Notes under the pieces: model-generated
What the model was told of the DNA's origin: nothing
The model's database searches: none
Seen by the model: only the letters and a program-made list of their open reading frames with translations
Shown: one piece after another, positions 1 to 64,000 of the stretch
How positions within the stretch are numbered: position 1 is the stretch's first letter
Layout of the letters: every line of letters begins with the position of its first letter
Translations under genes and position numbers: made by a program
Origin: Aestuariivirga litoralis
Lineage (GTDB): Bacteria; Pseudomonadota; Alphaproteobacteria; Rhizobiales; Aestuariivirgaceae
Length of the DNA stretch: 64,000 nucleotides
NCBI RefSeq assembly: GCF_003234965.1
Contig: NZ_QKVK01000005.1
Coordinates: forward strand, 248,001 to 312,000
Reading direction: 5' to 3'

Positions 1-440
1 TCATCGCCAACCGGGTGACCGGCACGGGCCGCGAGCTGGAAGGGGCGCTGAACCGCATCACCGCCTACCAGCAGTTCAACAATGCCGCGGTGACGCTTGA
101 CCTCGCCTCGCTCGTCCTGCGCGACATGCAGGCCAGCCCCGATGGCTCGCGCATCAAGATCGACGACATCCTGAAGATCGTCGGCCGCCACTTCAATGTC
201 GGCCGCACCGACCTGCTGTCGCCGCGCCGGGCGCGGAGCGTGGTGGTGCCCCGCCAGATCGGCATGTATCTGGCCAAGAAGATGACCGCCCGGTCGCTTC
301 CCGAAATCGGCCGCCGCTTCGGCGGGCGTGACCATTCGACGGTGCTGCACGCCGTGCGCAAGATCGAGGACCAGATCAAGACGGACGACAAGCTCGCCCG
401 TGAGGTGGCCCTCCTCATCCGGCTCGTCGAACAGGGCTGA
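1..440 (+). CDS. dnaA: Chromosomal replication initiator DnaA, C-terminal part (5' truncated by window)
   Basis: The reading frame is already open at base 3 and runs to TGA at 438-440, so only about the last 145 residues are present. They contain the end of the AAA+ lid region and DNA-binding domain IV, including the family signature GGRDHSTVLHA that contacts the DnaA box. DnaA binds and unwinds the chromosomal origin. It is followed after 96 bases by dnaN, the classic dnaA-dnaN-recF-gyrB order. The GTG at base 15 is an internal codon and not a start. Confidence 0.97.
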   Translation, partial: IANRVTGTGRELEGALNRITAYQQFNNAAVTLDLASLVLRDMQASPDGSRIKIDDILKIVGRHFNVGRTDLLSPRRARSVVVPRQIGMYLAKKMTARSLPEIGRRFGGRDHSTVLHAVRKIEDQIKTDDKLAREVALLIRLVEQG

Positions 441-536
441 AAAGCCCCCGATAACCCTTGAACTTGCACGCTTTCCGCGCCAAAGTTTCCGGCCCGGCAT
501 GAGGCCGGAAACCACGGAACGAGGGATTACCGGCTT

Positions 537-1649
537 ATGCGTGTCACGATCGAGAGGTCAGCTTTCCTCAAGGCGCTCACCCATGTGCAGAGCGTCGTCG
601 AGCGGCGCAACACCATTCCGATCCTGTCCAACGTGCTGCTGCAGGCGGGCGACGGCCAGCTGAAGCTGACCGCCACCGACCTCGACATCGAGATCGTCGA
701 AAGCGTGCCGGCCGAGGTGTCGAAATCCGGCGCCACCACCGTGCCGGCGCACATGCTCTATGACATCGTGAGGAAGTTGCCCGATGGCGCGCAGCTCGAA
801 CTCGAGCAGGCGGGCGACGGCCAGCGCGTGTCGATCTTCGCCGGCCGCTCGCGCTTTGCACTGCAGGCGCTGCCGCACGAGGATTTCCCTGATCTTGCGG
901 CGGGCGATTTCCCGCATCATTTCGCCATCACCGCCACCGACCTCAAGGGCCTGATCGAGAAGACGCGCTTCGCGATCTCGACCGAGGAGACGCGCTACTA
1001 CCTCAACGGCATCTATTTCCACGACGTGGCGGCGGGCAGCCTGCTGCGCGCCGTGGCGACCGACGGTCATCGCCTCGCCCAGGCGCAGATCGCCAGGCCG
1101 GACGGGGCAAAGGGCATGCCGGGCGTCATCGTGCCGCGCAAGACCGTGCTCGAAGTCGTCAAGCTGTTCGAGGGCATCGACGGTGCGGTGGAGGTTTCGC
1201 TCTCGGCCGCCAAGGTGCGCTTCGCGGCGGGCGACCTGGTGCTGACATCGAAGCTGATCGATGGCACCTTCCCGGATTATGAGCGCGTCATCCCGCGCAA
1301 CAACGACAAGAAGCTGGAGCTCGACACCAGGACCTTCGCCCAGGCGGTGGACCGTGTCTCCACCATCTCGCAGGAGAAGGGCCGCGCGGTGAAGCTGGCG
1401 ATCGGCGGCAACAAGGTGGTGCTCACCGTCAACAATCCGGACTCGGGTTCGGCGGAAGAGGAAGTGGCCTGTTCCTATGACGCCGACCCGCTCGATATCG
1501 GCTTCAACTCGCGCTACCTGATGGACGTGGCGGGCCAGATGAAGTCGGACGGCATGGAACTGCACCTCGCCGATGCGGGTTCGCCCACCATCGTGCGCGA
1601 CCCGACCGACGAGCAGGCCCTCTATGTGCTCATGCCCATGCGGGTGTAA
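537..1649 (+). CDS. dnaN: DNA polymerase III beta subunit (sliding clamp)
   Basis: The product is 370 residues, the usual length for the bacterial clamp, and starts with the typical MRVTIERSAFLKAL segment and ends with the typical YVLMPMRV tail. It forms a dimeric ring of three repeated domains per subunit that tethers polymerase III and other replication and repair proteins to DNA. The ATG at 537 gives the family-typical N-terminus. It lies between dnaA and recF, with only 9 bases before recF, suggesting co-transcription. Confidence 0.97.
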   Translation: MRVTIERSAFLKALTHVQSVVERRNTIPILSNVLLQAGDGQLKLTATDLDIEIVESVPAEVSKSGATTVPAHMLYDIVRKLPDGAQLELEQAGDGQRVSIFAGRSRFALQALPHEDFPDLAAGDFPHHFAITATDLKGLIEKTRFAISTEETRYYLNGIYFHDVAAGSLLRAVATDGHRLAQAQIARPDGAKGMPGVIVPRKTVLEVVKLFEGIDGAVEVSLSAAKVRFAAGDLVLTSKLIDGTFPDYERVIPRNNDKKLELDTRTFAQAVDRVSTISQEKGRAVKLAIGGNKVVLTVNNPDSGSAEEEVACSYDADPLDIGFNSRYLMDVAGQMKSDGMELHLADAGSPTIVRDPTDEQALYVLMPMRV

Positions 1650-1658
1650 GCCTCGTTT

Positions 1659-5245
<3,587 letters not shown>

Positions 5246-5390
5246 TCCTGCCTTAACCCCCCGTTTAGACCTGCCGGGTTAGTTTCGCGCCGTGCGGAAT
5301 GCGGGCTATCATGGCCCGCGGGCATGATGCCGCCTCACCAATACCGTCGCAACTCCGGCCATCAGGACGCTGTGCAAGTCTCGCACAGGG

Positions 5391-5402
5391 TTGCCGCGGC
5401 AA
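5391..5402. promoter_or_regulatory. 12-bp perfect palindrome upstream of the octad-repeat gene
   Basis: TTGCCGCGGCAA is a perfect palindrome 63 bases before the start codon of the 953-residue repeat protein, in the 219-base gap after gyrB. A smaller hairpin (GTGC/GCAC) lies just before it. It could be an operator or simply an RNA hairpin. I see no other gene in this gap. The ribosome binding site of the next gene is AGGAG at 5453-5457. Confidence 0.25.
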
Positions 5403-5464
5403 TGTCTCCATGCGGATCGTGAGGTTATTGGGCGCGCGTCGCGCTGCCCGGCAGGAGCCCATCC

Positions 5465-8326
5465 ATGTCGATCGTTTCGTCGCTGACCACCAGGCAGATC
5501 GCGACCCTGAGCACCACCGCCATCCGGGCACTGTCGACGACCGACGTACAGGCGCTCAGCACCACGCAGGTGGGCGCCCTGACCGCGGCGCAGATCAATG
5601 CCATGGAGACGACCGACCTCACCACCCTGGACACCGCCCAGGTGCAGGCGATCTCGACCACCGCCATCAAGTCGCTGATCGCGGCCACCATCACCAATCT
5701 CACCGACACGCAGGCGGCTTCGCTCACCACCGGGCAGATCGGGCTGCTGCAGGCCTATGCGGTGGAGGCGCTCGAATCGACCGACGTCCAGGCCTGGACG
5801 ACGACCCAGCTCGGCGCCCTCACCTCCCGCCAGCTTGCCGGGCTCACCACCACGGCGCTTGCCGAATTCTCGGATACCCAGCTTGGCCAGCTCACCTCCA
5901 CGCAGGTGCGCGGCCTGACCACCACCCAGCTGAACAACCTCGCATCCACCCAGCTCAACGCGCTGAACATCGCCGATCTCTCGGCGACCCAGGTTCGCGG
6001 CATGACCTCGACCGCCGTCGATGCCCTGTCGACGACCCAGGCGCAGGGCCTCACCACGTCGCAGATCGCGGTTCTCTCCGCCGCCGGCCTCGAGGCGCTC
6101 ACCTCGACGGAATTGCAGGGCTGGTCGACGACCCAGCTCTCGGCGCTCACCTCCCAGCAGCTGGGCGGCCTCACCACCACCGGCCTGGCCGATCTCTCGG
6201 ACACGCAGCTCGGCCTCCTGACCTCGACGCAGATCCGTGGCCTCACCACGCTGCAGCTCAACAATCTCGCCTCCACCCAGCTCAATGCCCTCGACGTGAC
6301 GGCGCTTTCCGCCACGCAGATCCGCGGCATGAGCTCGACGGCGATCGATGCGCTGTCCACCACCCAGGCACAGTCGCTCACCACCGCGCAGCTCGCCGCC
6401 ATCTCGGTCACGGGGCTCGATGCGCTGACCTCGACGGAGGTCCAGGGCTGGAGCACCACGCAGCTCGGCGCCATCACCTCGCAGCAGCTGGCCGGCCTCA
6501 CCACCACGGCGCTGGCCGACTTCTCAGACACGCAGCTGGGCCAGCTCACCGCCACGCAGGTCAAGGGCCTCACCTCCACCCAGCTCAACAACCTGGCCTC
6601 GACGCAGCTCAACGCTCTGAACGTCACCGACCTCTCGGTGTCGCAGATCCGCAACATGAGCGCCACGGCCATCGGCACGCTGACGACCACCCAGGCGCAG
6701 TCGCTCGGCACGCTGCAGATCGCCGCCCTCAGCGCAGCCGGGCTTGAGGCCTTCGACTCCACCGTGGTCCAGGGCTGGTCGACGACGCAGCTCGGCGCCA
6801 TCACCTCGCAGCAGCTCGCCGGGCTGACGACGACCGGCATCGCCGACTTCTCCGATACGCAGCTGGGCCAGCTCAGCTCGACCCAGCTGCGCGGCCTCAC
6901 CTCCACCCAGCTCAACAACCTGGCCACCACCCAGCTCAATGCGCTGGACGTGACGAGCCTGTCCGGCACGCAGGTGGCGGGCCTCAGCACCACCGCCATC
7001 ACCAACCTTACCTCCACCCAGGCCCGGGCCTTCACCGTCACCCAGGTCACGGCAATGACGGCAAGCGGGCTTGGCGCCGTTGCATCCACCGACCTGCAGG
7101 CCTGGAGCACCACCCAGCTCGGTGCCATCACCACACGGCAGATGTCGCAGCTCACCACCACGGCGATCGCCAACTTCTCCGATACCCAGCTGGGCCAGCT
7201 GACGTCGACCCAGGTGAGGGGCCTCACCTCCACCCAGGTCAACAACATCGGCACCACGCAGCTCAATGCGCTGAACGTTGCAGACCTCTCGACGGCGCAG
7301 ATCCGCGCCATGACCTCGACGGCGCTTGATGCGCTGACCACCACCCAGGCCCAGGCACTGACCACCGTGCAGATCGCCGTACTCTCGGCCACCGGCCTGT
7401 CGGCACTGTCGTCCACCGAATTGCAGGGCTGGTCCACCACCCAGCTCGGCGCACTCACCTCGCAGCAGTTCGTCGGCATCGCCGCCACCGAGGTCGAGGA
7501 CTTCTCGACGACCCAGCTTGCCAGCCTCACCTCCACCCAGCTGCGCGGCCTGACGGCAACCCAGCTGAGCGGCCTCACCAGCACCTATCTGCAGGCGCTG
7601 GACGTTGCCTCGCTCTCCACCCAGCAGGTGGCGGGGCTCGACACCACGGCGGCGGGCAACCTGTCCAGCACGCAGGTGCAGTCGCTCTCCGCCGGCCAGA
7701 TCGGCGCGCTGTCGGCCAGCGTGCTCTCCGCCTTCGGCTCCACCGACATCCAGGCCTGGAGCACCACCCAGCTGGGCGCGGTGACCGCCACGCAGCTGGG
7801 CGGCCTCACCACCACCGAGATCACCGACTTCTCGGACACGCAGCTGGGCCTGCTCAGCTCGACGCAGCTGCGCGGCTTCACCTCCAGCCAGCTCAACGCG
7901 CTGGACACCGCTCAGCTCACCGTGCTGACGGCGTCCTCGCTCTCCACCGCGCAGATCGCCGGCCTCACCTCCACCGCGCTCGACCGCTTCACCACGACGC
8001 AGATCGGCACGCTCGATGCCAGCCAGTTCCGCGCCATCACGCCTTCGGCCCTGGACAGCCTCGACACCGCCATCTTCTCGGGGCTGAGCTCGACACAGGC
8101 GGGGGCGCTCACATCGGCGCAGGTCGCAGCACTCAGCACCACCAACTTCGCCTCGCTGAACGAAACCACCGGCATCCCGTCGCTCGCCACCTCGGCGATT
8201 GCCGGCATCACCACCGACCAGATCGCCGCCCTGTCCTCGACCCAGGCCAACGCCTTCACCACCTCGCAGATCGGGCTGATGAGCTCCGACCAGCTCACCG
8301 CCCTCATCGTCGCCTCCAACAGCTAG
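5465..8326 (+). CDS. Ser/Thr-rich octapeptide-repeat protein (953 aa), function unknown
   Basis: Almost the whole protein is made of an eight-residue unit with consensus L-[ST]-[ST]-T-Q-[LVI]-x-[GAN]. From about residue 143 the octads are organised into a 109-residue higher-order repeat of 13 octads plus one 5-residue unit; one octad in each always begins with Trp (WSTTQL). No Cys or His, two Lys and two Pro are visible, and there is no obvious signal peptide or membrane segment. The octad fits a helix-capping pattern (hydrophobic staple plus S/T-x-x-Q capping box), so a solenoid of very short helices is possible, though a beta-solenoid cannot be excluded. ATG at 5465 has AGGAG seven bases upstream. 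The next gene, 18 bases on, is an OGT-type glycosyltransferase, so this Ser/Thr-rich protein may be its substrate (inference). Confidence 0.9.
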   Translation: MSIVSSLTTRQIATLSTTAIRALSTTDVQALSTTQVGALTAAQINAMETTDLTTLDTAQVQAISTTAIKSLIAATITNLTDTQAASLTTGQIGLLQAYAVEALESTDVQAWTTTQLGALTSRQLAGLTTTALAEFSDTQLGQLTSTQVRGLTTTQLNNLASTQLNALNIADLSATQVRGMTSTAVDALSTTQAQGLTTSQIAVLSAAGLEALTSTELQGWSTTQLSALTSQQLGGLTTTGLADLSDTQLGLLTSTQIRGLTTLQLNNLASTQLNALDVTALSATQIRGMSSTAIDALSTTQAQSLTTAQLAAISVTGLDALTSTEVQGWSTTQLGAITSQQLAGLTTTALADFSDTQLGQLTATQVKGLTSTQLNNLASTQLNALNVTDLSVSQIRNMSATAIGTLTTTQAQSLGTLQIAALSAAGLEAFDSTVVQGWSTTQLGAITSQQLAGLTTTGIADFSDTQLGQLSSTQLRGLTSTQLNNLATTQLNALDVTSLSGTQVAGLSTTAITNLTSTQARAFTVTQVTAMTASGLGAVASTDLQAWSTTQLGAITTRQMSQLTTTAIANFSDTQLGQLTSTQVRGLTSTQVNNIGTTQLNALNVADLSTAQIRAMTSTALDALTTTQAQALTTVQIAVLSATGLSALSSTELQGWSTTQLGALTSQQFVGIAATEVEDFSTTQLASLTSTQLRGLTATQLSGLTSTYLQALDVASLSTQQVAGLDTTAAGNLSSTQVQSLSAGQIGALSASVLSAFGSTDIQAWSTTQLGAVTATQLGGLTTTEITDFSDTQLGLLSSTQLRGFTSSQLNALDTAQLTVLTASSLSTAQIAGLTSTALDRFTTTQIGTLDASQFRAITPSALDSLDTAIFSGLSSTQAGALTSAQVAALSTTNFASLNETTGIPSLATSAIAGITTDQIAALSSTQANAFTTSQIGLMSSDQLTALIVASNS
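5555..7852 (+). repeat. Seven tandem ~327-bp higher-order repeats within the octad-repeat gene
   Basis: Equivalent points of the repeat start at 5555, 5891, 6218, 6545, 6872, 7199, 7526 and 7853. The first interval is 336 bases and the next six are exactly 327, because unit 4 is a full octad in the first copy and five residues in the others. A degenerate tail follows to 8326. The exact spacing points to tandem duplication with strong selection or gene conversion. Such an array is prone to copy-number change and assembly collapse. Confidence 0.93.
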
Positions 8327-8344
8327 CCGGGAGATCCTCCAGCC

Positions 8345-10324
8345 TTGCCATCCACCATCGCCGCGCTGTTTCGTGACGCAGACATCATCGAGAAGGCCGA
8401 AGGTGCCGCGGCTGCCGCCGAGCTCTACAAGCGCTGGATCGCGCTCAACCCGGACGACCCGCACCTGGCGCCGGCGCACTTCAACATGGCGGTGGTGGCG
8501 CAGCGTGGTGGTGATTCCTTCGCCGCCATCAACGCCCTGCGTGACGCGCTGCGCATCGACCCCGATTTCCACCCGTCCTACATCAATCTCGGGCGGGCGC
8601 TGGAGGACCAGGGCCAGGCCGGAGCCGCCGTCAGCCAGTGGCTGGCGCTGGTCAACCGCTTGCCGGCCCTCAACGGAACAACCCTGCGCCACAAGCTGAT
8701 GGCACTGCACCAGATCGGCCGGGTTCTGGAATCCAACCATGCCGATGCGGCGGCCGAAGATGCGCTGCGCCAGGCCATCGACCTGTCGCCGGAAAGCGCG
8801 CAGGCGGTGCAGCACTGGATTGCGCTGCGCCAGAAGCAGTGCAAGTGGCCCGTGGTGCAGGGCTGGGACGGGGTGGAGGCAAGGCGGCTCCTCGCCAACA
8901 TATCGCCGCTGTCGGCCGCCGTGATGTTCGATGATCCCGTCTTCCAGCTGGCCCGCAACGCCAGCTATGCGCGGCAGTCGATCGCGCGGCCGCCCGCACT
9001 CTTCGACCATGCTGCCCGCCGGTGCGAGCGGCCCGCGCGGCTGAAGATCGGCTATGTCTCGTCCGATCTCCGCGAGCACGCCGTTGGCTTCGGCCTGGCG
9101 GAGGCCCTGGAACTGCATGACCGCAGCCGCTTCGAGATCCATGCCTATTACTGCGGCATTGCGCGCGAGGATGCCACGCGGGCCCGGATCCATGCCGCGG
9201 TCGATGGCTGGACCGATATCACCGGCCTCACCGATGATGCCGCCGCAGCGCGCATTGCGGCTGACGGGATCGACATCCTCATCGACGTCAACGGCTATAC
9301 GCGTGATGCCCGCACGGCCGTCTTCGCACGCCGGCCCGCGCCCATCGCCGCCAACTGGTTCGGTTTTCCCGGCAGCATGGCGACACCCTATCACCATTAC
9401 CTCATCGCCGACGGCCATGTGGTGCCGGAGGGCCATGAATGCTTCTTCACCGAGCGGGTCCTGCGCCTGCCCTGTTACCAGCCCAATGACCGCAAGCGCA
9501 CGGTGGCGCCCGAGCCGCCGCAGCGCGCCGCTGAAGGCCTGCCGGAGCAGGGCTTCGTCTTCTGCTGCCTCAACGGCACGCAGAAGATCACGCCGCAGGT
9601 CTTCGGCGCGTGGCTGAAGATCCTTGCCGCGGTGGAGGGGAGCGTGCTGTGGCTGCTCGACTCGTCAAGCGAAACCAATGCCCGGCTGCGCGCCATGGCG
9701 GCGGCGGCGGGCATCGCGCCCGAGCGCCTGTGCTTCGCGCCGAAGCGGCCGAATCCCCAGCACCTCGCGCGCTATGCGCTGGCGGACCTGTTCCTCGACA
9801 CCTTCCCCTATGGCGCCCACACCACGGCCTCTGACGCCATGTGGATGGGAACGCCGGTGCTGACGCTGGAGGGCCGGGGCTTCGCGGCGCGCGTCTGCGC
9901 CGGGCTGGTGAAGTCGGCCGGCATGCCGGACCTCGTCTGCACCAGCCTCGAGGACTATGTCTCCCGCGCCGTCGCCATCGCGGAGGTGCCGGGTGCGGCA
10001 GCGGAATTGCGTGAACGGCTGAAAGCCGGCCGCGGCAATTCCATTCTGTTCGACACGGCGCTTCTGGTGAACAGCCTCGAGGCCCTCTATGACCGGATGT
10101 GGGAAGAGTTCCGCAGCGGCGCACTGCCGGTTCCCGGTCTCACCAACCTCACTGCCTATGAGCAGATCGGCCTTGCCCTGGTGGAAGGCCATGAAGGCGA
10201 CAGCATCCCGCCGCAGCTCTACGCCGAAGAACTGGCGCGCTGGTCACTGCATGAACCCCTGCCGCCGGATGGCAGGCTGCTGACTGCCGCGGCGGCACCG
10301 CCGCCGAGGCGCGCTGCCGCGTAG
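8345..10324 (+). CDS. TPR-containing O-GlcNAc transferase-like (SPINDLY/GT41) glycosyltransferase
   Basis: The 659-residue product has an N-terminal TPR region (about residues 20-175) and a GT41-type catalytic region from about 230 to 620. LKIGYVSSDLREHAVGF contains H245, at the place of the catalytic-region His of human OGT. FCCLNGTQKI contains K414, matching the UDP-binding Lys of OGT. HTTASDAMWMGTPVLTL is the nucleotide-sugar binding segment. Family members transfer a sugar, usually GlcNAc from UDP-GlcNAc, to Ser/Thr of proteins. Start TTG at 8345 is chosen because GGGAG lies about 11 bases upstream and the next Met would cut into the first TPR. It follows the Ser/Thr-rich repeat gene by 18 bases, so the two are probably co-transcribed. 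Donor and acceptor are unproven. Confidence 0.88.
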   Translation: MPSTIAALFRDADIIEKAEGAAAAAELYKRWIALNPDDPHLAPAHFNMAVVAQRGGDSFAAINALRDALRIDPDFHPSYINLGRALEDQGQAGAAVSQWLALVNRLPALNGTTLRHKLMALHQIGRVLESNHADAAAEDALRQAIDLSPESAQAVQHWIALRQKQCKWPVVQGWDGVEARRLLANISPLSAAVMFDDPVFQLARNASYARQSIARPPALFDHAARRCERPARLKIGYVSSDLREHAVGFGLAEALELHDRSRFEIHAYYCGIAREDATRARIHAAVDGWTDITGLTDDAAAARIAADGIDILIDVNGYTRDARTAVFARRPAPIAANWFGFPGSMATPYHHYLIADGHVVPEGHECFFTERVLRLPCYQPNDRKRTVAPEPPQRAAEGLPEQGFVFCCLNGTQKITPQVFGAWLKILAAVEGSVLWLLDSSSETNARLRAMAAAAGIAPERLCFAPKRPNPQHLARYALADLFLDTFPYGAHTTASDAMWMGTPVLTLEGRGFAARVCAGLVKSAGMPDLVCTSLEDYVSRAVAIAEVPGAAAELRERLKAGRGNSILFDTALLVNSLEALYDRMWEEFRSGALPVPGLTNLTAYEQIGLALVEGHEGDSIPPQLYAEELARWSLHEPLPPDGRLLTAAAAPPPRRAAA

Positions 10325-10354
10325 CGCTGGGCGCGGCGCCCCCGCTGCCGCGTG

Positions 10355-11323
10355 CTAGAGCAGTCCGAGCAGGGCCCGCGCTGCCTGCTCGTCGGTCACC
10401 AGCGTGTTGCAGCCGATGCTCCGGTGCACGGCGAGGATCGCCGCCGCGCGCTCCTGCCCACCACTCGCCAGCACCTTGTGCGGCGCCGCCTTCAGCGTCT
10501 CGACCCCGACGGACATGATGCGCTCATTGATCGGGTGATCGACCAGCTGCCCCTGCGCGTCGATGAAGTTGCACATGATGTCCGCCACGCAACCGGCCCG
10601 CAGCAGCTGGGCCGCCTCCTCATCCGTGATCAGCTGGCGCACCAGCGAGCCGGAGCTCTCCTTCAGCCCGCCCGCACTCACCACCGCGAGGTCGAGCGAC
10701 TGGGCAAGCCCGCGCAAGCGCGCGATGCCACGGTCCGCCATCAGCCGCGCACGCGTCTCCGCACTGTCCACGACCAGCGGGGCGGGGAACAGGAAGCACT
10801 CCGCCTGCAGCGCGCTCGCCAGCCGCCAGGCGAATTCGAAGGGGTTGGCGAATTGCGTCTCGACAGCACCGCCCATCAGCGACATCACCTTCACGCCCTG
10901 CCGTTTTGGCGGATTGAAGCTTTCGAGTGCGGCACTGAGCGTGCGGCCCCAGCCGACGCCGATAGTCATGCCGTCCGTCACCGCGTCCGACAGCAGGCGG
11001 CCGAGCGCCAGCCCCACCGCGCGCCGCGTGCCCTCGCCATTGGCAGGCGACGGCACCACGATGGCCTCGTCGAGACCCAGCGCCCGTTCGAGGCGGATCG
11101 AGAGTTCGGCGAGGTCCGGCACCCGGTCCTCGATGGTGATCCGCACCTCGCCGCGCTGCCGCGCCTCCTCGAGCAGGCGGATGACGGTGGAGCGGCCAAT
11201 GCCCAGCTGTTCCGCCACCTCCGACTGGGTGAAGCCGAAGGCGTGGTAGAGCCAGGCCGCGCGCAGCCGCAGCGCCGCGTCGTCTGCCAGGGCCGCGCCT
11301 GCATTGCGCTTCAGCTTGGCCAT
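10355..11323 (-). CDS. SorC/DeoR-type sugar-binding transcriptional regulator
   Basis: The 322-residue product has an N-terminal helix-turn-helix (FTQSEVAEQLGIGRSTVIRLL, about residues 31-51) and a large C-terminal effector domain of the SorC/CggR class with MTIGVGWGRTL and the closing VTDEQAARALL segment. Such regulators bind phosphorylated sugars or related small metabolites. It is the last gene of a minus-strand operon, starting 3 bases after the stop of the alpha/beta hydrolase gene, and probably controls that operon. The substrate cannot be read from sequence. Confidence 0.85.
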   Translation of the reverse strand: MAKLKRNAGAALADDAALRLRAAWLYHAFGFTQSEVAEQLGIGRSTVIRLLEEARQRGEVRITIEDRVPDLAELSIRLERALGLDEAIVVPSPANGEGTRRAVGLALGRLLSDAVTDGMTIGVGWGRTLSAALESFNPPKRQGVKVMSLMGGAVETQFANPFEFAWRLASALQAECFLFPAPLVVDSAETRARLMADRGIARLRGLAQSLDLAVVSAGGLKESSGSLVRQLITDEEAAQLLRAGCVADIMCNFIDAQGQLVDHPINERIMSVGVETLKAAPHKVLASGGQERAAAILAVHRSIGCNTLVTDEQAARALLGLL

Positions 11324-11326
11324 GGC

Positions 11327-12097
11327 TCAGCCACCCACGCGCGTGATGAAGGCGGTGATGGCAGCATTCACCTGGCGTGCCGCCTCGACATGCGGCAGGT
11401 GGCCGGCCTCGGGGATCACCAGCTGCTGGCCCCCGAAGGCCGCGAGGGCAGCCGGGCTCGGCGGGTTGATGGCATCCGCGCCACCGAAGATGACGAGGCG
11501 CGGCAGGCCCGTCGCCGCGATGAGCCGGGCGGCTTCGCCCAGCTGCTCCTCATGTGCCTCCACGCCCTTTGCGATGGCGCGCAGTGCCTCGCGGGCACCG
11601 GTGCGCGAAAGTTGCTCCAGCACGCGGGCAATGGTGAAGCGGTTGATGAGCAGCGGCTTGGAGACGAGCTTCTGCAGCAGCGCCTCTGCCTCTTCCTTGG
11701 TCGCAAGGTCCGGGAAGCGCGCCAGGAAGTCATGGTCGATCGCGTGGCCGAGACCGGCGGGTGCGAGGAGCGTCAGCGAGCGCACGCGCTCCGGCTGGCC
11801 CAACGCCATCAGCATGGCAATGCTGCCGCCCAGCGAATGGCCAAGCAGGTGCACGGGGCCCATCCCCTGCGCATCGAGTGCCGCCGTCACCGCCCCGGCG
11901 AGTGCCGCCGCGCTGCCATCCCCGGCATCGGCGGCAAGCGAGTCCCCATGCCCCGGCAGGTCGAGGGAATGGACGCGCGCCACCTCCATCAGCGCGGGCG
12001 AGGTGCCCGCCCAGGACAGGCGGTCGGAGCCGAAGCCGTGGATCAGCACGAGATCCGGCCCCTCGCCACCCAGCGTCTTGAAGGTGAGGCCTTGCAT
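11327..12097 (-). CDS. Alpha/beta hydrolase resembling the catalytic half of AcoC-type E2
   Basis: The 256-residue product is an alpha/beta hydrolase with oxyanion segment LIHGFGSD, nucleophile elbow GHSLGG, an acid in FGGADAINPP and His in AGHLPH. In acetoin dehydrogenase E2 (AcoC) a lipoyl domain is fused to an alpha/beta hydrolase domain; here the same two parts are encoded by adjacent genes that overlap by one base (TGATG at 12099-12095). ATG at 12097 is preferred to the GTG at 12100. It lies downstream of a lipoyl protein and a fused E1, so a role in acyl transfer or hydrolysis in that complex is likely. An unrelated esterase remains possible. Confidence 0.8.
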   Translation of the reverse strand: MQGLTFKTLGGEGPDLVLIHGFGSDRLSWAGTSPALMEVARVHSLDLPGHGDSLAADAGDGSAAALAGAVTAALDAQGMGPVHLLGHSLGGSIAMLMALGQPERVRSLTLLAPAGLGHAIDHDFLARFPDLATKEEAEALLQKLVSKPLLINRFTIARVLEQLSRTGAREALRAIAKGVEAHEEQLGEAARLIAATGLPRLVIFGGADAINPPSPAALAAFGGQQLVIPEAGHLPHVEAARQVNAAITAFITRVGG

Positions 12098-12336
12098 CAC
12101 GCCTCGTCGATGACGGCGAGAACGTCGCCCACGCTCGCGATCTCGTCCGCCGGCACGCGGATTTCCTTCAGCGTGCCGGAGGCCGGCGCCTCGATTTCCA
12201 TGGTGAGCTTGGGCGTGGTGATGGTCAGCAGCATCTCGCCCTTCTCCACCTTGTCGCCCGGGCCCTTCGACCAGTAGTCGATCTGGGCCTCGGTGATCTC
12301 GTTGCCAAGCTGCGGCATCACGACGTCGGTGCTCAT
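12097..12336 (-). CDS. Stand-alone lipoyl (biotinyl/lipoyl-attachment) domain protein
   Basis: The 79-residue product is a complete lipoyl domain and nothing else. The modified lysine is predicted to be K43 in TITTPKLTMEIEAP. The start at 12336 has a near-perfect AGGAGGACAG ribosome binding site; an upstream in-frame start at 12381 would overlap the E1 gene and is unlikely. As a swinging-arm carrier it would shuttle the acyl group made by the adjacent E1. It has no E3-binding or acyltransferase domain, which a canonical E2 would have. The E3 (dihydrolipoamide dehydrogenase) is not in the window. Confidence 0.88.
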   Translation of the reverse strand: MSTDVVMPQLGNEITEAQIDYWSKGPGDKVEKGEMLLTITTPKLTMEIEAPASGTLKEIRVPADEIASVGDVLAVIDEA

Positions 12337-12349
12337 GTCTCTGTCCTCC

Positions 12350-14809
12350 TCAAAGGCCGTTGCGGGCGAGTGTGCGGTCATCCCAGTTGCGGATGCCGCG
12401 GCGGTTCGAATGCTTGTCCGGATGGAACTCTGACGTGACGATCTCGATGATGTCGTCCGCCTGCGGGAAATAGCTCGTCTCCATCTCCGCCCCCGGCACG
12501 ATCCAGTTGGGCGAACCCAGCACGCGCGGCGCTGATTTCAGGCTGCCGAAGGCGAAGCGCGTGAGGTTGGCGGCAAGCGTCATGGCGAAGGAGCCGCGTT
12601 CCGAGGCCTCCGTCACCACCAGCAGGTGCCCGGTCTTCTCGATCGAGCGGATCACCGGGTCATAGTTGAAGGGCACCAGCGAGCGTGCATCGATCACCTC
12701 GAGCGACAGGCCATGGCTCTCCTCCAGTTCCTGCGCGGCGGCAAGGGCTGGGTAGAGCGAGGGTCCGATGGTCAGCACGGTTGCGTGGCCGCCGTCGCGC
12801 TTCACGTCGGGCTCGCCCATGGCAATGCGGTAATAGTCCGCCGGCACGCCGTCGGGCCGGAAGGTCTCGACCGTGTCGTAGAGGCGCTGGCTCTCGAAGA
12901 ACACCACCGGGTCCTCGGACGAGAGTGCCGAGGCCATCAGCCCCTTCGCGTCGTAAGGCGTTGCCGGATAGAGCACCTTGAGGCCGGGGATATGCGCCAC
13001 CAGCGCCGTCCAGTCCTGCGAATGCTGCGCGCCATACTTGCTGCCCACCGAGCAGCGCAGCACCACCGGCACCTTCAGGATGCCGGCGGACATGGCCTGC
13101 CACTTGGCCATCTGGTTGAAGATCTCGTCGCCCGCCCGGCCGATGAAGTCGCCATACATCAGCTCGATCAGCGTGCGCCCGCCCTCCATGGCATGGCCCA
13201 CGGCGGTGGCGACGATGGCCGCTTCCGAGATCGGCGAATTGAACAGCCGCTCATAGGGCAGGATGTCGGAGAGCCCGCGATAGACGCCGAAGGCGCCGCC
13301 CCATTCGCGGCATTCCTCGCCATAGGCGATGAGGCGCTCGTCATGGATCATGTGGTGCAGGATCGCCTCGAACAGCCCGTCGCGATAGGTGATGGCGCGC
13401 ATGGCGGAGAGCTTCTGGCCATCGGTGCCGATCCCGAAGCGCGCCTTCTTGGCATCCTGCCGGATGCGTGCCGACGTCTCGATTGGCGCCAGCAGCTTCA
13501 CCTCACCCGCGGGAACGGGAATCTCCTCATGCGAGAACATCAGCCGCCCGATCAGCGTCGGGTCGGCGGGAACATCGACGGGTGCCGCGGCCGTCACCGC
13601 CGCGCGCGTCACCGCCGCCATGGCGGAGGCCACCTCCGCCTTCATCGCATCGACCGCCGCCTGGTCGATCACGCCCGCGCTGATCAGCTGGGCCGCGAAC
13701 TTGGCGATCGGGTCATGCGCCTCCCACAGCGCCAGTTCTTCCTTGGTGCGATAGGCATTGGCATCGGTGGTCGAATGCCCGCCGGAGCGATAGCATTCGA
13801 CGTCGAGCAGGGCAGGGCCTTTCCCTTCGAGCAGCAGCGCGCGCTTGCGCGCCACGGCATCGGCCACCGCCAGCGGGTTTGTGCCGTCCACCGTCTCGGC
13901 ATGGAGCGCCTGCGGGTTCACCGCCGCGCCGATGCGCGAGAGCCTGTCCCAGCCCATGGTCTCGCCGATGGTCTGCCCGCCCATGGCGTAGAAATTGTTG
14001 GAGAAGAAGAACAGCACCGGCAGCCCGCCCGGGCGTGCGTCCGTCCACAGCGTGCGGTACTGCGCCATGGCGGCGAAATTCATCGCCTCGAAAACGGGCC
14101 CGCAACCGGTCGAGCCGTCGCCGCTCATCGAGACCGTGATGGAAGCTTCACCCGCCAGCTTCTTGCGCAGCGCCGCCCCCGTGGCGGTGCCGGCGGAGGC
14201 ACCGACGATGGCATTGTTGGGATAGGCGCCGAAGGGGGTGAAGAAGGCATGCATCGAGCCGCCCATGCCGCCATTGAAGCCATCCGCCTTCATGAAGATC
14301 TCCGCCAGCAGCCCGAAGAGCAGGAAGTTCTCCGCCGTGCTGGTCACGGGCGTGGGCGGCAGATGCTGTTCCACCATGCGCAGCAGCGCGCCGTCGCGGT
14401 GGCTGGCCATGATGCGCTGCAGCTCCGCCTCCGGCAGCTTGGCGATGGCGGAGAGGCCCTTGGCGATGAACTCGCCATGGCTGCGGTGGCTGCCGAAGAT
14501 GTGGTCGGCCGGTTCCAGCGCCAGCGCGGCCCCCACGGCCGCGCCCTCCTGCCCGAGCGAGAGGTGGGCAGGCCCTTTGTAGACGTAAGGAATGTCGGCA
14601 TAGCTGCCCTTGGCCTTGAAGGCGCCCAGCATGGTCTCGAATTCCCGCACGATCATCATGTGGCGCAGGATGTCGACCATCGCTTTCGGGCCTCGCGCCA
14701 CCAGTTCCGCGCCGAAGGGCCGGGCATAGGCATGGAGGGGAATGCGGGGGAAGGCCAGTTCGCCAGCCTGTTGGAATGCCTGGGGGTCGACGGGGATGGA
14801 TTTCGGCAT
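12350..14809 (-). CDS. Fused alpha-beta E1 component of a 2-oxo acid/acetoin dehydrogenase-like complex
   Basis: The 819-residue product joins an E1 alpha half (to about residue 430) to an E1 beta half. The thiamine diphosphate motif begins at GDG 230-232 and ends at NN 271-272. The beta half starts around AMRAITYRDGLFEAI and contains AYGEECREWGGAFGVYRGL and the C-terminal LVVTEASERGSFA segment. It would decarboxylate a 2-oxo acid or cleave acetoin or a similar ketol and load the acyl group on the lipoyl protein encoded 13 bases downstream. First gene of a four-gene operon. Substrate unknown; the sugar-type regulator hints at a polyol or sugar-derived compound (inference). Confidence 0.88.
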   Translation of the reverse strand: MPKSIPVDPQAFQQAGELAFPRIPLHAYARPFGAELVARGPKAMVDILRHMMIVREFETMLGAFKAKGSYADIPYVYKGPAHLSLGQEGAAVGAALALEPADHIFGSHRSHGEFIAKGLSAIAKLPEAELQRIMASHRDGALLRMVEQHLPPTPVTSTAENFLLFGLLAEIFMKADGFNGGMGGSMHAFFTPFGAYPNNAIVGASAGTATGAALRKKLAGEASITVSMSGDGSTGCGPVFEAMNFAAMAQYRTLWTDARPGGLPVLFFFSNNFYAMGGQTIGETMGWDRLSRIGAAVNPQALHAETVDGTNPLAVADAVARKRALLLEGKGPALLDVECYRSGGHSTTDANAYRTKEELALWEAHDPIAKFAAQLISAGVIDQAAVDAMKAEVASAMAAVTRAAVTAAAPVDVPADPTLIGRLMFSHEEIPVPAGEVKLLAPIETSARIRQDAKKARFGIGTDGQKLSAMRAITYRDGLFEAILHHMIHDERLIAYGEECREWGGAFGVYRGLSDILPYERLFNSPISEAAIVATAVGHAMEGGRTLIELMYGDFIGRAGDEIFNQMAKWQAMSAGILKVPVVLRCSVGSKYGAQHSQDWTALVAHIPGLKVLYPATPYDAKGLMASALSSEDPVVFFESQRLYDTVETFRPDGVPADYYRIAMGEPDVKRDGGHATVLTIGPSLYPALAAAQELEESHGLSLEVIDARSLVPFNYDPVIRSIEKTGHLLVVTEASERGSFAMTLAANLTRFAFGSLKSAPRVLGSPNWIVPGAEMETSYFPQADDIIEIVTSEFHPDKHSNRRGIRNWDDRTLARNGL

Positions 14810-14822
14810 GGTCCTGCACTTC

Positions 14823-14850
14823 GTGTAAACAATTGCGCATCATGATACAC
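14823..14850. promoter_or_regulatory. Candidate operator between the E1 operon and the esterase operon
   Basis: GTGTA at 14823-14827 and TACAC at 14846-14850 form an inverted repeat with an 18-base spacer that itself contains the palindromes CAATTG and TCATGA. It lies 14 bases upstream of the E1 start codon in an AT-richer patch, where an operator for the SorC-type regulator would be expected. No consensus for this regulator is known to me, so this is tentative. Confidence 0.25.
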
Positions 14851-14948
14851 AAATGTCTCGCAACATGCCAGCCCCGACCGGCCGCGGGGGCGAGACACCG
14901 GGCGCTCCCGTGCTAAGGTCATGAAAAATAGCGTTGATGGGGGATTCG

Positions 14949-16106
14949 ATGGGGAACGCACTGCCGACGGCCACGCTGGACAATTGGCGCGAACATCCGT
15001 TCAGCGTCTGGGGCTTCACCCATGTTGACAGCCTGGTCCCGGTCGCGCCCATCCCCACCGCGCCGCCGCCCTCCGCCCTGCGCCGCGGCAAGGAGCTGGA
15101 TTTGGCCCGGCTGGCCATCGTCTGGGCCGGCAGCCGCCGCAGCGCCGAGGCCGCGCTGGAGGAAACCCACACCGACGGCTTCATGGTGCTGAAGGACGGC
15201 GAGGTGGTGGCCGAGCGCCTCATCAACCAGACCGCCAGCGACCGCCACATCGTCTTCTCGGTCAGCAAGTCGATCACCGCCGTGCTCGCCGGCATCCTGG
15301 TGCAGCAGGGCAAGCTCGATCCGGAGGCGCCCGTGTCGCGCTACGTGCCGGAGGTCGAGGGCTCGGCCTATGCCGACGCCACGCTGCGCCATGTGCTGGA
15401 CATGGCGGTCAGCATCCGCTTCGTCGAGGATTATCTCGACCCGCAGGGTGATGTCGCCCGCTACCGCGCCGCCATGGGCTGGAACCCGCCGGGGGCGATC
15501 GCCAGTGCCGATGGCATCAATGCCTTCGTGACGAGCCTGCCCAAGGCGGAGCATCCGCATGGCAGCCGCTTCCATTACGTCTCGCCCAACAGCGACCTGC
15601 TCGGCTGGATCCTCGAGCGTGCGGCGGGCGAGAATTTCGCCAGCCTGCTCTCCCGCCTCATCTGGCAGCCCATGCACATGGCGCAGGAGGCCTTCGTGAC
15701 GGTCGATCGCCATTGTGCCCCGCGCACGGCAGGCGGCATCTGCACCAGCTTGGGCGATCTCGCACGCTTCGGCGAGATGATGCGCAACAAGGGCCGCTTC
15801 AACGGCCAGCGCATCGTGCCGGAGGAGTGGATCAACGACATCCTGCACAAGGGCGACCATGCCCAGTGGTCGCGCGGCGAGATGGTGAACCTCTTCCCCG
15901 ATGGCCGCTACCGGTCCAAGTGGTACGTGCCGGATCCCAACTCCAGCGTGCTCTGCGCCATCGGCATCCATGGCCAGTGGATCTATGTCGATTACGATGC
16001 CGGCATGGTGGCGGTGAAGCAGTCCTCCCAGCCCATCCCGGCAGACGAGGCCCTGGACAATCTCACCTATGCGATGTTCCAGGCCATCGCCGATGAACTC
16101 AGATGA
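14949..16106 (+). CDS. Beta-lactamase-fold serine hydrolase (EstB/NylB-like)
   Basis: The 385-residue product has the class C beta-lactamase/penicillin-binding fold with S-x-x-K in FSVSKSITAVLAG and a Tyr in FHYVSPNSDLL. The C-terminal RTAGGICTSLGDLARFGEMM is typical of the esterase and 6-aminohexanoate-dimer hydrolase branch. ATG 14949 has GGGGGA four bases upstream; in-frame TTG 14934 and ATG 14937 are less good. Its stop overlaps the start of the next gene by four bases (ATGA), so the two are an operon. Likely hydrolyses an ester or amide; the substrate is unknown. Confidence 0.82.
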   Translation: MGNALPTATLDNWREHPFSVWGFTHVDSLVPVAPIPTAPPPSALRRGKELDLARLAIVWAGSRRSAEAALEETHTDGFMVLKDGEVVAERLINQTASDRHIVFSVSKSITAVLAGILVQQGKLDPEAPVSRYVPEVEGSAYADATLRHVLDMAVSIRFVEDYLDPQGDVARYRAAMGWNPPGAIASADGINAFVTSLPKAEHPHGSRFHYVSPNSDLLGWILERAAGENFASLLSRLIWQPMHMAQEAFVTVDRHCAPRTAGGICTSLGDLARFGEMMRNKGRFNGQRIVPEEWINDILHKGDHAQWSRGEMVNLFPDGRYRSKWYVPDPNSSVLCAIGIHGQWIYVDYDAGMVAVKQSSQPIPADEALDNLTYAMFQAIADELR

Positions 16107-17710
16107 GTGCTGACCGCAGCGAGGCCTGGCGGCGCGAGGCGGTACTCGGCATCTATGCCGAGCGGCCCTTCCGCGAGCCACCGGCGCAGCCGCGCATCTG
16201 GAGCTATTGCGACCAGCTCTCCTATGCACCGGGCGAGACGGTGAAGGTCAGCATCTGCACCAATGCGGATCTTTGCGACGTCGACGTCATCCGCGATGGC
16301 CACACGCCGGAAAGGGTCTTCTCGCGTTCGGATCTTCGCGGCGCGTGGCACGACACGCCGAATGATTGCTCCGTCGTGGGCTGCGGCTGGCCCGTCTCGC
16401 TCGAAATCCCCGTGGCGCCGGACTGGCCCTCGGGCGGCTACATCCTGCGCACCCGCGTCGACGGTGACATGCACGAGCATTTTTTCATCGTCCGCCCGCG
16501 TGACGGCATCGACAGGCGCGGCCGCCTGCTGCTCATTGCCGCCACCGCCACCTGGACGGCCTATAATGACTGGGGCGGCTCCAATCATTACCAGGGCTAT
16601 TGCGGCCCGAAGGGCGACCGCTTCTCGCCCGTGCTTAGCACGCAGCGCCCCTTGGCCAAAGGTTTCGTCTCGCTGCCGCCGGACGCACCGCGCGCCGTGT
16701 TGCTGGATGATCCGCCGATCAATTCGGAGCCCCGCTACCCGCACATGGAATGGGCCTATGCCAACGGCTATTCCAAGAAATACATGTCATCGGGCTGGGC
16801 CAGCTTCGAGCGCCACTTCGTCACCTGGGCGGAAGCCGAGGGCTATGCACTCGACATCATCAGCCAGACCGACCTGCAGTATCGCCCGCGTCTGATCGAG
16901 GGCTATTCCTGCATCGCGCTCGTCGGCCATGACGAATACTGGTCCTGGGAGATGCGCGACGCCATCGATGCCTGGGTGGAGAAGGGCGGCCGCATCGCCC
17001 GCTTCGCCGGCAATTTCATGTGGCAGATCCGCCTCTCGGACGAAGGCCGCACCCAGACCTGCTACAAATACATCGCGCGCGACGAAGACCCCTTCATGCA
17101 GGAGGGACCGCGCGAGCGCGTGACCGAATCCTGGGAGGCCCCCGAGATCGGCCGGCCCGGCGCCGCGAGCTTCGGCCTCAATGCCACCCACGGCCTTTAT
17201 GCCAGCTGGTCCGGCTGCAGCCCGCGCGGGGCCAAGGGTTTCCCTGTCTACCGGCCGGAGCACTGGGCTTTCGCCAACACCGGCCTCTATTACGGTGACA
17301 TCCTCGGCGGTGCTTCGCGCATCTTCGGCTACGAGGTCGATGGGCTTCCTTACGAAATCCGCGGCGGCCTGCCCCATGTGGCCGATCCGTCACTCGCGCC
17401 CGAAGGGATCGAGATCCTCGCCCTCGGCCTCGCGGCGACGATCGAGGAAGGCTCGACCATCCTTCCCGGCCGCAGCTTCCTCGGGACCGAGGACGGTGAA
17501 TATGTCGCCTCGGTGCTCACCGGCCGCAAGGATACGGCGGCGATCGAGGCCACCAAGCGCGGCTGCGGCATGATCGTGCATTTTCCGAAGGGCAGGGGCG
17601 AGGTCTTCCACGCCGGCTCCAGCGACTGGATCATCGGCCTCACCCGCAAGGATGAGATCGTCGCAATGGTCACCCGCAATGTGCTGAATAGGTTTCTAGT
17701 TTCTCGATAG
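16103..17710 (+). CDS. N,N-dimethylformamidase large-subunit-like protein
   Basis: The 535-residue product resembles the large (beta) subunit of N,N-dimethylformamidase in its C-terminal two thirds: WTAYNDWGGSNHY, ALVGHDEYWSWEMRDAIDAW, a central GGRIARFAGNFMWQIR and a final VFHAGSSDWIIGL. The N-terminal 130 residues look like the beta-rich domain seen in this family. The known enzyme hydrolyses dimethylformamide with an iron centre and needs a small subunit; no small-subunit gene lies here. Instead the partner is a serine hydrolase overlapping by 4 bases. The true substrate is therefore open. The downstream flank turns abruptly AT-rich at about 17700. Confidence 0.75.
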   Translation: MSADRSEAWRREAVLGIYAERPFREPPAQPRIWSYCDQLSYAPGETVKVSICTNADLCDVDVIRDGHTPERVFSRSDLRGAWHDTPNDCSVVGCGWPVSLEIPVAPDWPSGGYILRTRVDGDMHEHFFIVRPRDGIDRRGRLLLIAATATWTAYNDWGGSNHYQGYCGPKGDRFSPVLSTQRPLAKGFVSLPPDAPRAVLLDDPPINSEPRYPHMEWAYANGYSKKYMSSGWASFERHFVTWAEAEGYALDIISQTDLQYRPRLIEGYSCIALVGHDEYWSWEMRDAIDAWVEKGGRIARFAGNFMWQIRLSDEGRTQTCYKYIARDEDPFMQEGPRERVTESWEAPEIGRPGAASFGLNATHGLYASWSGCSPRGAKGFPVYRPEHWAFANTGLYYGDILGGASRIFGYEVDGLPYEIRGGLPHVADPSLAPEGIEILALGLAATIEEGSTILPGRSFLGTEDGEYVASVLTGRKDTAAIEATKRGCGMIVHFPKGRGEVFHAGSSDWIIGLTRKDEIVAMVTRNVLNRFLVSR

Positions 17711-17802
17711 TCTTGACGATTAACTGTATTGCAGCACTGATAAAGCGCAATTTTTAATTGATAAATTCGTTACTCACTGATAGTCTTTCTATCCATAGGT
17801 GA

Positions 17803-18345
17803 GTGGATAGGCAGTTGCTTCAATTTCTGTGGGAATTCGCACTCTCCGATACAGCGAGCGCTGTCGCGAACCTCCTTGAGGCAGTTGGATTCGTTTTTGG
17901 CTGCTTTGGGATCGCTGCAACTTATTTCGCTGCTTTAAAGTCCCGCTCGGCTGCGGAGCAAGCCAGAGACGCCGCTAACGCGATGAGGAATCGGGTGCAT
18001 GAGGTGGAAGTAATGTCGGAACTCTCCGCTGCCGTATCAGCCATGGATGAATTGATGCGGCTACATAGGTCCCGCCTTTGGGAGATGTCACTGGATCGAC
18101 ATTCTCAAGTTCGAAAATCCTTAATTAGAGTAAGGGCAGTCTCGCAGCACTTCCCAGAAGGCGATCAGGTGAAGTTACAAATGACAATACAACAGATCAC
18201 TTCGATCCAGAGATTAATAGACAAGCGTTGCAGAAGTGAAGAAGACAAACTGGATCATGTCAGATTCAACGGCATAATTAGAAAGCAAATTGATGATCTA
18301 AACGACGTGCTCGTGTCAGCACAAAAGCGACTTACGAGTAATTGA
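17803..18345 (+). CDS. Hypothetical membrane-anchored protein in AT-rich islet
   Basis: The 180-residue product has one predicted membrane segment (about residues 20-45, NLLEAVGFVFGCFGIAATYF) followed by a long helical, charged region with coiled-coil character. I recognise no family. Start is uncertain: GTG 17803 immediately follows an in-frame TGA, and no Met occurs before the end of the membrane segment. The gene is about 40-45 % GC, far below its neighbours, which suggests transfer. It ends one base before the next ATG, so the two genes are probably coupled. Confidence 0.6.
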   Translation: MDRQLLQFLWEFALSDTASAVANLLEAVGFVFGCFGIAATYFAALKSRSAAEQARDAANAMRNRVHEVEVMSELSAAVSAMDELMRLHRSRLWEMSLDRHSQVRKSLIRVRAVSQHFPEGDQVKLQMTIQQITSIQRLIDKRCRSEEDKLDHVRFNGIIRKQIDDLNDVLVSAQKRLTSN

Positions 18346-18346
18346 A

Positions 18347-18724
18347 ATGATCGGTAGTAAACATATCGAACTCTTGAGAAGACTTGCTAAATCAACCAAA
18401 GAAGGAAAGCTAAGCTGGCAGGAAGACACGAGTAAAGATAGTTTTATCGTGGCATTCTCGAGATATTCGGTTTCCATAGCTTACTATGCCGATTTAGCGG
18501 GTAGTGAAGACGAGATAACGGTCAAAATATTCAATTCAGAGGGTGAACTAATCGAGAGTGTGAGCCATACAGATTTCGCACAAGGAACATTGAGTATCGG
18601 TTCTTCGTTTTTTTTCCTGCGAGAGCTGTATCATGATGCCCGAAGAAAAGCGGTTGGTATCGATGGCGCCTTGGACTCTATACTTGAGGAACTCCCTAGT
18701 GATGACGATGAGGTCCCCTTTTGA
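18347..18724 (+). CDS. Hypothetical small soluble protein in AT-rich islet
   Basis: The 125-residue product shows no signal peptide or membrane segment. It has a mixed alpha/beta look with a hydrophobic core stretch (FIVAFSRYSVSIAYYADL) and ends in a strongly acidic tail (LEELPSDDDEVPF). No family recognised. ATG 18347 is one base after the stop of the membrane protein gene. The same low GC as its partner suggests they moved together. A defence, toxin or regulatory pair is conceivable but nothing in the sequence shows it. Confidence 0.6.
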   Translation: MIGSKHIELLRRLAKSTKEGKLSWQEDTSKDSFIVAFSRYSVSIAYYADLAGSEDEITVKIFNSEGELIESVSHTDFAQGTLSIGSSFFFLRELYHDARRKAVGIDGALDSILEELPSDDDEVPF

Positions 18725-18729
18725 TTTAA

Positions 18730-20142
18730 TCATAGGGAAACGACACCCAGCCGCGGCAGCCTGATCGTGGCGCGAAGCCCCCCGGCCTCGCGGTTCTCGA
18801 GCAGCAACTGCCCGCCCAGCGACTGCACGATGCGCTGGGTGATGGCGAGACCAAGCCCGATGCCGCCGGAGGCGCGGTTGCGCGAGGCCTCGCCGCGGTA
18901 GAAGGGTCTCAACACCTGCGGCAGCTCGCTGGCCGGAATGCCGGGGCCATTATCCTCCACCAGGATCACCGCGTCCTCATCCTCGGCGCGCAGGATGATG
19001 CGCACCTCATCGCCATGGCGGCGGGCATTCTGGATGAGGTTGAACAGACAGCGCTTCAGGCCTGTCGCGTCGGATGTGATCAGCAGCGGCACCGAGCGGT
19101 CTTCCTCCGCCACCGCGACGCCCGGAAAATCTTCGATCGTTCGTTCCACCAGCACCGGCAGGTCCACTGTTTCGCGCGCCGCGGCGGCCGCACCGGAGCG
19201 CGCGAATTCCAGCACCGAGTTGACGATCGCCTCGATGTCATGCACGTCGCCGGCGATCTTGGCGCCAGTCTCCTCACCGATCAGTTCCGAGCGCAGGCGG
19301 ATGCGGGTGAGCGGTGTTCTCAGGTCATGCGCCAGCGCCACGGCGAGATATTCATAATCCGCGACATAGCTCTTCAGCCGCTGCTGCATGGTGTTGATGG
19401 CGCGGATCAGCCCCCGCGCCGGGTTGCTGCCGGTCTCGTCGATGGGCGCCACGCGCAGGTCATGGCCGATCTGCGTCACCGCCATCTCGAGCTGGCGGTA
19501 GGGGGCCGTCAGCCGGCGCACCGCCAGCACGCTCGCCGCCACGATGAGCAGCGAGAACAGCACATACCATTGCAGGCTGTCGGGCGAGAGCAGCGGCGGC
19601 GGCGGCGAGCGTGGCGAGGAGAGGTTCAGCCATGCGCCGTCGGAAAGCTGGATGGAGGCGAGAAAACGCCCGCTGCCGGCGAGGCTCGACGACAGGCGCG
19701 CAAGCCCCAGCTCCACCGGGCCGGGGTCGTCGGAGCGCGCGCCCGCCATGGGGTTGTGCGCGGGGCCGCCGTCCTGCTCCGCCACGCGCAGCTCAATGGC
19801 ACCGCGCGCGGCGACACTGTTGAGCAGGATGTCCTCGGTCTCCGCCAGCGCGTCGTCATCCGCCACCGGGCTTGTCACCAGCGGCGTCCTGTCGAGGGAG
19901 ACGCCGGGCGACAGCTGGTCGAGCAGCTTCACCGCCTTCTGACGTTCGGCCGGTGCCGCGGCGTTGATGACGCGCATTGCGCCCTCGACGCGCTCGAGCA
20001 GGCGCAGCAGGTCGCCCGCCCGGCTGGTCTGCGACACTTCATGGGTCGCGACGCCCAATGCAGTGATCTCGAGCGCAAACAGCGCCACGACCACGGTGAT
20101 GATCAGCCAACCCGGGCCGGGCCGGAACAGCGCCTTCAGCAT
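18730..20142 (-). CDS. Sensor histidine kinase of a two-component system
   Basis: The 470-residue product has an N-terminal membrane segment (about residues 12-32), a periplasmic domain of roughly 150 residues, a second membrane segment (WYVLFSLLIVAASVLAV), a HAMP linker, the HisKA dimerisation domain with phospho-acceptor H272 in LAHDLRTPLTRIR, and a HATPase domain with DNGPGIPAS and GGIGLGLAI. It autophosphorylates in response to a periplasmic signal. Its start overlaps the end of the response-regulator gene by 7 bases. Signal unknown. Confidence 0.92.
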   Translation of the reverse strand: MLKALFRPGPGWLIITVVVALFALEITALGVATHEVSQTSRAGDLLRLLERVEGAMRVINAAAPAERQKAVKLLDQLSPGVSLDRTPLVTSPVADDDALAETEDILLNSVAARGAIELRVAEQDGGPAHNPMAGARSDDPGPVELGLARLSSSLAGSGRFLASIQLSDGAWLNLSSPRSPPPPLLSPDSLQWYVLFSLLIVAASVLAVRRLTAPYRQLEMAVTQIGHDLRVAPIDETGSNPARGLIRAINTMQQRLKSYVADYEYLAVALAHDLRTPLTRIRLRSELIGEETGAKIAGDVHDIEAIVNSVLEFARSGAAAAARETVDLPVLVERTIEDFPGVAVAEEDRSVPLLITSDATGLKRCLFNLIQNARRHGDEVRIILRAEDEDAVILVEDNGPGIPASELPQVLRPFYRGEASRNRASGGIGLGLAITQRIVQSLGGQLLLENREAGGLRATIRLPRLGVVSL

Positions 20143-20837
20143 CGCGTCACCTGTCCCACCAGCATGTAGCCCACCGCGCGCACGCTCTCGATGGCGAGGG
20201 TGATGCCGGCCTTGGCCAGCTTGCGCCTGAGCCTGCTCAGCAGCACGTCCACGCTGCGGTCATAGAGCCCGGCGCTGCGGCCGAACACCTGCTGCAGGAT
20301 CTGGGCGCGCGGCAGCGTGGCATTGGCATGCGCCAGGAGGAGCGCGAGGAGTTCGAATTCGGCGAAGGTCAGCGCCACGTTTTCCCCGTCCGGTGCCGTC
20401 ACGCTGCGTAGGCCGGGGTCGACGACCATGCCGTCCAGCGCATGGCGCCCCGCGCCGGCCTCCGGTTCCCCGGTCTGGCGGCGGCGCACCGCGGCGCGGG
20501 CCCGCGCCAGCAGTTCGCGCGGCTCGAAGGGCTTGACCATGTAATCATCCGCACCGAGTTCGAGGCCCGTCACCTTGTCGGCGAGCTGGCCCATGGCGGT
20601 GAGCATGATGATCGGCACGCTGCTGGTGCTGCGCAGGTCGCGGCACAGGTCCAGTCCGCTCTGCCCCGGCAGCATCACGTCCAGCAGCAGGAGGTCGAAC
20701 GCAGTCCGGCTGACAGCGGACTTCGCGCTCGCCCCGTCATGCGCCACATCAACTTCGAATTCGGAGCGTTCCAGATAGGCCTTCACCAGGGAGCAGATCT
20801 CCTGGTCGTCATCGACGATGAGAATGCGCGAGGCCAT
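20136..20837 (-). CDS. OmpR-family response regulator
   Basis: The 233-residue product has a receiver domain with acidic pocket D9-D11, phospho-acceptor D53 (LLLLDVMLPG) and K in MVKPFEPRELLARARA, then a winged-helix DNA-binding domain (FAEFELLALLLAHANATL, then SVDVLLSRLRRKL). The ATG at 20837 (MASRILIVDDD) is the family-typical start; the frame stays open upstream to 20948 but that part is not regulator-like. It is the partner of the kinase encoded next. It diverges from two small exported proteins, with a candidate binding site between. Confidence 0.92.
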   Translation of the reverse strand: MASRILIVDDDQEICSLVKAYLERSEFEVDVAHDGASAKSAVSRTAFDLLLLDVMLPGQSGLDLCRDLRSTSSVPIIMLTAMGQLADKVTGLELGADDYMVKPFEPRELLARARAAVRRRQTGEPEAGAGRHALDGMVVDPGLRSVTAPDGENVALTFAEFELLALLLAHANATLPRAQILQQVFGRSAGLYDRSVDVLLSRLRRKLAKAGITLAIESVRAVGYMLVGQVTRC

Positions 20838-20889
20838 GGCCGCAAGGTTCCTGCAGGTGGCTCCCAGAGAGCAGAGGACTGTGGCGCAT

Positions 20890-20932
20890 TGACGGCATGC
20901 CGCCTGCAACAAAATGCAACAGAATGCCGTCA
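20890..20932. promoter_or_regulatory. Candidate response-regulator operator in a divergent promoter region
   Basis: TGACGGCAT at 20890-20898 and ATGCCGTCA at 20924-20932 are perfect inverted 9-mers. Between them TGCAACA occurs twice with a 10-base period (20905-20911 and 20915-20921). Direct repeats of 10-11 bases are the usual target of OmpR/PhoB-type winged-helix regulators. The site is between the response-regulator start (20837) and the start of the exported-protein genes (20999), so it could control both directions. Confidence 0.5.
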
Positions 20933-20998
20933 GTCGTAACATCACCACACACCGCAGCGGTGTTAGCTTCAGCGTCAGACAGACGGGCGGTGATGCTC

Positions 20999-21325
20999 AT
21001 GAAACGCCACATGCACATGAACGTCCTCGCCGCGCTGTCCGCCACCCTGCTGCTTCTCGGCCAGACCGATGGGGCCCAAGCTGCAACGGTGGTGAAGCCG
21101 GGTGTGAAGCGATGTGCCCTGCTGCAGTCACAGCTGACCGCGGCAGTCAGATCGAAGCACATGGTGCTCTCGCCGCGGGCCAGGTCGCTCGAGGCGGAGG
21201 CCCGGGAGTTCTGCCAGCAGGGCAAGACCGCGCAGGGTGCGCGTGCCTATGTGAAGGCCCTGAACACCCTTGGCATCATGCCCGATCTTGAAACTGCACA
21301 CGTCGCAACAGGAGAAGTCCCATGA
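20999..21325 (+). CDS. Small exported hypothetical protein, probable target of the adjacent two-component system
   Basis: The 108-residue product begins with a signal peptide (MKRHMHMNVLAALSATLLLL, cleavage likely after GAQA) and leaves a mature protein of about 80 residues with two cysteines that could form a disulfide. No family recognised. ATG 20999 is preferred because GGGCGG lies eight bases upstream; ATG 20993 is an alternative. The last four bases overlap the next start (ATGA). It diverges from a two-component system across a candidate operator, which suggests regulation by it. Confidence 0.65.
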   Translation: MKRHMHMNVLAALSATLLLLGQTDGAQAATVVKPGVKRCALLQSQLTAAVRSKHMVLSPRARSLEAEAREFCQQGKTAQGARAYVKALNTLGIMPDLETAHVATGEVP

Positions 21326-21588
21326 AGTCCACCCTCGCGCTCTCGCTCGGCCTCGCGGTCATCCTTGGCCTCGGCGCCGCACTGCCGGTCTCGGCCGCCA
21401 CCACCACCGCAACCAGCGCTGCTGCAGCCAAGCCCACACACTACTACGTGTCGCTGAAGGCCAAGGGCCCCGGCTGCGAAGTGGTGGCCATGAAGCCCAC
21501 CACCAAGCTCATGGTGGGCAAGCATTCCTTCAAGACCGAGGCCGATGCCTCGAAGGCCATGGCGGGCGACAAGGCCTGCAAGGCCTGA
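21322..21588 (+). CDS. Small exported hypothetical protein with two cysteines
   Basis: The 88-residue product has a clear signal peptide (MKSTLALSLGLAVILGLGAA, cleavage near VSA) and a mature part of about 60 residues with two Cys (GPGCEVVAMKP and the C-terminal DKACKA), probably disulfide-linked in the periplasm. No known domain is evident. Overlaps the preceding gene by ATGA. A strong hairpin terminator follows at 21651-21682. Confidence 0.65.
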   Translation: MKSTLALSLGLAVILGLGAALPVSAATTTATSAAAAKPTHYYVSLKAKGPGCEVVAMKPTTKLMVGKHSFKTEADASKAMAGDKACKA

Positions 21589-21650
21589 TGGCCTGAGGGT
21601 CGAAGGGCCTCGCGGATCCCCACTCCCGCTCCACGCGAGGCCACATGCAG

Positions 21651-21682
21651 CGAGGGGTTGCCAGTGTCCTGGCAACCCCTCG
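21651..21682 (+). terminator. Strong intrinsic terminator hairpin after the small exported-protein operon
   Basis: A perfect 14-bp stem (arms 21651-21664 and 21669-21682) closes a 4-base loop and is followed by TTCATTCATTGG. Another hairpin, GGCCTCGCG/CGCGAGGCC, lies just upstream at 21606-21642. It sits between convergent genes and may end transcription from both sides. Confidence 0.75.
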
Positions 21683-21705
21683 TTCATTCATTGGTCATTT
21701 TGCGT

Positions 21706-22506
21706 TCAGCGCAGCGTCTCGACCTTGTCCATGAAGCGCTTCACCCGCGCGCCGTCCACCGCGTTCCAGGTAATGCCGTCGACCTTGAAATGCGTGCCGA
21801 TGATGACGCCGGAGGCGAGTGCCAGCGTATCCTTCACATTGTCGATGGTGACGCCGGTATTGGCGAAGACCGGCACGTCCTTCACCGTCTCGCACACCTT
21901 CTTGAGTTGCGACTGGTCGGCGGGCTCGCCCGTCACGGGGCCGGAGACGAGGATGGCATCGGCCAGCGAGGAGAACACCGCGCTCCTTGCGCGCAGTTCG
22001 ATGGGCCGCGCATCCAGCGAATGGGCGAATTCGGCGTTGATGTTGTAGAGCAGCTTCAGGTCCGGCCGGCCCAGGTTGCGGCGCAGCCTCGCCGGTGTCG
22101 CGGCATCGGGCGCCCATACGCCCATGTCGGAGGCGAAGACGCCGGTGAAGATCTCGCGCACGAACTGCGCCCCCGTCGCCGCCGCAATAGCGACGCTTGC
22201 GGTCGGGTCCCACAGGTAGTTGACGCCGAAGGGCACCTTGATCATCGGTTTCAGCGCCGCCACCACCGCGGTCATGGCGGCGGTCGATTCAAGGGTTGCC
22301 TTCAGCAGGTAGGGCCGGTCGTTCTCGTTGCCGAACATGATGGCGTCGACGCCGCCCGCCTGCAGCTTCTCGATGTCGGAGGCCACGCCGTCGATCAGCT
22401 TCTGCATGCCGCCCTTCTCGTCATAGAGCGGCGAACCCGGCATGGCGCCGATATGCGCCATGGCGATGATCACCTTCTTCCTGGAACCGAAAAAGTCGAA
22501 GACCAT
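21706..22506 (-). CDS. BtpA/SgcQ family protein
   Basis: The 266-residue product is a TIM-barrel protein of the BtpA/SgcQ family, recognisable from MAHIGAMPGSPLYD near the N-terminus, GGVDAIMFGNENDRPY, FGVNYLWDP, and the phosphate-binding-type end PVFANTGVTIDN with ASGVIIGTHFK. BtpA was linked to photosystem I stability in cyanobacteria and SgcQ to a sugar operon in E. coli; the biochemical role is not settled. It stands alone here, upstream of no obvious partner, with tRNA-Gly 56 bases before its start on the same strand. Confidence 0.85.
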   Translation of the reverse strand: MVFDFFGSRKKVIIAMAHIGAMPGSPLYDEKGGMQKLIDGVASDIEKLQAGGVDAIMFGNENDRPYLLKATLESTAAMTAVVAALKPMIKVPFGVNYLWDPTASVAIAAATGAQFVREIFTGVFASDMGVWAPDAATPARLRRNLGRPDLKLLYNINAEFAHSLDARPIELRARSAVFSSLADAILVSGPVTGEPADQSQLKKVCETVKDVPVFANTGVTIDNVKDTLALASGVIIGTHFKVDGITWNAVDGARVKRFMDKVETLR

Positions 22507-22561
22507 GCGTCTGCTCCTGGGTGAGCACCAGAAGCGACATGTTCCGGGCTGCGGGGACTGG

Positions 22562-22633
22562 AGCGGGCGATGGGAATCGAACCCACGACATGCAGCTTGG
22601 GAAGCTGCCGTTCTACCACTGAACTACGCCCGC
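22562..22633 (-). tRNA. tRNA-Gly (anticodon CCC)
   Basis: The minus strand folds into a full cloverleaf: acceptor stem GCGGGCG/CGCCCGC, D arm GTTCAGTGGTAGAAC, anticodon stem GCAGC/GCTGC with loop TTCCCAA giving anticodon CCC, and T arm GTGGG TTCGATT CCCAT. The 3' CCA is not encoded. It is 56 bases upstream of the BtpA-like gene. Confidence 0.95.
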
Positions 22634-22723
22634 GACGGGGCGGAGATTAGAGGAGCGGGGCCGGGGCGGCAAGGGGGTGGGGAGGAGGCGCATAACGCCC
22701 CCCCTGAGGAGTTGTTCTGCTTC

Positions 22724-24331
22724 TTAAGGCTCACGCTCGATGAGCAGGAAGCTCGGCCCGGCATAGGTAAGGGCTTTCGAAAGAACGCCCGGCACGTCGC
22801 TGGAACTTGCAATTTTCTCGACACGTGCACCGAAGCCTTCCGCGATGGACTGGAGATCGAGGTTCGGGTCGCCGAAGTCCAGTCCCACGAAATGCGTGGT
22901 GGCGAAGTCTGTCTTCATCTCGTTGCACCACAGGTCTTTCAACAGCCGGTATTCGTGGTTCACGAAGCACACGAATACGGTGGGGATGCGATACTTCGCG
23001 GCTGTCCACAGGGCGTGAATCGAGAACATGCTGCCGCCATCGCCGACAAAGCAGACAGCCGGCTTGCCACTCGCCAGGCCGATCCCGACGCTCAGCGGCA
23101 TGGCCCAGCCCAGACCTCCACCGCGCGGCGAGAAGTGCACGTTTCGGAAGCCCAGAGAGACCGCCATGTCCTGCACGATCGCGTCTTCCGAGGAACCCTC
23201 GGTGACGATGTGTGTCGTGCGGTCGAGTTGACGGAGAACGTCGAGGATCAGCGCATTGCTGGCGTGTGGCCCTGAAGGCGGATACTTGGCATCGAGTGCG
23301 GCCTCATCGATTTTCCGAGGGGCCGGTGGTGTTGATGGAGCGTCCAGCGCCTTGACCAATGCCGAGAGCGTGGCATGGACATCACCAAGAACCGCGATGT
23401 CGCAGGGGAAGTCGAAGCCGAGCTGACTGGTTGCCGGGGCGATCTGGATGACCTTCAGATTGGGAGGCAGTGCCACACTTCCCGTATATGTGAAGCTGTC
23501 CACCTTCTCGCCGATCAGCAGCATGGTGTCATATCTGCCGAGCGTCTCGTTGATTGCCATGGTGGTGGGCGGAAGCTGGCCACGGGAGCGCGGGTGCAGC
23601 GGATCCACGGTTCCCTGCACGTGGAAGGGTGCCGCAAAAACATCGGCGCCGAGCGCATCGGCAATGCGGCTTACATCGCTTATGCCCTGCGCCGCACCGA
23701 CAGCGTAATCTGCGACAATGACAAGCTTTCCAGGCGGAACGGCTCGGAGCGCGGTGACTGCTTCCCCAAGACCTTGCGGCACCGTATCAGCGACAATGCG
23801 GGTCTTCTTGAAGGTGGTGTGCTCGGTCTGCTCCAGCATGAAGTTCATGGGGATGGAGAGGAACACGGGGCCGCTCGGTTGCAACCGGGCCTGCAGATAG
23901 CAGCGCTGCAGTGCGATGGCTAGGTCGTCCGTGCGGGTCACTTCGTAGGAATACTTCGTTGCCGTCTGGGCCAGTTGCACATTGGGAGCGCCGAGCACCG
24001 GGTTGTGGATGAGGAAGCGCGAATCCTGCTGTCCATTGATCACAAGCAGCGGGATGCCCGACATGATTGCGTTACGCATGTTGAACATGCCATTTGCGAG
24101 GCCCGGATAGGTATGGAGGCTCACGATCGACGGCCTGCCGGTGATCAGCGCATACCCGGCGGCGATGCCAACGGCGCTCGACTCGTGGAGCGAGAGCATG
24201 TAGGTCGCCTTCGAGTTTGCCACGGCCGCGAGGAAGCTGGTTTCCGTGGTTCCTGGATTGCCGAAGACGTACGAGACATCATAGGTCGCCAGAAAATCCT
24301 GAATTAACTCTCCACCCGTTCGCACCGTCAC
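22724..24331 (-). CDS. Thiamine-diphosphate enzyme of the benzoylformate decarboxylase type
   Basis: The product (535 residues from GTG 24331) has the pyruvate-oxidase/decarboxylase architecture. E50 in SLHESSAVG, H73 in SLHTYPGLANG and the LHPRSRG segment line up with E47, H70 and the second catalytic His of benzoylformate decarboxylase. The cofactor motif runs from GDGGSM to NHEYRLLK. It probably decarboxylates a 2-oxo acid, perhaps aromatic, to an aldehyde. GTG 24331 is chosen because GGGAGA lies about 9 bases upstream; an in-frame ATG at 24361 would sit inside a palindrome. A hydrolase gene on the same strand lies about 420 bases upstream, across a gene remnant. Confidence 0.8.
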   Translation of the reverse strand: MTVRTGGELIQDFLATYDVSYVFGNPGTTETSFLAAVANSKATYMLSLHESSAVGIAAGYALITGRPSIVSLHTYPGLANGMFNMRNAIMSGIPLLVINGQQDSRFLIHNPVLGAPNVQLAQTATKYSYEVTRTDDLAIALQRCYLQARLQPSGPVFLSIPMNFMLEQTEHTTFKKTRIVADTVPQGLGEAVTALRAVPPGKLVIVADYAVGAAQGISDVSRIADALGADVFAAPFHVQGTVDPLHPRSRGQLPPTTMAINETLGRYDTMLLIGEKVDSFTYTGSVALPPNLKVIQIAPATSQLGFDFPCDIAVLGDVHATLSALVKALDAPSTPPAPRKIDEAALDAKYPPSGPHASNALILDVLRQLDRTTHIVTEGSSEDAIVQDMAVSLGFRNVHFSPRGGGLGWAMPLSVGIGLASGKPAVCFVGDGGSMFSIHALWTAAKYRIPTVFVCFVNHEYRLLKDLWCNEMKTDFATTHFVGLDFGDPNLDLQSIAEGFGARVEKIASSSDVPGVLSKALTYAGPSFLLIEREP

Positions 24332-24356
24332 CTTTGATCTCCCTGTTCTTTGACAT

Positions 24357-24370
24357 TCCACTCAAGTGGA
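24357..24370. promoter_or_regulatory. 14-bp palindrome upstream of the decarboxylase gene
   Basis: TCCACT at 24357-24362 and AGTGGA at 24365-24370 are perfect 6-bp arms with a CA spacer. The element is 26 bases upstream of the GTG start codon at 24331 in an AT-richer stretch, a position suited to an operator. No regulator gene is adjacent. Confidence 0.3.
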
Positions 24371-24543
24371 GTGTTAACCCACCAATAGAACTGCTTTTCA
24401 TTAAATATCGACCACGACGTTGAGCGGTTTGATCACATTGTGGGCAGCAACAGGAAGTAGGAACAAAAACAACTATAGATCGATCAATGGTCTGCGGCTT
24501 TGCACGCCAGAGCGAGCTGCTCGTCTTAATCTAAGTGGGCGGC

Positions 24544-24699
24544 TCAAATGACAGTCAGCACGACCATCACCCTCATTCCCTGATGCTCCTTCGCGATCTG
24601 CTCCCAAGTCTTGCGACCCACGTTGCGAGAGATGACAGCTTTGGTGACGGGGAACCCTTGCAACTCCCTGAGCAGCTCGGACTTTGAACGGGCGGCGGG
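24544..24699 (-). pseudogene. C-terminal gene remnant, about 50 codons, family not identified
   Basis: On the minus strand, an open stretch bounded by TAA (24702-24700) and TGA (24546-24544) encodes a protein-like sequence with regular amphipathic composition: SKSELLRELQGFPVTKAVIS, then KTWEQIAKEHQGMRVMVV. It has no start codon, and nothing upstream continues it. It looks like the 3' end of a gene lost by deletion, left in the about 420-base gap between the decarboxylase and the choloylglycine hydrolase genes. The rest of that gap is AT-rich and shows no gene. Confidence 0.4.
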
Positions 24700-24755
24700 T
24701 TACGATGCGGCAAGGGGGTGGCCCCTGCGAGGACGCAGGAGGCCGCCTGGGTTGA

Positions 24756-25868
24756 CTATTTCGAGAGATCGGTGGCCGCGGCGGGCTGGTCGATGGAGAT
24801 GTAGCGGATCTCCTTGGCATCGAGGTCGAGGTCCTTCAACGAAACCTGCCGGATGGCCGGGTTGTCGTAGGTCCGGAACTGATAGATGCCGTTCTTGAGG
24901 TCGGCACTCACCGCCCACTCGGTGATCTCGTATCCCGCCACGCCGCCTCCGGCGGCGCCACCAGCCAATGTCTGGATCGCCCCCGGCGGAATGTCAAACT
25001 GGTTGAGCAGGTGGAAGGCAATCGGCATGCCCTCGGAGGCGTCCTTGAACTTCGGAGCAGTGTTCACAAGGAAGGCCGCGCGAATGAAGCGCGACTGCGA
25101 GGAATAGTCGCCAGGCTGTGCCACCTGGCCGCCACCGGTTGACCACTGCGGGAAGCTCTTGCCGTTGAACACCAGCGGCGGCACCGGCGCTGCGGTCGAG
25201 GTTGCGAACATCGACAGGCTGTCGAGGTGCCATTGCATGCCAGGGGCATTGGTCATCACGCCGGTCGGATTGTCGATCATGTTCAACTCGCCACCGACAT
25301 ACTCGATGGCGACGCTGTTGCCAGATGCGTCATGAACCGTGACATGAATCGGCAAAGTGCCGTTGAAAGCGGCCAGCGGTGCCCGATTGACCTTGATCTT
25401 CGAAAGCCCGGCCTTCACCTCATCGACTGTGGCAAATTGTGTGAGGATGTAGGTAAGGAGCTGATACGAGGCGATGGAGTTGGCCGCATCCGCCGCGGAA
25501 ACATCCTGAAACTCGGCAATCTGAGGGAAGAAGAGAAGCCCGCCGTTCAAACCCTTCTCGTTCATGCCGTCGACGAAGTAGGGAAGGTCGAGACCATTCA
25601 TGCCGGTAGCGGCATATTTGGTCTTGAACGCGAGCCCGCTACCGTCCTTGCCGTCAGGCCCGACGCCCTGGATGGTGAAGTTTCGGGGCATGACCATCAG
25701 CTTGGAGTGCAGCGGCAGCGCAAACTCCATCGTTCGGCCATAGACGAATTCACCATTCTCGGCCTTGAGCAGGAACGAGGTACAGGCATTTGCGGATGTG
25801 GCAGTGAATGCCATGAGGGCGGATACAGAGGCAGCGCAGACAGCGCGCAGGAACTTGAGCTTGGACAT
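24756..25868 (-). CDS. Choloylglycine hydrolase-family (linear amide C-N) hydrolase, exported
   Basis: The 370-residue product has a signal peptide (residues 1-28, ending SANA) directly followed by C29 in CTSFLLKAENGEFVYGRTMEF. In this Ntn-hydrolase family the first mature Cys is the nucleophile and the Arg of GRTMEF binds substrate, so export and activation appear coupled. Further family segments are FVDGMNEKGLNGGLLFFP and VMTNAPGMQWHL. Substrates in the family include bile-salt amides, penicillin V and acyl-homoserine lactones; which applies is unknown. GGAG lies 10 bases before the ATG. Confidence 0.85.
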   Translation of the reverse strand: MSKLKFLRAVCAASVSALMAFTATSANACTSFLLKAENGEFVYGRTMEFALPLHSKLMVMPRNFTIQGVGPDGKDGSGLAFKTKYAATGMNGLDLPYFVDGMNEKGLNGGLLFFPQIAEFQDVSAADAANSIASYQLLTYILTQFATVDEVKAGLSKIKVNRAPLAAFNGTLPIHVTVHDASGNSVAIEYVGGELNMIDNPTGVMTNAPGMQWHLDSLSMFATSTAAPVPPLVFNGKSFPQWSTGGGQVAQPGDYSSQSRFIRAAFLVNTAPKFKDASEGMPIAFHLLNQFDIPPGAIQTLAGGAAGGGVAGYEITEWAVSADLKNGIYQFRTYDNPAIRQVSLKDLDLDAKEIRYISIDQPAAATDLSK

Positions 25869-26311
25869 CTTGGTCTCCGAACGGTGGGTGATTGCGAGAT
25901 GCGAGTTCTGTCATTTTTCAGGGAACAGGAAGGTCAAGGCACACTGTAGACACCTGTCGTCATCAGAGTCCTTCTGACCGGACTGAACGCGATGACTGGG
26001 TTCATAGTCACTATTGAAATTGCAAGTAATAGTAGAAACACTGATTGGCAGGGCAGATCGCTCGTCTGTCTCCTGCATGCTCGGATATGAGAAGGGCTCT
26101 TGAGAGGGCATTCACTGGGCGGGAGGCTGTTCCCGTTCAAGGCCGGCACGCCGAACGTCCTCCTTCGCCTTCCGCATGGCGGGCGGCTGATATCGAAGGG
26201 GCATTTGCCGCACGTGCCTCTTCATTGTATCGATACCGCAGTTGCGCCAGGCCACGGTTCGTCGTGTCCCGCCGGAGAGTGCCCCCTGCAGTGCCCTGAC
26301 CTGTCCATTCA
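25869..26311. other. 443-base intergenic region without a convincing gene
   Basis: It separates the leftward choloylglycine hydrolase from the rightward acyltransferase gene. The half near 25,900-26,050 is relatively AT-rich and probably holds the divergent promoters. Short open frames on both strands (for example 26100-26315 plus) have no protein-like pattern and no clear ribosome binding site. A 16-bp tandem repeat begins at its right end. Confidence 0.5.
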
Positions 26312-26329
26312 ATGACCTGTCCATTCAAT
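26298..26329. repeat. Two perfect tandem copies of a 16-bp unit spanning a start codon
   Basis: The unit GACCTGTCCATTCAAT occurs at 26298-26313 and 26314-26329. Each copy ends with the AT of an ATG, giving ATG at 26312 and 26328 in different frames, because 16 is not a multiple of 3. Only the 26312 frame reads into the acyltransferase protein. Copy-number change by one unit would alter the start context and frame. Confidence 0.85.
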
Positions 26330-27229
26330 GACATCGCCTATCTGTCGGGCCTTTCGAACATCGGAACGCCAGAGATGGCAGAACATGGAGCGCTGGCGGT
26401 CCTGAAGCGCGCGGTCAGGGGCAGCGGGCACTATGATGGCGTTGGCCCCTGGCCCTATCTCTGGGTTGAATCGCCGCGGGACCTCGAGGTGCTCCGTGAA
26501 GGCTTCCGCCATCTGGTCACGCTCACGGTCGTCACTCAGCCCGGCTATGTTCATCCGGTGCAAGGCGGCGACACGTCATTCCTCAAGCACCATTTCGTCT
26601 ATGATCCCGCCTTGCCGGCCCCGGTGATGAGCAGGCGCACGCGGACGCGGATCGCAAGGTGCGAGGCCAGGGCGACCTTCCGGCCCATCACCGATGTCGG
26701 GAGGCGGATGGCGTGCCTCGCACTCTACAGGCGCCTCCTGCAGCGGCGGGGACTGACCGGCTGCTACGTCGATTTTCCGGACGATCACTTCCAGGGCCTC
26801 GCCTCGCTTGAAGCTGGCGTGTTCTTCGAAGTCGTTGATGCGGACGGACCGGGAGCCTTCTCCTGTGGCGTCGTTTTCAACGGGATCCTCCAGGTCCTGC
26901 ACATGGCAAGTTCGGATGAAGGCCTGCGGTGGGATGCCTCATATCTCCTGATGAAGGGCATGCAGGAGCATGCAAGAAGCAACCGGCTTCGCCTGATGAC
27001 GGGAGGCATGCCGGACACCGGGTCCCCCGGGCTCCGGCAGTTCAAGCGGAAATGGGCAAATACCCATGAGCCGGTCTACATCATGAAGATCATCAACGAT
27101 GCTGCCCTCTATCATGGGCTCTGCAATGGTGTCCTGCGATCGTCACGCTATTTCCCCGGCTATCGCGCCACGGCCGGCCTGGCCGCGATGGGTGGTCCCG
27201 ATGCATCGCTTCCGGGAGGTCCGTTCTGA
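26312..27229 (+). CDS. FemAB/BioF2-like GNAT-fold acyltransferase
   Basis: The 305-residue product resembles FemAB-type (BioF2-like) acyltransferases: a helical ALYRRLLQRRGLTGCY region, then a GNAT-like core with GAFSCGVVFNGILQVLHMAS, and a closing LRLMTGGMPDTGSPGLRQFKRKWA segment typical of the group. These enzymes acylate cell-wall or surface glycoconjugates or attach amino acids to them. The start is the ATG inside a 16-bp tandem duplication. Its stop overlaps the proposed start of the following glycosyltransferase-like gene, so the two likely act on the same polymer (inference). Confidence 0.65.
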   Translation: MTCPFNDIAYLSGLSNIGTPEMAEHGALAVLKRAVRGSGHYDGVGPWPYLWVESPRDLEVLREGFRHLVTLTVVTQPGYVHPVQGGDTSFLKHHFVYDPALPAPVMSRRTRTRIARCEARATFRPITDVGRRMACLALYRRLLQRRGLTGCYVDFPDDHFQGLASLEAGVFFEVVDADGPGAFSCGVVFNGILQVLHMASSDEGLRWDASYLLMKGMQEHARSNRLRLMTGGMPDTGSPGLRQFKRKWANTHEPVYIMKIINDAALYHGLCNGVLRSSRYFPGYRATAGLAAMGGPDASLPGGPF

Positions 27230-28104
27230 CGCCGACATTCCTCATCTGGGCGCCGCGCTACTCGCACAGAAGCTCCGGGGTGCGGGCGCTCTACCGGCTC
27301 TGCCATCATCTCAACTCCTGCGGATATCCGGCTGCGATGGTGGCCAAACCCTGCAGCGATCCGCCGCCCTGGCTGTGCCCCCTGCATCGGGGTCCGGTGG
27401 GCGAGAGCATCGTCATCTATCCGGAAGTCGTCCCGGGAAATCCGCTGGGCGCCAGGAAGGTCATCCGCTGGGTGCTGAACGATCCCGGGCTGCTCGGAGG
27501 CCAGACCTTCTATTCCGATTATGAGATGGTGTTCGTCTACGATCCGCAGAAGCTCCCGGTGGTGAACCGGTCGCTGTCACGCGGCATCGGGCGCGATCGT
27601 GTCCTGTGGACAGGGCTGGTCGATCCGAGCGTGATCTATCCCGATGCCTCCGTCACCAGGACCATCGACTGTTCCTTCACCCACAAGGGCAGGGCGCTGA
27701 GCCAGCGGTTTCCCTTGCCCCATGCGAACATCCTGAGGCTGGAAGACCTGACCGCCAGCTTCAGGGACCTGGGCGACACGCTGCGGAAAACGAAGGTTCT
27801 CTACTCCTATGATCACTACAGCAATGTCCTGCGGGAAGCCGTGATCTGCGGATGCGACGTCCGGGTCATCGGCGAGGATGGCGTGTGGCACGATCCCAGG
27901 ACCTGCGGCTGTCCGCTGAACATCCTCTGGCAACCGGACCTGCTCGCAACCTATGCCGATCACTTCAACAGCAGTGACTTCATCATCCCCTTCGTCAGGA
28001 CGGTCGAGACGCGGTGGCCCGTGAGGAGCATCAGGTTGCCCTCACCCGCGGCCCGCACTGCAGGCCGTGCCGCGCGTCAGCGGACCGGGCCCCGGGCAGG
28101 GTGA
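27226..28104 (+). CDS. Glycosyltransferase-like protein, probable CTG start
   Basis: The product is about 292 residues if translation begins at CTG 27226, or 274 from GTG 27280. The first option is favoured because the extra residues read FLIWAPRYSHRSSGVRALYR, like the first strand and loop of GT-B glycosyltransferases, and because GGGAGG at 27214-27219 is six bases before the CTG. The CTG shares bases with the TGA of the preceding gene. Later segments (TKVLYSYDHYSNVLREAVICGCDV) resemble the donor-binding half. The last 30 residues are Arg/Pro-rich and may reflect a late stop. No close family named. Confidence 0.6.
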   Translation: MTPTFLIWAPRYSHRSSGVRALYRLCHHLNSCGYPAAMVAKPCSDPPPWLCPLHRGPVGESIVIYPEVVPGNPLGARKVIRWVLNDPGLLGGQTFYSDYEMVFVYDPQKLPVVNRSLSRGIGRDRVLWTGLVDPSVIYPDASVTRTIDCSFTHKGRALSQRFPLPHANILRLEDLTASFRDLGDTLRKTKVLYSYDHYSNVLREAVICGCDVRVIGEDGVWHDPRTCGCPLNILWQPDLLATYADHFNSSDFIIPFVRTVETRWPVRSIRLPSPAARTAGRAARQRTGPRAG

Positions 28105-28275
28105 TGGCCGGTCGTCACGTGTTGCGAAACAGGAAGGCCATGCCGGCGCGCAGCGGCAACCGGCCACTCGCCGCTGTCCCGATGGTGGCCACTGTCAGAA
28201 CTACCAGTTGCCGAAGCCGGCGGCGCGGTGTTTCCTGCCGCCGCTTCGTCAGTTGTGTTCATGGAGTTCACCACA

Positions 28276-29445
28276 ATGCGGTCTCTGCTCGGCGCGCTTG
28301 CCCTTCTTGCCGGTTTCACCATCGCCCTCGCCCCGGGCCAGGCAGCGCAGTCCTCCGGCAAGCCATCACCGGCGGCGATCGTCGTCCCGTCGCAGGCCGG
28401 CAAGGTCGATGGCCGGCCCGGCAACTCGGACCGCTACATGTGGGAGGTCTTCACTTCCGCCGTCAGGCCCGCGGTGACACCGGGCAAGGCCGTGTTCGAA
28501 ACCTGGGCGACGGACGAGGACATCTACCAGGCCAACCCGGTGTGGCCCACGGCCGGGGCCGAGCGGCCCATCCGCGCCAGCCGCCGCCAGACCAACTTCC
28601 ACCTGGCGGGCAGTGATCTTCCGCCCTGCGGCACGCCGGAGAATCCCTGGGTCGCCAATTTCCCGCTCACCGGCTGCCTGGCGGAAGTGGTCTACCGCGA
28701 CCGCCTGCAGTTCGACTACATCGTCGGCAACGGCCTCAATACCAAGGCGGGGGCGGCAGCCTTCTATGCCTCGCCGCGGGTCGTCAACTTCCCCGGCGCC
28801 TCGCTGGCGCTGAAGGCGGACTGGGTTCCCCTCACCGACCTGCTGCAATGGGTGCCGGAGTTGGGCAGCCTCGAGAATGCCCGCCGCGCCTATTACACCG
28901 TGGTCTCGGAAGGGGTGGAATATGGCCTCGTCGCCATGCACATCTCGACCGCCGCGAACCCCGCCTGGGTGTGGGGCACCTTCGAGCACCGCAACAATCC
29001 GGGCCGTTGCGATGCCACCGGCTGCTATGACAGCTTCGGCGCCCGCAGGCCGGTGGTGCTGCCCGACGAGAAGCAGTCGAACACCCAGTACGGCGCCTGC
29101 ACCAAGACACCGGAGCTGAAGCGCCTGATGCAGGCCGCGGGCCTTTCCGGCGTGTGGGAGAATTATTGCCTGAAGTCCACCCAGGTGTCCTTCACCAATG
29201 CCGCCGGCAAGCCCACGGTGCTGACCAATTCGGTGACCGAGCGCCTGTCGGTCAATGGCGAGCTCATCGGGTCCTGCATCAGCTGCCACGCCTATGCCGC
29301 CTTCGGCGCCGATGGCGCACCCACCAGTGCCGCCCTCACCATGCTGGCCTACAATCCGGTGGGAAAGCCCATCGCTTCGCCCTTCGCGGATGCCAAGCCC
29401 AACGACTTCATGTGGGGCATCATCAACTTCCTCAACAGCAACTAG
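28276..29445 (+). CDS. Exported protein with C-terminal c-type heme motif
   Basis: The 389-residue product starts with a signal peptide (MRSLLGALALLAGFTIALAP, cleavage near GQAA). It carries one CxxCH heme-attachment motif, C334-I-S-C-H338, near the C-terminus. The rest contains further cysteines (PPCGTPENPW, GCYDSF) and aromatic-rich segments. It is probably a periplasmic monoheme protein, perhaps an oxidoreductase or electron-transfer component, but the large N-terminal part is not a standard cytochrome c fold that I recognise. ATG 28276 has GGAG nine bases upstream; ATG 28261 is possible. It stands alone. Confidence 0.7.
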   Translation: MRSLLGALALLAGFTIALAPGQAAQSSGKPSPAAIVVPSQAGKVDGRPGNSDRYMWEVFTSAVRPAVTPGKAVFETWATDEDIYQANPVWPTAGAERPIRASRRQTNFHLAGSDLPPCGTPENPWVANFPLTGCLAEVVYRDRLQFDYIVGNGLNTKAGAAAFYASPRVVNFPGASLALKADWVPLTDLLQWVPELGSLENARRAYYTVVSEGVEYGLVAMHISTAANPAWVWGTFEHRNNPGRCDATGCYDSFGARRPVVLPDEKQSNTQYGACTKTPELKRLMQAAGLSGVWENYCLKSTQVSFTNAAGKPTVLTNSVTERLSVNGELIGSCISCHAYAAFGADGAPTSAALTMLAYNPVGKPIASPFADAKPNDFMWGIINFLNSN

Positions 29446-30446
29446 GCCTCAGCGGCAAACGCCCGGACGGCGTCCGTCACCGCGCTGACCTCGTCTTCAC
29501 CGAGCCCGGGAAAACACGGCAGCGAGAGCACCGTGGCGCACCAGCCGTCGGCGCCGGGAAAGGCTTCCGCGTGCGCGGCCCAGGGTGCTGCGAGCCGGTG
29601 CAGCGGCTGCGGGAAGTGCACCTTGGTCTCGATGCCCCGCGCCCTGAGGAAGGCCGCCAGCGCATCCCGTCGCGGCGTGCGGACCACGGCGAGGTGCTGC
29701 AGGTCGCCCGGCCCGGACACCGGCTGAACCTCCGGTGGCAGCTGTGCAGCATATTGCGCCCCGATCGCCTGCCGCGCCGCCAGCCACCGGGGCAGGCTGG
29801 CAAGCTTCACCCGCAGCACCGCCGCCTGCAGCTCGTCCATGCGCGAGGTCAGCTGGCGCCCGTCGCGCAGCACGTCGTCACGGCCGGCCAGGTCGCGCAT
29901 CAGCTGTGCCAGGCCCTCGTCGTTGGTGGTGATGGCCCCGGCATCGCCCAGCGCCCCAAGCGTCTTGGTGGGATAGAAACTCCAGCAGGCGACGGCTTCA
30001 GGCCCCGGCTGCCAGCCATGGGCATGCGCCGCGTCGAACAGGCGGCAGCCCGCCTCGCCATCGCCGGGCTGCCGGCCATAGAGCAGCACCGGAACGGCGT
30101 CGGCGTGCGGCGCCGCCATGCGCCCGTCGGGGCCGACATCGGCCAGCGCCAGCGCCACGCCGGCGCGGTGCAGCCCGATGGCGGTGAGCGGCAGGGTATT
30201 GTCCTGCAGCGTGGCGCGCTTCAGGCCGAGGGCCGCGGCGGCGATGGTCAGTGCGTCGGTTCCGCTGGCGCAGCTCACGCAATGGGCCTGGCCGCAGAAG
30301 GCTGCCCACTCGGCCTCGAAGCGCGCCGTCTCCTGCCCGCGCAGGAACCAGCCGCTGGCCAGCACGCGCTCCATCGCCTGGCGCATCGCGGGCATGAGCG
30401 GGGCATGCAGCCGCGCCACGTCGTTGAGTGGAATGGGCCTGGTCAC
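29442..30446 (-). CDS. DegT/DnrJ/EryC1-type PLP aminotransferase
   Basis: The 334-residue product is a sugar aminotransferase of the DegT family: CASGTDALTIAAAALGL near the N-terminus and the PLP lysine in SFYPTKTLGALGDAGAI. It is somewhat short for the family (about 370) owing to compaction after the first domain. Such enzymes make amino sugars for O-antigen or glycan synthesis from a keto-sugar nucleotide and glutamate. The GTG start at 30446 overlaps the TGA of the upstream glycosyl/methyltransferase gene (GTGA), so they are co-transcribed. The ORF is open further upstream, but that extension is an antisense-type artefact. Confidence 0.85.
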   Translation of the reverse strand: MTRPIPLNDVARLHAPLMPAMRQAMERVLASGWFLRGQETARFEAEWAAFCGQAHCVSCASGTDALTIAAAALGLKRATLQDNTLPLTAIGLHRAGVALALADVGPDGRMAAPHADAVPVLLYGRQPGDGEAGCRLFDAAHAHGWQPGPEAVACWSFYPTKTLGALGDAGAITTNDEGLAQLMRDLAGRDDVLRDGRQLTSRMDELQAAVLRVKLASLPRWLAARQAIGAQYAAQLPPEVQPVSGPGDLQHLAVVRTPRRDALAAFLRARGIETKVHFPQPLHRLAAPWAAHAEAFPGADGWCATVLSLPCFPGLGEDEVSAVTDAVRAFAAEA

Positions 30447-31921
30447 GGCCTGGTCACGATGGCGAGGCCGGGAATGGCGCTGTCGTCCACCCGCGCCTGC
30501 CAGCCCTTCGGCAGCTGCGACAGGAACCACTGCACCCCGTTCTCCTCCCGCCATTCCGGAATGCGGTCGAGCACGGCATTGTTGATGAGCATCGTTCCGC
30601 CGGGCTTCAGCCGGCCCATCAGCGGCTGGGCATAGCGTGCCCAGTCGCGCGGTGAATTGCCGTGCAGGTCCATCACGATCAGCCCGTGCGTTTCGCGCGC
30701 CTGGGCGAGGAAGCCCACTGCCTCGGCGACGACCACCTCGACGTCGAGCCCCGCCAGGTTCTGCCGCGCGCCGCGGTCCACCCGGTCGACCGTCACCACG
30801 CGAAAGCCGCTGCCGGCAAGGATCGCCGACAGGCGCCCGCGTGAGGTGCCGAGTTCCAGCACCTCGCGGCAGGGCTGCGCCAGCGCATGGCGCAGGATCA
30901 GCCGGGTGATGGGGTGCGCGCTCGACCAGCCCGGAATGCCCCACTGGCCGATATTGCCCAGCCAGTTGGCGCGCATCACCGCGTCGGGTTCGGGGCAGCT
31001 GAACAATGTTCCGCTTTCCGTCAGCCGGTGGAAATGCGGGTTGTCGCGCCGGAACGACAGCCCGAAGTGATAGGCCCAGGCCCGGCCGATGTCGCCGCTC
31101 TGGCCGAAGTCGAGTTCCGGCTGCACGGCGCGGCCGAAGGGAAACTCGTTCAACGGAATGGGCAGCGCGCCCAGCCGCTGGAAGCAGGCCGCCACCACGC
31201 CCTGCTCGCACATGTCGCGCCGGCCGTCATGGCCATCATCGAGCGGCAGCTGGTGCAGGATGGCGCTCATGGTGTCCATGTAGCGAAGCCCCGGCGGCAG
31301 CGACACGATGCCGGAATAGAGCGCCAGCTTGCGGTCGACGAGTTCGAAATAGCGGCCATAGATGTGCGGCCCCTCCTTGTCGTCCTGCGCCACGCGCAGC
31401 GGGTCCTCTCCTGCCAGCCAGTGCTCGAACCACGGCGGCTTCGCCGTCACCACCATGTCGCCGTCGAGGATCCATTCCGGTGCGCCCGGGCGCACCCGCT
31501 CGGGAAACCACTTCCACCAATAGCCGAAATGCTCCGGCGGGCAGTCCGCCGCTGCCAGCAGATCCGCCAGGGCAGGGTTGTCATCGGGCCCGATTGGCCA
31601 CCATTCCACCGGCAGCAGCGACCACGAAAGAATGTCGCGTGCCCGCTCGGGGGCAATGTCGTGGGTGCACAGGCAATAATCCACCTTGTCGCCGAACAGC
31701 CGCGTCGCCTGCGCGATGGCGGTGCGCGTCACCGCATCGTCGCGGCCATTGCCCTTGATCCAGCGCAGCACCGGGCGGCTGCCGAGCGAGAAATGCCGCC
31801 CCGCCAGCCCCTGGTGCTGCGCGAGGTCGGCCTCCGCCATGCGCTGCGCATGGGTGGTGGCGCGCCCCGTCCAGCGGCGCACGAGGTCCTTCAGATATCC
31901 GATGCCGCCCGCCGCCGCCAT
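30443..31921 (-). CDS. Fusion of a glycosyltransferase-like domain with a SAM methyltransferase
   Basis: The product is 492 residues from ATG 31921. The N-terminal 330 residues look like a nucleotide-sugar glycosyltransferase domain with a DxD-type motif D153-G-D155 (EWILDGDMVV). The C-terminal 160 residues are a class I methyltransferase: glycine-rich LELGTSRGRLSAILAGSG near residue 355, acidic VTVDRVDRG, and IVMDLHGNSP. It probably builds and methylates a surface glycan together with the aminotransferase encoded downstream. Start could also be at 31987; GGGGCGGGG before 31921 favours the shorter form. Confidence 0.7.
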   Translation of the reverse strand: MAAAGGIGYLKDLVRRWTGRATTHAQRMAEADLAQHQGLAGRHFSLGSRPVLRWIKGNGRDDAVTRTAIAQATRLFGDKVDYCLCTHDIAPERARDILSWSLLPVEWWPIGPDDNPALADLLAAADCPPEHFGYWWKWFPERVRPGAPEWILDGDMVVTAKPPWFEHWLAGEDPLRVAQDDKEGPHIYGRYFELVDRKLALYSGIVSLPPGLRYMDTMSAILHQLPLDDGHDGRRDMCEQGVVAACFQRLGALPIPLNEFPFGRAVQPELDFGQSGDIGRAWAYHFGLSFRRDNPHFHRLTESGTLFSCPEPDAVMRANWLGNIGQWGIPGWSSAHPITRLILRHALAQPCREVLELGTSRGRLSAILAGSGFRVVTVDRVDRGARQNLAGLDVEVVVAEAVGFLAQARETHGLIVMDLHGNSPRDWARYAQPLMGRLKPGGTMLINNAVLDRIPEWREENGVQWFLSQLPKGWQARVDDSAIPGLAIVTRP

Positions 31922-32106
31922 GTGCCCCGCCCCAACCCTGCCGATCCCCGCAGAAGATAAGCAGGCAGGCGATTTGTCCAGTGGCACGGCCGTGCGGCGG
32001 AGGCCTTGCTCCGCCGCCGCGTCCTTGACCTATTTCGCGCAGGCCGCCGGGGTGATGCCGAAATCAGGCGACTATGCGCTTTAAAGCTGAATTCAACTGG
32101 TCCGAC

Positions 32107-32141
32107 CAAAAAAAGCGGCGGGGCATGGGGCACCCCGCCGC
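32107..32141 (-). terminator. Intrinsic terminator of the Asp-rich protein gene
   Basis: GCGGCGGGG at 32115-32123 pairs with CCCCGCCGC at 32133-32141 over a 9-base loop. Read on the minus strand, the 9-bp GC stem is followed by a run of eight T (complement of the A-run at 32107-32114). It lies 33 bases past the stop codon. Confidence 0.88.
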
Positions 32142-32173
32142 TGCAACCGTCATGCTGCTGAAGGAACCGGGGC

Positions 32174-32629
32174 TCAGCCCTTGTTGCAGTTGGTGCCGGC
32201 TGCGCAGCTTCCGCTGCTGCTCTTGCTGCTCGAACTCGACGAGTCGTCGTCGCCCGAGTCATCGTCATTGGAGTCATCGTCGCTGGAGTCGTCATCGCCC
32301 GAGTCGTCATCGGAATCATCCGGGCCGTCGTCATTGTCGTTGCCGTTGTCGTCGCCCTGGTCATGGTCGGACGGGTCGTCGCTGCCGCCGCCGGAAGAAC
32401 CACCGCCGCTGTTGTCGCCATCGTCGTCGCCGCCGTCATGGCCGCTGCCGGAATTGCCGCCGCCATCATTGCCGCTGCCGGAGTTGTCGCCGCCGGAGCC
32501 GCCATCATGGCCGCTGCCCTTGTCGGCGAAGGCGGGCGTCCCGTGGGTGGTGACGGCGGCCGTGGTGATCATCAGCGCAAGCGCGCCGAGGCCGAGTGTG
32601 GACAGAAGCTTCCTGCGTTCGATCATCAT
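32174..32629 (-). CDS. Exported low-complexity Asp/Ser/Gly-rich protein
   Basis: The 151-residue product has a long signal peptide (MMIERRKLLSTLGLGALALM, cleavage near AFA) with ERRKLL near the start that partly resembles a Tat signal. The mature part of about 115 residues is almost only Asp, Ser, Gly and Asn, giving a very acidic, probably disordered chain, and ends with two Cys (GSCAAGTNCNKG). Such proteins often bind divalent cations. AGGAGA precedes the paired ATGs at 32629/32626. No family recognised. Monocistronic with its own terminator. Confidence 0.75.
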   Translation of the reverse strand: MMIERRKLLSTLGLGALALMITTAAVTTHGTPAFADKGSGHDGGSGGDNSGSGNDGGGNSGSGHDGGDDDGDNSGGGSSGGGSDDPSDHDQGDDNGNDNDDGPDDSDDDSGDDDSSDDDSNDDDSGDDDSSSSSSKSSSGSCAAGTNCNKG

Positions 32630-32773
32630 GTGGTCTTCTCCTTGCTGGCGTCGAGCAGCGCCGTTGCGGCGCCGTCTGTGTGGGGTACGCACGCACCCTG
32701 CCGCACATTCCCTGTCACAAGACTGACAGGACAGATGCGCCCGCGGTTCGGAGAAAATGGAAACGGGGCAGCC

Positions 32774-33886
32774 TCAGCGCTGCGCGGGATCGAAGGCCCT
32801 GAAGTGCTTCGAGAGCTTCAGGCCCTGCCGCTGGTAGTTGGAGCCGATGCCCTGGCCATAGACGCGCTCGGGCGCCTCCGTCAGCGGCTCATAGACCAGC
32901 CGCCCGATGATCTGCCCGTCCTCGAGGATGAAGGGCACCTCGTGGCTGCGCACTTCCAGGACCGCACGCGCACCTTCTCCGTGTCCGGACGAATGTCCGA
33001 AGCCGGGGTCGAAGAAGCCGGCGTAATGCACGCGGAACTCGCCCACCAGCGGGTTGAAGGGCACCATCTCGGCGGCATGCGCCGGGGGCACGCGCACCGC
33101 CTCCTTGGAGGCGAGGATGTAGAACTGGTCGGGGTCCAGCACCAGCGACCCGCGCTGCCAGATCGGCTCCCAGTAGTCGAGCACCGCGAGGGCCGCCTTG
33201 CGGTCGACGTCGACGAGGCCCGCATGGCGCTTGGCGCGGAAGCCCACCGGGCCGTCCTCGCCCAGCGTCGACAGGTCGACGGAAAGTGCCAGCCCGTTGT
33301 CGATGTTCACCTCGCCCGACGAGATCAGCCCCTCGCGCGCATGCAGTTCGCGGATGAGGTCGTCGGTGGCAAGCGATGCCCCCTGGCGGAAGCGGATCTG
33401 CGACAGGCGCGAGCCTTCGCGCACCAGGATGGGGAAGGTGCGCGGCGAGATCTCGGCATAGAGCGGGCCTTCATAGCCTTCCGGCACCTTGTCGAATTCC
33501 TGCGCATGATCGGTGATGACGCGCGTGAAGATGTCGAGCCGCCCGGTGGAACTCTTGGGGTTTGCCGCGGCGGCAACGCCCTTCGGCAGCTTCAGGCTCT
33601 CCTGCAGCGGCACGATGTAGACGCAGCCCGTCTCCAGCACGGCGCCATCGCCCAGCGGCATGCGGTGCAGCGACAGTTCCTTGACGCGGGCTTCCACCGT
33701 GGCGCGGGGCCCTGGCAGGAAGGAGGCGCGCACGCGATAGGCCCATGCCCCCAGCCGCAGGTCGAGGCTGGCCGGCTGGATCTGGTCCGCGTCGGCCGGC
33801 CGCGCGAGGCGGATCAGGCCCTCCTCGCAATAGCGGGCAATGGTCCGGGCGGGCAGGATGCCGCGGGTTTCTCGTGGGGTTCCCAT
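32774..33886 (-). CDS. dcd: 2'-deoxycytidine 5'-triphosphate deaminase
   Basis: The 370-residue product is the long, two-domain alphaproteobacterial form of dCTP deaminase, which makes dUTP for thymidylate synthesis. Family segments are QIQPASLDLRLG, ANPKSSTGRLDIFTRVI and, in the second domain, GEFRVHYAGFFDPGFG. ATG 33886 (MGTPRETRGILPARTI) is taken as the start; the open frame runs 22 codons further upstream without a good ribosome binding site. It diverges from apaG. Confidence 0.93.
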   Translation of the reverse strand: MGTPRETRGILPARTIARYCEEGLIRLARPADADQIQPASLDLRLGAWAYRVRASFLPGPRATVEARVKELSLHRMPLGDGAVLETGCVYIVPLQESLKLPKGVAAAANPKSSTGRLDIFTRVITDHAQEFDKVPEGYEGPLYAEISPRTFPILVREGSRLSQIRFRQGASLATDDLIRELHAREGLISSGEVNIDNGLALSVDLSTLGEDGPVGFRAKRHAGLVDVDRKAALAVLDYWEPIWQRGSLVLDPDQFYILASKEAVRVPPAHAAEMVPFNPLVGEFRVHYAGFFDPGFGHSSGHGEGARAVLEVRSHEVPFILEDGQIIGRLVYEPLTEAPERVYGQGIGSNYQRQGLKLSKHFRAFDPAQR

Positions 33887-33969
33887 GACCACCACATGGC
33901 GGAATTGGTGCGGGCTTGGCAAGTGTCTTCGCTGTGGAAAACCCCGCCACATGGGCTAAACTGCCGCTC

Positions 33970-34362
33970 ATGTATGAGCGCATCACCCGCGGCGTGAAGG
34001 TCATCGTCCGCCCCCGCTATCTCGACGGCCAGTCGAAGCCGGAGGATGGGCATTATGTCTGGGCCTATTCCGTCACCATCGAGAACCATGGCCGCGAGAC
34101 GGTGACCCTGCGCACCCGCTACTGGAAGATCACCGATGCGCTGGGCCAGGTGCAGGAGGTGCGCGGCGCGGGCGTGGTCGGCGAGCAGCCCACGCTGCAG
34201 CCGGGCGACAGCTACAGCTACACCTCCGGCTGCCCGCTCAAGACCTCGTCGGGCTTCATGGCCGGCGCCTACCAGATGCAGCTTCCCTCCGGCGAATTCA
34301 TCAATGTCGAGATCCCGGCCTTCTCGCTCGACAGTCCGCACGAAAAACACCCCATCAACTGA
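33970..34362 (+). CDS. apaG: ApaG (Co2+/Mg2+ efflux-associated) protein
   Basis: The 130-residue product has the usual ApaG length and fold, a fibronectin-III-like beta sandwich: [49 protein letters not shown] and [20 protein letters not shown]. The biochemical role is unclear, with suggested links to cobalt resistance and Ap4A. ATG 33970 gives the family N-terminus. argE starts 8 bases after its stop. Confidence 0.93.
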
Positions 34363-34370
34363 CAGAGATC

Positions 34371-35528
34371 ATGACAGGAACCCGCTATTCGACCGAGGAG
34401 ATGCTGGCCCGCCTCATCGCCTTCGACACGACCAGCCGTGACGGCAACATTCCCCTGATCGAATTCGTCGAGGACTATCTCGATGGCTGGGGCGTTCCGT
34501 ATTTCCGCGTCGATTACGAGGCCAACAGGAAGACCAACCTCTTCGCCACCATCGGGCCCGCCATCGCCGGCGGCATCGTGCTCTCGGGCCACACCGACGT
34601 GGTGCCGGTCGACGGCCAGCCCTGGACGAGCGACCCCTTCGAACTGACGGCGCGTGATGACCGGCTCTTCGGCCGCGGCACCTGCGACATGAAGGGCTTC
34701 CTCGCGGTGTGCCTGGCGGAGGTGCCGAACTTCCTCGCGGCGGGCCTCAGGACGCCCATTCACCTCGCGCTGTCCTGTGACGAGGAGGTCGGCTGCAAGG
34801 GCGTGCGCCCGCTCGTCGCCCACATGCGCGACAATCTGCCCAAGCCGCGCGCGGTGATCGTGGGCGAGCCCACCTCCATGCAGGTGGTCAACGCCCACAA
34901 GAGTGCCGTTACCTTCTCGACCGAGGTGACGGGCCACGAGGCCCATTCCAGCCTCACGCACCATGGCGTCAACGCCATCCTGGTGGCGGGCGAGCTCCTC
35001 TCCGAGATCAGCCGCATCCGGGAGCACCTGATCGAGGTGGGTGATCCCACCCACCGCTTCAACCCGCCCTATTCGACGGTCCATGTCGGCGTCATCGCGG
35101 GTGGAACGGCCAAGAACATCATTCCGCGCAAATGTTCCTTCCAGTGGGAGACGCGGCTGCTGCCTACCGCCGACACCACTTACGTGCCGCACCGCTTCGA
35201 CAGCTTCGCGCGCAAGCTCGAACCGGCGATGCAGGCGGTGGCGCCTGAAACCGGCATCGCCACCGAGGCCGTCAACAGCGTTCCCGGACTGGCGCCCGAG
35301 AAGGATTCCCCGGCGGAGAGCCTTGCCCTCCACCTCGCCGGCGCCAATTCCACCCATGCGGTCAGCTACTGCACCGAGGCGGGCCTCTTCCAGCAGATCG
35401 GAATCCCGGCCGTCATCTGCGGCCCCGGTTCCATCGAGCAGGCCCACAAGCCGGACGAATGGATCGACGTCTCCGAACTCAGGAAGTGCGAGTCCTTCAT
35501 GGGAAAACTTGTTTCCAAGCTGTCCTAG
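34371..35528 (+). CDS. argE: Acetylornithine deacetylase
   Basis: The 385-residue product is an M20-family zinc hydrolase with metal-binding motifs SGHTDVVPVDG, GRGTCDMKGF and SCDEEVGCKG, and the dimerisation-domain segment GHEAHSSLTHHGVNA. ArgE removes the acetyl group from N-acetylornithine in arginine synthesis. argD and argF are further along the window (51-53 kb), supporting this assignment over a general M20 peptidase. It lies 8 bases after apaG. Confidence 0.88.
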   Translation: MTGTRYSTEEMLARLIAFDTTSRDGNIPLIEFVEDYLDGWGVPYFRVDYEANRKTNLFATIGPAIAGGIVLSGHTDVVPVDGQPWTSDPFELTARDDRLFGRGTCDMKGFLAVCLAEVPNFLAAGLRTPIHLALSCDEEVGCKGVRPLVAHMRDNLPKPRAVIVGEPTSMQVVNAHKSAVTFSTEVTGHEAHSSLTHHGVNAILVAGELLSEISRIREHLIEVGDPTHRFNPPYSTVHVGVIAGGTAKNIIPRKCSFQWETRLLPTADTTYVPHRFDSFARKLEPAMQAVAPETGIATEAVNSVPGLAPEKDSPAESLALHLAGANSTHAVSYCTEAGLFQQIGIPAVICGPGSIEQAHKPDEWIDVSELRKCESFMGKLVSKLS

Positions 35529-35655
35529 CACCCATCCGGCCAGCCATGTGAGGAACATCAGCATGGCGGTATACATAGCATGAATAGGAATGAAAGTCAA
35601 GGATATAATTCCTGAAACTTTTATTCCTCCGTGGAAATCGCACCACTCCCTCAAC

Positions 35656-35688
35656 GCGTCACCCCAGCCAAAGCTGGGGCCCGGCTTC
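35656..35688. repeat. REP-type palindromic repeat, family A
   Basis: Contains GTCACCCCAGCCAAAGCTGG and a GC-rich extension, with an internal inverted repeat CCCCAGC/GCTGGGG. The same element occurs at 36276-36308 and twice, inverted, at 50267-50404. It lies between convergent argE and the DUF2938 gene. Confidence 0.75.
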
Positions 35689-35696
35689 GGGTGGCG

Positions 35697-36188
35697 CTAT
35701 TTCCGAACCCCCATCACCATCGCGCCGACCGCCAGCCCGATCCCGAAGCTCGAATGATGCACCAGCGTCCGCCCGATGATCAGCCACGGCGTCGCCGTGG
35801 CGCTCGCCAGCACACCCATGCCCATCAGCGGCATCTGCACGAGGAAGGGGAAGGCCATGGTCACGAGGCCGAACAGCAGGCCGTTCCACAGCGTCGGCTT
35901 GCGCTTCATCAGCTTCAGCACCGTCAGGTAAACCGCCGCGAAGACCACCGAGATCGTGTAATAGGCCGCATGCCCCGCGAGCAGCTCATGCGGCAGGCTG
36001 GGCGCCTGCCCGATCCCCGTCACATAGGGCTGGCCCTGCAGCACCATCAGGAACCACCGCCCAGTGATCGACCAGTTGACCGGCGGAAAGCCGGTGACCC
36101 ACTGATACAGCATGCGCCCGATATCCGCCGCCGTCGCCCCGGCAAGTCCGGTGATGAGGATGGCGAGGGGCGGTGGCAAGCGGCGCAT
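35697..36188 (-). CDS. DUF2938 family membrane protein
   Basis: The 163-residue product has four predicted membrane helices and matches the pattern of DUF2938 proteins: NWSITGRWFLM after the first helix, the middle HELLAGHAAYYTISVVFA and the end QMPLMGMGVLASATATPW followed by HHSSFGIGL. The function is unknown. ATG 36188 is used; an in-frame TTG lies two codons upstream. Bracketed by two REP-type repeats. Confidence 0.82.
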   Translation of the reverse strand: MRRLPPPLAILITGLAGATAADIGRMLYQWVTGFPPVNWSITGRWFLMVLQGQPYVTGIGQAPSLPHELLAGHAAYYTISVVFAAVYLTVLKLMKRKPTLWNGLLFGLVTMAFPFLVQMPLMGMGVLASATATPWLIIGRTLVHHSSFGIGLAVGAMVMGVRK

Positions 36189-36275
36189 GGGCAATCATCC
36201 TGTTGATGATCCTGAGTGACGCGCTCGGCAAGTAAAGTCAATTCGCAGAAACTCAGGACAACAGAGCTTACCAGG

Positions 36276-36308
36276 TCGTCACCCCAGCGAAAGCTGGGGC
36301 CCAGCTAC
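36276..36308. repeat. REP-type palindromic repeat, family A
   Basis: Contains CGTCACCCCAGCGAAAGCTG followed by GGGCCCAGC, the same sequence as the arms of the inverted pair at 50 kb. It lies between the DUF2938 gene and a low-GC hypothetical gene. Confidence 0.8.
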
Positions 36309-36345
36309 TGGGAGCCAAGCAAGCAATCGAGACAATAAAACTCGC

Positions 36346-36936
36346 TTAACTCTGTATACGGACGAATTTTTCAAACTCGATTTCTTCGTCTGGATCAAAT
36401 CCAGCTCTACTCAGGCATTCGCAGACGGTAGATTGAACCCATCTTTTACCCTCATCTGCGACATCAATAGCAGATTTCCCGTCGTAGGGGCCGCCTCGGA
36501 GGACAAGTCCTTCCGTCTCGCCGTCATTGAGTAAGTAAAGAATGCCCGTTCGAGCCTTTGCTTCCCCTTGAGCATTTATGATCGACTCGTAGGCGCCGAA
36601 CTCATACTCCTTAAGAATGTTGTTCCGTTCACGATGGATGAATTCCCAGTAGATTGGGAACTGGTCCTTATTGGCGCGCAGTTCATGCCACTTCTCAATC
36701 AGCGACCGCCTTACCTCCTCGGGGAAGCATGCTTTGGCATCTTTGTTCCGCATCACATCAATTGACGCTCTTAGTAGTGAACAGAGCCCTGCCCATCTGA
36801 CACGCCATCGCGAGTATCTCAAACTTTCTGTCCTCAACTCGGCGATCTCAACCTCACAATCCCGGCTGACCCGATATGAGGCAAGGAATTGCTTAGTAGG
36901 CATCTTGAGGTGCCGATATTGACTAAGTACACTCAT
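36346..36936 (-). CDS. Hypothetical protein, lower GC than neighbours
   Basis: The 196-residue product is soluble and mostly helical in appearance: charged, with RYSRWRVRWAGLCSLLRASI and an ERNNILKEYEFGAYESI segment, then a beta-rich C-terminal third (GLVLRGGPYDGKSAIDV). No family recognised. The gene is about 50 % GC against about 66 % around it, and a REP-type repeat lies next to its 3' end, both consistent with insertion. ATG 36936 is the only good start. Confidence 0.65.
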   Translation of the reverse strand: MSVLSQYRHLKMPTKQFLASYRVSRDCEVEIAELRTESLRYSRWRVRWAGLCSLLRASIDVMRNKDAKACFPEEVRRSLIEKWHELRANKDQFPIYWEFIHRERNNILKEYEFGAYESIINAQGEAKARTGILYLLNDGETEGLVLRGGPYDGKSAIDVADEGKRWVQSTVCECLSRAGFDPDEEIEFEKFVRIQS

Positions 36937-36992
36937 TCCAAACCCCTGTTGTCGACCAACCTCCCAGTTGTAGGTTGGACCGGTTCACCGAA

Positions 36993-39011
36993 TTACTGCA
37001 GCAGCCGCGGGATCTCCTCGTTGAACTCCTTCTCGAAGACCAGGGCATCACCCTCGTAGGCCTCGATCCGGCCCCACACGATCCAGTGCCGCGCCGTGGC
37101 GGTGAGCCGCCCGAAGGTCTCGGTGCGGATCGACCAGTCGCCGCGCTGCCGGGTCTCGGTCCAGTGGGTTTCCATTTTCGCTGAAAGCGGGTCGTCCGGC
37201 ATGATCGAGTATTTCTCGCGCCCCGCGCCGCCGATGATCAGGCCATGCGGGTGAAGCTCCTGTTCGCCGAAATCGTCGACGATCTCGATCCTGAGTTCGC
37301 CGGTCTCGGGGTCGGTCACCGTCTCGCGCTTGTTCCAGGACGTCCTGATCTCTGTCTGGTCCACCGGCGGTGCCGCCTCGGGCTCGGCCCATGCCACCGC
37401 CGACTCGCCCGCCGCGTCCTTGCGCAGCGGCAGGTGCAGCTGCGACTTGCCGGCATAGACGGTGAGCGTCACAGGCTCGGGGGCCGGCCACATCATCGGG
37501 AAGTAGGAGGTCGAGATCGCCACCCGCAGCCTGTGGCCCTTCGGCACCCGCCAGGCAATGTCGTCGAGCTTGATCTTCATGCGGTAGTGCTTGCCGGGCT
37601 CCAGCGGCATGGGGAATTCGCGGCTGTCCCGCATGCACAGGTTCTGCAGGTGATAGGTGATGCGCGAGACTTCGCCCGAGGGCCACACGTCGTTGAGCCG
37701 CACCGCGATGTGCGCCACCGGCTTGTCGACCGAGAACTCGATTTCCACTGCCGGCTGGCCCACGATGTCGATGTCGGTGACCAGCGCCGGCGTGTCGAAG
37801 GTGATCGACTGCGCGTCGTCGCGCGCCTGGTCGCCCGGGAATTCGGGGCCGAGCCAGATGATGCAGTATTCCCCGCCATCCGCCCCGGTCGTCTGCCTGG
37901 AACAGATGGAGAGCGGTGTCTCCGTTCCCGCCGTGGGCCCGATGCCGCCGGCATTGAGCCACCACTTCTTGGTCTCGATATGCCCGAAGCCCCAGAAGCT
38001 GTCGCCGATCCAGCGGCCCTCGATTCTTTCAGGAAAGGTGCCGGGCTTCCACGGCTCCATCACGTAGTAGCGGTAGTCCGGGTCGCGCGAGATCTGCGCG
38101 TTGCTGCCCTTCAGCCACTGGTCCCACCAGCGCAGGCACTCCTGCAGGAAGCCGATGCGCGGTTCGGGCACCGCGAAATGCGGGTACTTGTGCGCCCAGG
38201 GCCCGATGATTGCCTTCCTCGTGGTGCGCAGGCCCTTCATCAGGCGGGGCACGGCGTTGGAATAGGCGTCGTTCCAGCCGCCCACCACCAGCGTGGGCGC
38301 CTCGATCGCCGAATAGTTCTCGCACACCGAGCCGTGTTTCCAGTAGTCGTCGCGGTGCGGGTGCGAGAGCCAAGGGATGACGAGGAAGGGCTCGTTCTCC
38401 AGCCGCTCCATCCACATCTCGCGCCAGCGCTCGCCCACGATCAGCGGGTCCGGCGGGCGCGAGGAATAGGCCAGCATGGTGGCGGCCCAGCCCAGCATCT
38501 CGTTCAGCACCGTGCCGCCCTTGTAGTGGACGTCGTCCTCGTAGCGGTCGTCCGTCGAGCAGATGGTGACGATGGCCTTCAGCGCATCGGGCTTCAGCGC
38601 CGCCACCTGCAGGGCATTGAAGCCGCCCCACGAGATGCCGAACATGCCGACCTTGCCGTTGCACCAGGGCTGGGCGGAGAGCCAGTCGATCACCTCCACC
38701 GCGTCAAGCTGCTCCTGCTCGGTATATTCGTCGGCCATCAGGCCGTCGGAATCGCCGTTCCCCCGCATGTCGACGCGGACCGAGACATAACCGTGGCCGG
38801 CGAAATAGGGGTGCGTCAGCGCATCGCGCACATGGGTTCCGTCGCGCTTGCGGTAAGGCAGGTACTCGAGCAGCGCGGGCAGGGGCGTGTATTCCGCCGC
38901 CTCGGGCATCCACACCCGCGCGGCGAGCTTCGTGCCGTCGGAGAGCGGGATCCAAAGGTTCTCGATTTCCGTCACCTCGTAGGGCAGGTCGGTACGCGTC
39001 GTGATCGTCAT
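36993..39011 (-). CDS. CocE/NonD family hydrolase
   Basis: The 672-residue product belongs to the CocE/NonD (X-Pro dipeptidyl-peptidase S15) group. An alpha/beta hydrolase domain carries nucleophile S127 in MFGISWGGFNAL and DMRGNGDSDG, and a C-terminal jelly-roll domain begins near TFDTPALVTDIDIVGQPAV. Members hydrolyse esters (cocaine esterase), acyl-amino acids or beta-lactam esters. Its ATG directly abuts the stop of the upstream hydrolase gene, so the two form an operon and may act on successive bonds of one compound. Substrate unknown. Confidence 0.88.
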   Translation of the reverse strand: MTITTRTDLPYEVTEIENLWIPLSDGTKLAARVWMPEAAEYTPLPALLEYLPYRKRDGTHVRDALTHPYFAGHGYVSVRVDMRGNGDSDGLMADEYTEQEQLDAVEVIDWLSAQPWCNGKVGMFGISWGGFNALQVAALKPDALKAIVTICSTDDRYEDDVHYKGGTVLNEMLGWAATMLAYSSRPPDPLIVGERWREMWMERLENEPFLVIPWLSHPHRDDYWKHGSVCENYSAIEAPTLVVGGWNDAYSNAVPRLMKGLRTTRKAIIGPWAHKYPHFAVPEPRIGFLQECLRWWDQWLKGSNAQISRDPDYRYYVMEPWKPGTFPERIEGRWIGDSFWGFGHIETKKWWLNAGGIGPTAGTETPLSICSRQTTGADGGEYCIIWLGPEFPGDQARDDAQSITFDTPALVTDIDIVGQPAVEIEFSVDKPVAHIAVRLNDVWPSGEVSRITYHLQNLCMRDSREFPMPLEPGKHYRMKIKLDDIAWRVPKGHRLRVAISTSYFPMMWPAPEPVTLTVYAGKSQLHLPLRKDAAGESAVAWAEPEAAPPVDQTEIRTSWNKRETVTDPETGELRIEIVDDFGEQELHPHGLIIGGAGREKYSIMPDDPLSAKMETHWTETRQRGDWSIRTETFGRLTATARHWIVWGRIEAYEGDALVFEKEFNEEIPRLLQ

Positions 39012-39980
39012 TCAGGTCATCTCGGGTGGAAGGCGGCCGTGGTGCGCGAGGCTCGCGCAGGCCTGGGTGATGGCCTCGAAACTGGCGCGCGCGGGCAAGC
39101 TCATGTTCCGTGCACGGAGGAAGGCGTGGACGAGCAGTGGCTCGTCGCGCACCTGCGCGTGGACGCCCGCCGCGCGCAGGGCCGCGGCATAGGCAAAGCA
39201 GTCGTCATGCAGGGGGTCGAGGGCAGCGGCCACCATGAAGGCGGGCGGCAGGCCGCGAAAATCCGTCTCGCGCAGGGGCTCGGCGAATTTCGAGCCGCCG
39301 CCCCGGTAGGTGTCGCGGTAATAGCGGACGTCGGCCGTCGAAAGCCCAGGCGCATGGGACTGTGACACGTAGGAGCCGCTGTCCATGTCGCCGCCGAGGC
39401 CCGGGTAGATCAGCACCTGGCCCTTGAGCCGCGGGGCCTCCTCGTCCCGCGCCTTCAGGCACAGCGCCGCGGCCAGGTTGCCGCCTGCCGAATCGCCACC
39501 GATGATGATCTCGGCATTGGTCGAAGCCACCGCCTTCAGGGCCGCCCAGCCATCCTCGAAGGCGGCGGGGAAGGGGTGCTCGGGTGCCAGGCGATAGTCG
39601 ACGGCCACCACGTCGATGCGTGCCCCCGCGCAAAGCTCGGCGCAGACGTCGTCGTGGCTGTCGAGGCCGCCCAGCACGAAGCCGCCGCCATGGAGATAGA
39701 CCAGCACCGGCGCAGTCTCCGTGCCTGCCAGCCGGTAGTGGCGGCAGGGCACCCCGCCATAGCGCAGGTCCTCCGCCGCGACGCCGGCCGGGCGGGGCTT
39801 GCGGAAATGCGCGCAGTAGCGGTCATAGAAGGCCCGCTGCTCCGCCATGGTGAAATTCACCGCGTCGGGAGGATAGAAGCGCTCGCCGGCGATCAGGAAA
39901 TCGCGGATGCCGGGATCTTCCAGCCAGGCATATTTCGTTTCGATCTCGTCCAAGATGTTTCGCTGTGTGATGCGCGGCAC
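39012..39980 (-). CDS. Alpha/beta hydrolase of the hormone-sensitive lipase family
   Basis: The 322-residue product has the HSL signature HGGGFVLGG (oxyanion hole) and nucleophile elbow GDSAGGN, then AALDPLHDD (acid) and LLVHAFLRA (His). Such enzymes are carboxylesterases on small acyl esters or amides. The start is GTG 39980; no ATG fits the family N-terminus. It is the first gene of a two-gene operon with the CocE/NonD hydrolase. A second HSL paralogue lies at 41.9 kb. Confidence 0.87.
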   Translation of the reverse strand: MPRITQRNILDEIETKYAWLEDPGIRDFLIAGERFYPPDAVNFTMAEQRAFYDRYCAHFRKPRPAGVAAEDLRYGGVPCRHYRLAGTETAPVLVYLHGGGFVLGGLDSHDDVCAELCAGARIDVVAVDYRLAPEHPFPAAFEDGWAALKAVASTNAEIIIGGDSAGGNLAAALCLKARDEEAPRLKGQVLIYPGLGGDMDSGSYVSQSHAPGLSTADVRYYRDTYRGGGSKFAEPLRETDFRGLPPAFMVAAALDPLHDDCFAYAAALRAAGVHAQVRDEPLLVHAFLRARNMSLPARASFEAITQACASLAHHGRLPPEMT

Positions 39981-40122
39981 AGATGCCGGCCGCCGCGCAG
40001 GTTACAAGCTCATCCATCGAAAGCAAGATGAACGCCGGATAAACGCAGCGGCCAGCAGTGGTTCAGGCCCCGAGGTTTAGAAAGGCGGCAAACGGCAACA
40101 CAGGGATCAAGGGACAACGGCC

Positions 40123-40734
40123 ATGAACAGGATTTTCACCATCATCGCTTCCGCCGCCTTCGGGGCGGGCCTCCTCGCCACCTCGGCCTTCGCCGGCCAG
40201 GTCGCACCCAGCCAGCAGGATGGGCCCTTCCAGGGCGTCACCATCGTCCCCGCCTCGGCCAGCCCCACGCAGGATGCGGCCCCCGAGGTGCAGGGCTTCA
40301 AGCGCGGCAAGCTCGTCGCCTTCGCGGCCGAGGCCAAACCCGGCGACATCATCATCAACACCCGCGAGAACCGGCTCTACTACGTACTGGGTGACGGCCA
40401 GGCGGTGATGTACCGCGTCGCCACCGCCAAGAAGGGCTTCGAGTGGCGCGGCTCGCACCAGGTGTCCTCCAAGGTCAAGTGGCCCGACTGGCGCCCGCCG
40501 GCGGAGATGAGGAAGCGCCGCCCGGAACTGCCGGCCTACATGGCGGGCGGCCCCAACAACCCGCTCGGCGCCCGCGCCATCTATCTCGGCTCCTCGATCT
40601 ACCGCATCCACGGCACCAACGAGCCCTCCTCCATCGGCAAGGCCGCATCCTCCGGCTGCATCCGCATGCTGAACGAGGACGTGAGCGAACTCTACCGCCA
40701 CGTGAAGCTCGGCGCCCGCGTCACCGTGATGTGA
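40123..40734 (+). CDS. L,D-transpeptidase (YkuD domain)
   Basis: The 203-residue product has a signal peptide (MNRIFTIIASAAFGAGLLAT, cleavage near AFA) and a YkuD domain with the active-site motif IHGTNEPSSIGKAASSGCIR; C179 is the nucleophile. It cross-links peptidoglycan stem peptides or attaches proteins to them in the periplasm. Length and the short N-terminal linker suit the ErfK/YbiS/YnhG group common in Hyphomicrobiales. It stands alone and diverges from the hydrolase operon. Confidence 0.92.
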   Translation: MNRIFTIIASAAFGAGLLATSAFAGQVAPSQQDGPFQGVTIVPASASPTQDAAPEVQGFKRGKLVAFAAEAKPGDIIINTRENRLYYVLGDGQAVMYRVATAKKGFEWRGSHQVSSKVKWPDWRPPAEMRKRRPELPAYMAGGPNNPLGARAIYLGSSIYRIHGTNEPSSIGKAASSGCIRMLNEDVSELYRHVKLGARVTVM

Positions 40735-40766
40735 GGCGTCCGACATCCCGGCATTCCTCCCCAACT

Positions 40767-40844
40767 CATCATCGCCGGGCTCGTCCCGGCGATCTTTTCT
40801 GGCTGAAACCGAAAGGATGCCCGGGACAAGCCCGGGCATGATGA
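40767..40844. repeat. Inverted pair of palindromic repeats, family B
   Basis: CATCATCGCCGGGCTCGTCC at the left and a matching inverted copy ending GCCCGGGCATGATG at the right, each itself a small hairpin. The same composite occurs at 44015-44092. It lies between the L,D-transpeptidase and agmatinase-like genes and may act as a terminator. Confidence 0.75.
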
Positions 40845-40945
40845 GGGTGGGGATTGCGCCACGAAATACAGCCCTGCGCGGCTCGCGTTTCCCTTCTGCG
40901 CCCGGCCGCCCTATCATGGCCGCACCAGATTCGACGGGAGCAATC

Positions 40946-41893
40946 ATGACAGAGTTCAACCAGCCGCTCGGCGGCAATGACATGCCGCGCTTTGCCGGGC
41001 CCGCCACCATGATGCGCCTGCCCAGCCAGGCGACCGCAAAGGGCCTCGACGTGTGTTTCGTGGGCGTGCCGATCGACATCGGCTCGTCCAACCGCTCCGG
41101 CACGCGCCACGGGCCCCGCCAGATCCGGGCCGAGTCCTGCATGATCCGCCCCTACAACATGGCGACCAGGGCCAAGCCCTTCGAGTCCTTCCAGGTAGCC
41201 GACATCGGCGACGTGGCGATCAACACCTTCGACCTCAAGAAGACGGTGGGCATCATCGAGAAGGCCTATGACGCGATCCTGGCCGAGAACTGCAAGCCGC
41301 TGACGCTCGGCGGCGACCACACGCTGACGCTGCCCATCCTGCGCGCCATGGCCAAGAAACATGGGCCCGTCGCGCTGATCCATGTCGACGCCCATGCCGA
41401 CATCAATGACGAGATGTTCGGCGAGAAGATCGCCCATGGCACGCCCTTCCGCCGCGCCATCGAGGAGAACCTGCTCGCCTGCGACAAGTCCTTCCAGATC
41501 GGGCTGCGCGGCTCGGGCTATTCACCCGATGATTTCGACTGGACCAGGAACCAGGGCTTCACCGTGGTGACGGCGGAGGAGTGCTGGTACAAATCTCTTG
41601 CGCCCTTGATGGAGCAGGTGCGCGCGAAGGTCGGCAACCACCCGGTCTACCTCACCTATGACATCGACAGCCTCGACCCCGCCTTCGCGCCCGGCACCGG
41701 CACGGTGGAGGTGGGCGGCCTCTCCACCTGGCAGGCGCTCGAGATCATCCGCGGCTGCCGCGGGCTCAATTTGGTGGGCGGCGATCTCGTCGAGGTCTCG
41801 CCGCCGCTCGACCCCGTGGGCAACACCGCATTGATCGGCGCGAACTTCCTCTACGAGATGCTCTGCGTTCTGCCCGGCTGCCAGTACGGCTGA
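40946..41893 (+). CDS. speB: Agmatinase / ureohydrolase family protein
   Basis: The 315-residue product is a ureohydrolase with the manganese motifs GGDHTLTLPI, HVDAHADIND and TYDIDSLDPAFAPGTG. Agmatinase converts agmatine to putrescine and urea; guanidinobutyrase and related enzymes share these motifs, so the exact guanidine substrate is inferred. ATG 40946 has GGGAG upstream; the frame is open another 43 codons but that part crosses a repeat. It converges on an HSL-type hydrolase gene with no gap between stops. Confidence 0.82.
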   Translation: MTEFNQPLGGNDMPRFAGPATMMRLPSQATAKGLDVCFVGVPIDIGSSNRSGTRHGPRQIRAESCMIRPYNMATRAKPFESFQVADIGDVAINTFDLKKTVGIIEKAYDAILAENCKPLTLGGDHTLTLPILRAMAKKHGPVALIHVDAHADINDEMFGEKIAHGTPFRRAIEENLLACDKSFQIGLRGSGYSPDDFDWTRNQGFTVVTAEECWYKSLAPLMEQVRAKVGNHPVYLTYDIDSLDPAFAPGTGTVEVGGLSTWQALEIIRGCRGLNLVGGDLVEVSPPLDPVGNTALIGANFLYEMLCVLPGCQYG

Positions 41894-42850
41894 TCACGAC
41901 GGCGGAAGCGCGCCCTCATGCGCCAGATGGCGGACGGCATCGGCAATGGCCTTGAAGCCTGCCATCGCCGCCTTGCTGTGGTGGCGCGAACGCCAGTAGG
42001 AGTGCGCCAGTGCGGCTTCCTCGCGCAACGCCACCGGCACGCCCGCCGCCTTGAGTTTCCCGGCGAAGATCACGCCGTCATCATGCAGCGGGTCATGCGC
42101 CGCCACGGAGATGAAGGTCGGCGGCAGCCCGCCCACGTCCCTGGCGCTGTTGGGAACACCCGTCGGGTCGCTCCAGCTGGCCGAGCCCTTCGGCCCGAGC
42201 AGCGCCACGAGGCATTCGATCATCTCGTCACGGCCGAGTGCGGGTGAATTGGCCTGCGCCATGTAGGATCCTGTCTCGGTATCCCCGCCGACTGCCGGAT
42301 TGATCAGCACCATCCCGCGCAAGGCCCGGCCGCCGTCGCGCCTGATCGCCAGCGCGGTGCCCGCCGCCACCTGGCCGCCGGCACTGTCGCCCGCGGCGAT
42401 GATGTGGGTGGGATCGATGCCCATGGCGCGGCCGGAACTGCGCATCCAGTCGAGAACCGTGAGAGCGTCCTCGACCTGGGCCGGATGCGGGTGCTCGGGT
42501 GCCAGGCGATAATCGAAGCACACGACCACCACGTCCGCCTGGTCGGCCAGTTCGGCGCAGAGGTCGTCATGCGTCTCGCAGCTGCCCATGGTCCAGCCGC
42601 CGCCATGGGCATAGAGCACGCCGGGCTTCGGGTCCTCGCCCGGCGGGCGGTAGATGCGGAGATGCAGCCCGTCGACCTCCATATCCTCCACCATCAGCCG
42701 CTCCGGCCGCCGCGCGCGGGCCTTGCGGCAGGCCGCCTCCCAGGCTTCGCGCTGGCGGGCGAGCGGCCAGGCCGGGTCCCATTCGCCCGCCTCCGCGGCC
42801 TGCGCTGCGAGATGGGCGCGGCATTCGGCGTCGAAGGGCTGGCTGATCAT
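41894..42850 (-). CDS. Alpha/beta hydrolase of the hormone-sensitive lipase family
   Basis: The 318-residue product has HGGGWTMGS (oxyanion), GDSAGGQ (nucleophile Ser), VAAHDPLHDDG (acid) and LAHSYWRSR (His). It is a paralogue of the hydrolase at 39-40 kb, sharing DSHDD/ETHDDLCAEL and FDYRLAPEHPHPA segments. A carboxylesterase of unknown substrate. It diverges from phoR with only 53 bases between the start codons, so the phoR promoter must be inside or across this gene's 5' end. Confidence 0.86.
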   Translation of the reverse strand: MISQPFDAECRAHLAAQAAEAGEWDPAWPLARQREAWEAACRKARARRPERLMVEDMEVDGLHLRIYRPPGEDPKPGVLYAHGGGWTMGSCETHDDLCAELADQADVVVVCFDYRLAPEHPHPAQVEDALTVLDWMRSSGRAMGIDPTHIIAAGDSAGGQVAAGTALAIRRDGGRALRGMVLINPAVGGDTETGSYMAQANSPALGRDEMIECLVALLGPKGSASWSDPTGVPNSARDVGGLPPTFISVAAHDPLHDDGVIFAGKLKAAGVPVALREEAALAHSYWRSRHHSKAAMAGFKAIADAVRHLAHEGALPPS

Positions 42851-42903
42851 GGCGCTAGGCTCCCGGCAATCGATCTGTCATATGGGGCTGCAATCCTGCA
42901 CCC

Positions 42904-43959
42904 ATGCAGCTCTTTCGTCCAATCATCCGAGCCATCCGGCCCATGCCGAACAGCGTGCCGCAACCTGCCGACCTCGTCCATGCCATGCCGGACCCCGCGC
43001 TGGTGGTGGATGCGCAGGGCGTGGTGCGGCTGGCCAACGAGCAGGCGGTGGATCTGCTCGAGGCCGATCCCACGGGACGGCACCTTTCCGCCACGCTGCG
43101 CGCCCCCGATGTGCTGGAGGCCGTCACCGCCGCCACCTCCGGGGCCGGCAGTGCCAGCGTCGATTATGAAATCCGCGTGCCGGTGCCGCGCGCCTTCCGC
43201 GCCCACATCTCCTGCCTCGGCCAGGGCAAGGGTGCGCTGATCACGCTCCGCGACCTGACGCGCGAACAGCAGATCGAGCGCATGCGCGCCGACTTCGTGG
43301 CCAATGCCAGCCACGAGCTCAGGACACCGCTCACCGCGCTGTCCGGCTTCCTCGAAACCATCCAGGGCCCGGCCAAGTCCGATCCCAAGGCGCAGGAGAA
43401 ATTCCTGGGGCTGATGAAGAGCCAGGCCGAACGCATGCGCCGCCTGATCGACGATCTGCTCTCGCTGTCGCGCATCGAGATGAACGAGCATGTCAGGCCC
43501 TCGGGCGAGGTGGACCTCGCGCAGGTCGCGCACCATGTGCGTGACGTGCTCTCCGGCATGGCGAAGGATTTCGGCTGCGAGATCGCCGTCGAGACCGATG
43601 GCTCGGTCACTATCGCCGGGAGCCGCGACGAGCTCGTCCAGGTGCTGCAGAACCTGGCCGAGAACGCACTGAAATACGGCAGCTCCGGCAAGCTGGTCGA
43701 GATCATCGTGCGCAAGAACGGCGAATGGGCGGACGTCAGCGTGCGCGACCATGGCCCGGGCATCGCCGAGCAGCACATCCCGCGCCTGACCGAGCGCTTC
43801 TACCGCGTCAACGTGCAGGACAGCCGCTCGCGCGGCGGCACCGGGCTGGGGCTCGCCATCGTCAAGCACATCGTCAACCGGCACCGGGGCAAGCTGGTCA
43901 TCACCTCCGAACTCGGCAAGGGCAGCACCTTCCTGATGCGGCTGCCGGTGAAGGGGTAG
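42904..43959 (+). CDS. phoR: Phosphate regulon sensor histidine kinase, form without membrane segments
   Basis: The 351-residue product has a PAS-like domain (about residues 25-110, DPALVVDAQGVVRLANEQAV), HisKA with H137 in NASHELRTPLTALSGF, and a HATPase with VRDHGPGIAEQHIPRLTERF and GGTGLGLAIVKHI. It sits at the head of pstSCAB-phoU-phoB, so it is the PhoB kinase. No membrane helix is visible before the PAS domain, whereas most PhoR have one or two; signalling would then depend on contact with PhoU or the Pst complex. Confidence 0.87.
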   Translation: MQLFRPIIRAIRPMPNSVPQPADLVHAMPDPALVVDAQGVVRLANEQAVDLLEADPTGRHLSATLRAPDVLEAVTAATSGAGSASVDYEIRVPVPRAFRAHISCLGQGKGALITLRDLTREQQIERMRADFVANASHELRTPLTALSGFLETIQGPAKSDPKAQEKFLGLMKSQAERMRRLIDDLLSLSRIEMNEHVRPSGEVDLAQVAHHVRDVLSGMAKDFGCEIAVETDGSVTIAGSRDELVQVLQNLAENALKYGSSGKLVEIIVRKNGEWADVSVRDHGPGIAEQHIPRLTERFYRVNVQDSRSRGGTGLGLAIVKHIVNRHRGKLVITSELGKGSTFLMRLPVKG

Positions 43960-44014
43960 GGGGCCGGTCCAGCCTTCCTCCTCTCGGTCCATCACGCTAC
44001 GTCGGCCCACACCA

Positions 44015-44092
44015 CATCATGCCCGGGCTTGTGCCGGGCATCCCTTGCGGCGGTGGCAAGAGGATCGCCGGGTCAAGCCCGGCGATGATGAG
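44015..44092. repeat. Inverted pair of palindromic repeats, family B
   Basis: Left part CATCATGCCCGGGCTTGTGC and right part GGATCGCCGGGTCAAGCCCG plus GCGATGATG; same composite as at 40767-40844. It lies between phoR and pstS, just before the Pho-box array, and is a plausible terminator for phoR. Confidence 0.75.
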
Positions 44093-44119
44093 ATAATATC
44101 ATAATATCAAATATTTAAA

Positions 44120-44152
44120 TCGTCACAATAGTGTAATCTTACAGTCACATAA
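44120..44152 (+). promoter_or_regulatory. Pho-box-like array upstream of pstS
   Basis: Three consecutive 11-base units start at 44120, 44131 and 44142: TCGTCACAATA, GTGTAATCTTA and CAGTCACATAA. The outer two share GTCACA exactly 22 bases apart. PhoB binds 7-base CTGTCAT/C repeats with an 11-base period. The array lies in an AT-rich stretch ending 53 bases before the pstS ATG. A further GTGACA occurs inverted at 44159. The phoR-pst-phoB context supports it. Confidence 0.65.
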
Positions 44153-44205
44153 GCGTTTTGTGACATCCCTAGCTTCCGCCTGCCTTCAGACAGGAGAGAG
44201 ACAAC

Positions 44206-45246
44206 ATGAAACGCACCCTTCTCACCGTCAGCCTCGTCGCGCTGACCGCCGTGCCGGCCCTTGCCGCGCGCGACCAGATCCGCATCGTCGGTTCCTCCAC
44301 CGTTTATCCCTTCACAACGGCGGTGGCCGAGCAGTTCGGCAAGTCCACCGGCATGAAGACCCCGGTCGTCGAGTCGACCGGCACCGGCGGCGGCATGAAG
44401 CTGTTCTGCGCCGGTGTGGGCGAGGACACGCCTGACTTCACCAACGCCTCGCGCCCCATCAAGAAGGGCGAGTTCGAGGATTGCCAGAAGAACGGCGTGA
44501 CGGAGATCGTTCAGCTCGAAGTGGGCTTCGACGGCCTGTCGATCGCCCAGTCGAAGGATGCCACCCCGCTGTCCCTCACCAAGGAGCAGCTGTTCAAGGC
44601 GCTGGCCAAGAACATCCCCGATGCCGATGGCAAGCTGATCCCCAACCCCAACAAGACCTGGAAGGACGTCGACGCCTCGCTTCCCGACGTCAAGATCGAA
44701 GTGCTGGGCCCGCCGCCCACCTCCGGCACGCGTGACAGCTTCGCCGAGCTGGTGCTCGAGGCGGGCGCCCTCAAGAACCCCGCCCTGGCCGACCTGAAGA
44801 AGGCCGATGCCAAGGCCTTCGAAGCGGTGTGGAAGTCGATCCGCGAGGACGGCGCCTATGTCGAGGCCGGCGAGAACGACAACCTGATCGTCCAGAAGCT
44901 GACGGCGAACCCGACCGCGCTCGGCATCTTCGGCTTCTCCTTCGTCGAGCAGAACGCCAACGCCATCAAGGACATTCCGATCGAGGGCGTGGAAGCGACC
45001 TATGAGACCATCGCCGACGGCACCTACAAGGTTGCCCGTCCGCTCTTCGTCTATGCCAAGAAACAGCATATCGGCACGATCCCCGGCATGGCCGAGTTCA
45101 TCGCCGAATACGTGTCCGACAAGGCGATCGGCGAGGACGGCTACCTGGCCGACAAGGGCCTCGTGACGCTTCCGGGCGAAGAGGCTGACAAGACCCGTGC
45201 AGTTGCCAAGGACCTCACCGTCCTCACGGCGGAAGACGTCAAGTAA
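44206..45246 (+). CDS. pstS: Phosphate ABC transporter substrate-binding protein
   Basis: The 346-residue product has a signal peptide (residues 1-20, ending PALA) and starts its mature part with DQIRIVGSSTVYPFTTAVAE, the phosphate-binding pattern of the PstS group. GTGGGMKLFCAG and GPPPTSGTRDSFAEL are the other phosphate contacts. It captures inorganic phosphate in the periplasm for PstCAB. AGGAGAGA precedes the ATG. A hairpin between pstS and pstC may lower downstream expression. Confidence 0.95.
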   Translation: MKRTLLTVSLVALTAVPALAARDQIRIVGSSTVYPFTTAVAEQFGKSTGMKTPVVESTGTGGGMKLFCAGVGEDTPDFTNASRPIKKGEFEDCQKNGVTEIVQLEVGFDGLSIAQSKDATPLSLTKEQLFKALAKNIPDADGKLIPNPNKTWKDVDASLPDVKIEVLGPPPTSGTRDSFAELVLEAGALKNPALADLKKADAKAFEAVWKSIREDGAYVEAGENDNLIVQKLTANPTALGIFGFSFVEQNANAIKDIPIEGVEATYETIADGTYKVARPLFVYAKKQHIGTIPGMAEFIAEYVSDKAIGEDGYLADKGLVTLPGEEADKTRAVAKDLTVLTAEDVK

Positions 45247-45263
45247 CTGCACAAGTGAGGGAT

Positions 45264-45300
45264 CAGGGGGACCGCGGATGAACCGGCCCCCTGGTCTTTG
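45264..45300 (+). terminator. Hairpin between pstS and pstC (partial terminator)
   Basis: CAGGGGG at 45264-45270 pairs with CCCCCTG at 45287-45293, with a smaller inner stem, followed by GTCTTTGTCCTT. It is 17 bases after the pstS stop. Such a hairpin would stabilise pstS mRNA or cut readthrough, matching the need for far more binding protein than permease. Confidence 0.5.
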
Positions 45301-45325
45301 TCCTTCCCCTTAGTCGGAGCGACCG

Positions 45326-46504
45326 ATGTTCGTGTGGACCGTGCTGCTGATCGTGCTGATGGCCGCCATCGCCTACTGGGCCGGCCGCACGCGTGCCGCG
45401 GGCCTGGTGACCGCCGGTGGCCCGAGGCTCCATTCGCTTCCCTCCTACCACGGCCTCTTCACCGCCGCCGGTGCCATGATCGGCGGCCTCGCGCTGGCAA
45501 TCGCCGGTGCGCTGGCCTTTGGCGGGCAGTCGGTGGCGACACCCGTCGCGGCGGTCGTTGGCGCCGGCATCGGGGCCGCGCCGCTCTATGCGAAGAGTTC
45601 GCTCGACTTCCGTGCCCGCAACAATTTCGAGCGCATCGTGCTGGTGCTGCTCATCTGCTGCTCGGGTGTGGCCATCCTCACCACCATCGGCATCGTCTTC
45701 TCGGTGCTGTTCGAGACGCTGGTCTTCTTCCGCTCCGTGTCGCCCATCGAATTCCTCTTCGGCACGCACTGGTCGCCCACCGGCACGCCGCCCTCCTTCG
45801 GCCTCATCCCGCTGCTCGCCGGCACGCTGCTGATCACGGTGATCGCCATTCTCGTCGCCGGCCCCCTTGGTCTGCTCTCGGCCATCTACATGGCGGAATA
45901 TGCCTCGCCGCACCTGCGCAGCGTGCTGAAGCCGATCCTCGAAATCCTGGCCGGCATTCCCACCGTGGTGCTCGGCTTCTTCGCGGCCCTGACCGTGGCC
46001 CCCCTCATCCGCGGTTCGGGCGAGGCGATGGGCTTCTCGGTCGCCTCCGAGTCGGCACTGGCCGCCGGCCTCGTCATGGGCATGATGATCGTGCCGCTGA
46101 TCTCGTCGCTGTCGGATGACATCATCAATGCCGTGCCCCAGTCGCTGCGCGATGGCTCCTATGCCATGGGTGCCACCAAGTCGGAAACCATCAAGAAGGT
46201 CGTCCTGCCCGCCGCCTTGCCGGGCATCGTCTCGGCCTTCATGCTGGCGATTTCGCGCGCCGTCGGCGAAACCATGATCGTGGTCATGGCCGCAGGCCTT
46301 GCCGCCAACCTCACGGCGAACCCGCTCGCTGCCGTCACCACCATCACGGTGCAGATCGCCACGCTGCTGGTGGGCGACCAGGAATTCGACTCGCCCAAGA
46401 CGCTTTCGGCCTTCGCGCTTGGCTTCGTGCTCTTCTTCTTCACCCTCGTCCTCAACTACATCGCACTCCGCATCGTGCAGAAATACCGGGAACAGTATGA
46501 CTGA
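45326..46504 (+). CDS. pstC: Phosphate ABC transporter permease PstC
   Basis: The 392-residue product has an N-terminal membrane segment and a typical MetI-like permease domain from about residue 165, with IAGIPTVVLGFFAALTVAP and the coupling-loop segment SYAMGATKSETIKKVVLPAA. It forms the channel with PstA. It is longer than E. coli PstC by an extra N-terminal part of the kind seen in alphaproteobacteria. GGAGCGACC precedes ATG 45326. Overlaps pstA by 8 bases. Confidence 0.93.
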   Translation: MFVWTVLLIVLMAAIAYWAGRTRAAGLVTAGGPRLHSLPSYHGLFTAAGAMIGGLALAIAGALAFGGQSVATPVAAVVGAGIGAAPLYAKSSLDFRARNNFERIVLVLLICCSGVAILTTIGIVFSVLFETLVFFRSVSPIEFLFGTHWSPTGTPPSFGLIPLLAGTLLITVIAILVAGPLGLLSAIYMAEYASPHLRSVLKPILEILAGIPTVVLGFFAALTVAPLIRGSGEAMGFSVASESALAAGLVMGMMIVPLISSLSDDIINAVPQSLRDGSYAMGATKSETIKKVVLPAALPGIVSAFMLAISRAVGETMIVVMAAGLAANLTANPLAAVTTITVQIATLLVGDQEFDSPKTLSAFALGFVLFFFTLVLNYIALRIVQKYREQYD

Positions 46505-48005
46505 GGTTCGGAACGAACTCGTCCGCAAGCGCTATGCGGCAGAGCGCCGTTTCCGCTTCTATGGCGCGGCGGCGCTTGGCCTCACTGCGCTGTTCCTCGC
46601 CTTCCTGCTCGTCGACATCGTGTCGAAGGGCCTGCCCGCCTTCCGCGAGACCAGCGTGGAGGTGGACGTGACGGTGGATGCCGCGGAGGTCGATCCCGCC
46701 AATCTCGCCGGCGGCAATTACGACAAGATGATCAAGGAGGCGTTCCGCGCCGAGTTCCCGGACGTGAAGGGCCGGACCGAAAGGAAGGCGCTCTCGGCCC
46801 TTCTCTCGTCCGGTGGCGCCGACACGCTGCGCAGCATGGTGATCGCCGACCCCGCGCTCATCGGCAAGACGGTCACCGTTCCGGTGCTGCTGGGGGATGA
46901 TGCCGATCTCTTCCTCAAGGGCCTGCTGACCAGGGTGAAGACCACCGCGGGCGCGATGCCGCTGCACATCGCCCAGCTCGATGGCGAAGAAGGCTTCGTG
47001 CTGACGGGCGACAAGGCAGGCGAAGAGGCGGAAAGGCAGCTGGGCCTCGCCGCGGGTGACGTCATCCGCTTCAAGGGGGGCGCGCTCCGCGTCACCGGCC
47101 CGCAGAACGGCTATCTCAAGGCTGAACCGATCTTCGCGCCCGATCCCGCCATCACCACGCTTGCCGCCGGGCAGTGGGACGTGCTGGCCTTCTCGGTGCC
47201 CGAGTCCAACCGCCGCATCAGTGATGCCCAGGTCCTGTGGCTCGACCAGCTGAAGAGCGAGGGCCGCATCGAAACCTCCTTCGCCTGGCGCCTCTTCGAG
47301 GCAGGCGACTCGCGCGAGCCGGAGCTGGCCGGCATCCGTGGCGCCCTCATCGGCTCGCTGCTCACCGTGCTGGTGGCGATCTCGCTCGCCCTGCCGCTCG
47401 GCATCGCCGCAGCGATCTATCTCGAGGAGTTCGCGCCCAAGAACAGGTGGACGGACCTGATCGAGGTCAACATCAACAACCTCGCCGCCGTGCCCTCCAT
47501 CATCTTCGGCCTTCTCGGCCTCGCGGTGTTCCTCAACTTCTTCGGCATGCCGCGCTCGGCGCCGCTCGTCGGCGGGCTGGTGCTGGCGCTGCTCGTGCTG
47601 CCCACCATCATCATCGCCTCACGTGCCGCCCTGAAGGCGGTGCCACCGTCGATCACCGAGGCGGCGCTTGGCGTCGGCGCGTCGAAGCAGCAGGCGGTGT
47701 TCCAGCATGTGCTGCCGCTGGCGCTGCCCGGCATCATGACCGGCACCATCCTGGGGCTCGCGCGCGCCTTCGGCGAGACAGCACCACTCCTCATGATCGG
47801 CATGGTGGCCTTCATCGCCGATATCCCCTCGGGCTTCACCAGTGCGGCCACCGTTCTGCCCGTCCAGGTGTTCCTGTGGTCGGACCTGCCGGAAATGGCT
47901 TTCCAGTCCCGTACGGCGGCGGCCATCATCGTGCTGCTCGTCGTGCTCTTCGCCCTCAACGCCGTCGCCATCTATCTCCGCAAGCGCTTCGAGCGCCGCT
48001 GGTAA
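46497..48005 (+). CDS. pstA: Phosphate ABC transporter permease PstA, long form
   Basis: The 502-residue product has a first helix at about residues 24-44, then an extra domain of some 230 residues of the DUF3333 type, and then the standard permease core ([20 protein letters not shown], then [20 protein letters not shown]). E. coli PstA has about 296 residues, so the insertion is notable but usual for alphaproteobacteria. ATG 46497 is inside the end of pstC and gives the family N-terminus; longer open frame upstream is pstC in another frame. Confidence 0.93.
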
Positions 48006-48016
48006 GGATCATATCC

Positions 48017-48838
48017 ATGAACGCCCCCGTCCATCACCAGACCCTCGTCACCCCGGAGAAGCCGAAGGCGCTCGCCGCCGGCCAGTTCAAGGTCACGGCG
48101 CGCGACGTCGATGTCTTCTATGGCGACAAGCACGCCATCAGGAAGCTGTCGATCGACATTCCCGACCGCGCCGTCTCGGCCTTCATCGGCCCCTCGGGCT
48201 GCGGCAAGTCCACCTTCCTGCGCTGCATCAACCGCATGAACGACACGATCCCCACCTGCCGCGTGACGGGTGACATCAAGGTCGACAAGAACGACATCTA
48301 TGACCCGAAGATCGATGTGGTGCAGCTGCGCGCCAAGGTGGGCATGGTGTTCCAGAAGCCCAATCCCTTCCCCAAGTCGATCTACGAGAACGTCGCCTAT
48401 GGCCCGCGCATCCACGGCCTGGCCGCGTCAAAGACCGAGCTCGACGAGATCGTCGAGAAGAGCCTGCGCAAGGCCGGCCTGTGGGAAGAGGTGAAGGACC
48501 GCCTCCAGCATCCCGGCACCGGTCTCTCCGGCGGCCAGCAGCAGCGCCTCTGCATCGCGCGCGCCATCGCGGTCAACCCCGAGGTGATCCTGATGGACGA
48601 GCCGTGCTCGGCCCTCGACCCCATCGCCACCGCGCGGATCGAGGAGCTGATCGACGAACTCCGCCAGAACTACTGCATCGTCATCGTCACCCATTCCATG
48701 CAGCAGGCGGCGCGCGTCTCGCAGCTCACCGCCTTCTTCCACCTCGGAACGCTGGTGGAATATGGTGACACCGACGAGATGTTCACCGCGCCGCAGGAAA
48801 AGCGCACCCAGGATTACATCACCGGCCGCTTCGGCTGA
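48017..48838 (+). CDS. pstB: Phosphate ABC transporter ATP-binding protein PstB
   Basis: The 273-residue product has Walker [13 protein letters not shown] signature [10 protein letters not shown], Walker [14 protein letters not shown] and the switch His in [10 protein letters not shown]. The [13 protein letters not shown] segment is typical of PstB. It energises phosphate import and with PhoU and PhoR signals phosphate status. ATG 48017 follows pstA by 11 bases; a longer in-frame extension overlaps pstA and is not used. Confidence 0.96.
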
Positions 48839-48849
48839 GGAGACAAGAC

Positions 48850-49572
48850 ATGTCGGACCATATCGTGAAGGCCTATGACGAGGACCTCTCGCAGCTCAAG
48901 ACCATGCTCGCCCAGATGGGCGGCCTCGTCGAACAGCAGCTCGACGACGCCATCGATGCGTTGACCCGCCGTGACACCGCACTCGCCGACCGCGTCATCC
49001 AGAACGACGAGCGCGTCGACGTGCTCGAGCACCAGATCGAGGAAAAGGCGATCCTGACGATCGCCAAGCGCCAGCCGGTGGCGCGTGACCTGCGGGAGAT
49101 CATGGTGGCGATCCGGGTGGCGTCCGACCTCGAGCGCATCGGCGACCTTGCCAAGAACACGGCGAAGCGCACCCATGCCATGTCGGACCAGCTGCCGAGG
49201 AAGCTGATGTCAGGCGTCACCCGCATGGGGCGTCTCGCCCAGGTGGAGCTGAAGAACATCCTCGATGCCTATTCCCACTCCGACGCCGAGATGGCGATGG
49301 AGGTCTGGCGTTCCGACGAGGAGCTCGATGCGCTCTACAATTCGATCTTCCGCGAACTCCTCACCTACATGATGGAAGACCCGCGCAACATTTCGCTGTG
49401 CACCCATCTTCTCTTCGGTGCCAAGAACATGGAGAGGATCGGCGACCATGCCACCAACATCGCCGAGAACATCCACTATCTCGTGCATGGCAAGCCTCTG
49501 GGCGAGGGCCGCCCGAAGAAGGACGTGACCGCCGCCATGCGCATCGACCTCGAAGGATCTGACGACAGATGA
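48850..49572 (+). CDS. phoU: Phosphate signalling complex protein PhoU
   Basis: The 240-residue product is a tandem three-helix-bundle protein with the repeated metal-binding motifs DLERIGDLAKNTAKR and NMERIGDHATNIAENIHYL. It links the Pst transporter to PhoR and keeps PhoB off when phosphate is ample. GGAGACAAG precedes its ATG. Overlaps phoB by 4 bases (ATGA). Confidence 0.96.
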   Translation: MSDHIVKAYDEDLSQLKTMLAQMGGLVEQQLDDAIDALTRRDTALADRVIQNDERVDVLEHQIEEKAILTIAKRQPVARDLREIMVAIRVASDLERIGDLAKNTAKRTHAMSDQLPRKLMSGVTRMGRLAQVELKNILDAYSHSDAEMAMEVWRSDEELDALYNSIFRELLTYMMEDPRNISLCTHLLFGAKNMERIGDHATNIAENIHYLVHGKPLGEGRPKKDVTAAMRIDLEGSDDR

Positions 49573-50267
49573 GCGCATCAATCCTTGTTGTCGAAGACGA
49601 GGAGCCGATCCAGATCCTGCTCAGCTACAATCTGGAATCGGAAGGCTACCGCGTGCGCCACACGGCCGAGGGCGAGGAGGTGGCGGGCCTCGTCGCCGAC
49701 GAGCGCCCCGATCTCATCGTGCTCGACTGGATGCTGCCGGGGATCTCGGGCATCGAAGTCTGCCGCCTGCTGCGTGCCAAGCCCGAGACGCGTGACATTC
49801 CCATCATCATGCTGACGGCCCGCAGCGAGGAGGCCGAGCGCGTGCGCGGCCTTGCCACGGGTGCGGACGACTACATGGTGAAGCCCTTCTCGGTGCCGGA
49901 GCTTCTGGCCCGCATCCGCACCATCCTGCGCCGGGTGAACCCCGATGCGGTGGCCGACCAGCTGAAGGCCGGCGACCTCTCGCTCGATCGCAAGACCAGG
50001 CGCGTCACGCGCGCGACCCGCGACGTGAACCTGTCTCCCACCGAGTTCAAGCTGCTCGAGCACCTGATGAGGAACCCCGGCCGTGTCTATTCCCGCGCGC
50101 AATTGCTCGACACGGTGTGGGGCCACGACGTCTATGTCGACGAGCGCACGGTGGACGTCCATGTCGGCCGGCTGCGGAAGTCCTTGAGCCGCGGCCGCGA
50201 GGTCGACCCGATCCGCACCGTGCGGGGGATGGGCTATTCCTTCGACGAGAGGTTCGGGCGCCACTAA
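49569..50267 (+). CDS. phoB: Phosphate regulon response regulator PhoB
   Basis: The 232-residue product has a receiver domain with phospho-acceptor D53 (LIVLDWMLPG) and K in MVKPFSVPELLARI, and a winged-helix domain (LSPTEFKLLEHLMRNPG, then ERTVDVHVGRLRKSL, close to PhoB of other alphaproteobacteria). It binds Pho boxes, one candidate of which is upstream of pstS. Last gene of the regulon; the final A of its stop codon is the first base of a 38-bp inverted repeat. Confidence 0.95.
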   Translation: MSASILVVEDEEPIQILLSYNLESEGYRVRHTAEGEEVAGLVADERPDLIVLDWMLPGISGIEVCRLLRAKPETRDIPIIMLTARSEEAERVRGLATGADDYMVKPFSVPELLARIRTILRRVNPDAVADQLKAGDLSLDRKTRRVTRATRDVNLSPTEFKLLEHLMRNPGRVYSRAQLLDTVWGHDVYVDERTVDVHVGRLRKSLSRGREVDPIRTVRGMGYSFDERFGRH

Positions 50268-50404
50268 GCTCCGTCACCCCAGCGAAAGCTGGGGCCCAGC
50301 TTTGTGTCAGCCTTTCCGCGTTCCGAACATTCACCTCGCGCCCCCTCTCAGCGCTCTTCGCGCAGCCAAAGCTGGGCCCCAGCTTTCGCTGGGGTGACGG
50401 AGCT
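50267..50404. repeat. REPIN-like element: perfect 38-bp inverted repeats, family A
   Basis: The arms at 50267-50304 and 50367-50404 are perfect reverse complements of each other over 38 bases, separated by 62 bases. Each arm contains the palindrome CCCCAGC/GCTGGGG seen singly at 35.6 and 36.3 kb. Two REP sequences in inverted orientation with a short spacer is the REPIN arrangement. It fills the gap between convergent phoB and gcrA and could end both transcripts. Confidence 0.88.
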
Positions 50405-50470
50405 AGAGGGGTGAGGGAGTGTTGGTGGTGGAAACAAGAAAGGCCCCCGTTTCCGGGGGCCTCTGATATC

Positions 50471-51007
50471 TCAACCGAAGTTCACCTTGCGGTTCCGCCG
50501 GTCCTGCAGCGGCTGGTAGGCGAGCCTGGCGTGGTATTCGCAGTAGGGCGAGCCTTCGCGGGGGCCGTGGCCGCAGAAGCAGAATTCTTCCGAGCCCGGG
50601 TCGCCGATCGGCCATTTGCAGGTCTTGTCGGAGAGGTGGAGAATGGTGACGCGTCCGTCCTTGGGCAGGTCGACGAGGCGCAGCGGCTGCGGCTCGGGGA
50701 TGGCGGCGGGGCGGATATGGGTTTCGGCCCGCATCATCGGCTTCAGCGCCGAGGAGCCTGCCGTGGGCATGCTGGGCATCGAGCCGCCGGCGCGGGGTGC
50801 CAGGCTCGGTTCGCGCTGCTTGCGGGGGGCGCGCGGTGCGGCGACGCGCTGCTGCTGCACCCGGCCGGAGAGGTTGAGGCGGTGAACCTTGCCGATCACC
50901 GCATTGCGGGTGACGCCATTGCCCAGCCGGCCGGCGATCTGGCTGGCGCTCAGCCCTTCGGTCCAGAGCCTCTTCAAGAGCTCGACGCGCTCATCTGTCC
51001 AGGACAA
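50471..51007 (-). CDS. gcrA: GcrA cell-cycle regulator
   Basis: The 178-residue product has the GcrA N-terminal domain (SWTDERVELLKRLWTEGLSA, then NAVIGKVHRLNLSGR) and the C-terminal cysteine/histidine segment (CKWPIGDPGSEEFCFCG, then YCEYHARLAYQP). GcrA binds sigma-70 RNA polymerase and activates promoters with GANTC sites methylated by CcrM. The start is TTG 51007, supported by GGAGGGG five bases upstream and by the family N-terminus MSWTDERV; the frame is open upstream to 51076. The region upstream is unusually rich in GANTC. Confidence 0.93.
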   Translation of the reverse strand: MSWTDERVELLKRLWTEGLSASQIAGRLGNGVTRNAVIGKVHRLNLSGRVQQQRVAAPRAPRKQREPSLAPRAGGSMPSMPTAGSSALKPMMRAETHIRPAAIPEPQPLRLVDLPKDGRVTILHLSDKTCKWPIGDPGSEEFCFCGHGPREGSPYCEYHARLAYQPLQDRRNRKVNFG

Positions 51008-51049
51008 TTTCGCCCCTCCAAGATTGACTTCATGCTGTGCAGTCAAACG

Positions 51050-51322
51050 GAATCCCTCACACCTCGCCGGGCCCAATCCGCTCCGGCGTGCTCATTCACC
51101 AAACTGACCGTTAATCGCTACATCTCGTAGCTGATGGTCGCGACCCTACAATACGCGGTGACTCACCCGCAACCTTCGGAGCCAGAATCGGAACCGTTTT
51201 CCCCAGTTTCCGTGCCCAGCACCTTGGTTAACCAAACCTTATCAGGGGCAGGAATCGGCTGTCCCTGCGCTGTTTTGACTCAGTGTGGACAACCGTGAAT
51301 CACGCCTTGGATTCCGTGAATC
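51050..51322. promoter_or_regulatory. GANTC-rich control region between gcrA and argD
   Basis: Eight GANTC sites begin at 51050, 51160, 51185, 51252, 51277, 51297, 51310 and 51318. This is far more than expected in 270 bases of GC-rich DNA. Also present are TTAA-N7-TTAT at 51228-51242, one base from a CtrA half-site pair, and TGTGGACAA at 51284-51292, one base from a DnaA box. The region is markedly AT-richer than its surroundings and holds the gcrA promoter reading left. Confidence 0.7.
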
Positions 51323-51342
51323 ATCCGGCCGTCCCTGCATCA

Positions 51343-51371
51343 TTGACCCCGCGGCCCCTTGGAATTATAAG
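51343..51371 (+). promoter_or_regulatory. Probable sigma-70 promoter of argD
   Basis: TTGACC at 51343-51348 and TATAAG at 51366-51371 are separated by 17 bases, close to the housekeeping consensus. Transcription would begin near 51378, giving a leader of about 59 bases before the argD ATG that contains a terminator-like hairpin. Confidence 0.6.
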
Positions 51372-51383
51372 GTTTTCGCTCTG

Positions 51384-51414
51384 AGGCGCCCACCCAAACG
51401 GCGGGCGCCTTTTG
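51384..51414 (+). terminator. Terminator-like hairpin in the argD leader
   Basis: AGGCGCCC at 51384-51391 and GGGCGCCT at 51403-51410 form a perfect 8-bp stem over an 11-base loop, followed by TTTTGATTT. It lies between the predicted argD promoter and start codon, so it is either an attenuator or the end of a very short transcript. Confidence 0.6.
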
Positions 51415-51436
51415 ATTTCAACGACAGGGTTCCGCC

Positions 51437-52615
51437 ATGATCTCGCCCGTTCTGCCCACCTATGCCCGCGCGAAGGTTGCCTTCGACAGGGGCGAGGGCG
51501 CGCGCGTTTTCACCGCCGATGGCGAGGCCTATCTGGATTTCGGCGCAGGCGTGGCGGTGACCAGCTGCGGCCATGCCCATCCGCATCTGGTCGCGGCGCT
51601 CACCGATCAGGCGAGGAAGATCTGGCACACCTCGAACCTCTATCAGATGCCGGGGCAGGAAAAGCTGGCCCAGCGCCTGATCGAGAACACCTTCGCCGAC
51701 ACCGTGTTCTTCACCAATTCCGGCGCCGAAGCGCTGGAATGCGCGATCAAGATGGCGCGCAAGTACCAGTCCGCCACCGGCCACCCGGAGCGCTACCGCC
51801 TCATCACCTTCGAGGGCGCCTTCCATGGCCGCACGCTCGCCACCATCGCGGCCGGCGGCCAGGCGAAATATCTCGAAGGCTTCGGCCCCAAGGTCGAGGG
51901 TTTCGACCAGGTGCCCTTCGGCGACCATGAGGCGCTGAAGGCTGCGATCGGGCCCGAGACGGCGGGCATCCTCATCGAGCCCGTGCAGGGCGAGGGCGGC
52001 ATCCGCCCGGTGCCGCCGCAATGTTTGAAGGGCCTGCGCCAGCTGTGCGACGACCACGGCCTGCTCCTCATCTTCGATGAAGTGCAGACCGGCGTGGGCC
52101 GTACCGGCAAGCTCTTCGCCCACGAGTGGTCCGGCGTCACGCCGGACATCATGGCGATTGCCAAGGGCATCGGCGGCGGCTTCCCCATCGGCGCCTGCCT
52201 TGCGACCGAGAAGGCCGCCGTGGGCATGACGGCCGGCACCCATGGCTCGACCTTCGGCGGCAACCCGCTCGGCACCGCCGTGGCCAATGCCGTGCTCGAC
52301 GTGATCCTCGAGAAGGGCTTCCTCGAAGGCGTGCAGCAGCGCGCCCTGACGCTGAAGCAGAAGCTCGCGGCGCTCAAGGACAATCACCCCGCCATCATCG
52401 AGGACATCCGCGGCGCAGGGCTCATGATGGGCATCAAGTGCAAGGTGCCCAACACCGCCTTCCAGGCGGCGGCACTCGACCAGCATCTCCTCACCATCGG
52501 GGCGGGCGACAATGTGGTGCGCCTGCTGCCGCCGCTCATCGTCACCGATGCCGACATCACCGAGGCCGTGGACAAGCTCGACCGCGCCTGCAAGGCGCTC
52601 GAAGCCAAGGCCTGA
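51437..52615 (+). CDS. argD: Acetylornithine/N-succinyldiaminopimelate aminotransferase
   Basis: The 392-residue product is a class III PLP aminotransferase: [51 protein letters not shown] and the PLP lysine in [15 protein letters not shown]. ArgD makes N-acetylornithine in arginine synthesis and often serves lysine synthesis too. It is followed after 24 bases by argF, then hslO, a common alphaproteobacterial order. Confidence 0.94.
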
Positions 52616-52639
52616 TCCCTTTCATTCAAGACGGTTATC

Positions 52640-53569
52640 ATGAGTCACCCGAAGCACTTTCTCGATATCGCCGATTTCGACGCCAGCACGCTGAACGGCA
52701 TCATCGCACAAGCCCGCGCCATGAAGGATGCGCGCAAGGGATGCCCCAAGGGCCTGCGCGAGAAGGACGAGCCGCTGAAGGGCCGCATGCTGGCGCTGAT
52801 CTTCGAGCGCCCGTCGACCAGGACGCGCGTCTCCTTCGAGGTCGGCATGCGCCAGTTGGGCGGCGAAACGCTGGTGCTGTCGTCGAACGACATGCAATTG
52901 GGCCGTGGCGAAACCATTGCCGATACGGCGCGCGTGCTGTCGCGCTATGTCGATGCCATCATGATCCGTGCGGCCAGGCATTCCAACCTCACGGACCTCG
53001 CCGCATCGGCCACCGTTCCGGTCATCAACGGCCTCACCCCGCTGACGCATCCCTGCCAGGTGATGGCCGACGTGATGACGCTCGAGGAGCATGTGGCGCC
53101 GCTGAAGAACCTCACGGTGAGCTGGGTGGGCGATGGCAACAATGTCGCCGCCTCGTGGATCCAGGCCGTGGGCCGCATGGGCGGCAAGCTGAAGATCGGC
53201 GCGCCGAAGGAACTCAGCCCCGCCGCGGACGTGATGGCCTGGGCGAAGGCCCAGGGTGCGGATGTCTCCGTCACCACCTCGCCGGAAGAGGCGGTGGAAG
53301 GTGCCGACTGCGTGATCACCGATGCCTGGGTGTCGATGCATGACACCGATGGCGAGACCCGCCACAACCTGCTCAAGCCCTATCAGGTCAATGGCGCACT
53401 GATGAAGCGGGCGAAACCCGATGCCAAGTTCATGCATTGCCTGCCTGCCCACCGTGGCGAGGAGGTGACGGACGAGGTGATGGACTCGAAGAACTCGCTG
53501 ATCTTCGACGAGGCCGAGAACCGCCTCCACGTGCAGAAGTCGATCCTGTTGCACTGCCTGGGCGCGTGA
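52640..53569 (+). CDS. argF: Ornithine carbamoyltransferase
   Basis: The 309-residue product has the carbamoyl-phosphate motif [16 protein letters not shown], the [12 protein letters not shown] segment and the ornithine-binding [12 protein letters not shown]. It forms citrulline from ornithine and carbamoyl phosphate. It lies between argD and hslO, and its TGA shares a base with the hslO ATG. Confidence 0.96.
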
Positions 53570-54519
53570 TGGCGGAGGCGGCTCCCCTTCCGGCGGATGA
53601 CCTCGTCCTGCCCTTCGAGATCAAGCCGCTCGGCGTGCGCGGCCGCCTGGTGCGGCTCGGGCCCGCGGTCGATGACATCCTGCACCGCCATTCCTACCCC
53701 GCACCGGTTTCGGCCCTGCTGGCCGAGGCGGTGGCGCTGGCCGCCATTCTCGGCGCCATGCTTAAGTTCGACGGCAAGTTCATCCTGCAGACCAAGACCG
53801 ACGGCCCGGTGGACATGATCGTCGCCGATTATGTCGCCCCCGGCAAGGTCAGGGGCTATGCCCGCTTCGACGCGGCCCGCGTGGCCGCGCTGAAGACGCC
53901 CAGCCAGGCCAGCCTGCTCGGCACCGGCTACCTCGCCATGACGGTTGACCAGGGGCCGGACATGGAGCGCTACCAGGGCATCGTGCCGCTCGACGGTGCC
54001 GACCTGACGGCGGCGGCCCACAGCTATTTCGAGAAGTCCGAGCAGATCCCCACGCGGTTGCGCATGGCGGCGGGCCCGCTCATCCAGCGCGGCAACAAGG
54101 GCGAGGCTTGGCGGGCCGGCGCCATCAAGGTGCAGCACCTGCCGCGCGAGGGCGGTTCGAGCCCGCTCCCCAGCCATTCGGGCGATGCGCCGGAGGGTGC
54201 TGATGTTGCACCGCAAGAAAACGATGACTGGGTGAAGGCGCGGCTGCTGCTCGACACGGTCGAGGCGCATGAACTGCTCGACCCGCAGCTTTCCGCCGAG
54301 CAGCTGCTCTATCGCCTTTACCACGAGGATGGCGTCACGGCTTACCCGGCGACACATCTGGAGCGCTACTGCAGCTGCTCGCAGGACAGCATCACCCGCA
54401 TGCTGGCGCGCTTCCCCGCGGAGGACCGGGCCGACATGGTGACGGACGGCGAAATCGCGGTCACCTGCGAATTCTGCTCCACCACCTACAAGGTGAAGCC
54501 GGGCGACCTCGCGCCCTGA
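53569..54519 (+). CDS. hslO: Hsp33 redox-regulated chaperone
   Basis: The 316-residue product has the Hsp33 N-terminal domain (QTKTDGPVDMIVADY) and the C-terminal zinc-binding cysteines in YCSCSQDSITRML and VTCEFCSTTYKV, which form disulfides on oxidation and switch the chaperone on. ATG 53569 overlaps the argF stop by one base. The open frame extends 44 codons upstream into argF but without a start signal. Confidence 0.94.
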   Translation: MAEAAPLPADDLVLPFEIKPLGVRGRLVRLGPAVDDILHRHSYPAPVSALLAEAVALAAILGAMLKFDGKFILQTKTDGPVDMIVADYVAPGKVRGYARFDAARVAALKTPSQASLLGTGYLAMTVDQGPDMERYQGIVPLDGADLTAAAHSYFEKSEQIPTRLRMAAGPLIQRGNKGEAWRAGAIKVQHLPREGGSSPLPSHSGDAPEGADVAPQENDDWVKARLLLDTVEAHELLDPQLSAEQLLYRLYHEDGVTAYPATHLERYCSCSQDSITRMLARFPAEDRADMVTDGEIAVTCEFCSTTYKVKPGDLAP

Positions 54520-54610
54520 TGGGCTCCGCGTGTCGTATTTCGCCCGAAACCTGTCCAAATCGTTAGTAGTATTCACCACTGCCCTGTGCAACTCTGATTG
54601 ACGGACGGAA

Positions 54611-54649
54611 GTCCCCGTGACAGGCTCCCGGGGACAGGGCCAAAGGCCC
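54611..54649 (+). other. Two consecutive hairpins in the leader of the ABC-importer operon
   Basis: In the 261-base gap between hslO and the first binding-protein gene, GTCCCCG/CGGGGAC (54611-54617 with 54629-54635) is followed by GGGCCAAAGGCCC (54637-54649) and an A-rich stretch. They could end the arg-hslO transcript or be a structured leader of the importer. I could not match a known riboswitch class. GGAGAGAG precedes the next ATG. Nothing else is evident in the gap. Confidence 0.4.
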
Positions 54650-54780
54650 CAAAGATAAAGAAGAACGGACGTGGGAGAGGCGAAGGACATGTGCCGCGAG
54701 GAGCACCTGAGGTGCGGCCCCCGGCGTTCCGGCACCACCCCCGCAGCCTATCACTGACGGTCACTTAAGGAGAGAGACGC

Positions 54781-56379
54781 ATGACCGAATTCGAAATGAA
54801 ACTGAAGGCAGCCGAGAAGGCCGTCGGCCTGGGCAAGCTGTCGCGCCGCGACTTCATCCAGTTCGTCATGGCCTCGGGCGTGACGCTCGCCGCCGCGCAG
54901 GCGATGTTCACCCGCGCTGCCCGCGCCGAGCCCAAGCAGGGTGGCACCTTCAAGGCCGCCGTCGGCCATGGCCAGACCACCGACTCGCTCGATCCGGCCA
55001 CCTGGTCGAACGGCTTCACCTTCGCCTGGGGCAAGTCCGTCATGGGCGCGCCGCTGGTGCAGATCAGCCCGAAGAACGAAATCATCCCGCACGTCGCCGA
55101 AAGCTTCGAGCCGACGGACGGCGCCAAGAAGTGGGTGGCGAAGATCCGCAAGGGCATCACCTTCCACAATGGCAAGACGCTGACGGCCGATGACGTGGTC
55201 GCCACCATCAACTACCACATTGCGCCGGACTCGAAGTCGCCTGCCAAGGGCGTGCTCTCGAACCTCGTTTCGGTCAAGACCGACGGCCCGGACACCGTGG
55301 TGTTCGAACTTTCGGGCGGCAACGCCGACTTCCCCTACCTCGTGTCCGACTATCACCTTGCCATCTACCCCTCCGAGGGCGGCAAGATCCAGTGGGACAA
55401 GGGCATCGGTGCCGGTCCCTACATCCTCGAGTCCTTCGAGCCGGGCGTGAAGCTCACCGCCAAGCGCAACCCCAACTACTTCGGCAAGACCTACTTCGAT
55501 GCCGTCGAGGTTCTCTCGATCATCGACGTCGCGGCCCGCACCAACGCCTATCTCTCGGGCGAAGTGCACTTCATCGACCGCGCCGACCTCAAGACCATCG
55601 ACATGCTGAAGAACGCGCCGGACACGTCCCTCTACAACGTGTCGGGCACCGCGCTCTACTCGGCGCCGATGCTGGTTGACGTGGCACCCTTCGACAAGCT
55701 CGAAGTGCGCCAGGCGCTGAAGTGGGCGATCAACCGCCAGGAACTGGTGGACAAGATCCTCTACGGCTACGGCTCTGCCGGCAACGACAACATGCTTGCG
55801 CCCTCGCTCAAGTATGCGATCCAGCCGGAGCCCGTGTACAACTACGATCCGGAGAAGGCCAAGTCGCTGCTCAAGAAGGCCGGCATGGAAAACCTCACGG
55901 TCGACCTGTCGGCGTCCGATGCGGCCTTCCCGGGCGGCGTCGACGCGGCGCTGCTGATGGCCGAGCAGGCCAAGGCCGCGGGCATCACCATCAACGTGGT
56001 GCGCGAGCCGAACGACAGCTACTGGGACAATGTCTGGATCAAGAAGCCCTGGTGCCAGTGCTACTGGGGTGGCCGTCCCACGGCGGATGCCTTCCTGTCG
56101 ATCTCCATGGCGGCCGACGCGGCCTGGAACGACACCAAGTGGAAGAACCCGCGCTTCAACGAGCTGCTCGTCGCGGCCCGTGCCGAGACGGACGAAGCCA
56201 AGCGCCAGGCCATGTATGCCGAGTGTCAGCAGCTCATGCATGACGACGGCGGCCAGGTCGTGCTGATGTTCAACAACTACGTCGGCGCCCTGTCGAACAA
56301 GATCGGTCACGAAGAAGCCTTCAACACCGACTTCGACCACGACGGTGGCTTCATGTACGAGCGCTGGTGGATGGCGTAA
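54781..56379 (+). CDS. ABC transporter substrate-binding protein (peptide/nickel class), Tat-exported, copy 1
   Basis: The 532-residue product is a family 5 solute-binding protein (DppA/OppA/NikA class) with twin-arginine signal SRRDFIQFVMASG at residues 21-33 and cleavage near ARAE. Typical segments are VAESFEPTDGAKKWVAKIRK, ITFHNGKTLTADDVVATI and GIGAGPYILESFEPGV. It captures an oligopeptide or similar ligand for the permeases encoded downstream. A paralogue follows at once. A terminator separates the two. Confidence 0.92.
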   Translation: MTEFEMKLKAAEKAVGLGKLSRRDFIQFVMASGVTLAAAQAMFTRAARAEPKQGGTFKAAVGHGQTTDSLDPATWSNGFTFAWGKSVMGAPLVQISPKNEIIPHVAESFEPTDGAKKWVAKIRKGITFHNGKTLTADDVVATINYHIAPDSKSPAKGVLSNLVSVKTDGPDTVVFELSGGNADFPYLVSDYHLAIYPSEGGKIQWDKGIGAGPYILESFEPGVKLTAKRNPNYFGKTYFDAVEVLSIIDVAARTNAYLSGEVHFIDRADLKTIDMLKNAPDTSLYNVSGTALYSAPMLVDVAPFDKLEVRQALKWAINRQELVDKILYGYGSAGNDNMLAPSLKYAIQPEPVYNYDPEKAKSLLKKAGMENLTVDLSASDAAFPGGVDAALLMAEQAKAAGITINVVREPNDSYWDNVWIKKPWCQCYWGGRPTADAFLSISMAADAAWNDTKWKNPRFNELLVAARAETDEAKRQAMYAECQQLMHDDGGQVVLMFNNYVGALSNKIGHEEAFNTDFDHDGGFMYERWWMA

Positions 56380-56411
56380 GTTACGCCTGACACAACAATT
56401 TAATCGAACTG

Positions 56412-56441
56412 GACCCCGTCAAGCGATTGACGGGGTCTTTT
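56412..56441 (+). terminator. Intrinsic terminator between the two binding-protein genes
   Basis: GACCCCGTCAA at 56412-56422 pairs perfectly with TTGACGGGGTC at 56427-56437 over a GCGA loop and is followed by TTTT. The 11-bp stem is strong. It implies that the first binding-protein gene is at least partly a separate transcript. Confidence 0.9.
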
Positions 56442-56569
56442 CGTCATGTGAACCTTCAACCAGGGCGGCAGCAGAACCCTTGGGACCCCGGCATGATCGG
56501 AGGTCCGCAGAAAGGGCGCGCCGGCCGGGGAAACGCAATGGCCGAAACCGGCCCGAGGGAGAAGACACG

Positions 56570-58177
56570 ATGGACGAAATCAAGCACAAGCTGAATGCCG
56601 CATTGGGCCAGGCCGTGAGGGGCCGCGTCACGCGGCGTGAATTCACCCAGCTGGCACTGGCTTCAGGCGTCAGCCTGGCCGCCGCCAACAGCATGTTCAC
56701 CAAGGCCTGGGCCGATGAGCCCAAGAAGGGCGGCAACTTCAAGGTCGGCGTGGGCCATGGCGCCACCACCGACTCGATGGACCCGGGCCTCTATCCTGAC
56801 CAGTTCACCGGCACCGCGCTGTGGGGCACGCTCGCCAACAGCCTGACCGAGATCGACGCTGACGGCAACGTGGTGGGTGACGTGGCCGAAAGCTTCGAAG
56901 CCTCCGACGGCGCCAAGAAGTGGGTGTTCAAGGTTCGCAACGGCATCACCTTCCACAACGGCAAGACCGTGACGGCGGACGACGTGATCGCCTCGCTGCA
57001 GCATCACCTGGGCGAGAACTCCAAGTCGGCCGCCAAGTCGCTGTTGAAGGAAGTTGCCTCGATGAAGGCCGATGGCCCCAACACCGTGGTGTTCGAACTC
57101 ACCGGCGGCAATGCCGACTTCCCCTACACCGTCTCCGACTACCACATGCCCATCATGCCGAAGAAGGACGACGGCTCGGTCGATTGGGAGTCCGGGATCC
57201 GCACCGGCGCCTACAAGCTCGAGAAGTTCGAGCCGGGCGTGCAGGCCTCCTTCACCAAGAACGAGAACTACTACAAGCCGGGCAAGGGCTGGTTCGACAC
57301 GGTGCAGTTCCTGTCGATCAAGGACGTTGCCGCGCGCACCAATGCGCTGCTCTCGGGCGAGATCCAGTACATGGACCGCTGCGACCTCAAGACCCTCGAC
57401 CAGCTGAAGTCCAACCCGGACATCACCGTGTCGGAGATCACCGGCTACGGCCACTACATCTACGTCATGAACGTGACGCAGAAGCCCTTCGACGACGTCA
57501 ACGTCCGCACCGCAATCAAGTATTCGATGCCGCGCGAGGACATCCTGGCGACCGTGTTCCTCGGCCACGGCACGGTGGGCAACGACAACCCGATCGCGCC
57601 CACCGTCAAGTTCGCCGTCGATCCGCAGCCCAAGCACACCTATGATCCGGCCAAGGCCAAGGAGTATCTCAAGAAGGCCGGCCTCGACAGCCTGTCCTTC
57701 GATCTCTCCGTGGCCGATGCCGCCTTCGCCGGCGCCGTGGACTCGGCCATCCTGTGGAAGGAGAAGGCCAAGGCCGCGGGCATCGACATCAATGTCATCA
57801 AGGAGCCGGATGACGGCTACTGGGACAATGTCTGGCTGAAGAAGCCCTTCGTCGCCTCCTACTGGTCTGGCCGCCCCACCGTCGACTGGATGATGACCAC
57901 GGCTTATGCCGCGGACGCCGCCTGGAACGACACCTTCTGGAAGAACCCGCGCTTCAACGAGCTTCTCGTTGCGGCACGTTCCGAGACGGACGAGGCAAAG
58001 CGTGCCGCCATGTATGCCGAGATGCAGCAGATCCTGCACGACGACGGCGGCCTGGTGAACATGCTGTTCAACTCCTACGTCGAAGCCCATGCGAAGAACC
58101 TCGGCCACGGCAAGGTGGCAGCCAACTGGCAGCTCGACGGCATGCGCGTCGCCGAGCGCTGGTGGTTCACCTCGTAA
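56570..58177 (+). CDS. ABC transporter substrate-binding protein (peptide/nickel class), Tat-exported, copy 2
   Basis: The 535-residue product is a close paralogue of the preceding protein, similar along the whole length, for instance NPRFNELLVAARSETDEAKR against NPRFNELLVAARAETDEAKR. It carries the Tat motif TRREFTQLALASG and cleavage near AWADE. Start ATG 56570 has GAGGGAGAAG upstream; the frame is open earlier but reads through the terminator. Having two binding proteins for one permease set suggests two ligand specificities. Confidence 0.92.
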   Translation: MDEIKHKLNAALGQAVRGRVTRREFTQLALASGVSLAAANSMFTKAWADEPKKGGNFKVGVGHGATTDSMDPGLYPDQFTGTALWGTLANSLTEIDADGNVVGDVAESFEASDGAKKWVFKVRNGITFHNGKTVTADDVIASLQHHLGENSKSAAKSLLKEVASMKADGPNTVVFELTGGNADFPYTVSDYHMPIMPKKDDGSVDWESGIRTGAYKLEKFEPGVQASFTKNENYYKPGKGWFDTVQFLSIKDVAARTNALLSGEIQYMDRCDLKTLDQLKSNPDITVSEITGYGHYIYVMNVTQKPFDDVNVRTAIKYSMPREDILATVFLGHGTVGNDNPIAPTVKFAVDPQPKHTYDPAKAKEYLKKAGLDSLSFDLSVADAAFAGAVDSAILWKEKAKAAGIDINVIKEPDDGYWDNVWLKKPFVASYWSGRPTVDWMMTTAYAADAAWNDTFWKNPRFNELLVAARSETDEAKRAAMYAEMQQILHDDGGLVNMLFNSYVEAHAKNLGHGKVAANWQLDGMRVAERWWFTS

Positions 58178-58205
58178 CCTGACGGAAACGGCTGATCATA
58201 GGTCG

Positions 58206-58245
58206 GGGGCCGGACGGCGGATGCGCTGTCCGGCCCCTATCATTT
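58206..58245 (+). terminator. Hairpin between binding-protein and permease genes (partial terminator)
   Basis: GGGGCCGGAC at 58206-58215 and GTCCGGCCCC at 58228-58237 form a perfect 10-bp stem over 12 bases, followed by TATCATTTTG. It sits 28 bases after the binding-protein stop and probably reduces readthrough into the permease genes, giving excess binding protein. Confidence 0.7.
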
Positions 58246-58314
58246 TGCTGGGCAGGATCGGTGTTTCTGCTACTATCGAAAGAACGGGCCCGCAAAGAGG
58301 CCCAGGGGAGAGGC

Positions 58315-59286
58315 ATGCATCCGGTTCTGAAAACCGTACTGCAGCGCTTGGGGCTCGGATTGCTGACGCTTTTCGTGGTGTCGGTCTTGATCTTCGCGTC
58401 CCTTGAAATGCTGCCTGGTGGCTTCGCACAAGCCATTCTCGGACAAGGCGCCACACCGGAAACGGTGGCCGCCTTCAACCACCAGCTCGGCCTCGACCGC
58501 CCGGCGACGGTGCGCTACTTCGAGTGGATCTGGAACGTGCTGCACGGCGACTTCGGCTATTCCTATGCCGGTGCCGGCGGCTCGATCAAGCAGAGCGTGT
58601 CCGGCATCATAGCGCCGCGCCTCTACAACACCTTCTTCCTCGCCATCATGACGGCCATCATCGCCGTGCCGCTGGCGCTGTTCCTCGGCATCATGGCGGC
58701 ACTCTATCGCAACAGCCTCTATGACCGCGCCGTCAACGCCGTGACGCTGACCACCATCGCCACGCCGGAATTCTTCATCGCCTACCTGCTGATGTTCTTC
58801 TTCGCGATCAAGCTGAAGTGGTTCCCGTCGCTGTCGACAGTGTCCGACAGCACCAGCATCGGCGAGCACATGTATCGCGCGGCCCTGCCCGCCATCACGC
58901 TCACGCTCGTCATCGTCGCCCACATGATGCGCATGACGCGAGCCGCCCTCATCAACCTGCTCGCCAGCCCCTACATGGAAATGGCCAGGCTCAAGGGCGT
59001 GTCGCAGCGTGACGCCATCGTCCAGCATGCCCTGCCCAATGCCTGGGCGCCAATTGCAACCGTCGTCGCCTTCAACCTCGCCTATCTCGTGGTCGGCGTC
59101 GTCGTGGTCGAGGTGGTCTTCGTCTATCCCGGCATCGGGCAGCTGATGGTCGACTCGGTATCGAGCCGCAACATGCCGGTGGTGCAGGCCTGCGCCCTCA
59201 TCTTCGCGGCCACCTACATCCTGCTCAACCTGTCGGCCGACATCGTGTCGATCATCACCAATCCCCGGCTGCTGCACCCCAAATGA
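58315..59286 (+). CDS. ABC transporter permease, DppB/OppB type
   Basis: The 323-residue product has six predicted helices and the usual DppB layout: an N-terminal helix LGLGLLTLFVVSVLIFASL, LGLDRPATVRYFEWI in the periplasmic loop, and the coupling segment YMEMARLKGVSQRDAIVQHA. ATG 58315 has GGGGAGAGG upstream. It pairs with the DppC-type permease whose start overlaps its stop by 4 bases (ATGA). Confidence 0.93.
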   Translation: MHPVLKTVLQRLGLGLLTLFVVSVLIFASLEMLPGGFAQAILGQGATPETVAAFNHQLGLDRPATVRYFEWIWNVLHGDFGYSYAGAGGSIKQSVSGIIAPRLYNTFFLAIMTAIIAVPLALFLGIMAALYRNSLYDRAVNAVTLTTIATPEFFIAYLLMFFFAIKLKWFPSLSTVSDSTSIGEHMYRAALPAITLTLVIVAHMMRMTRAALINLLASPYMEMARLKGVSQRDAIVQHALPNAWAPIATVVAFNLAYLVVGVVVVEVVFVYPGIGQLMVDSVSSRNMPVVQACALIFAATYILLNLSADIVSIITNPRLLHPK

Positions 59287-60185
59287 CCGCGCAAGCTCCA
59301 GACCTCCGCTCCGTCCGCGCCCGCCGCACCCTGTGGGAGAACACGCGGCGCACCCTTGCCTCCGCGCCCTTCAGCGCCTGGTTCGGCATGATCGTGATCC
59401 TGATCTATGTGATCGCCGCCATCTTCGCCCCATGGCTCGCGCCTTATGGCGAGGCGGAAGTAGTGGGCAAGGCCTATCAGCCGGCCGGCGGCGAGTTCTT
59501 CCTCGGCACCGACCAGATCGGGCGCGACCTGTTCTCGCGCCTCATCTATGGCGCGCGCAACACCATCGGCATCGCCTTCGTCACCACGCTGCTCTCCTTC
59601 GCCATCGGCGGCACGCTCGGCGTGCTGACGGCATTGAAGCGCGGCTGGCTGGACCAGGCGATCTCGCGCGTGGTCGATGCATTCCTCGCCATTCCCGTGC
59701 TGATTTTCGCGCTCATGCTGCTGGCGGTGGCCGGCAAGAGCATCATCAACCTGGTTCTGATCCTGGCACTCCTTGACTCGACCCGCGTCTTCCGCCTCGC
59801 CCGCGCCACGGCGCTGAACGTGGTGGTGATGGACTATGTCGAGGCTGCCAAGCTGCGTGGCGAGAAAATGGGCTGGATCATCTTCAAGGAAGTGCTGCCC
59901 AACATCCTCCCCGTGCTTATCACCGAGTTCGGCCTCAGGTTCTGCTTCGTCTTCCTCACCATCGCGGCGCTGTCCTTCCTCGGCGTCGGCATCCAGCCGC
60001 CCACCGCCGACTGGGGGTCGATGGTGGCCGAGAGCAAGACGCTCATCACCTTCCCCGTCCGCACCTTCCCGTGGATCCCGGCGCCCTTCTACCCCGCCAT
60101 GGCCATTGCGCTGCTGACGGTCGCCATCAATTTCGTGGTGGACTGGTTCCTCCACAAGACCAGCGGGCTCCGCGATGAAAAGTGA
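59283..60185 (+). CDS. ABC transporter permease, DppC/OppC type
   Basis: The 300-residue product has the DppC N-terminal segment ending FLGTDQIGRDLFSRLIYGAR, several helices, the coupling segment VEAAKLRGEKMGWIIFKEVL and SFLGVGIQPPTADWGSMV. It forms the second half of the membrane channel. It overlaps the ATPase gene by 11 bases. Confidence 0.93.
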   Translation: MTAQAPDLRSVRARRTLWENTRRTLASAPFSAWFGMIVILIYVIAAIFAPWLAPYGEAEVVGKAYQPAGGEFFLGTDQIGRDLFSRLIYGARNTIGIAFVTTLLSFAIGGTLGVLTALKRGWLDQAISRVVDAFLAIPVLIFALMLLAVAGKSIINLVLILALLDSTRVFRLARATALNVVVMDYVEAAKLRGEKMGWIIFKEVLPNILPVLITEFGLRFCFVFLTIAALSFLGVGIQPPTADWGSMVAESKTLITFPVRTFPWIPAPFYPAMAIALLTVAINFVVDWFLHKTSGLRDEK

Positions 60186-61815
60186 CAACCAGCGCGTAAA
60201 AGGCGCGGACCTGCTGCAGATCCGCGGCCTCAAGATCGAAGGCAATTCGGATGGCGTCTGGCACCCCATCGTCAAGGGCGTCGACCTCACGCTGAAGCGC
60301 GGCGAGGTGCTGGGCCTCATCGGTGAATCGGGTGCCGGCAAGTCGACGATCGGCCTTGCCGCCATGGGTTTCGCCAGGCCCGGTTGCCGCATCGTCGACG
60401 GTACCATCAATTTCGACGGCATCGACCTGCGCACGGCGTCCGAAGCGGAGAAGCGCAAGCTCTGGGGTGCCCGCATCGCCTATGTGGCGCAGAGTGCGGC
60501 GGCCTCCTTCAACCCCGCCCACAGGCTCATCGACCAGACGGTCGAGACGGCGACGCGCGACGGCATCATGACACGCGACAAGGCGGTGGCCGATGCGGTG
60601 GACCTTTATCGCCGGCTGCAGCTCCCCAATCCGGAAACCATCGGCGGCCGCTATCCCCACCAGGTGTCCGGTGGCCAGTTGCAGCGCGCCATGACCGCCA
60701 TGGCCATGTCCTGCCGCCCCGACCTCATCATCTTCGATGAGCCGACGACGGCGCTCGACGTGACAACCCAGGTCGAGGTGCTTGCGGCGATGCGCAACAT
60801 CGTCGAGGAGTTCCACACCGCGGCGATCTACATCACGCATGACCTTGCCGTGGTGGCCCAGATGGCCGACCGCATCATGGTGCTGCGCCACGGCCTCGAG
60901 GTGGAGGAAGCCCCCACCCGCGAGATGCTGAGGGAACCCAAGAAGGACTATACCAAGACCCTCTGGGCGGTGCGCAAGCTCGCCAAGGAGGAATCGATCA
61001 GCGATGACGTGACGCTGAGCGTGCGCAACGTCGACGCCAGCTATTCCGGCGTCGTCAAGGTGCTCGACAACGTCACCGTCAGCCTGCCGCGCGGCCGCAC
61101 CGTTGCCGTGGTGGGCGAGTCGGGCTCCGGCAAGTCGACGCTGGCCCGCGCCATCACCGGCCTCCTGCCGCCGTCGAAGGGCGAGATCCTGTTCAACGGC
61201 AAGCCGCTGTCCAAGGCGCTGAAGGACCGCGACAAGGACACGCTCCGCCGCATCCAGATGATCTACCAGTCGGCGGACACCTCGCTGAACCCGAAGCAGA
61301 CCATCCGCGACATCATCGGACGCCCGCTCGAATTCTACCACGGCATCAAGGGTGCGGCGCGTGACCGCCGCGTGGCGGAACTCCTCGACTCGATCGAGCT
61401 CAACGAAAGCTACATCGACCGCCTGCCCACCGAACTCTCGGGCGGCCAGAAGCAGCGCATCTCGATCGCCCGCGCGCTGGCCGCCGAACCCGAGATCATC
61501 ATCTGCGACGAGGTCACCTCGGCGCTGGACCAGATCGTGCAGGAGGAAATCCTCACGCTCCTGATGAAGCTGCAGAAGGACACCAACGTGTCCTACCTCT
61601 TCATCACCCATGACATCGCCACGGTACGCGCAATCTCGGACGAGATCGTCGTCATGCATCGCGGCAAGGTGGTGCAGCAGGGGCCCAAGACCCAGGTGCT
61701 GAACCCGCCCTATCCGGCCTATACCGAGCTTCTTCTCTCCTCGGTGCCGCAGATGGACCCCGACTGGCTCACCAACCTTCTGGCGAGCCGCGCCCAGGCG
61801 AAGGTCAAGGCCTGA
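60175..61815 (+). CDS. ABC transporter ATP-binding protein, fused double domain (DppD-DppF type)
   Basis: The 546-residue product joins two ATPase domains. Domain 1 has Walker [10 protein letters not shown] (about residue 50), signature VSGGQLQRA and [13 protein letters not shown]. Domain 2 has Walker [10 protein letters not shown] (about residue 318), signature LSGGQKQRI and [13 protein letters not shown]. Both drive the peptide/nickel-class importer whose permeases overlap it. In domain 2 the Walker B is followed by V rather than P (DEV), a mild deviation. Confidence 0.93.
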
Positions 61816-61820
61816 GGGCC

Positions 61821-63152
61821 GTGGCAGCCGGACTCCGCTACAGCGAGACGGGTGAGGGCGAGGCGGTTCTGTGCCTCGGGCATGATGGGCAGGCACTCGC
61901 CGCCACGCACCGGGTGATCGCGGTCGACATCACCTCGGGCGGGCCGGTCAACGGCCTGCGCCACCTGATCGAAGACCTGGGCATCACGGCCGCCAACATC
62001 GTGGCGCGCGGCGCGGGCGCCGGACTGGCGCTCGCCTTTGCCGCTGCCCATCCGCAGAACGTGCTGCGTCTTGCGCTCGTCGCCCCGGCGCGCCTCACGG
62101 AGGACACCATCCTCTGTCCGGTCCTGATCCTCGGGGAGGCGGAGGTACCGGCATCGATGCCGCGCGCCCGCGTTGAAGGCGCAAGCGATATCGATGCGCA
62201 GCTCGCCTCCTTCCTCACCCGACGCCTCTCGGGCTTCGACAACCGCGAACTCCGCTCCGCCTTCGGAAGCTTTATGACCGGTGTCACCATCGTCACCACC
62301 ACCGGTGTCGACGGCGGCCCGCGCGGCTTCACCGCCAACAGTTTCACCTCCGTGTCGCTCGAACCGCCGCTGCTGATGATCTGCATCGGCAAGCAGGCGG
62401 CAAGCATGGAGACCTTCCGCCGTGCCCGTGGCTTTGCCGTCAACATCCTGTCGGAAGCGCAGAAGGACACTTCCGTGCTTTTCGCATCGAAGCGGCATGA
62501 CAAGTTCGAGGCCGCGTCCTGGCGGCCCGGGCCCTTCGGCAATCCACTGATCGAGGGCTCCGCTGCATGGTTCGACTGCGCCCGCTACCAGGTGATCGAT
62601 GCCGGTGACCACATCATCCTGATGGGGCACATCGAGGCCTTCTCCTATTCGGATGCCAACCCGCTGGGCTATGCGCGCGGCCACTATATCACGCTGGGTC
62701 TCGAACAGGCGGCGGTGAACGCGGCGTCGTCCGCCAGCCGCACCGTGGTCGGCGCCATCCTCGAGAATGACAACCGCCTCGTGCTGCTGCCCGACCCCTC
62801 CCGTCCCAGCGGCCTGGCGCTTCCCGAAGTGGGCCGCCTTGGGCCTTCGGGCAGCGCCTCGCAGCTTCACGACCTGTTGCAGCGGGAGGGGCTGGACGCC
62901 ACGCTCGGCTTCCTCTTTGCCGTCTTCGAAAACCCCGGCACGCGCGAGCAATGCATCTACTACCGCGGCGAGGCCCTCCTGCATGCCCGCGGCCGCACGG
63001 TGCTGGCCGATTTCGAGGACATTCCCTGGGATCGCCTGCCCGACGAAGCCACCCGCTCGATGCTCCGCCGCTATGCCGCCGAGCGCAAGATCGGCCGCTT
63101 CAAGGTCTATTCCGGCGACCACAGGCAGGGCACCGTGAAGGCCGTCGATTAG
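61821..63152 (+). CDS. Three-domain protein: degenerate alpha/beta hydrolase, flavin reductase-like, C-terminal Nudix-like
   Basis: The 443-residue product has three parts. Residues 1-130 look like the core of an alpha/beta hydrolase, but the nucleophile elbow reads ARGAGAGLA with Ala for Ser, so it should be inactive. Residues 145-295 are a flavin reductase/FMN-binding domain (LRSAFGSFMTGVTIVTT, GFTANSFTSVSLEPPLLM). Residues 300-430 resemble a Nudix-like fold without a visible Nudix box. It starts GTG 61821, five bases after the ATPase stop, so it belongs to the importer operon. It might supply reduced flavin to an oxygenase acting on the imported compound (inference). Confidence 0.7.
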   Translation: MAAGLRYSETGEGEAVLCLGHDGQALAATHRVIAVDITSGGPVNGLRHLIEDLGITAANIVARGAGAGLALAFAAAHPQNVLRLALVAPARLTEDTILCPVLILGEAEVPASMPRARVEGASDIDAQLASFLTRRLSGFDNRELRSAFGSFMTGVTIVTTTGVDGGPRGFTANSFTSVSLEPPLLMICIGKQAASMETFRRARGFAVNILSEAQKDTSVLFASKRHDKFEAASWRPGPFGNPLIEGSAAWFDCARYQVIDAGDHIILMGHIEAFSYSDANPLGYARGHYITLGLEQAAVNAASSASRTVVGAILENDNRLVLLPDPSRPSGLALPEVGRLGPSGSASQLHDLLQREGLDATLGFLFAVFENPGTREQCIYYRGEALLHARGRTVLADFEDIPWDRLPDEATRSMLRRYAAERKIGRFKVYSGDHRQGTVKAVD

Positions 63153-63210
63153 CGCCTGATAGACGCCTCTCAGGAATTGACGAAATCTTGCAGCCGCGCT
63201 TTGATGGGCC

Positions 63211-64000
63211 ATGGTCAAGGCCACCATCGAGGATGTTGCCGAGGAAGCGGGCGTCAGCGTCGCCACGGTCGACCGTGTGCTGAACGGCCGCGCCGCCGTG
63301 CGGCCGCAGACGGCGGAGCGCGTCGAAAGGGCCATCCGCCGGCTCAACTACCAGCCGGACCGGCTGGCAGCCCGCCTGGCGCGCGCCCGCGAATATCGCT
63401 TCTGCTTCATCCTGCCCGAGGGTGCCAACGCCTTCATGCTGGCCTTGGGCGATGCCGTACAGGAAGAGTCGCTTCGCATGGTGCGCGAGAAGGTGGTGAT
63501 CGACCTCCGCTATACCGACGTCTTTGACGCCCAGAAGCTCTCGGCCACACTCGACTCGATTGGCCCCGTCTATGACGGCGTCGCCGTGGTGGCGCTCGAC
63601 CATCCCCGGGTGCGCGAGGCGATCAATGCGCTGTCCGAGCGCGGCGTCTCGGTGGTGACGCTCGTCTCCGACGTGCCGAGTTCCAAGCGCATCCATTATG
63701 TCGGCATCGACAATTCCGCTGCGGGCCGCACCGCGGCGACGCTGATGGGTCGCTACCTTTCGGGCCGCAAGGGCAAGGTCGGCCTCGTCGCCGGCTCGCT
63801 GTCGCTGCGCGACCACATCGAGCGCCAGTTCGGCTTCGAGCAGGTCATGGCGCATGATTTCCCGAACCTCACCATCTTGCCCGTGCGCGAGGGCCGCGAC
63901 GACCGCGACAAGGTGAAAGCCGTGGCCGACCAGATCCTCGCCGACAACCCGGATCTCATCGGCCTCTACAATGTGGGCGCGGGCTCGGGCGGCATCGCCG
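63211..64000 (+). CDS. LacI-family transcriptional regulator (3' end beyond window)
   Basis: From ATG 63211 the frame stays open for 263 codons to the window end. The N-terminus is a LacI headpiece (ATIEDVAEEAGVSVATVDRV, then LNGRAAVRPQTAERVERAI), followed by a periplasmic-binding-protein-like effector domain with IHYVGIDNSAAGRTAATLM and GKVGLVAGSLSLRDHIERQ. It lies 58 bases after the flavin-reductase-like gene. It may control the importer operon or genes beyond the window; effector unknown. Confidence 0.92.
   Translation, partial: MVKATIEDVAEEAGVSVATVDRVLNGRAAVRPQTAERVERAIRRLNYQPDRLAARLARAREYRFCFILPEGANAFMLALGDAVQEESLRMVREKVVIDLRYTDVFDAQKLSATLDSIGPVYDGVAVVALDHPRVREAINALSERGVSVVTLVSDVPSSKRIHYVGIDNSAAGRTAATLMGRYLSGRKGKVGLVAGSLSLRDHIERQFGFEQVMAHDFPNLTILPVREGRDDRDKVKAVADQILADNPDLIGLYNVGAGSGGIA

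Follow-up and report, generated by a model that had tools for sequence, protein, structure and literature searches.

Conserved linkage suggests that an OGT-type GT41 glycosyltransferase modifies a Ser/Thr-rich octad-repeat protein encoded beside it

Does a bacterial glycosyltransferase of the OGT type have a substrate of its own, encoded by the gene next door? The question is raised by the window, a 64,000-nucleotide stretch of the Aestuariivirga litoralis genome, in which a gene for a protein of Ser/Thr-rich octads is followed by a gene for a glycosyltransferase with tetratricopeptide repeats (TPRs; Table 1). A first-pass annotation had placed the two genes 18 bases apart and proposed that they encode an enzyme and its dedicated substrate; the coordinates of the pair proved exact. 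The start codon assigned to the enzyme is supported by two close orthologues (L062 and L064), which start at the equivalent place. Upstream, gyrB precedes the pair in three relatives as well (L082, L086, and L101). Downstream, a plus-strand open reading frame at 10352-12277 was rejected as spurious, as it has no family match and two genes with Pfam matches occupy the opposite strand. When the whole host genome (26 contigs, 4.23 Mb) was searched at E 1e-3, all 22 matches to PF20080 fell within the octad gene and both matches to GT41 fell within the enzyme gene. Among the best 80 of 385 relatives, the closest named kin of the window enzyme come from metagenome-assembled genomes of Aestuariivirga (83-84% identity).

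Table 1. Genes and sequence features at the start of the window
Feature	Position	Strand	Evidence or remark
dnaN	537-1649		housekeeping, outside the system
recF	1659-2813		housekeeping, outside the system
gyrB, upstream of the octad gene	2813..5245	+	housekeeping, outside the system
Octad-repeat gene (ALTTAQ, PF20080), 953 aa	5465..8326	+	ORF, Pfam E 6.9e-114, AlphaFold2 model
327-bp super-repeat array (109 aa = 13 octads + 5 residues) within the octad gene	5765..7897	+	TRF, autocorrelation
Intergenic gap, 18 bases, with a GGGAG stretch 5' of the TTG start	8327..8344	+	sequence
TPR + GT41 OGT-type glycosyltransferase, 659 aa, TTG start	8345..10324	+	ORF, Pfam, alignment, model
Sugar-binding HTH regulator, directly after the pair	10355-11323	opposite	Pfam match
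Alpha/beta hydrolase, after the HTH regulator	11327-12100	opposite	Pfam match

The octad protein clearly belongs to the ALTTAQ repeat family PF20080, scoring 371.7 bits over 28 stretches against a gathering score of 26.4. It had been described at first as built almost wholly of the octad L-[ST]-[ST]-T-Q-[LVI]-x-[GAN]; this strict formula fits only 11 octads (mean 0.017 and maximum 1 in 1000 shuffles), whereas a looser octad pattern, found 85 times (shuffles: mean 4.6, maximum 11), covers most of the protein. A second period of 109 residues is superimposed on the first, detected by TRF as a 327-bp repeat and by an autocorrelation of 0.53 at lag 109. Ser and Thr make up 302 of the 953 residues (32%), Cys and His are absent, and there are 19 Lys + Arg and 50 Asp + Glu. 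No signal peptide was apparent by eye: the N-terminus, MSIVSSLTTRQIA, leads directly into octads. Across loci, the repeat proteins range from 302 to more than 3000 residues in length, while their Ser/Thr content stays at 24-36%.

An AlphaFold2 model of the octad protein, built with ten sequences (pLDDT 91.4, pTM 0.56), predicts a solenoid in which each octad forms one short helix, 120 in all, with successive starts 8 residues apart in 110 of 119 cases. In the model, a Leu precedes each helix, an aliphatic residue lies inside, and Ser or Thr occupies the cap, first, and second helix positions in 78, 69, and 74% of helices, respectively. Because pTM is low, we trust the local screw above the overall path. 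The predicted fold is an alpha-helical screw that could serve as a rod-like scaffold; the filament suggested earlier would be a further step. The best sequence match among solved structures is HeliScrew4 (PDB 9zem, E 1.1e-7), which resembles the window protein in having octads of the ALTPEQIA type and differs in that its octads are more charged and contain Pro and Glu; our literature search found no paper describing it. A Foldseek search with the octad model gave no global match, and HeliScrew4 was absent from the 50 matches listed. Weak matches to LRR_EndoS and to an LRR chain raised the possibility of a leucine-rich-repeat fold, which the all-helical model contradicts.

The neighboring enzyme matches Pfam Glyco_transf_41 (E 1.2e-67, 228.9 bits against a cut-off of 25), and Pfam places TPRs within residues 21-158, where the predicted model (pLDDT 80.9) has helices. 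XcOGT is the best Foldseek match to this model (E 8.9e-31, TM 0.82 by target). By sequence, the enzyme matches XcOGT at 3.6e-78 and human OGT at 1.9e-82, the latter partly via the TPRs. The His (H245) and Lys (K414) pointed out in the first-pass annotation as equivalent to those of OGT do align with human OGT, as does H492-T493-T494, and none of these residues varies among the 86 clade members; we take them to be the OGT motif residues. The position aligned with human OGT H558, as we number it, is Gly in the window enzyme and His in 69 of the 86. Thus, the window enzyme is an OGT-type GT41 with intact motifs, and transfer to Ser/Thr is predicted from its sequence.

If the two genes form a pair, their linkage should persist in related genomes, and it does. 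Among 41 related genomes, the repeat protein occurs in 7 and GT41 in 9, and the two genes are adjacent in all 7 that bear the repeat, including one (G011) in which the repeat gene is split across two contigs. We also scanned genome contigs with the linked enzymes, which gave 385 confirmed relatives; the best 80 of these, together with one contig from a viral collection, make up the 81 subfamily loci studied here. Using an octad detector with a threshold of 8 (shuffled ORFs give at most 3), we found that 78 of 81 loci have an octad ORF between -29 and 359 bp from the enzyme. The other three (L118, L146, and L128) have 242-921 bp of contig upstream, and we applied to them a more sensitive repeat profile trained on other loci. 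With this profile, L118 (4.4e-60) and L146 (8.7e-12) each proved to hold the truncated end of a repeat gene, for a total of 80/81, and L128 showed no repeat in its 507 bp of upstream contig. Since 80 of the loci were retrieved with an alignment of linked enzymes, the linkage is to be read as a property of this clade rather than of GT41 as a whole. By record title, the linked loci come from Hyphomicrobiales, Rhodospirillales, Caulobacter kin, and Acetobacteraceae, so that the adjacency sought in Hyphomicrobiales extends beyond this order; one record each is labelled Desulfovibrio, Spartobacteria, and Marinimicrobia, and the enzymes of these three nest among alphaproteobacterial ones.

The arrangement of the two genes is not fixed. 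The repeat gene lies upstream on the same strand in 75 of the 78 loci and is divergent in 3, as well as in CCGE532 and Shinella; it lies downstream of the enzyme on two Rhizobium plasmids, and in L074 and L076 secretion genes are found between the two. As the layout varies, the pairing is more than a frozen gene order, and, judging from these varied positions, proximity of the repeat gene and GT41 is likely to be under selection. On plasmids, the repeat gene was within ~6 kb of the enzyme in all 8 loci inspected, among the best 12 of 49 matching records (one of the 8, from Niveispirillum, coincides with L074); on the Shinella plasmid, the repeat was seen with the profile and missed, being divergent, by the octad detector. 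In a sample of 387 genomes from the class, searched at E 1e-8 with at most the best 19 repeat or 3 GT41 candidates scored per genome, the repeat protein occurs in at least 7 genomes and GT41 in at least 137. Six of the 7 repeat-bearing genomes also have GT41, the exception being G161, and the pair lies within one 20-kb stretch in five (G000, G186, G211, G267, and G416) and not in G072 or G161.

Is the linkage specific to one kind of GT41? In a tree of 128 GT41 sequences, made with a quick method, the linked enzymes fall in one clade (SH-aLRT 100) that holds 83 linked enzymes, the 3 detector misses, and 1 second enzyme inside a linked locus; the nearest sequences outside the clade are second enzymes of GT-GT tandems. 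For comparison, we read 26 other GT41 loci, which were picked rather than drawn at random: 6 came from GT41 matches in the 41 genomes that lie away from P0001 matches, and 20 were picked from among the best-scoring GT41 sequences of the class sample, with the other repeat-bearing genomes left out except G072. The octad detector found a repeat in 0 of the 26, three of which (L165, L168, and L177) have little flank on one side. Because this detector misses divergent repeats such as that of Shinella, the control loci were read again with the sensitive profile, which does detect the Shinella and G161 repeats, and it gave 0 matches in 1723 ORFs.

The converse does occur, in that some repeat proteins lack a GT41 nearby. 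Repeat proteins without GT41 in the stretch read were found in L073, L075, and L080, of which the genomes of L073 and L075 also have the pair; in L075, the gene before the repeat gene encodes a protein-kinase/histidine-kinase protein. In G161, a repeat ORF is present and no GT41 was found at E 1e-8. These four cases indicate that the octad fold is also usable without the enzyme. A further candidate, L078, was set aside, as its contig ends where the GT41 would lie, and it and L077 may be two halves of one locus.

Genes for sugar metabolism and secretion accompany some of the pairs. With one threshold per family and profiles built from the linked set, which biases the counts toward that set, a UXS-type decarboxylase is found near the pair in 17/81 linked loci, an FkbM methyltransferase in 8/81, a type I secretion (T1SS) ABC protein in 10/81, and HlyD in 11/81, each compared with 0/26 control loci; at laxer cut-offs, ABC appears in 5 of the 26 controls, and HlyD and the decarboxylase in 1 each. 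Each sugar or secretion neighbor family is thus found in 10-21% of linked loci only. The decarboxylase lies at most 477 bp from the pair in 12 of its 17 loci. We take it to be a UDP-glucuronate decarboxylase, from a record name in Pseudoroseomonas cervicalis and from its motifs; the two decarboxylases tested do not reach NCBIfam cut-offs. Among the 41 relatives, it is present in 7/7 genomes with the pair and 9/34 others, a comparison that ignores kinship and broken assemblies and counts copies at 56% identity or more and E 1e-60 (excluding G005, at 43%, and including a fragment in G018 and a copy cut by a contig end in G006). The HlyD of L123 exceeds the TIGR01843 cut-off, and the FkbM protein of L136 also bears TPRs. 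In P. cervicalis, one block holds repeat ORFs, ABC, HlyD, UDP-glucuronic acid decarboxylase, and two GT41 genes, and T1SS ABC and HlyD adjoin the Niveispirillum pair as well. In the window's own genus (L081-L087), the neighbor profiles detected neither T1SS nor FkbM genes next to the pair, and L087, which is the locus of G004, was alone in having a decarboxylase. Nor did a search for the particular T1SS ABC, cut at 1e-60 with the best 26 candidates scored per genome, find it in this genus: the best identity is 32% in the host and at most 34% in the genus, apart from an ATPase piece of 243 residues in G021 that reaches 45%.

Taken together, the near 1:1 linkage, the complete active site, the Ser/Thr that make up a third of the repeat protein and lie in register, and the sugar and secretion neighbors of some pairs lead us to favor a dedicated enzyme-substrate pair. 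The best explanation overall, and a reasonably probable one, is O-glycosylation of the repeat protein by the GT41 inside the cytoplasm, with export probably following. The octad gene would make a long, charge-poor rod with one short helix per 8 residues, along which the Ser/Thr at the helix cap and first positions would form a stripe. The co-expressed GT41 would use its TPR half to bind the rod in the cytoplasm and would add single sugars to many of these residues. In some lineages, the UDP-glucuronate decarboxylase may supply a pentose donor, UDP-xylose, FkbM may methylate the attached sugar, and the type I secretion pair may carry the product out of the cell independently of a signal peptide; there it would serve as a glycosylated rod of the surface or matrix. 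Confidence differs among these parts. We consider it likely that the repeat protein is a substrate of the adjacent GT41. Export is less sure because we found nothing showing it in the window's genus, and we regard it as evenly balanced; a place at the cell surface is something we infer. Xylose as the sugar is a doubtful lead that comes from the decarboxylase. In its most complete form, the proposal would describe a widespread system in which a TPR-GT41 decorates hundreds of Ser/Thr on its own screw of 300 to more than 3000 residues, in some lineages with an O-methylated pentose (xylose), type I export, and a mucin-like surface rod, and this we put forward only tentatively.

The repeat protein could instead be glycosylated by the GT41 and stay inside the cell as a cytoplasmic rod or spacer. 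Such a role would fit the lack of a visible signal peptide, the outcome in the window's genus, where the pair was found with no secretion gene adjoining it, and the 70/81 loci with neither HlyD nor T1SS ABC of the linked kind in the available flank. Yet T1SS ABC and HlyD adjoin the pair in 10/81 loci, in Niveispirillum, and in P. cervicalis, and exported repeat proteins are usually low in charge and without Cys, as the octad protein is, so we judge an intracellular rod unlikely. It is less probable still that the repeat protein, rather than being a substrate, partners the TPR domain as a scaffold, an activator, or a tether that keeps the enzyme near other targets: lengths from a few hundred to thousands of residues at a Ser/Thr content of 24-36% fit an acceptor coat better than a scaffold.

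Two further possibilities concern the target of the enzyme. It might modify other proteins, for example flagellin, with the repeat gene linked for some other reason. There is precedent in Caulobacter FlmG, and flagellin genes do lie near the pair in L096, L098, L124, L149, Shinella (by eye), and Pseudorhizobium flavum; however, flagellin is not enriched near the linked enzymes (4/81, compared with 3/26 control loci), whereas the repeat gene is present in 80/81. Flagellin was accordingly rejected as the common target, and we hold this possibility to be very improbable. The enzyme might also resemble HMW1C, itself a GT41 with its own large exported substrate, and act on Asn, and, counted across all 83 repeat ORFs, N-x-S/T sequons occur somewhat more often than in shuffles (1097 vs 838). 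In the window protein they are at chance level (7 vs 9 expected), the match of the enzyme to HMW1C-like proteins (7.9e-9) is far weaker than to XcOGT, its score against the NCBIfam NGTferase equivalog model is 30.4 bits where the cut-off is 1000, and it has TPRs, which HMW1C lacks (PMC3012730). N-glycosylation of the HMW1C type was rejected on these grounds, and we give it almost no weight.

How does the favored reading, O-glycosylation of the repeat protein by the GT41 beside it, compare with known systems? HMW1C and its substrate HMW1 are encoded by adjacent genes. The likeness of HMW1C/HMW1A of Haemophilus and Actinobacillus to the window pair is that of a cytoplasmic GT41 with its own large exported substrate; HMW1C modifies Asn (PMC3012730) and its substrate exits by two-partner secretion, whereas the window enzyme is of the TPR-OGT type and its neighbor consists of Ser/Thr-rich, alpha-helical octads. 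FlmG is soluble and uses its TPR half to bind its flagellin substrate in the cytoplasm (PMC7591256), as we propose for the window enzyme, and it differs in acting on flagellin with pseudaminic acid. XcOGT and TtOGT, from Thermobaculum, share the combination of TPRs and GT41 with the window enzyme. For TtOGT, the catalytic Lys is stated to be conserved, and its authors could detect no modified proteins and no activity in vitro (PMC4683255); in contrast to TtOGT, the window enzyme has a conserved candidate substrate encoded beside it. The first-pass annotation knew of no described system of this form. The octad alone is already catalogued as PF20080, but our literature search found no paper on a function for this repeat or on its pairing with GT41. 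Thus, a GT41 with its own large substrate (HMW1C) and substrate binding through TPRs (FlmG) were known beforehand, and what appears to be new is that such an enzyme is paired with ALTTAQ octads.

Which proteins the bacterial OGT homologues modify is still an open question, as TtOGT illustrates (PMC4683255). With one GT41 clade and one candidate substrate in 80/81 loci, the question of the target becomes directly testable, and culturable genera such as Magnetospirillum, Methylosinus, Hyphomicrobium, and Phenylobacterium are among those with linked loci. If the favored reading is true, the product would be an alpha-helical, mucin-like glycoprotein constructed of octad units. Many bacteria from soil and water keep the two genes side by side, a pattern that suggests decoration of the repeat protein by the enzyme.

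The arrangement of the octad-repeat and GT41 genes varied among the loci examined. A single enzyme gene lies between two octad-repeat ORFs in four of them (L072, L106, L130 and L161), and two GT41 genes stand in tandem in six others (L133, L142, L158, L074, L076 and L198). In the GT41 tree, which does not include the second enzyme of L198, the second GT41s of the tandems are sister to the linked clade; they could be second-step enzymes. Enzymes from records labelled Desulfovibrio (L146), Spartobacteria (L157) and Marinimicrobia (L106) nest among alphaproteobacterial ones, reflecting either horizontal transfer or wrong binning.

Other features of the window and of the database loci
Locus	Position	Feature
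Window	10355-12100	Two genes convergent with the pair: sugar-binding HTH regulator (PF04198), alpha/beta hydrolase
Window	14934-17710	Beta-lactamase-family gene and 535-aa DMFA2_C-domain (dimethylformamidase beta-like) gene, 4-base overlap
Window	26297-26332	16-bp unit (TGACCTGTCCATTCAA), perfect tandem, 2.2 copies
L075	8597-13666	ALTTAQ protein of a second kind; about 1690 aa, 23% S/T
L080	9477-14552	As L075
L198	579-5666	Repeat gene in several reading frames, Pseudoroseomonas cervicalis plasmid pL11-A
L203	12935-15398	Rhizobiaceae plasmid; hypothetical gene and UDP-galactopyranose mutase gene (glf) after the enzyme
L205	12949-15423	As L203

ORFs resembling the regulator and hydrolase of the window also lie downstream of the pair in three Aestuariivirga loci (L081, L083 and L086). 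The second kind of ALTTAQ protein has no GT41 nearby at either locus. In L075, which shares its record with the Niveispirillum-type genome G186, it is preceded by the gene for a 1741-aa protein kinase/AAA/GAF/histidine kinase protein.

The split frames on pL11-A represent either a decaying gene or misassembly of its near-identical repeats; the adjoining ABC, HlyD, decarboxylase and two GT41 genes are annotated whole. On the Rhizobiaceae plasmids, the hypothetical gene of L203 matches Methyltransf_FA. Because glf stands after the enzyme on both plasmids, there is a hint that the sugar at these loci is of the galactofuranose type.
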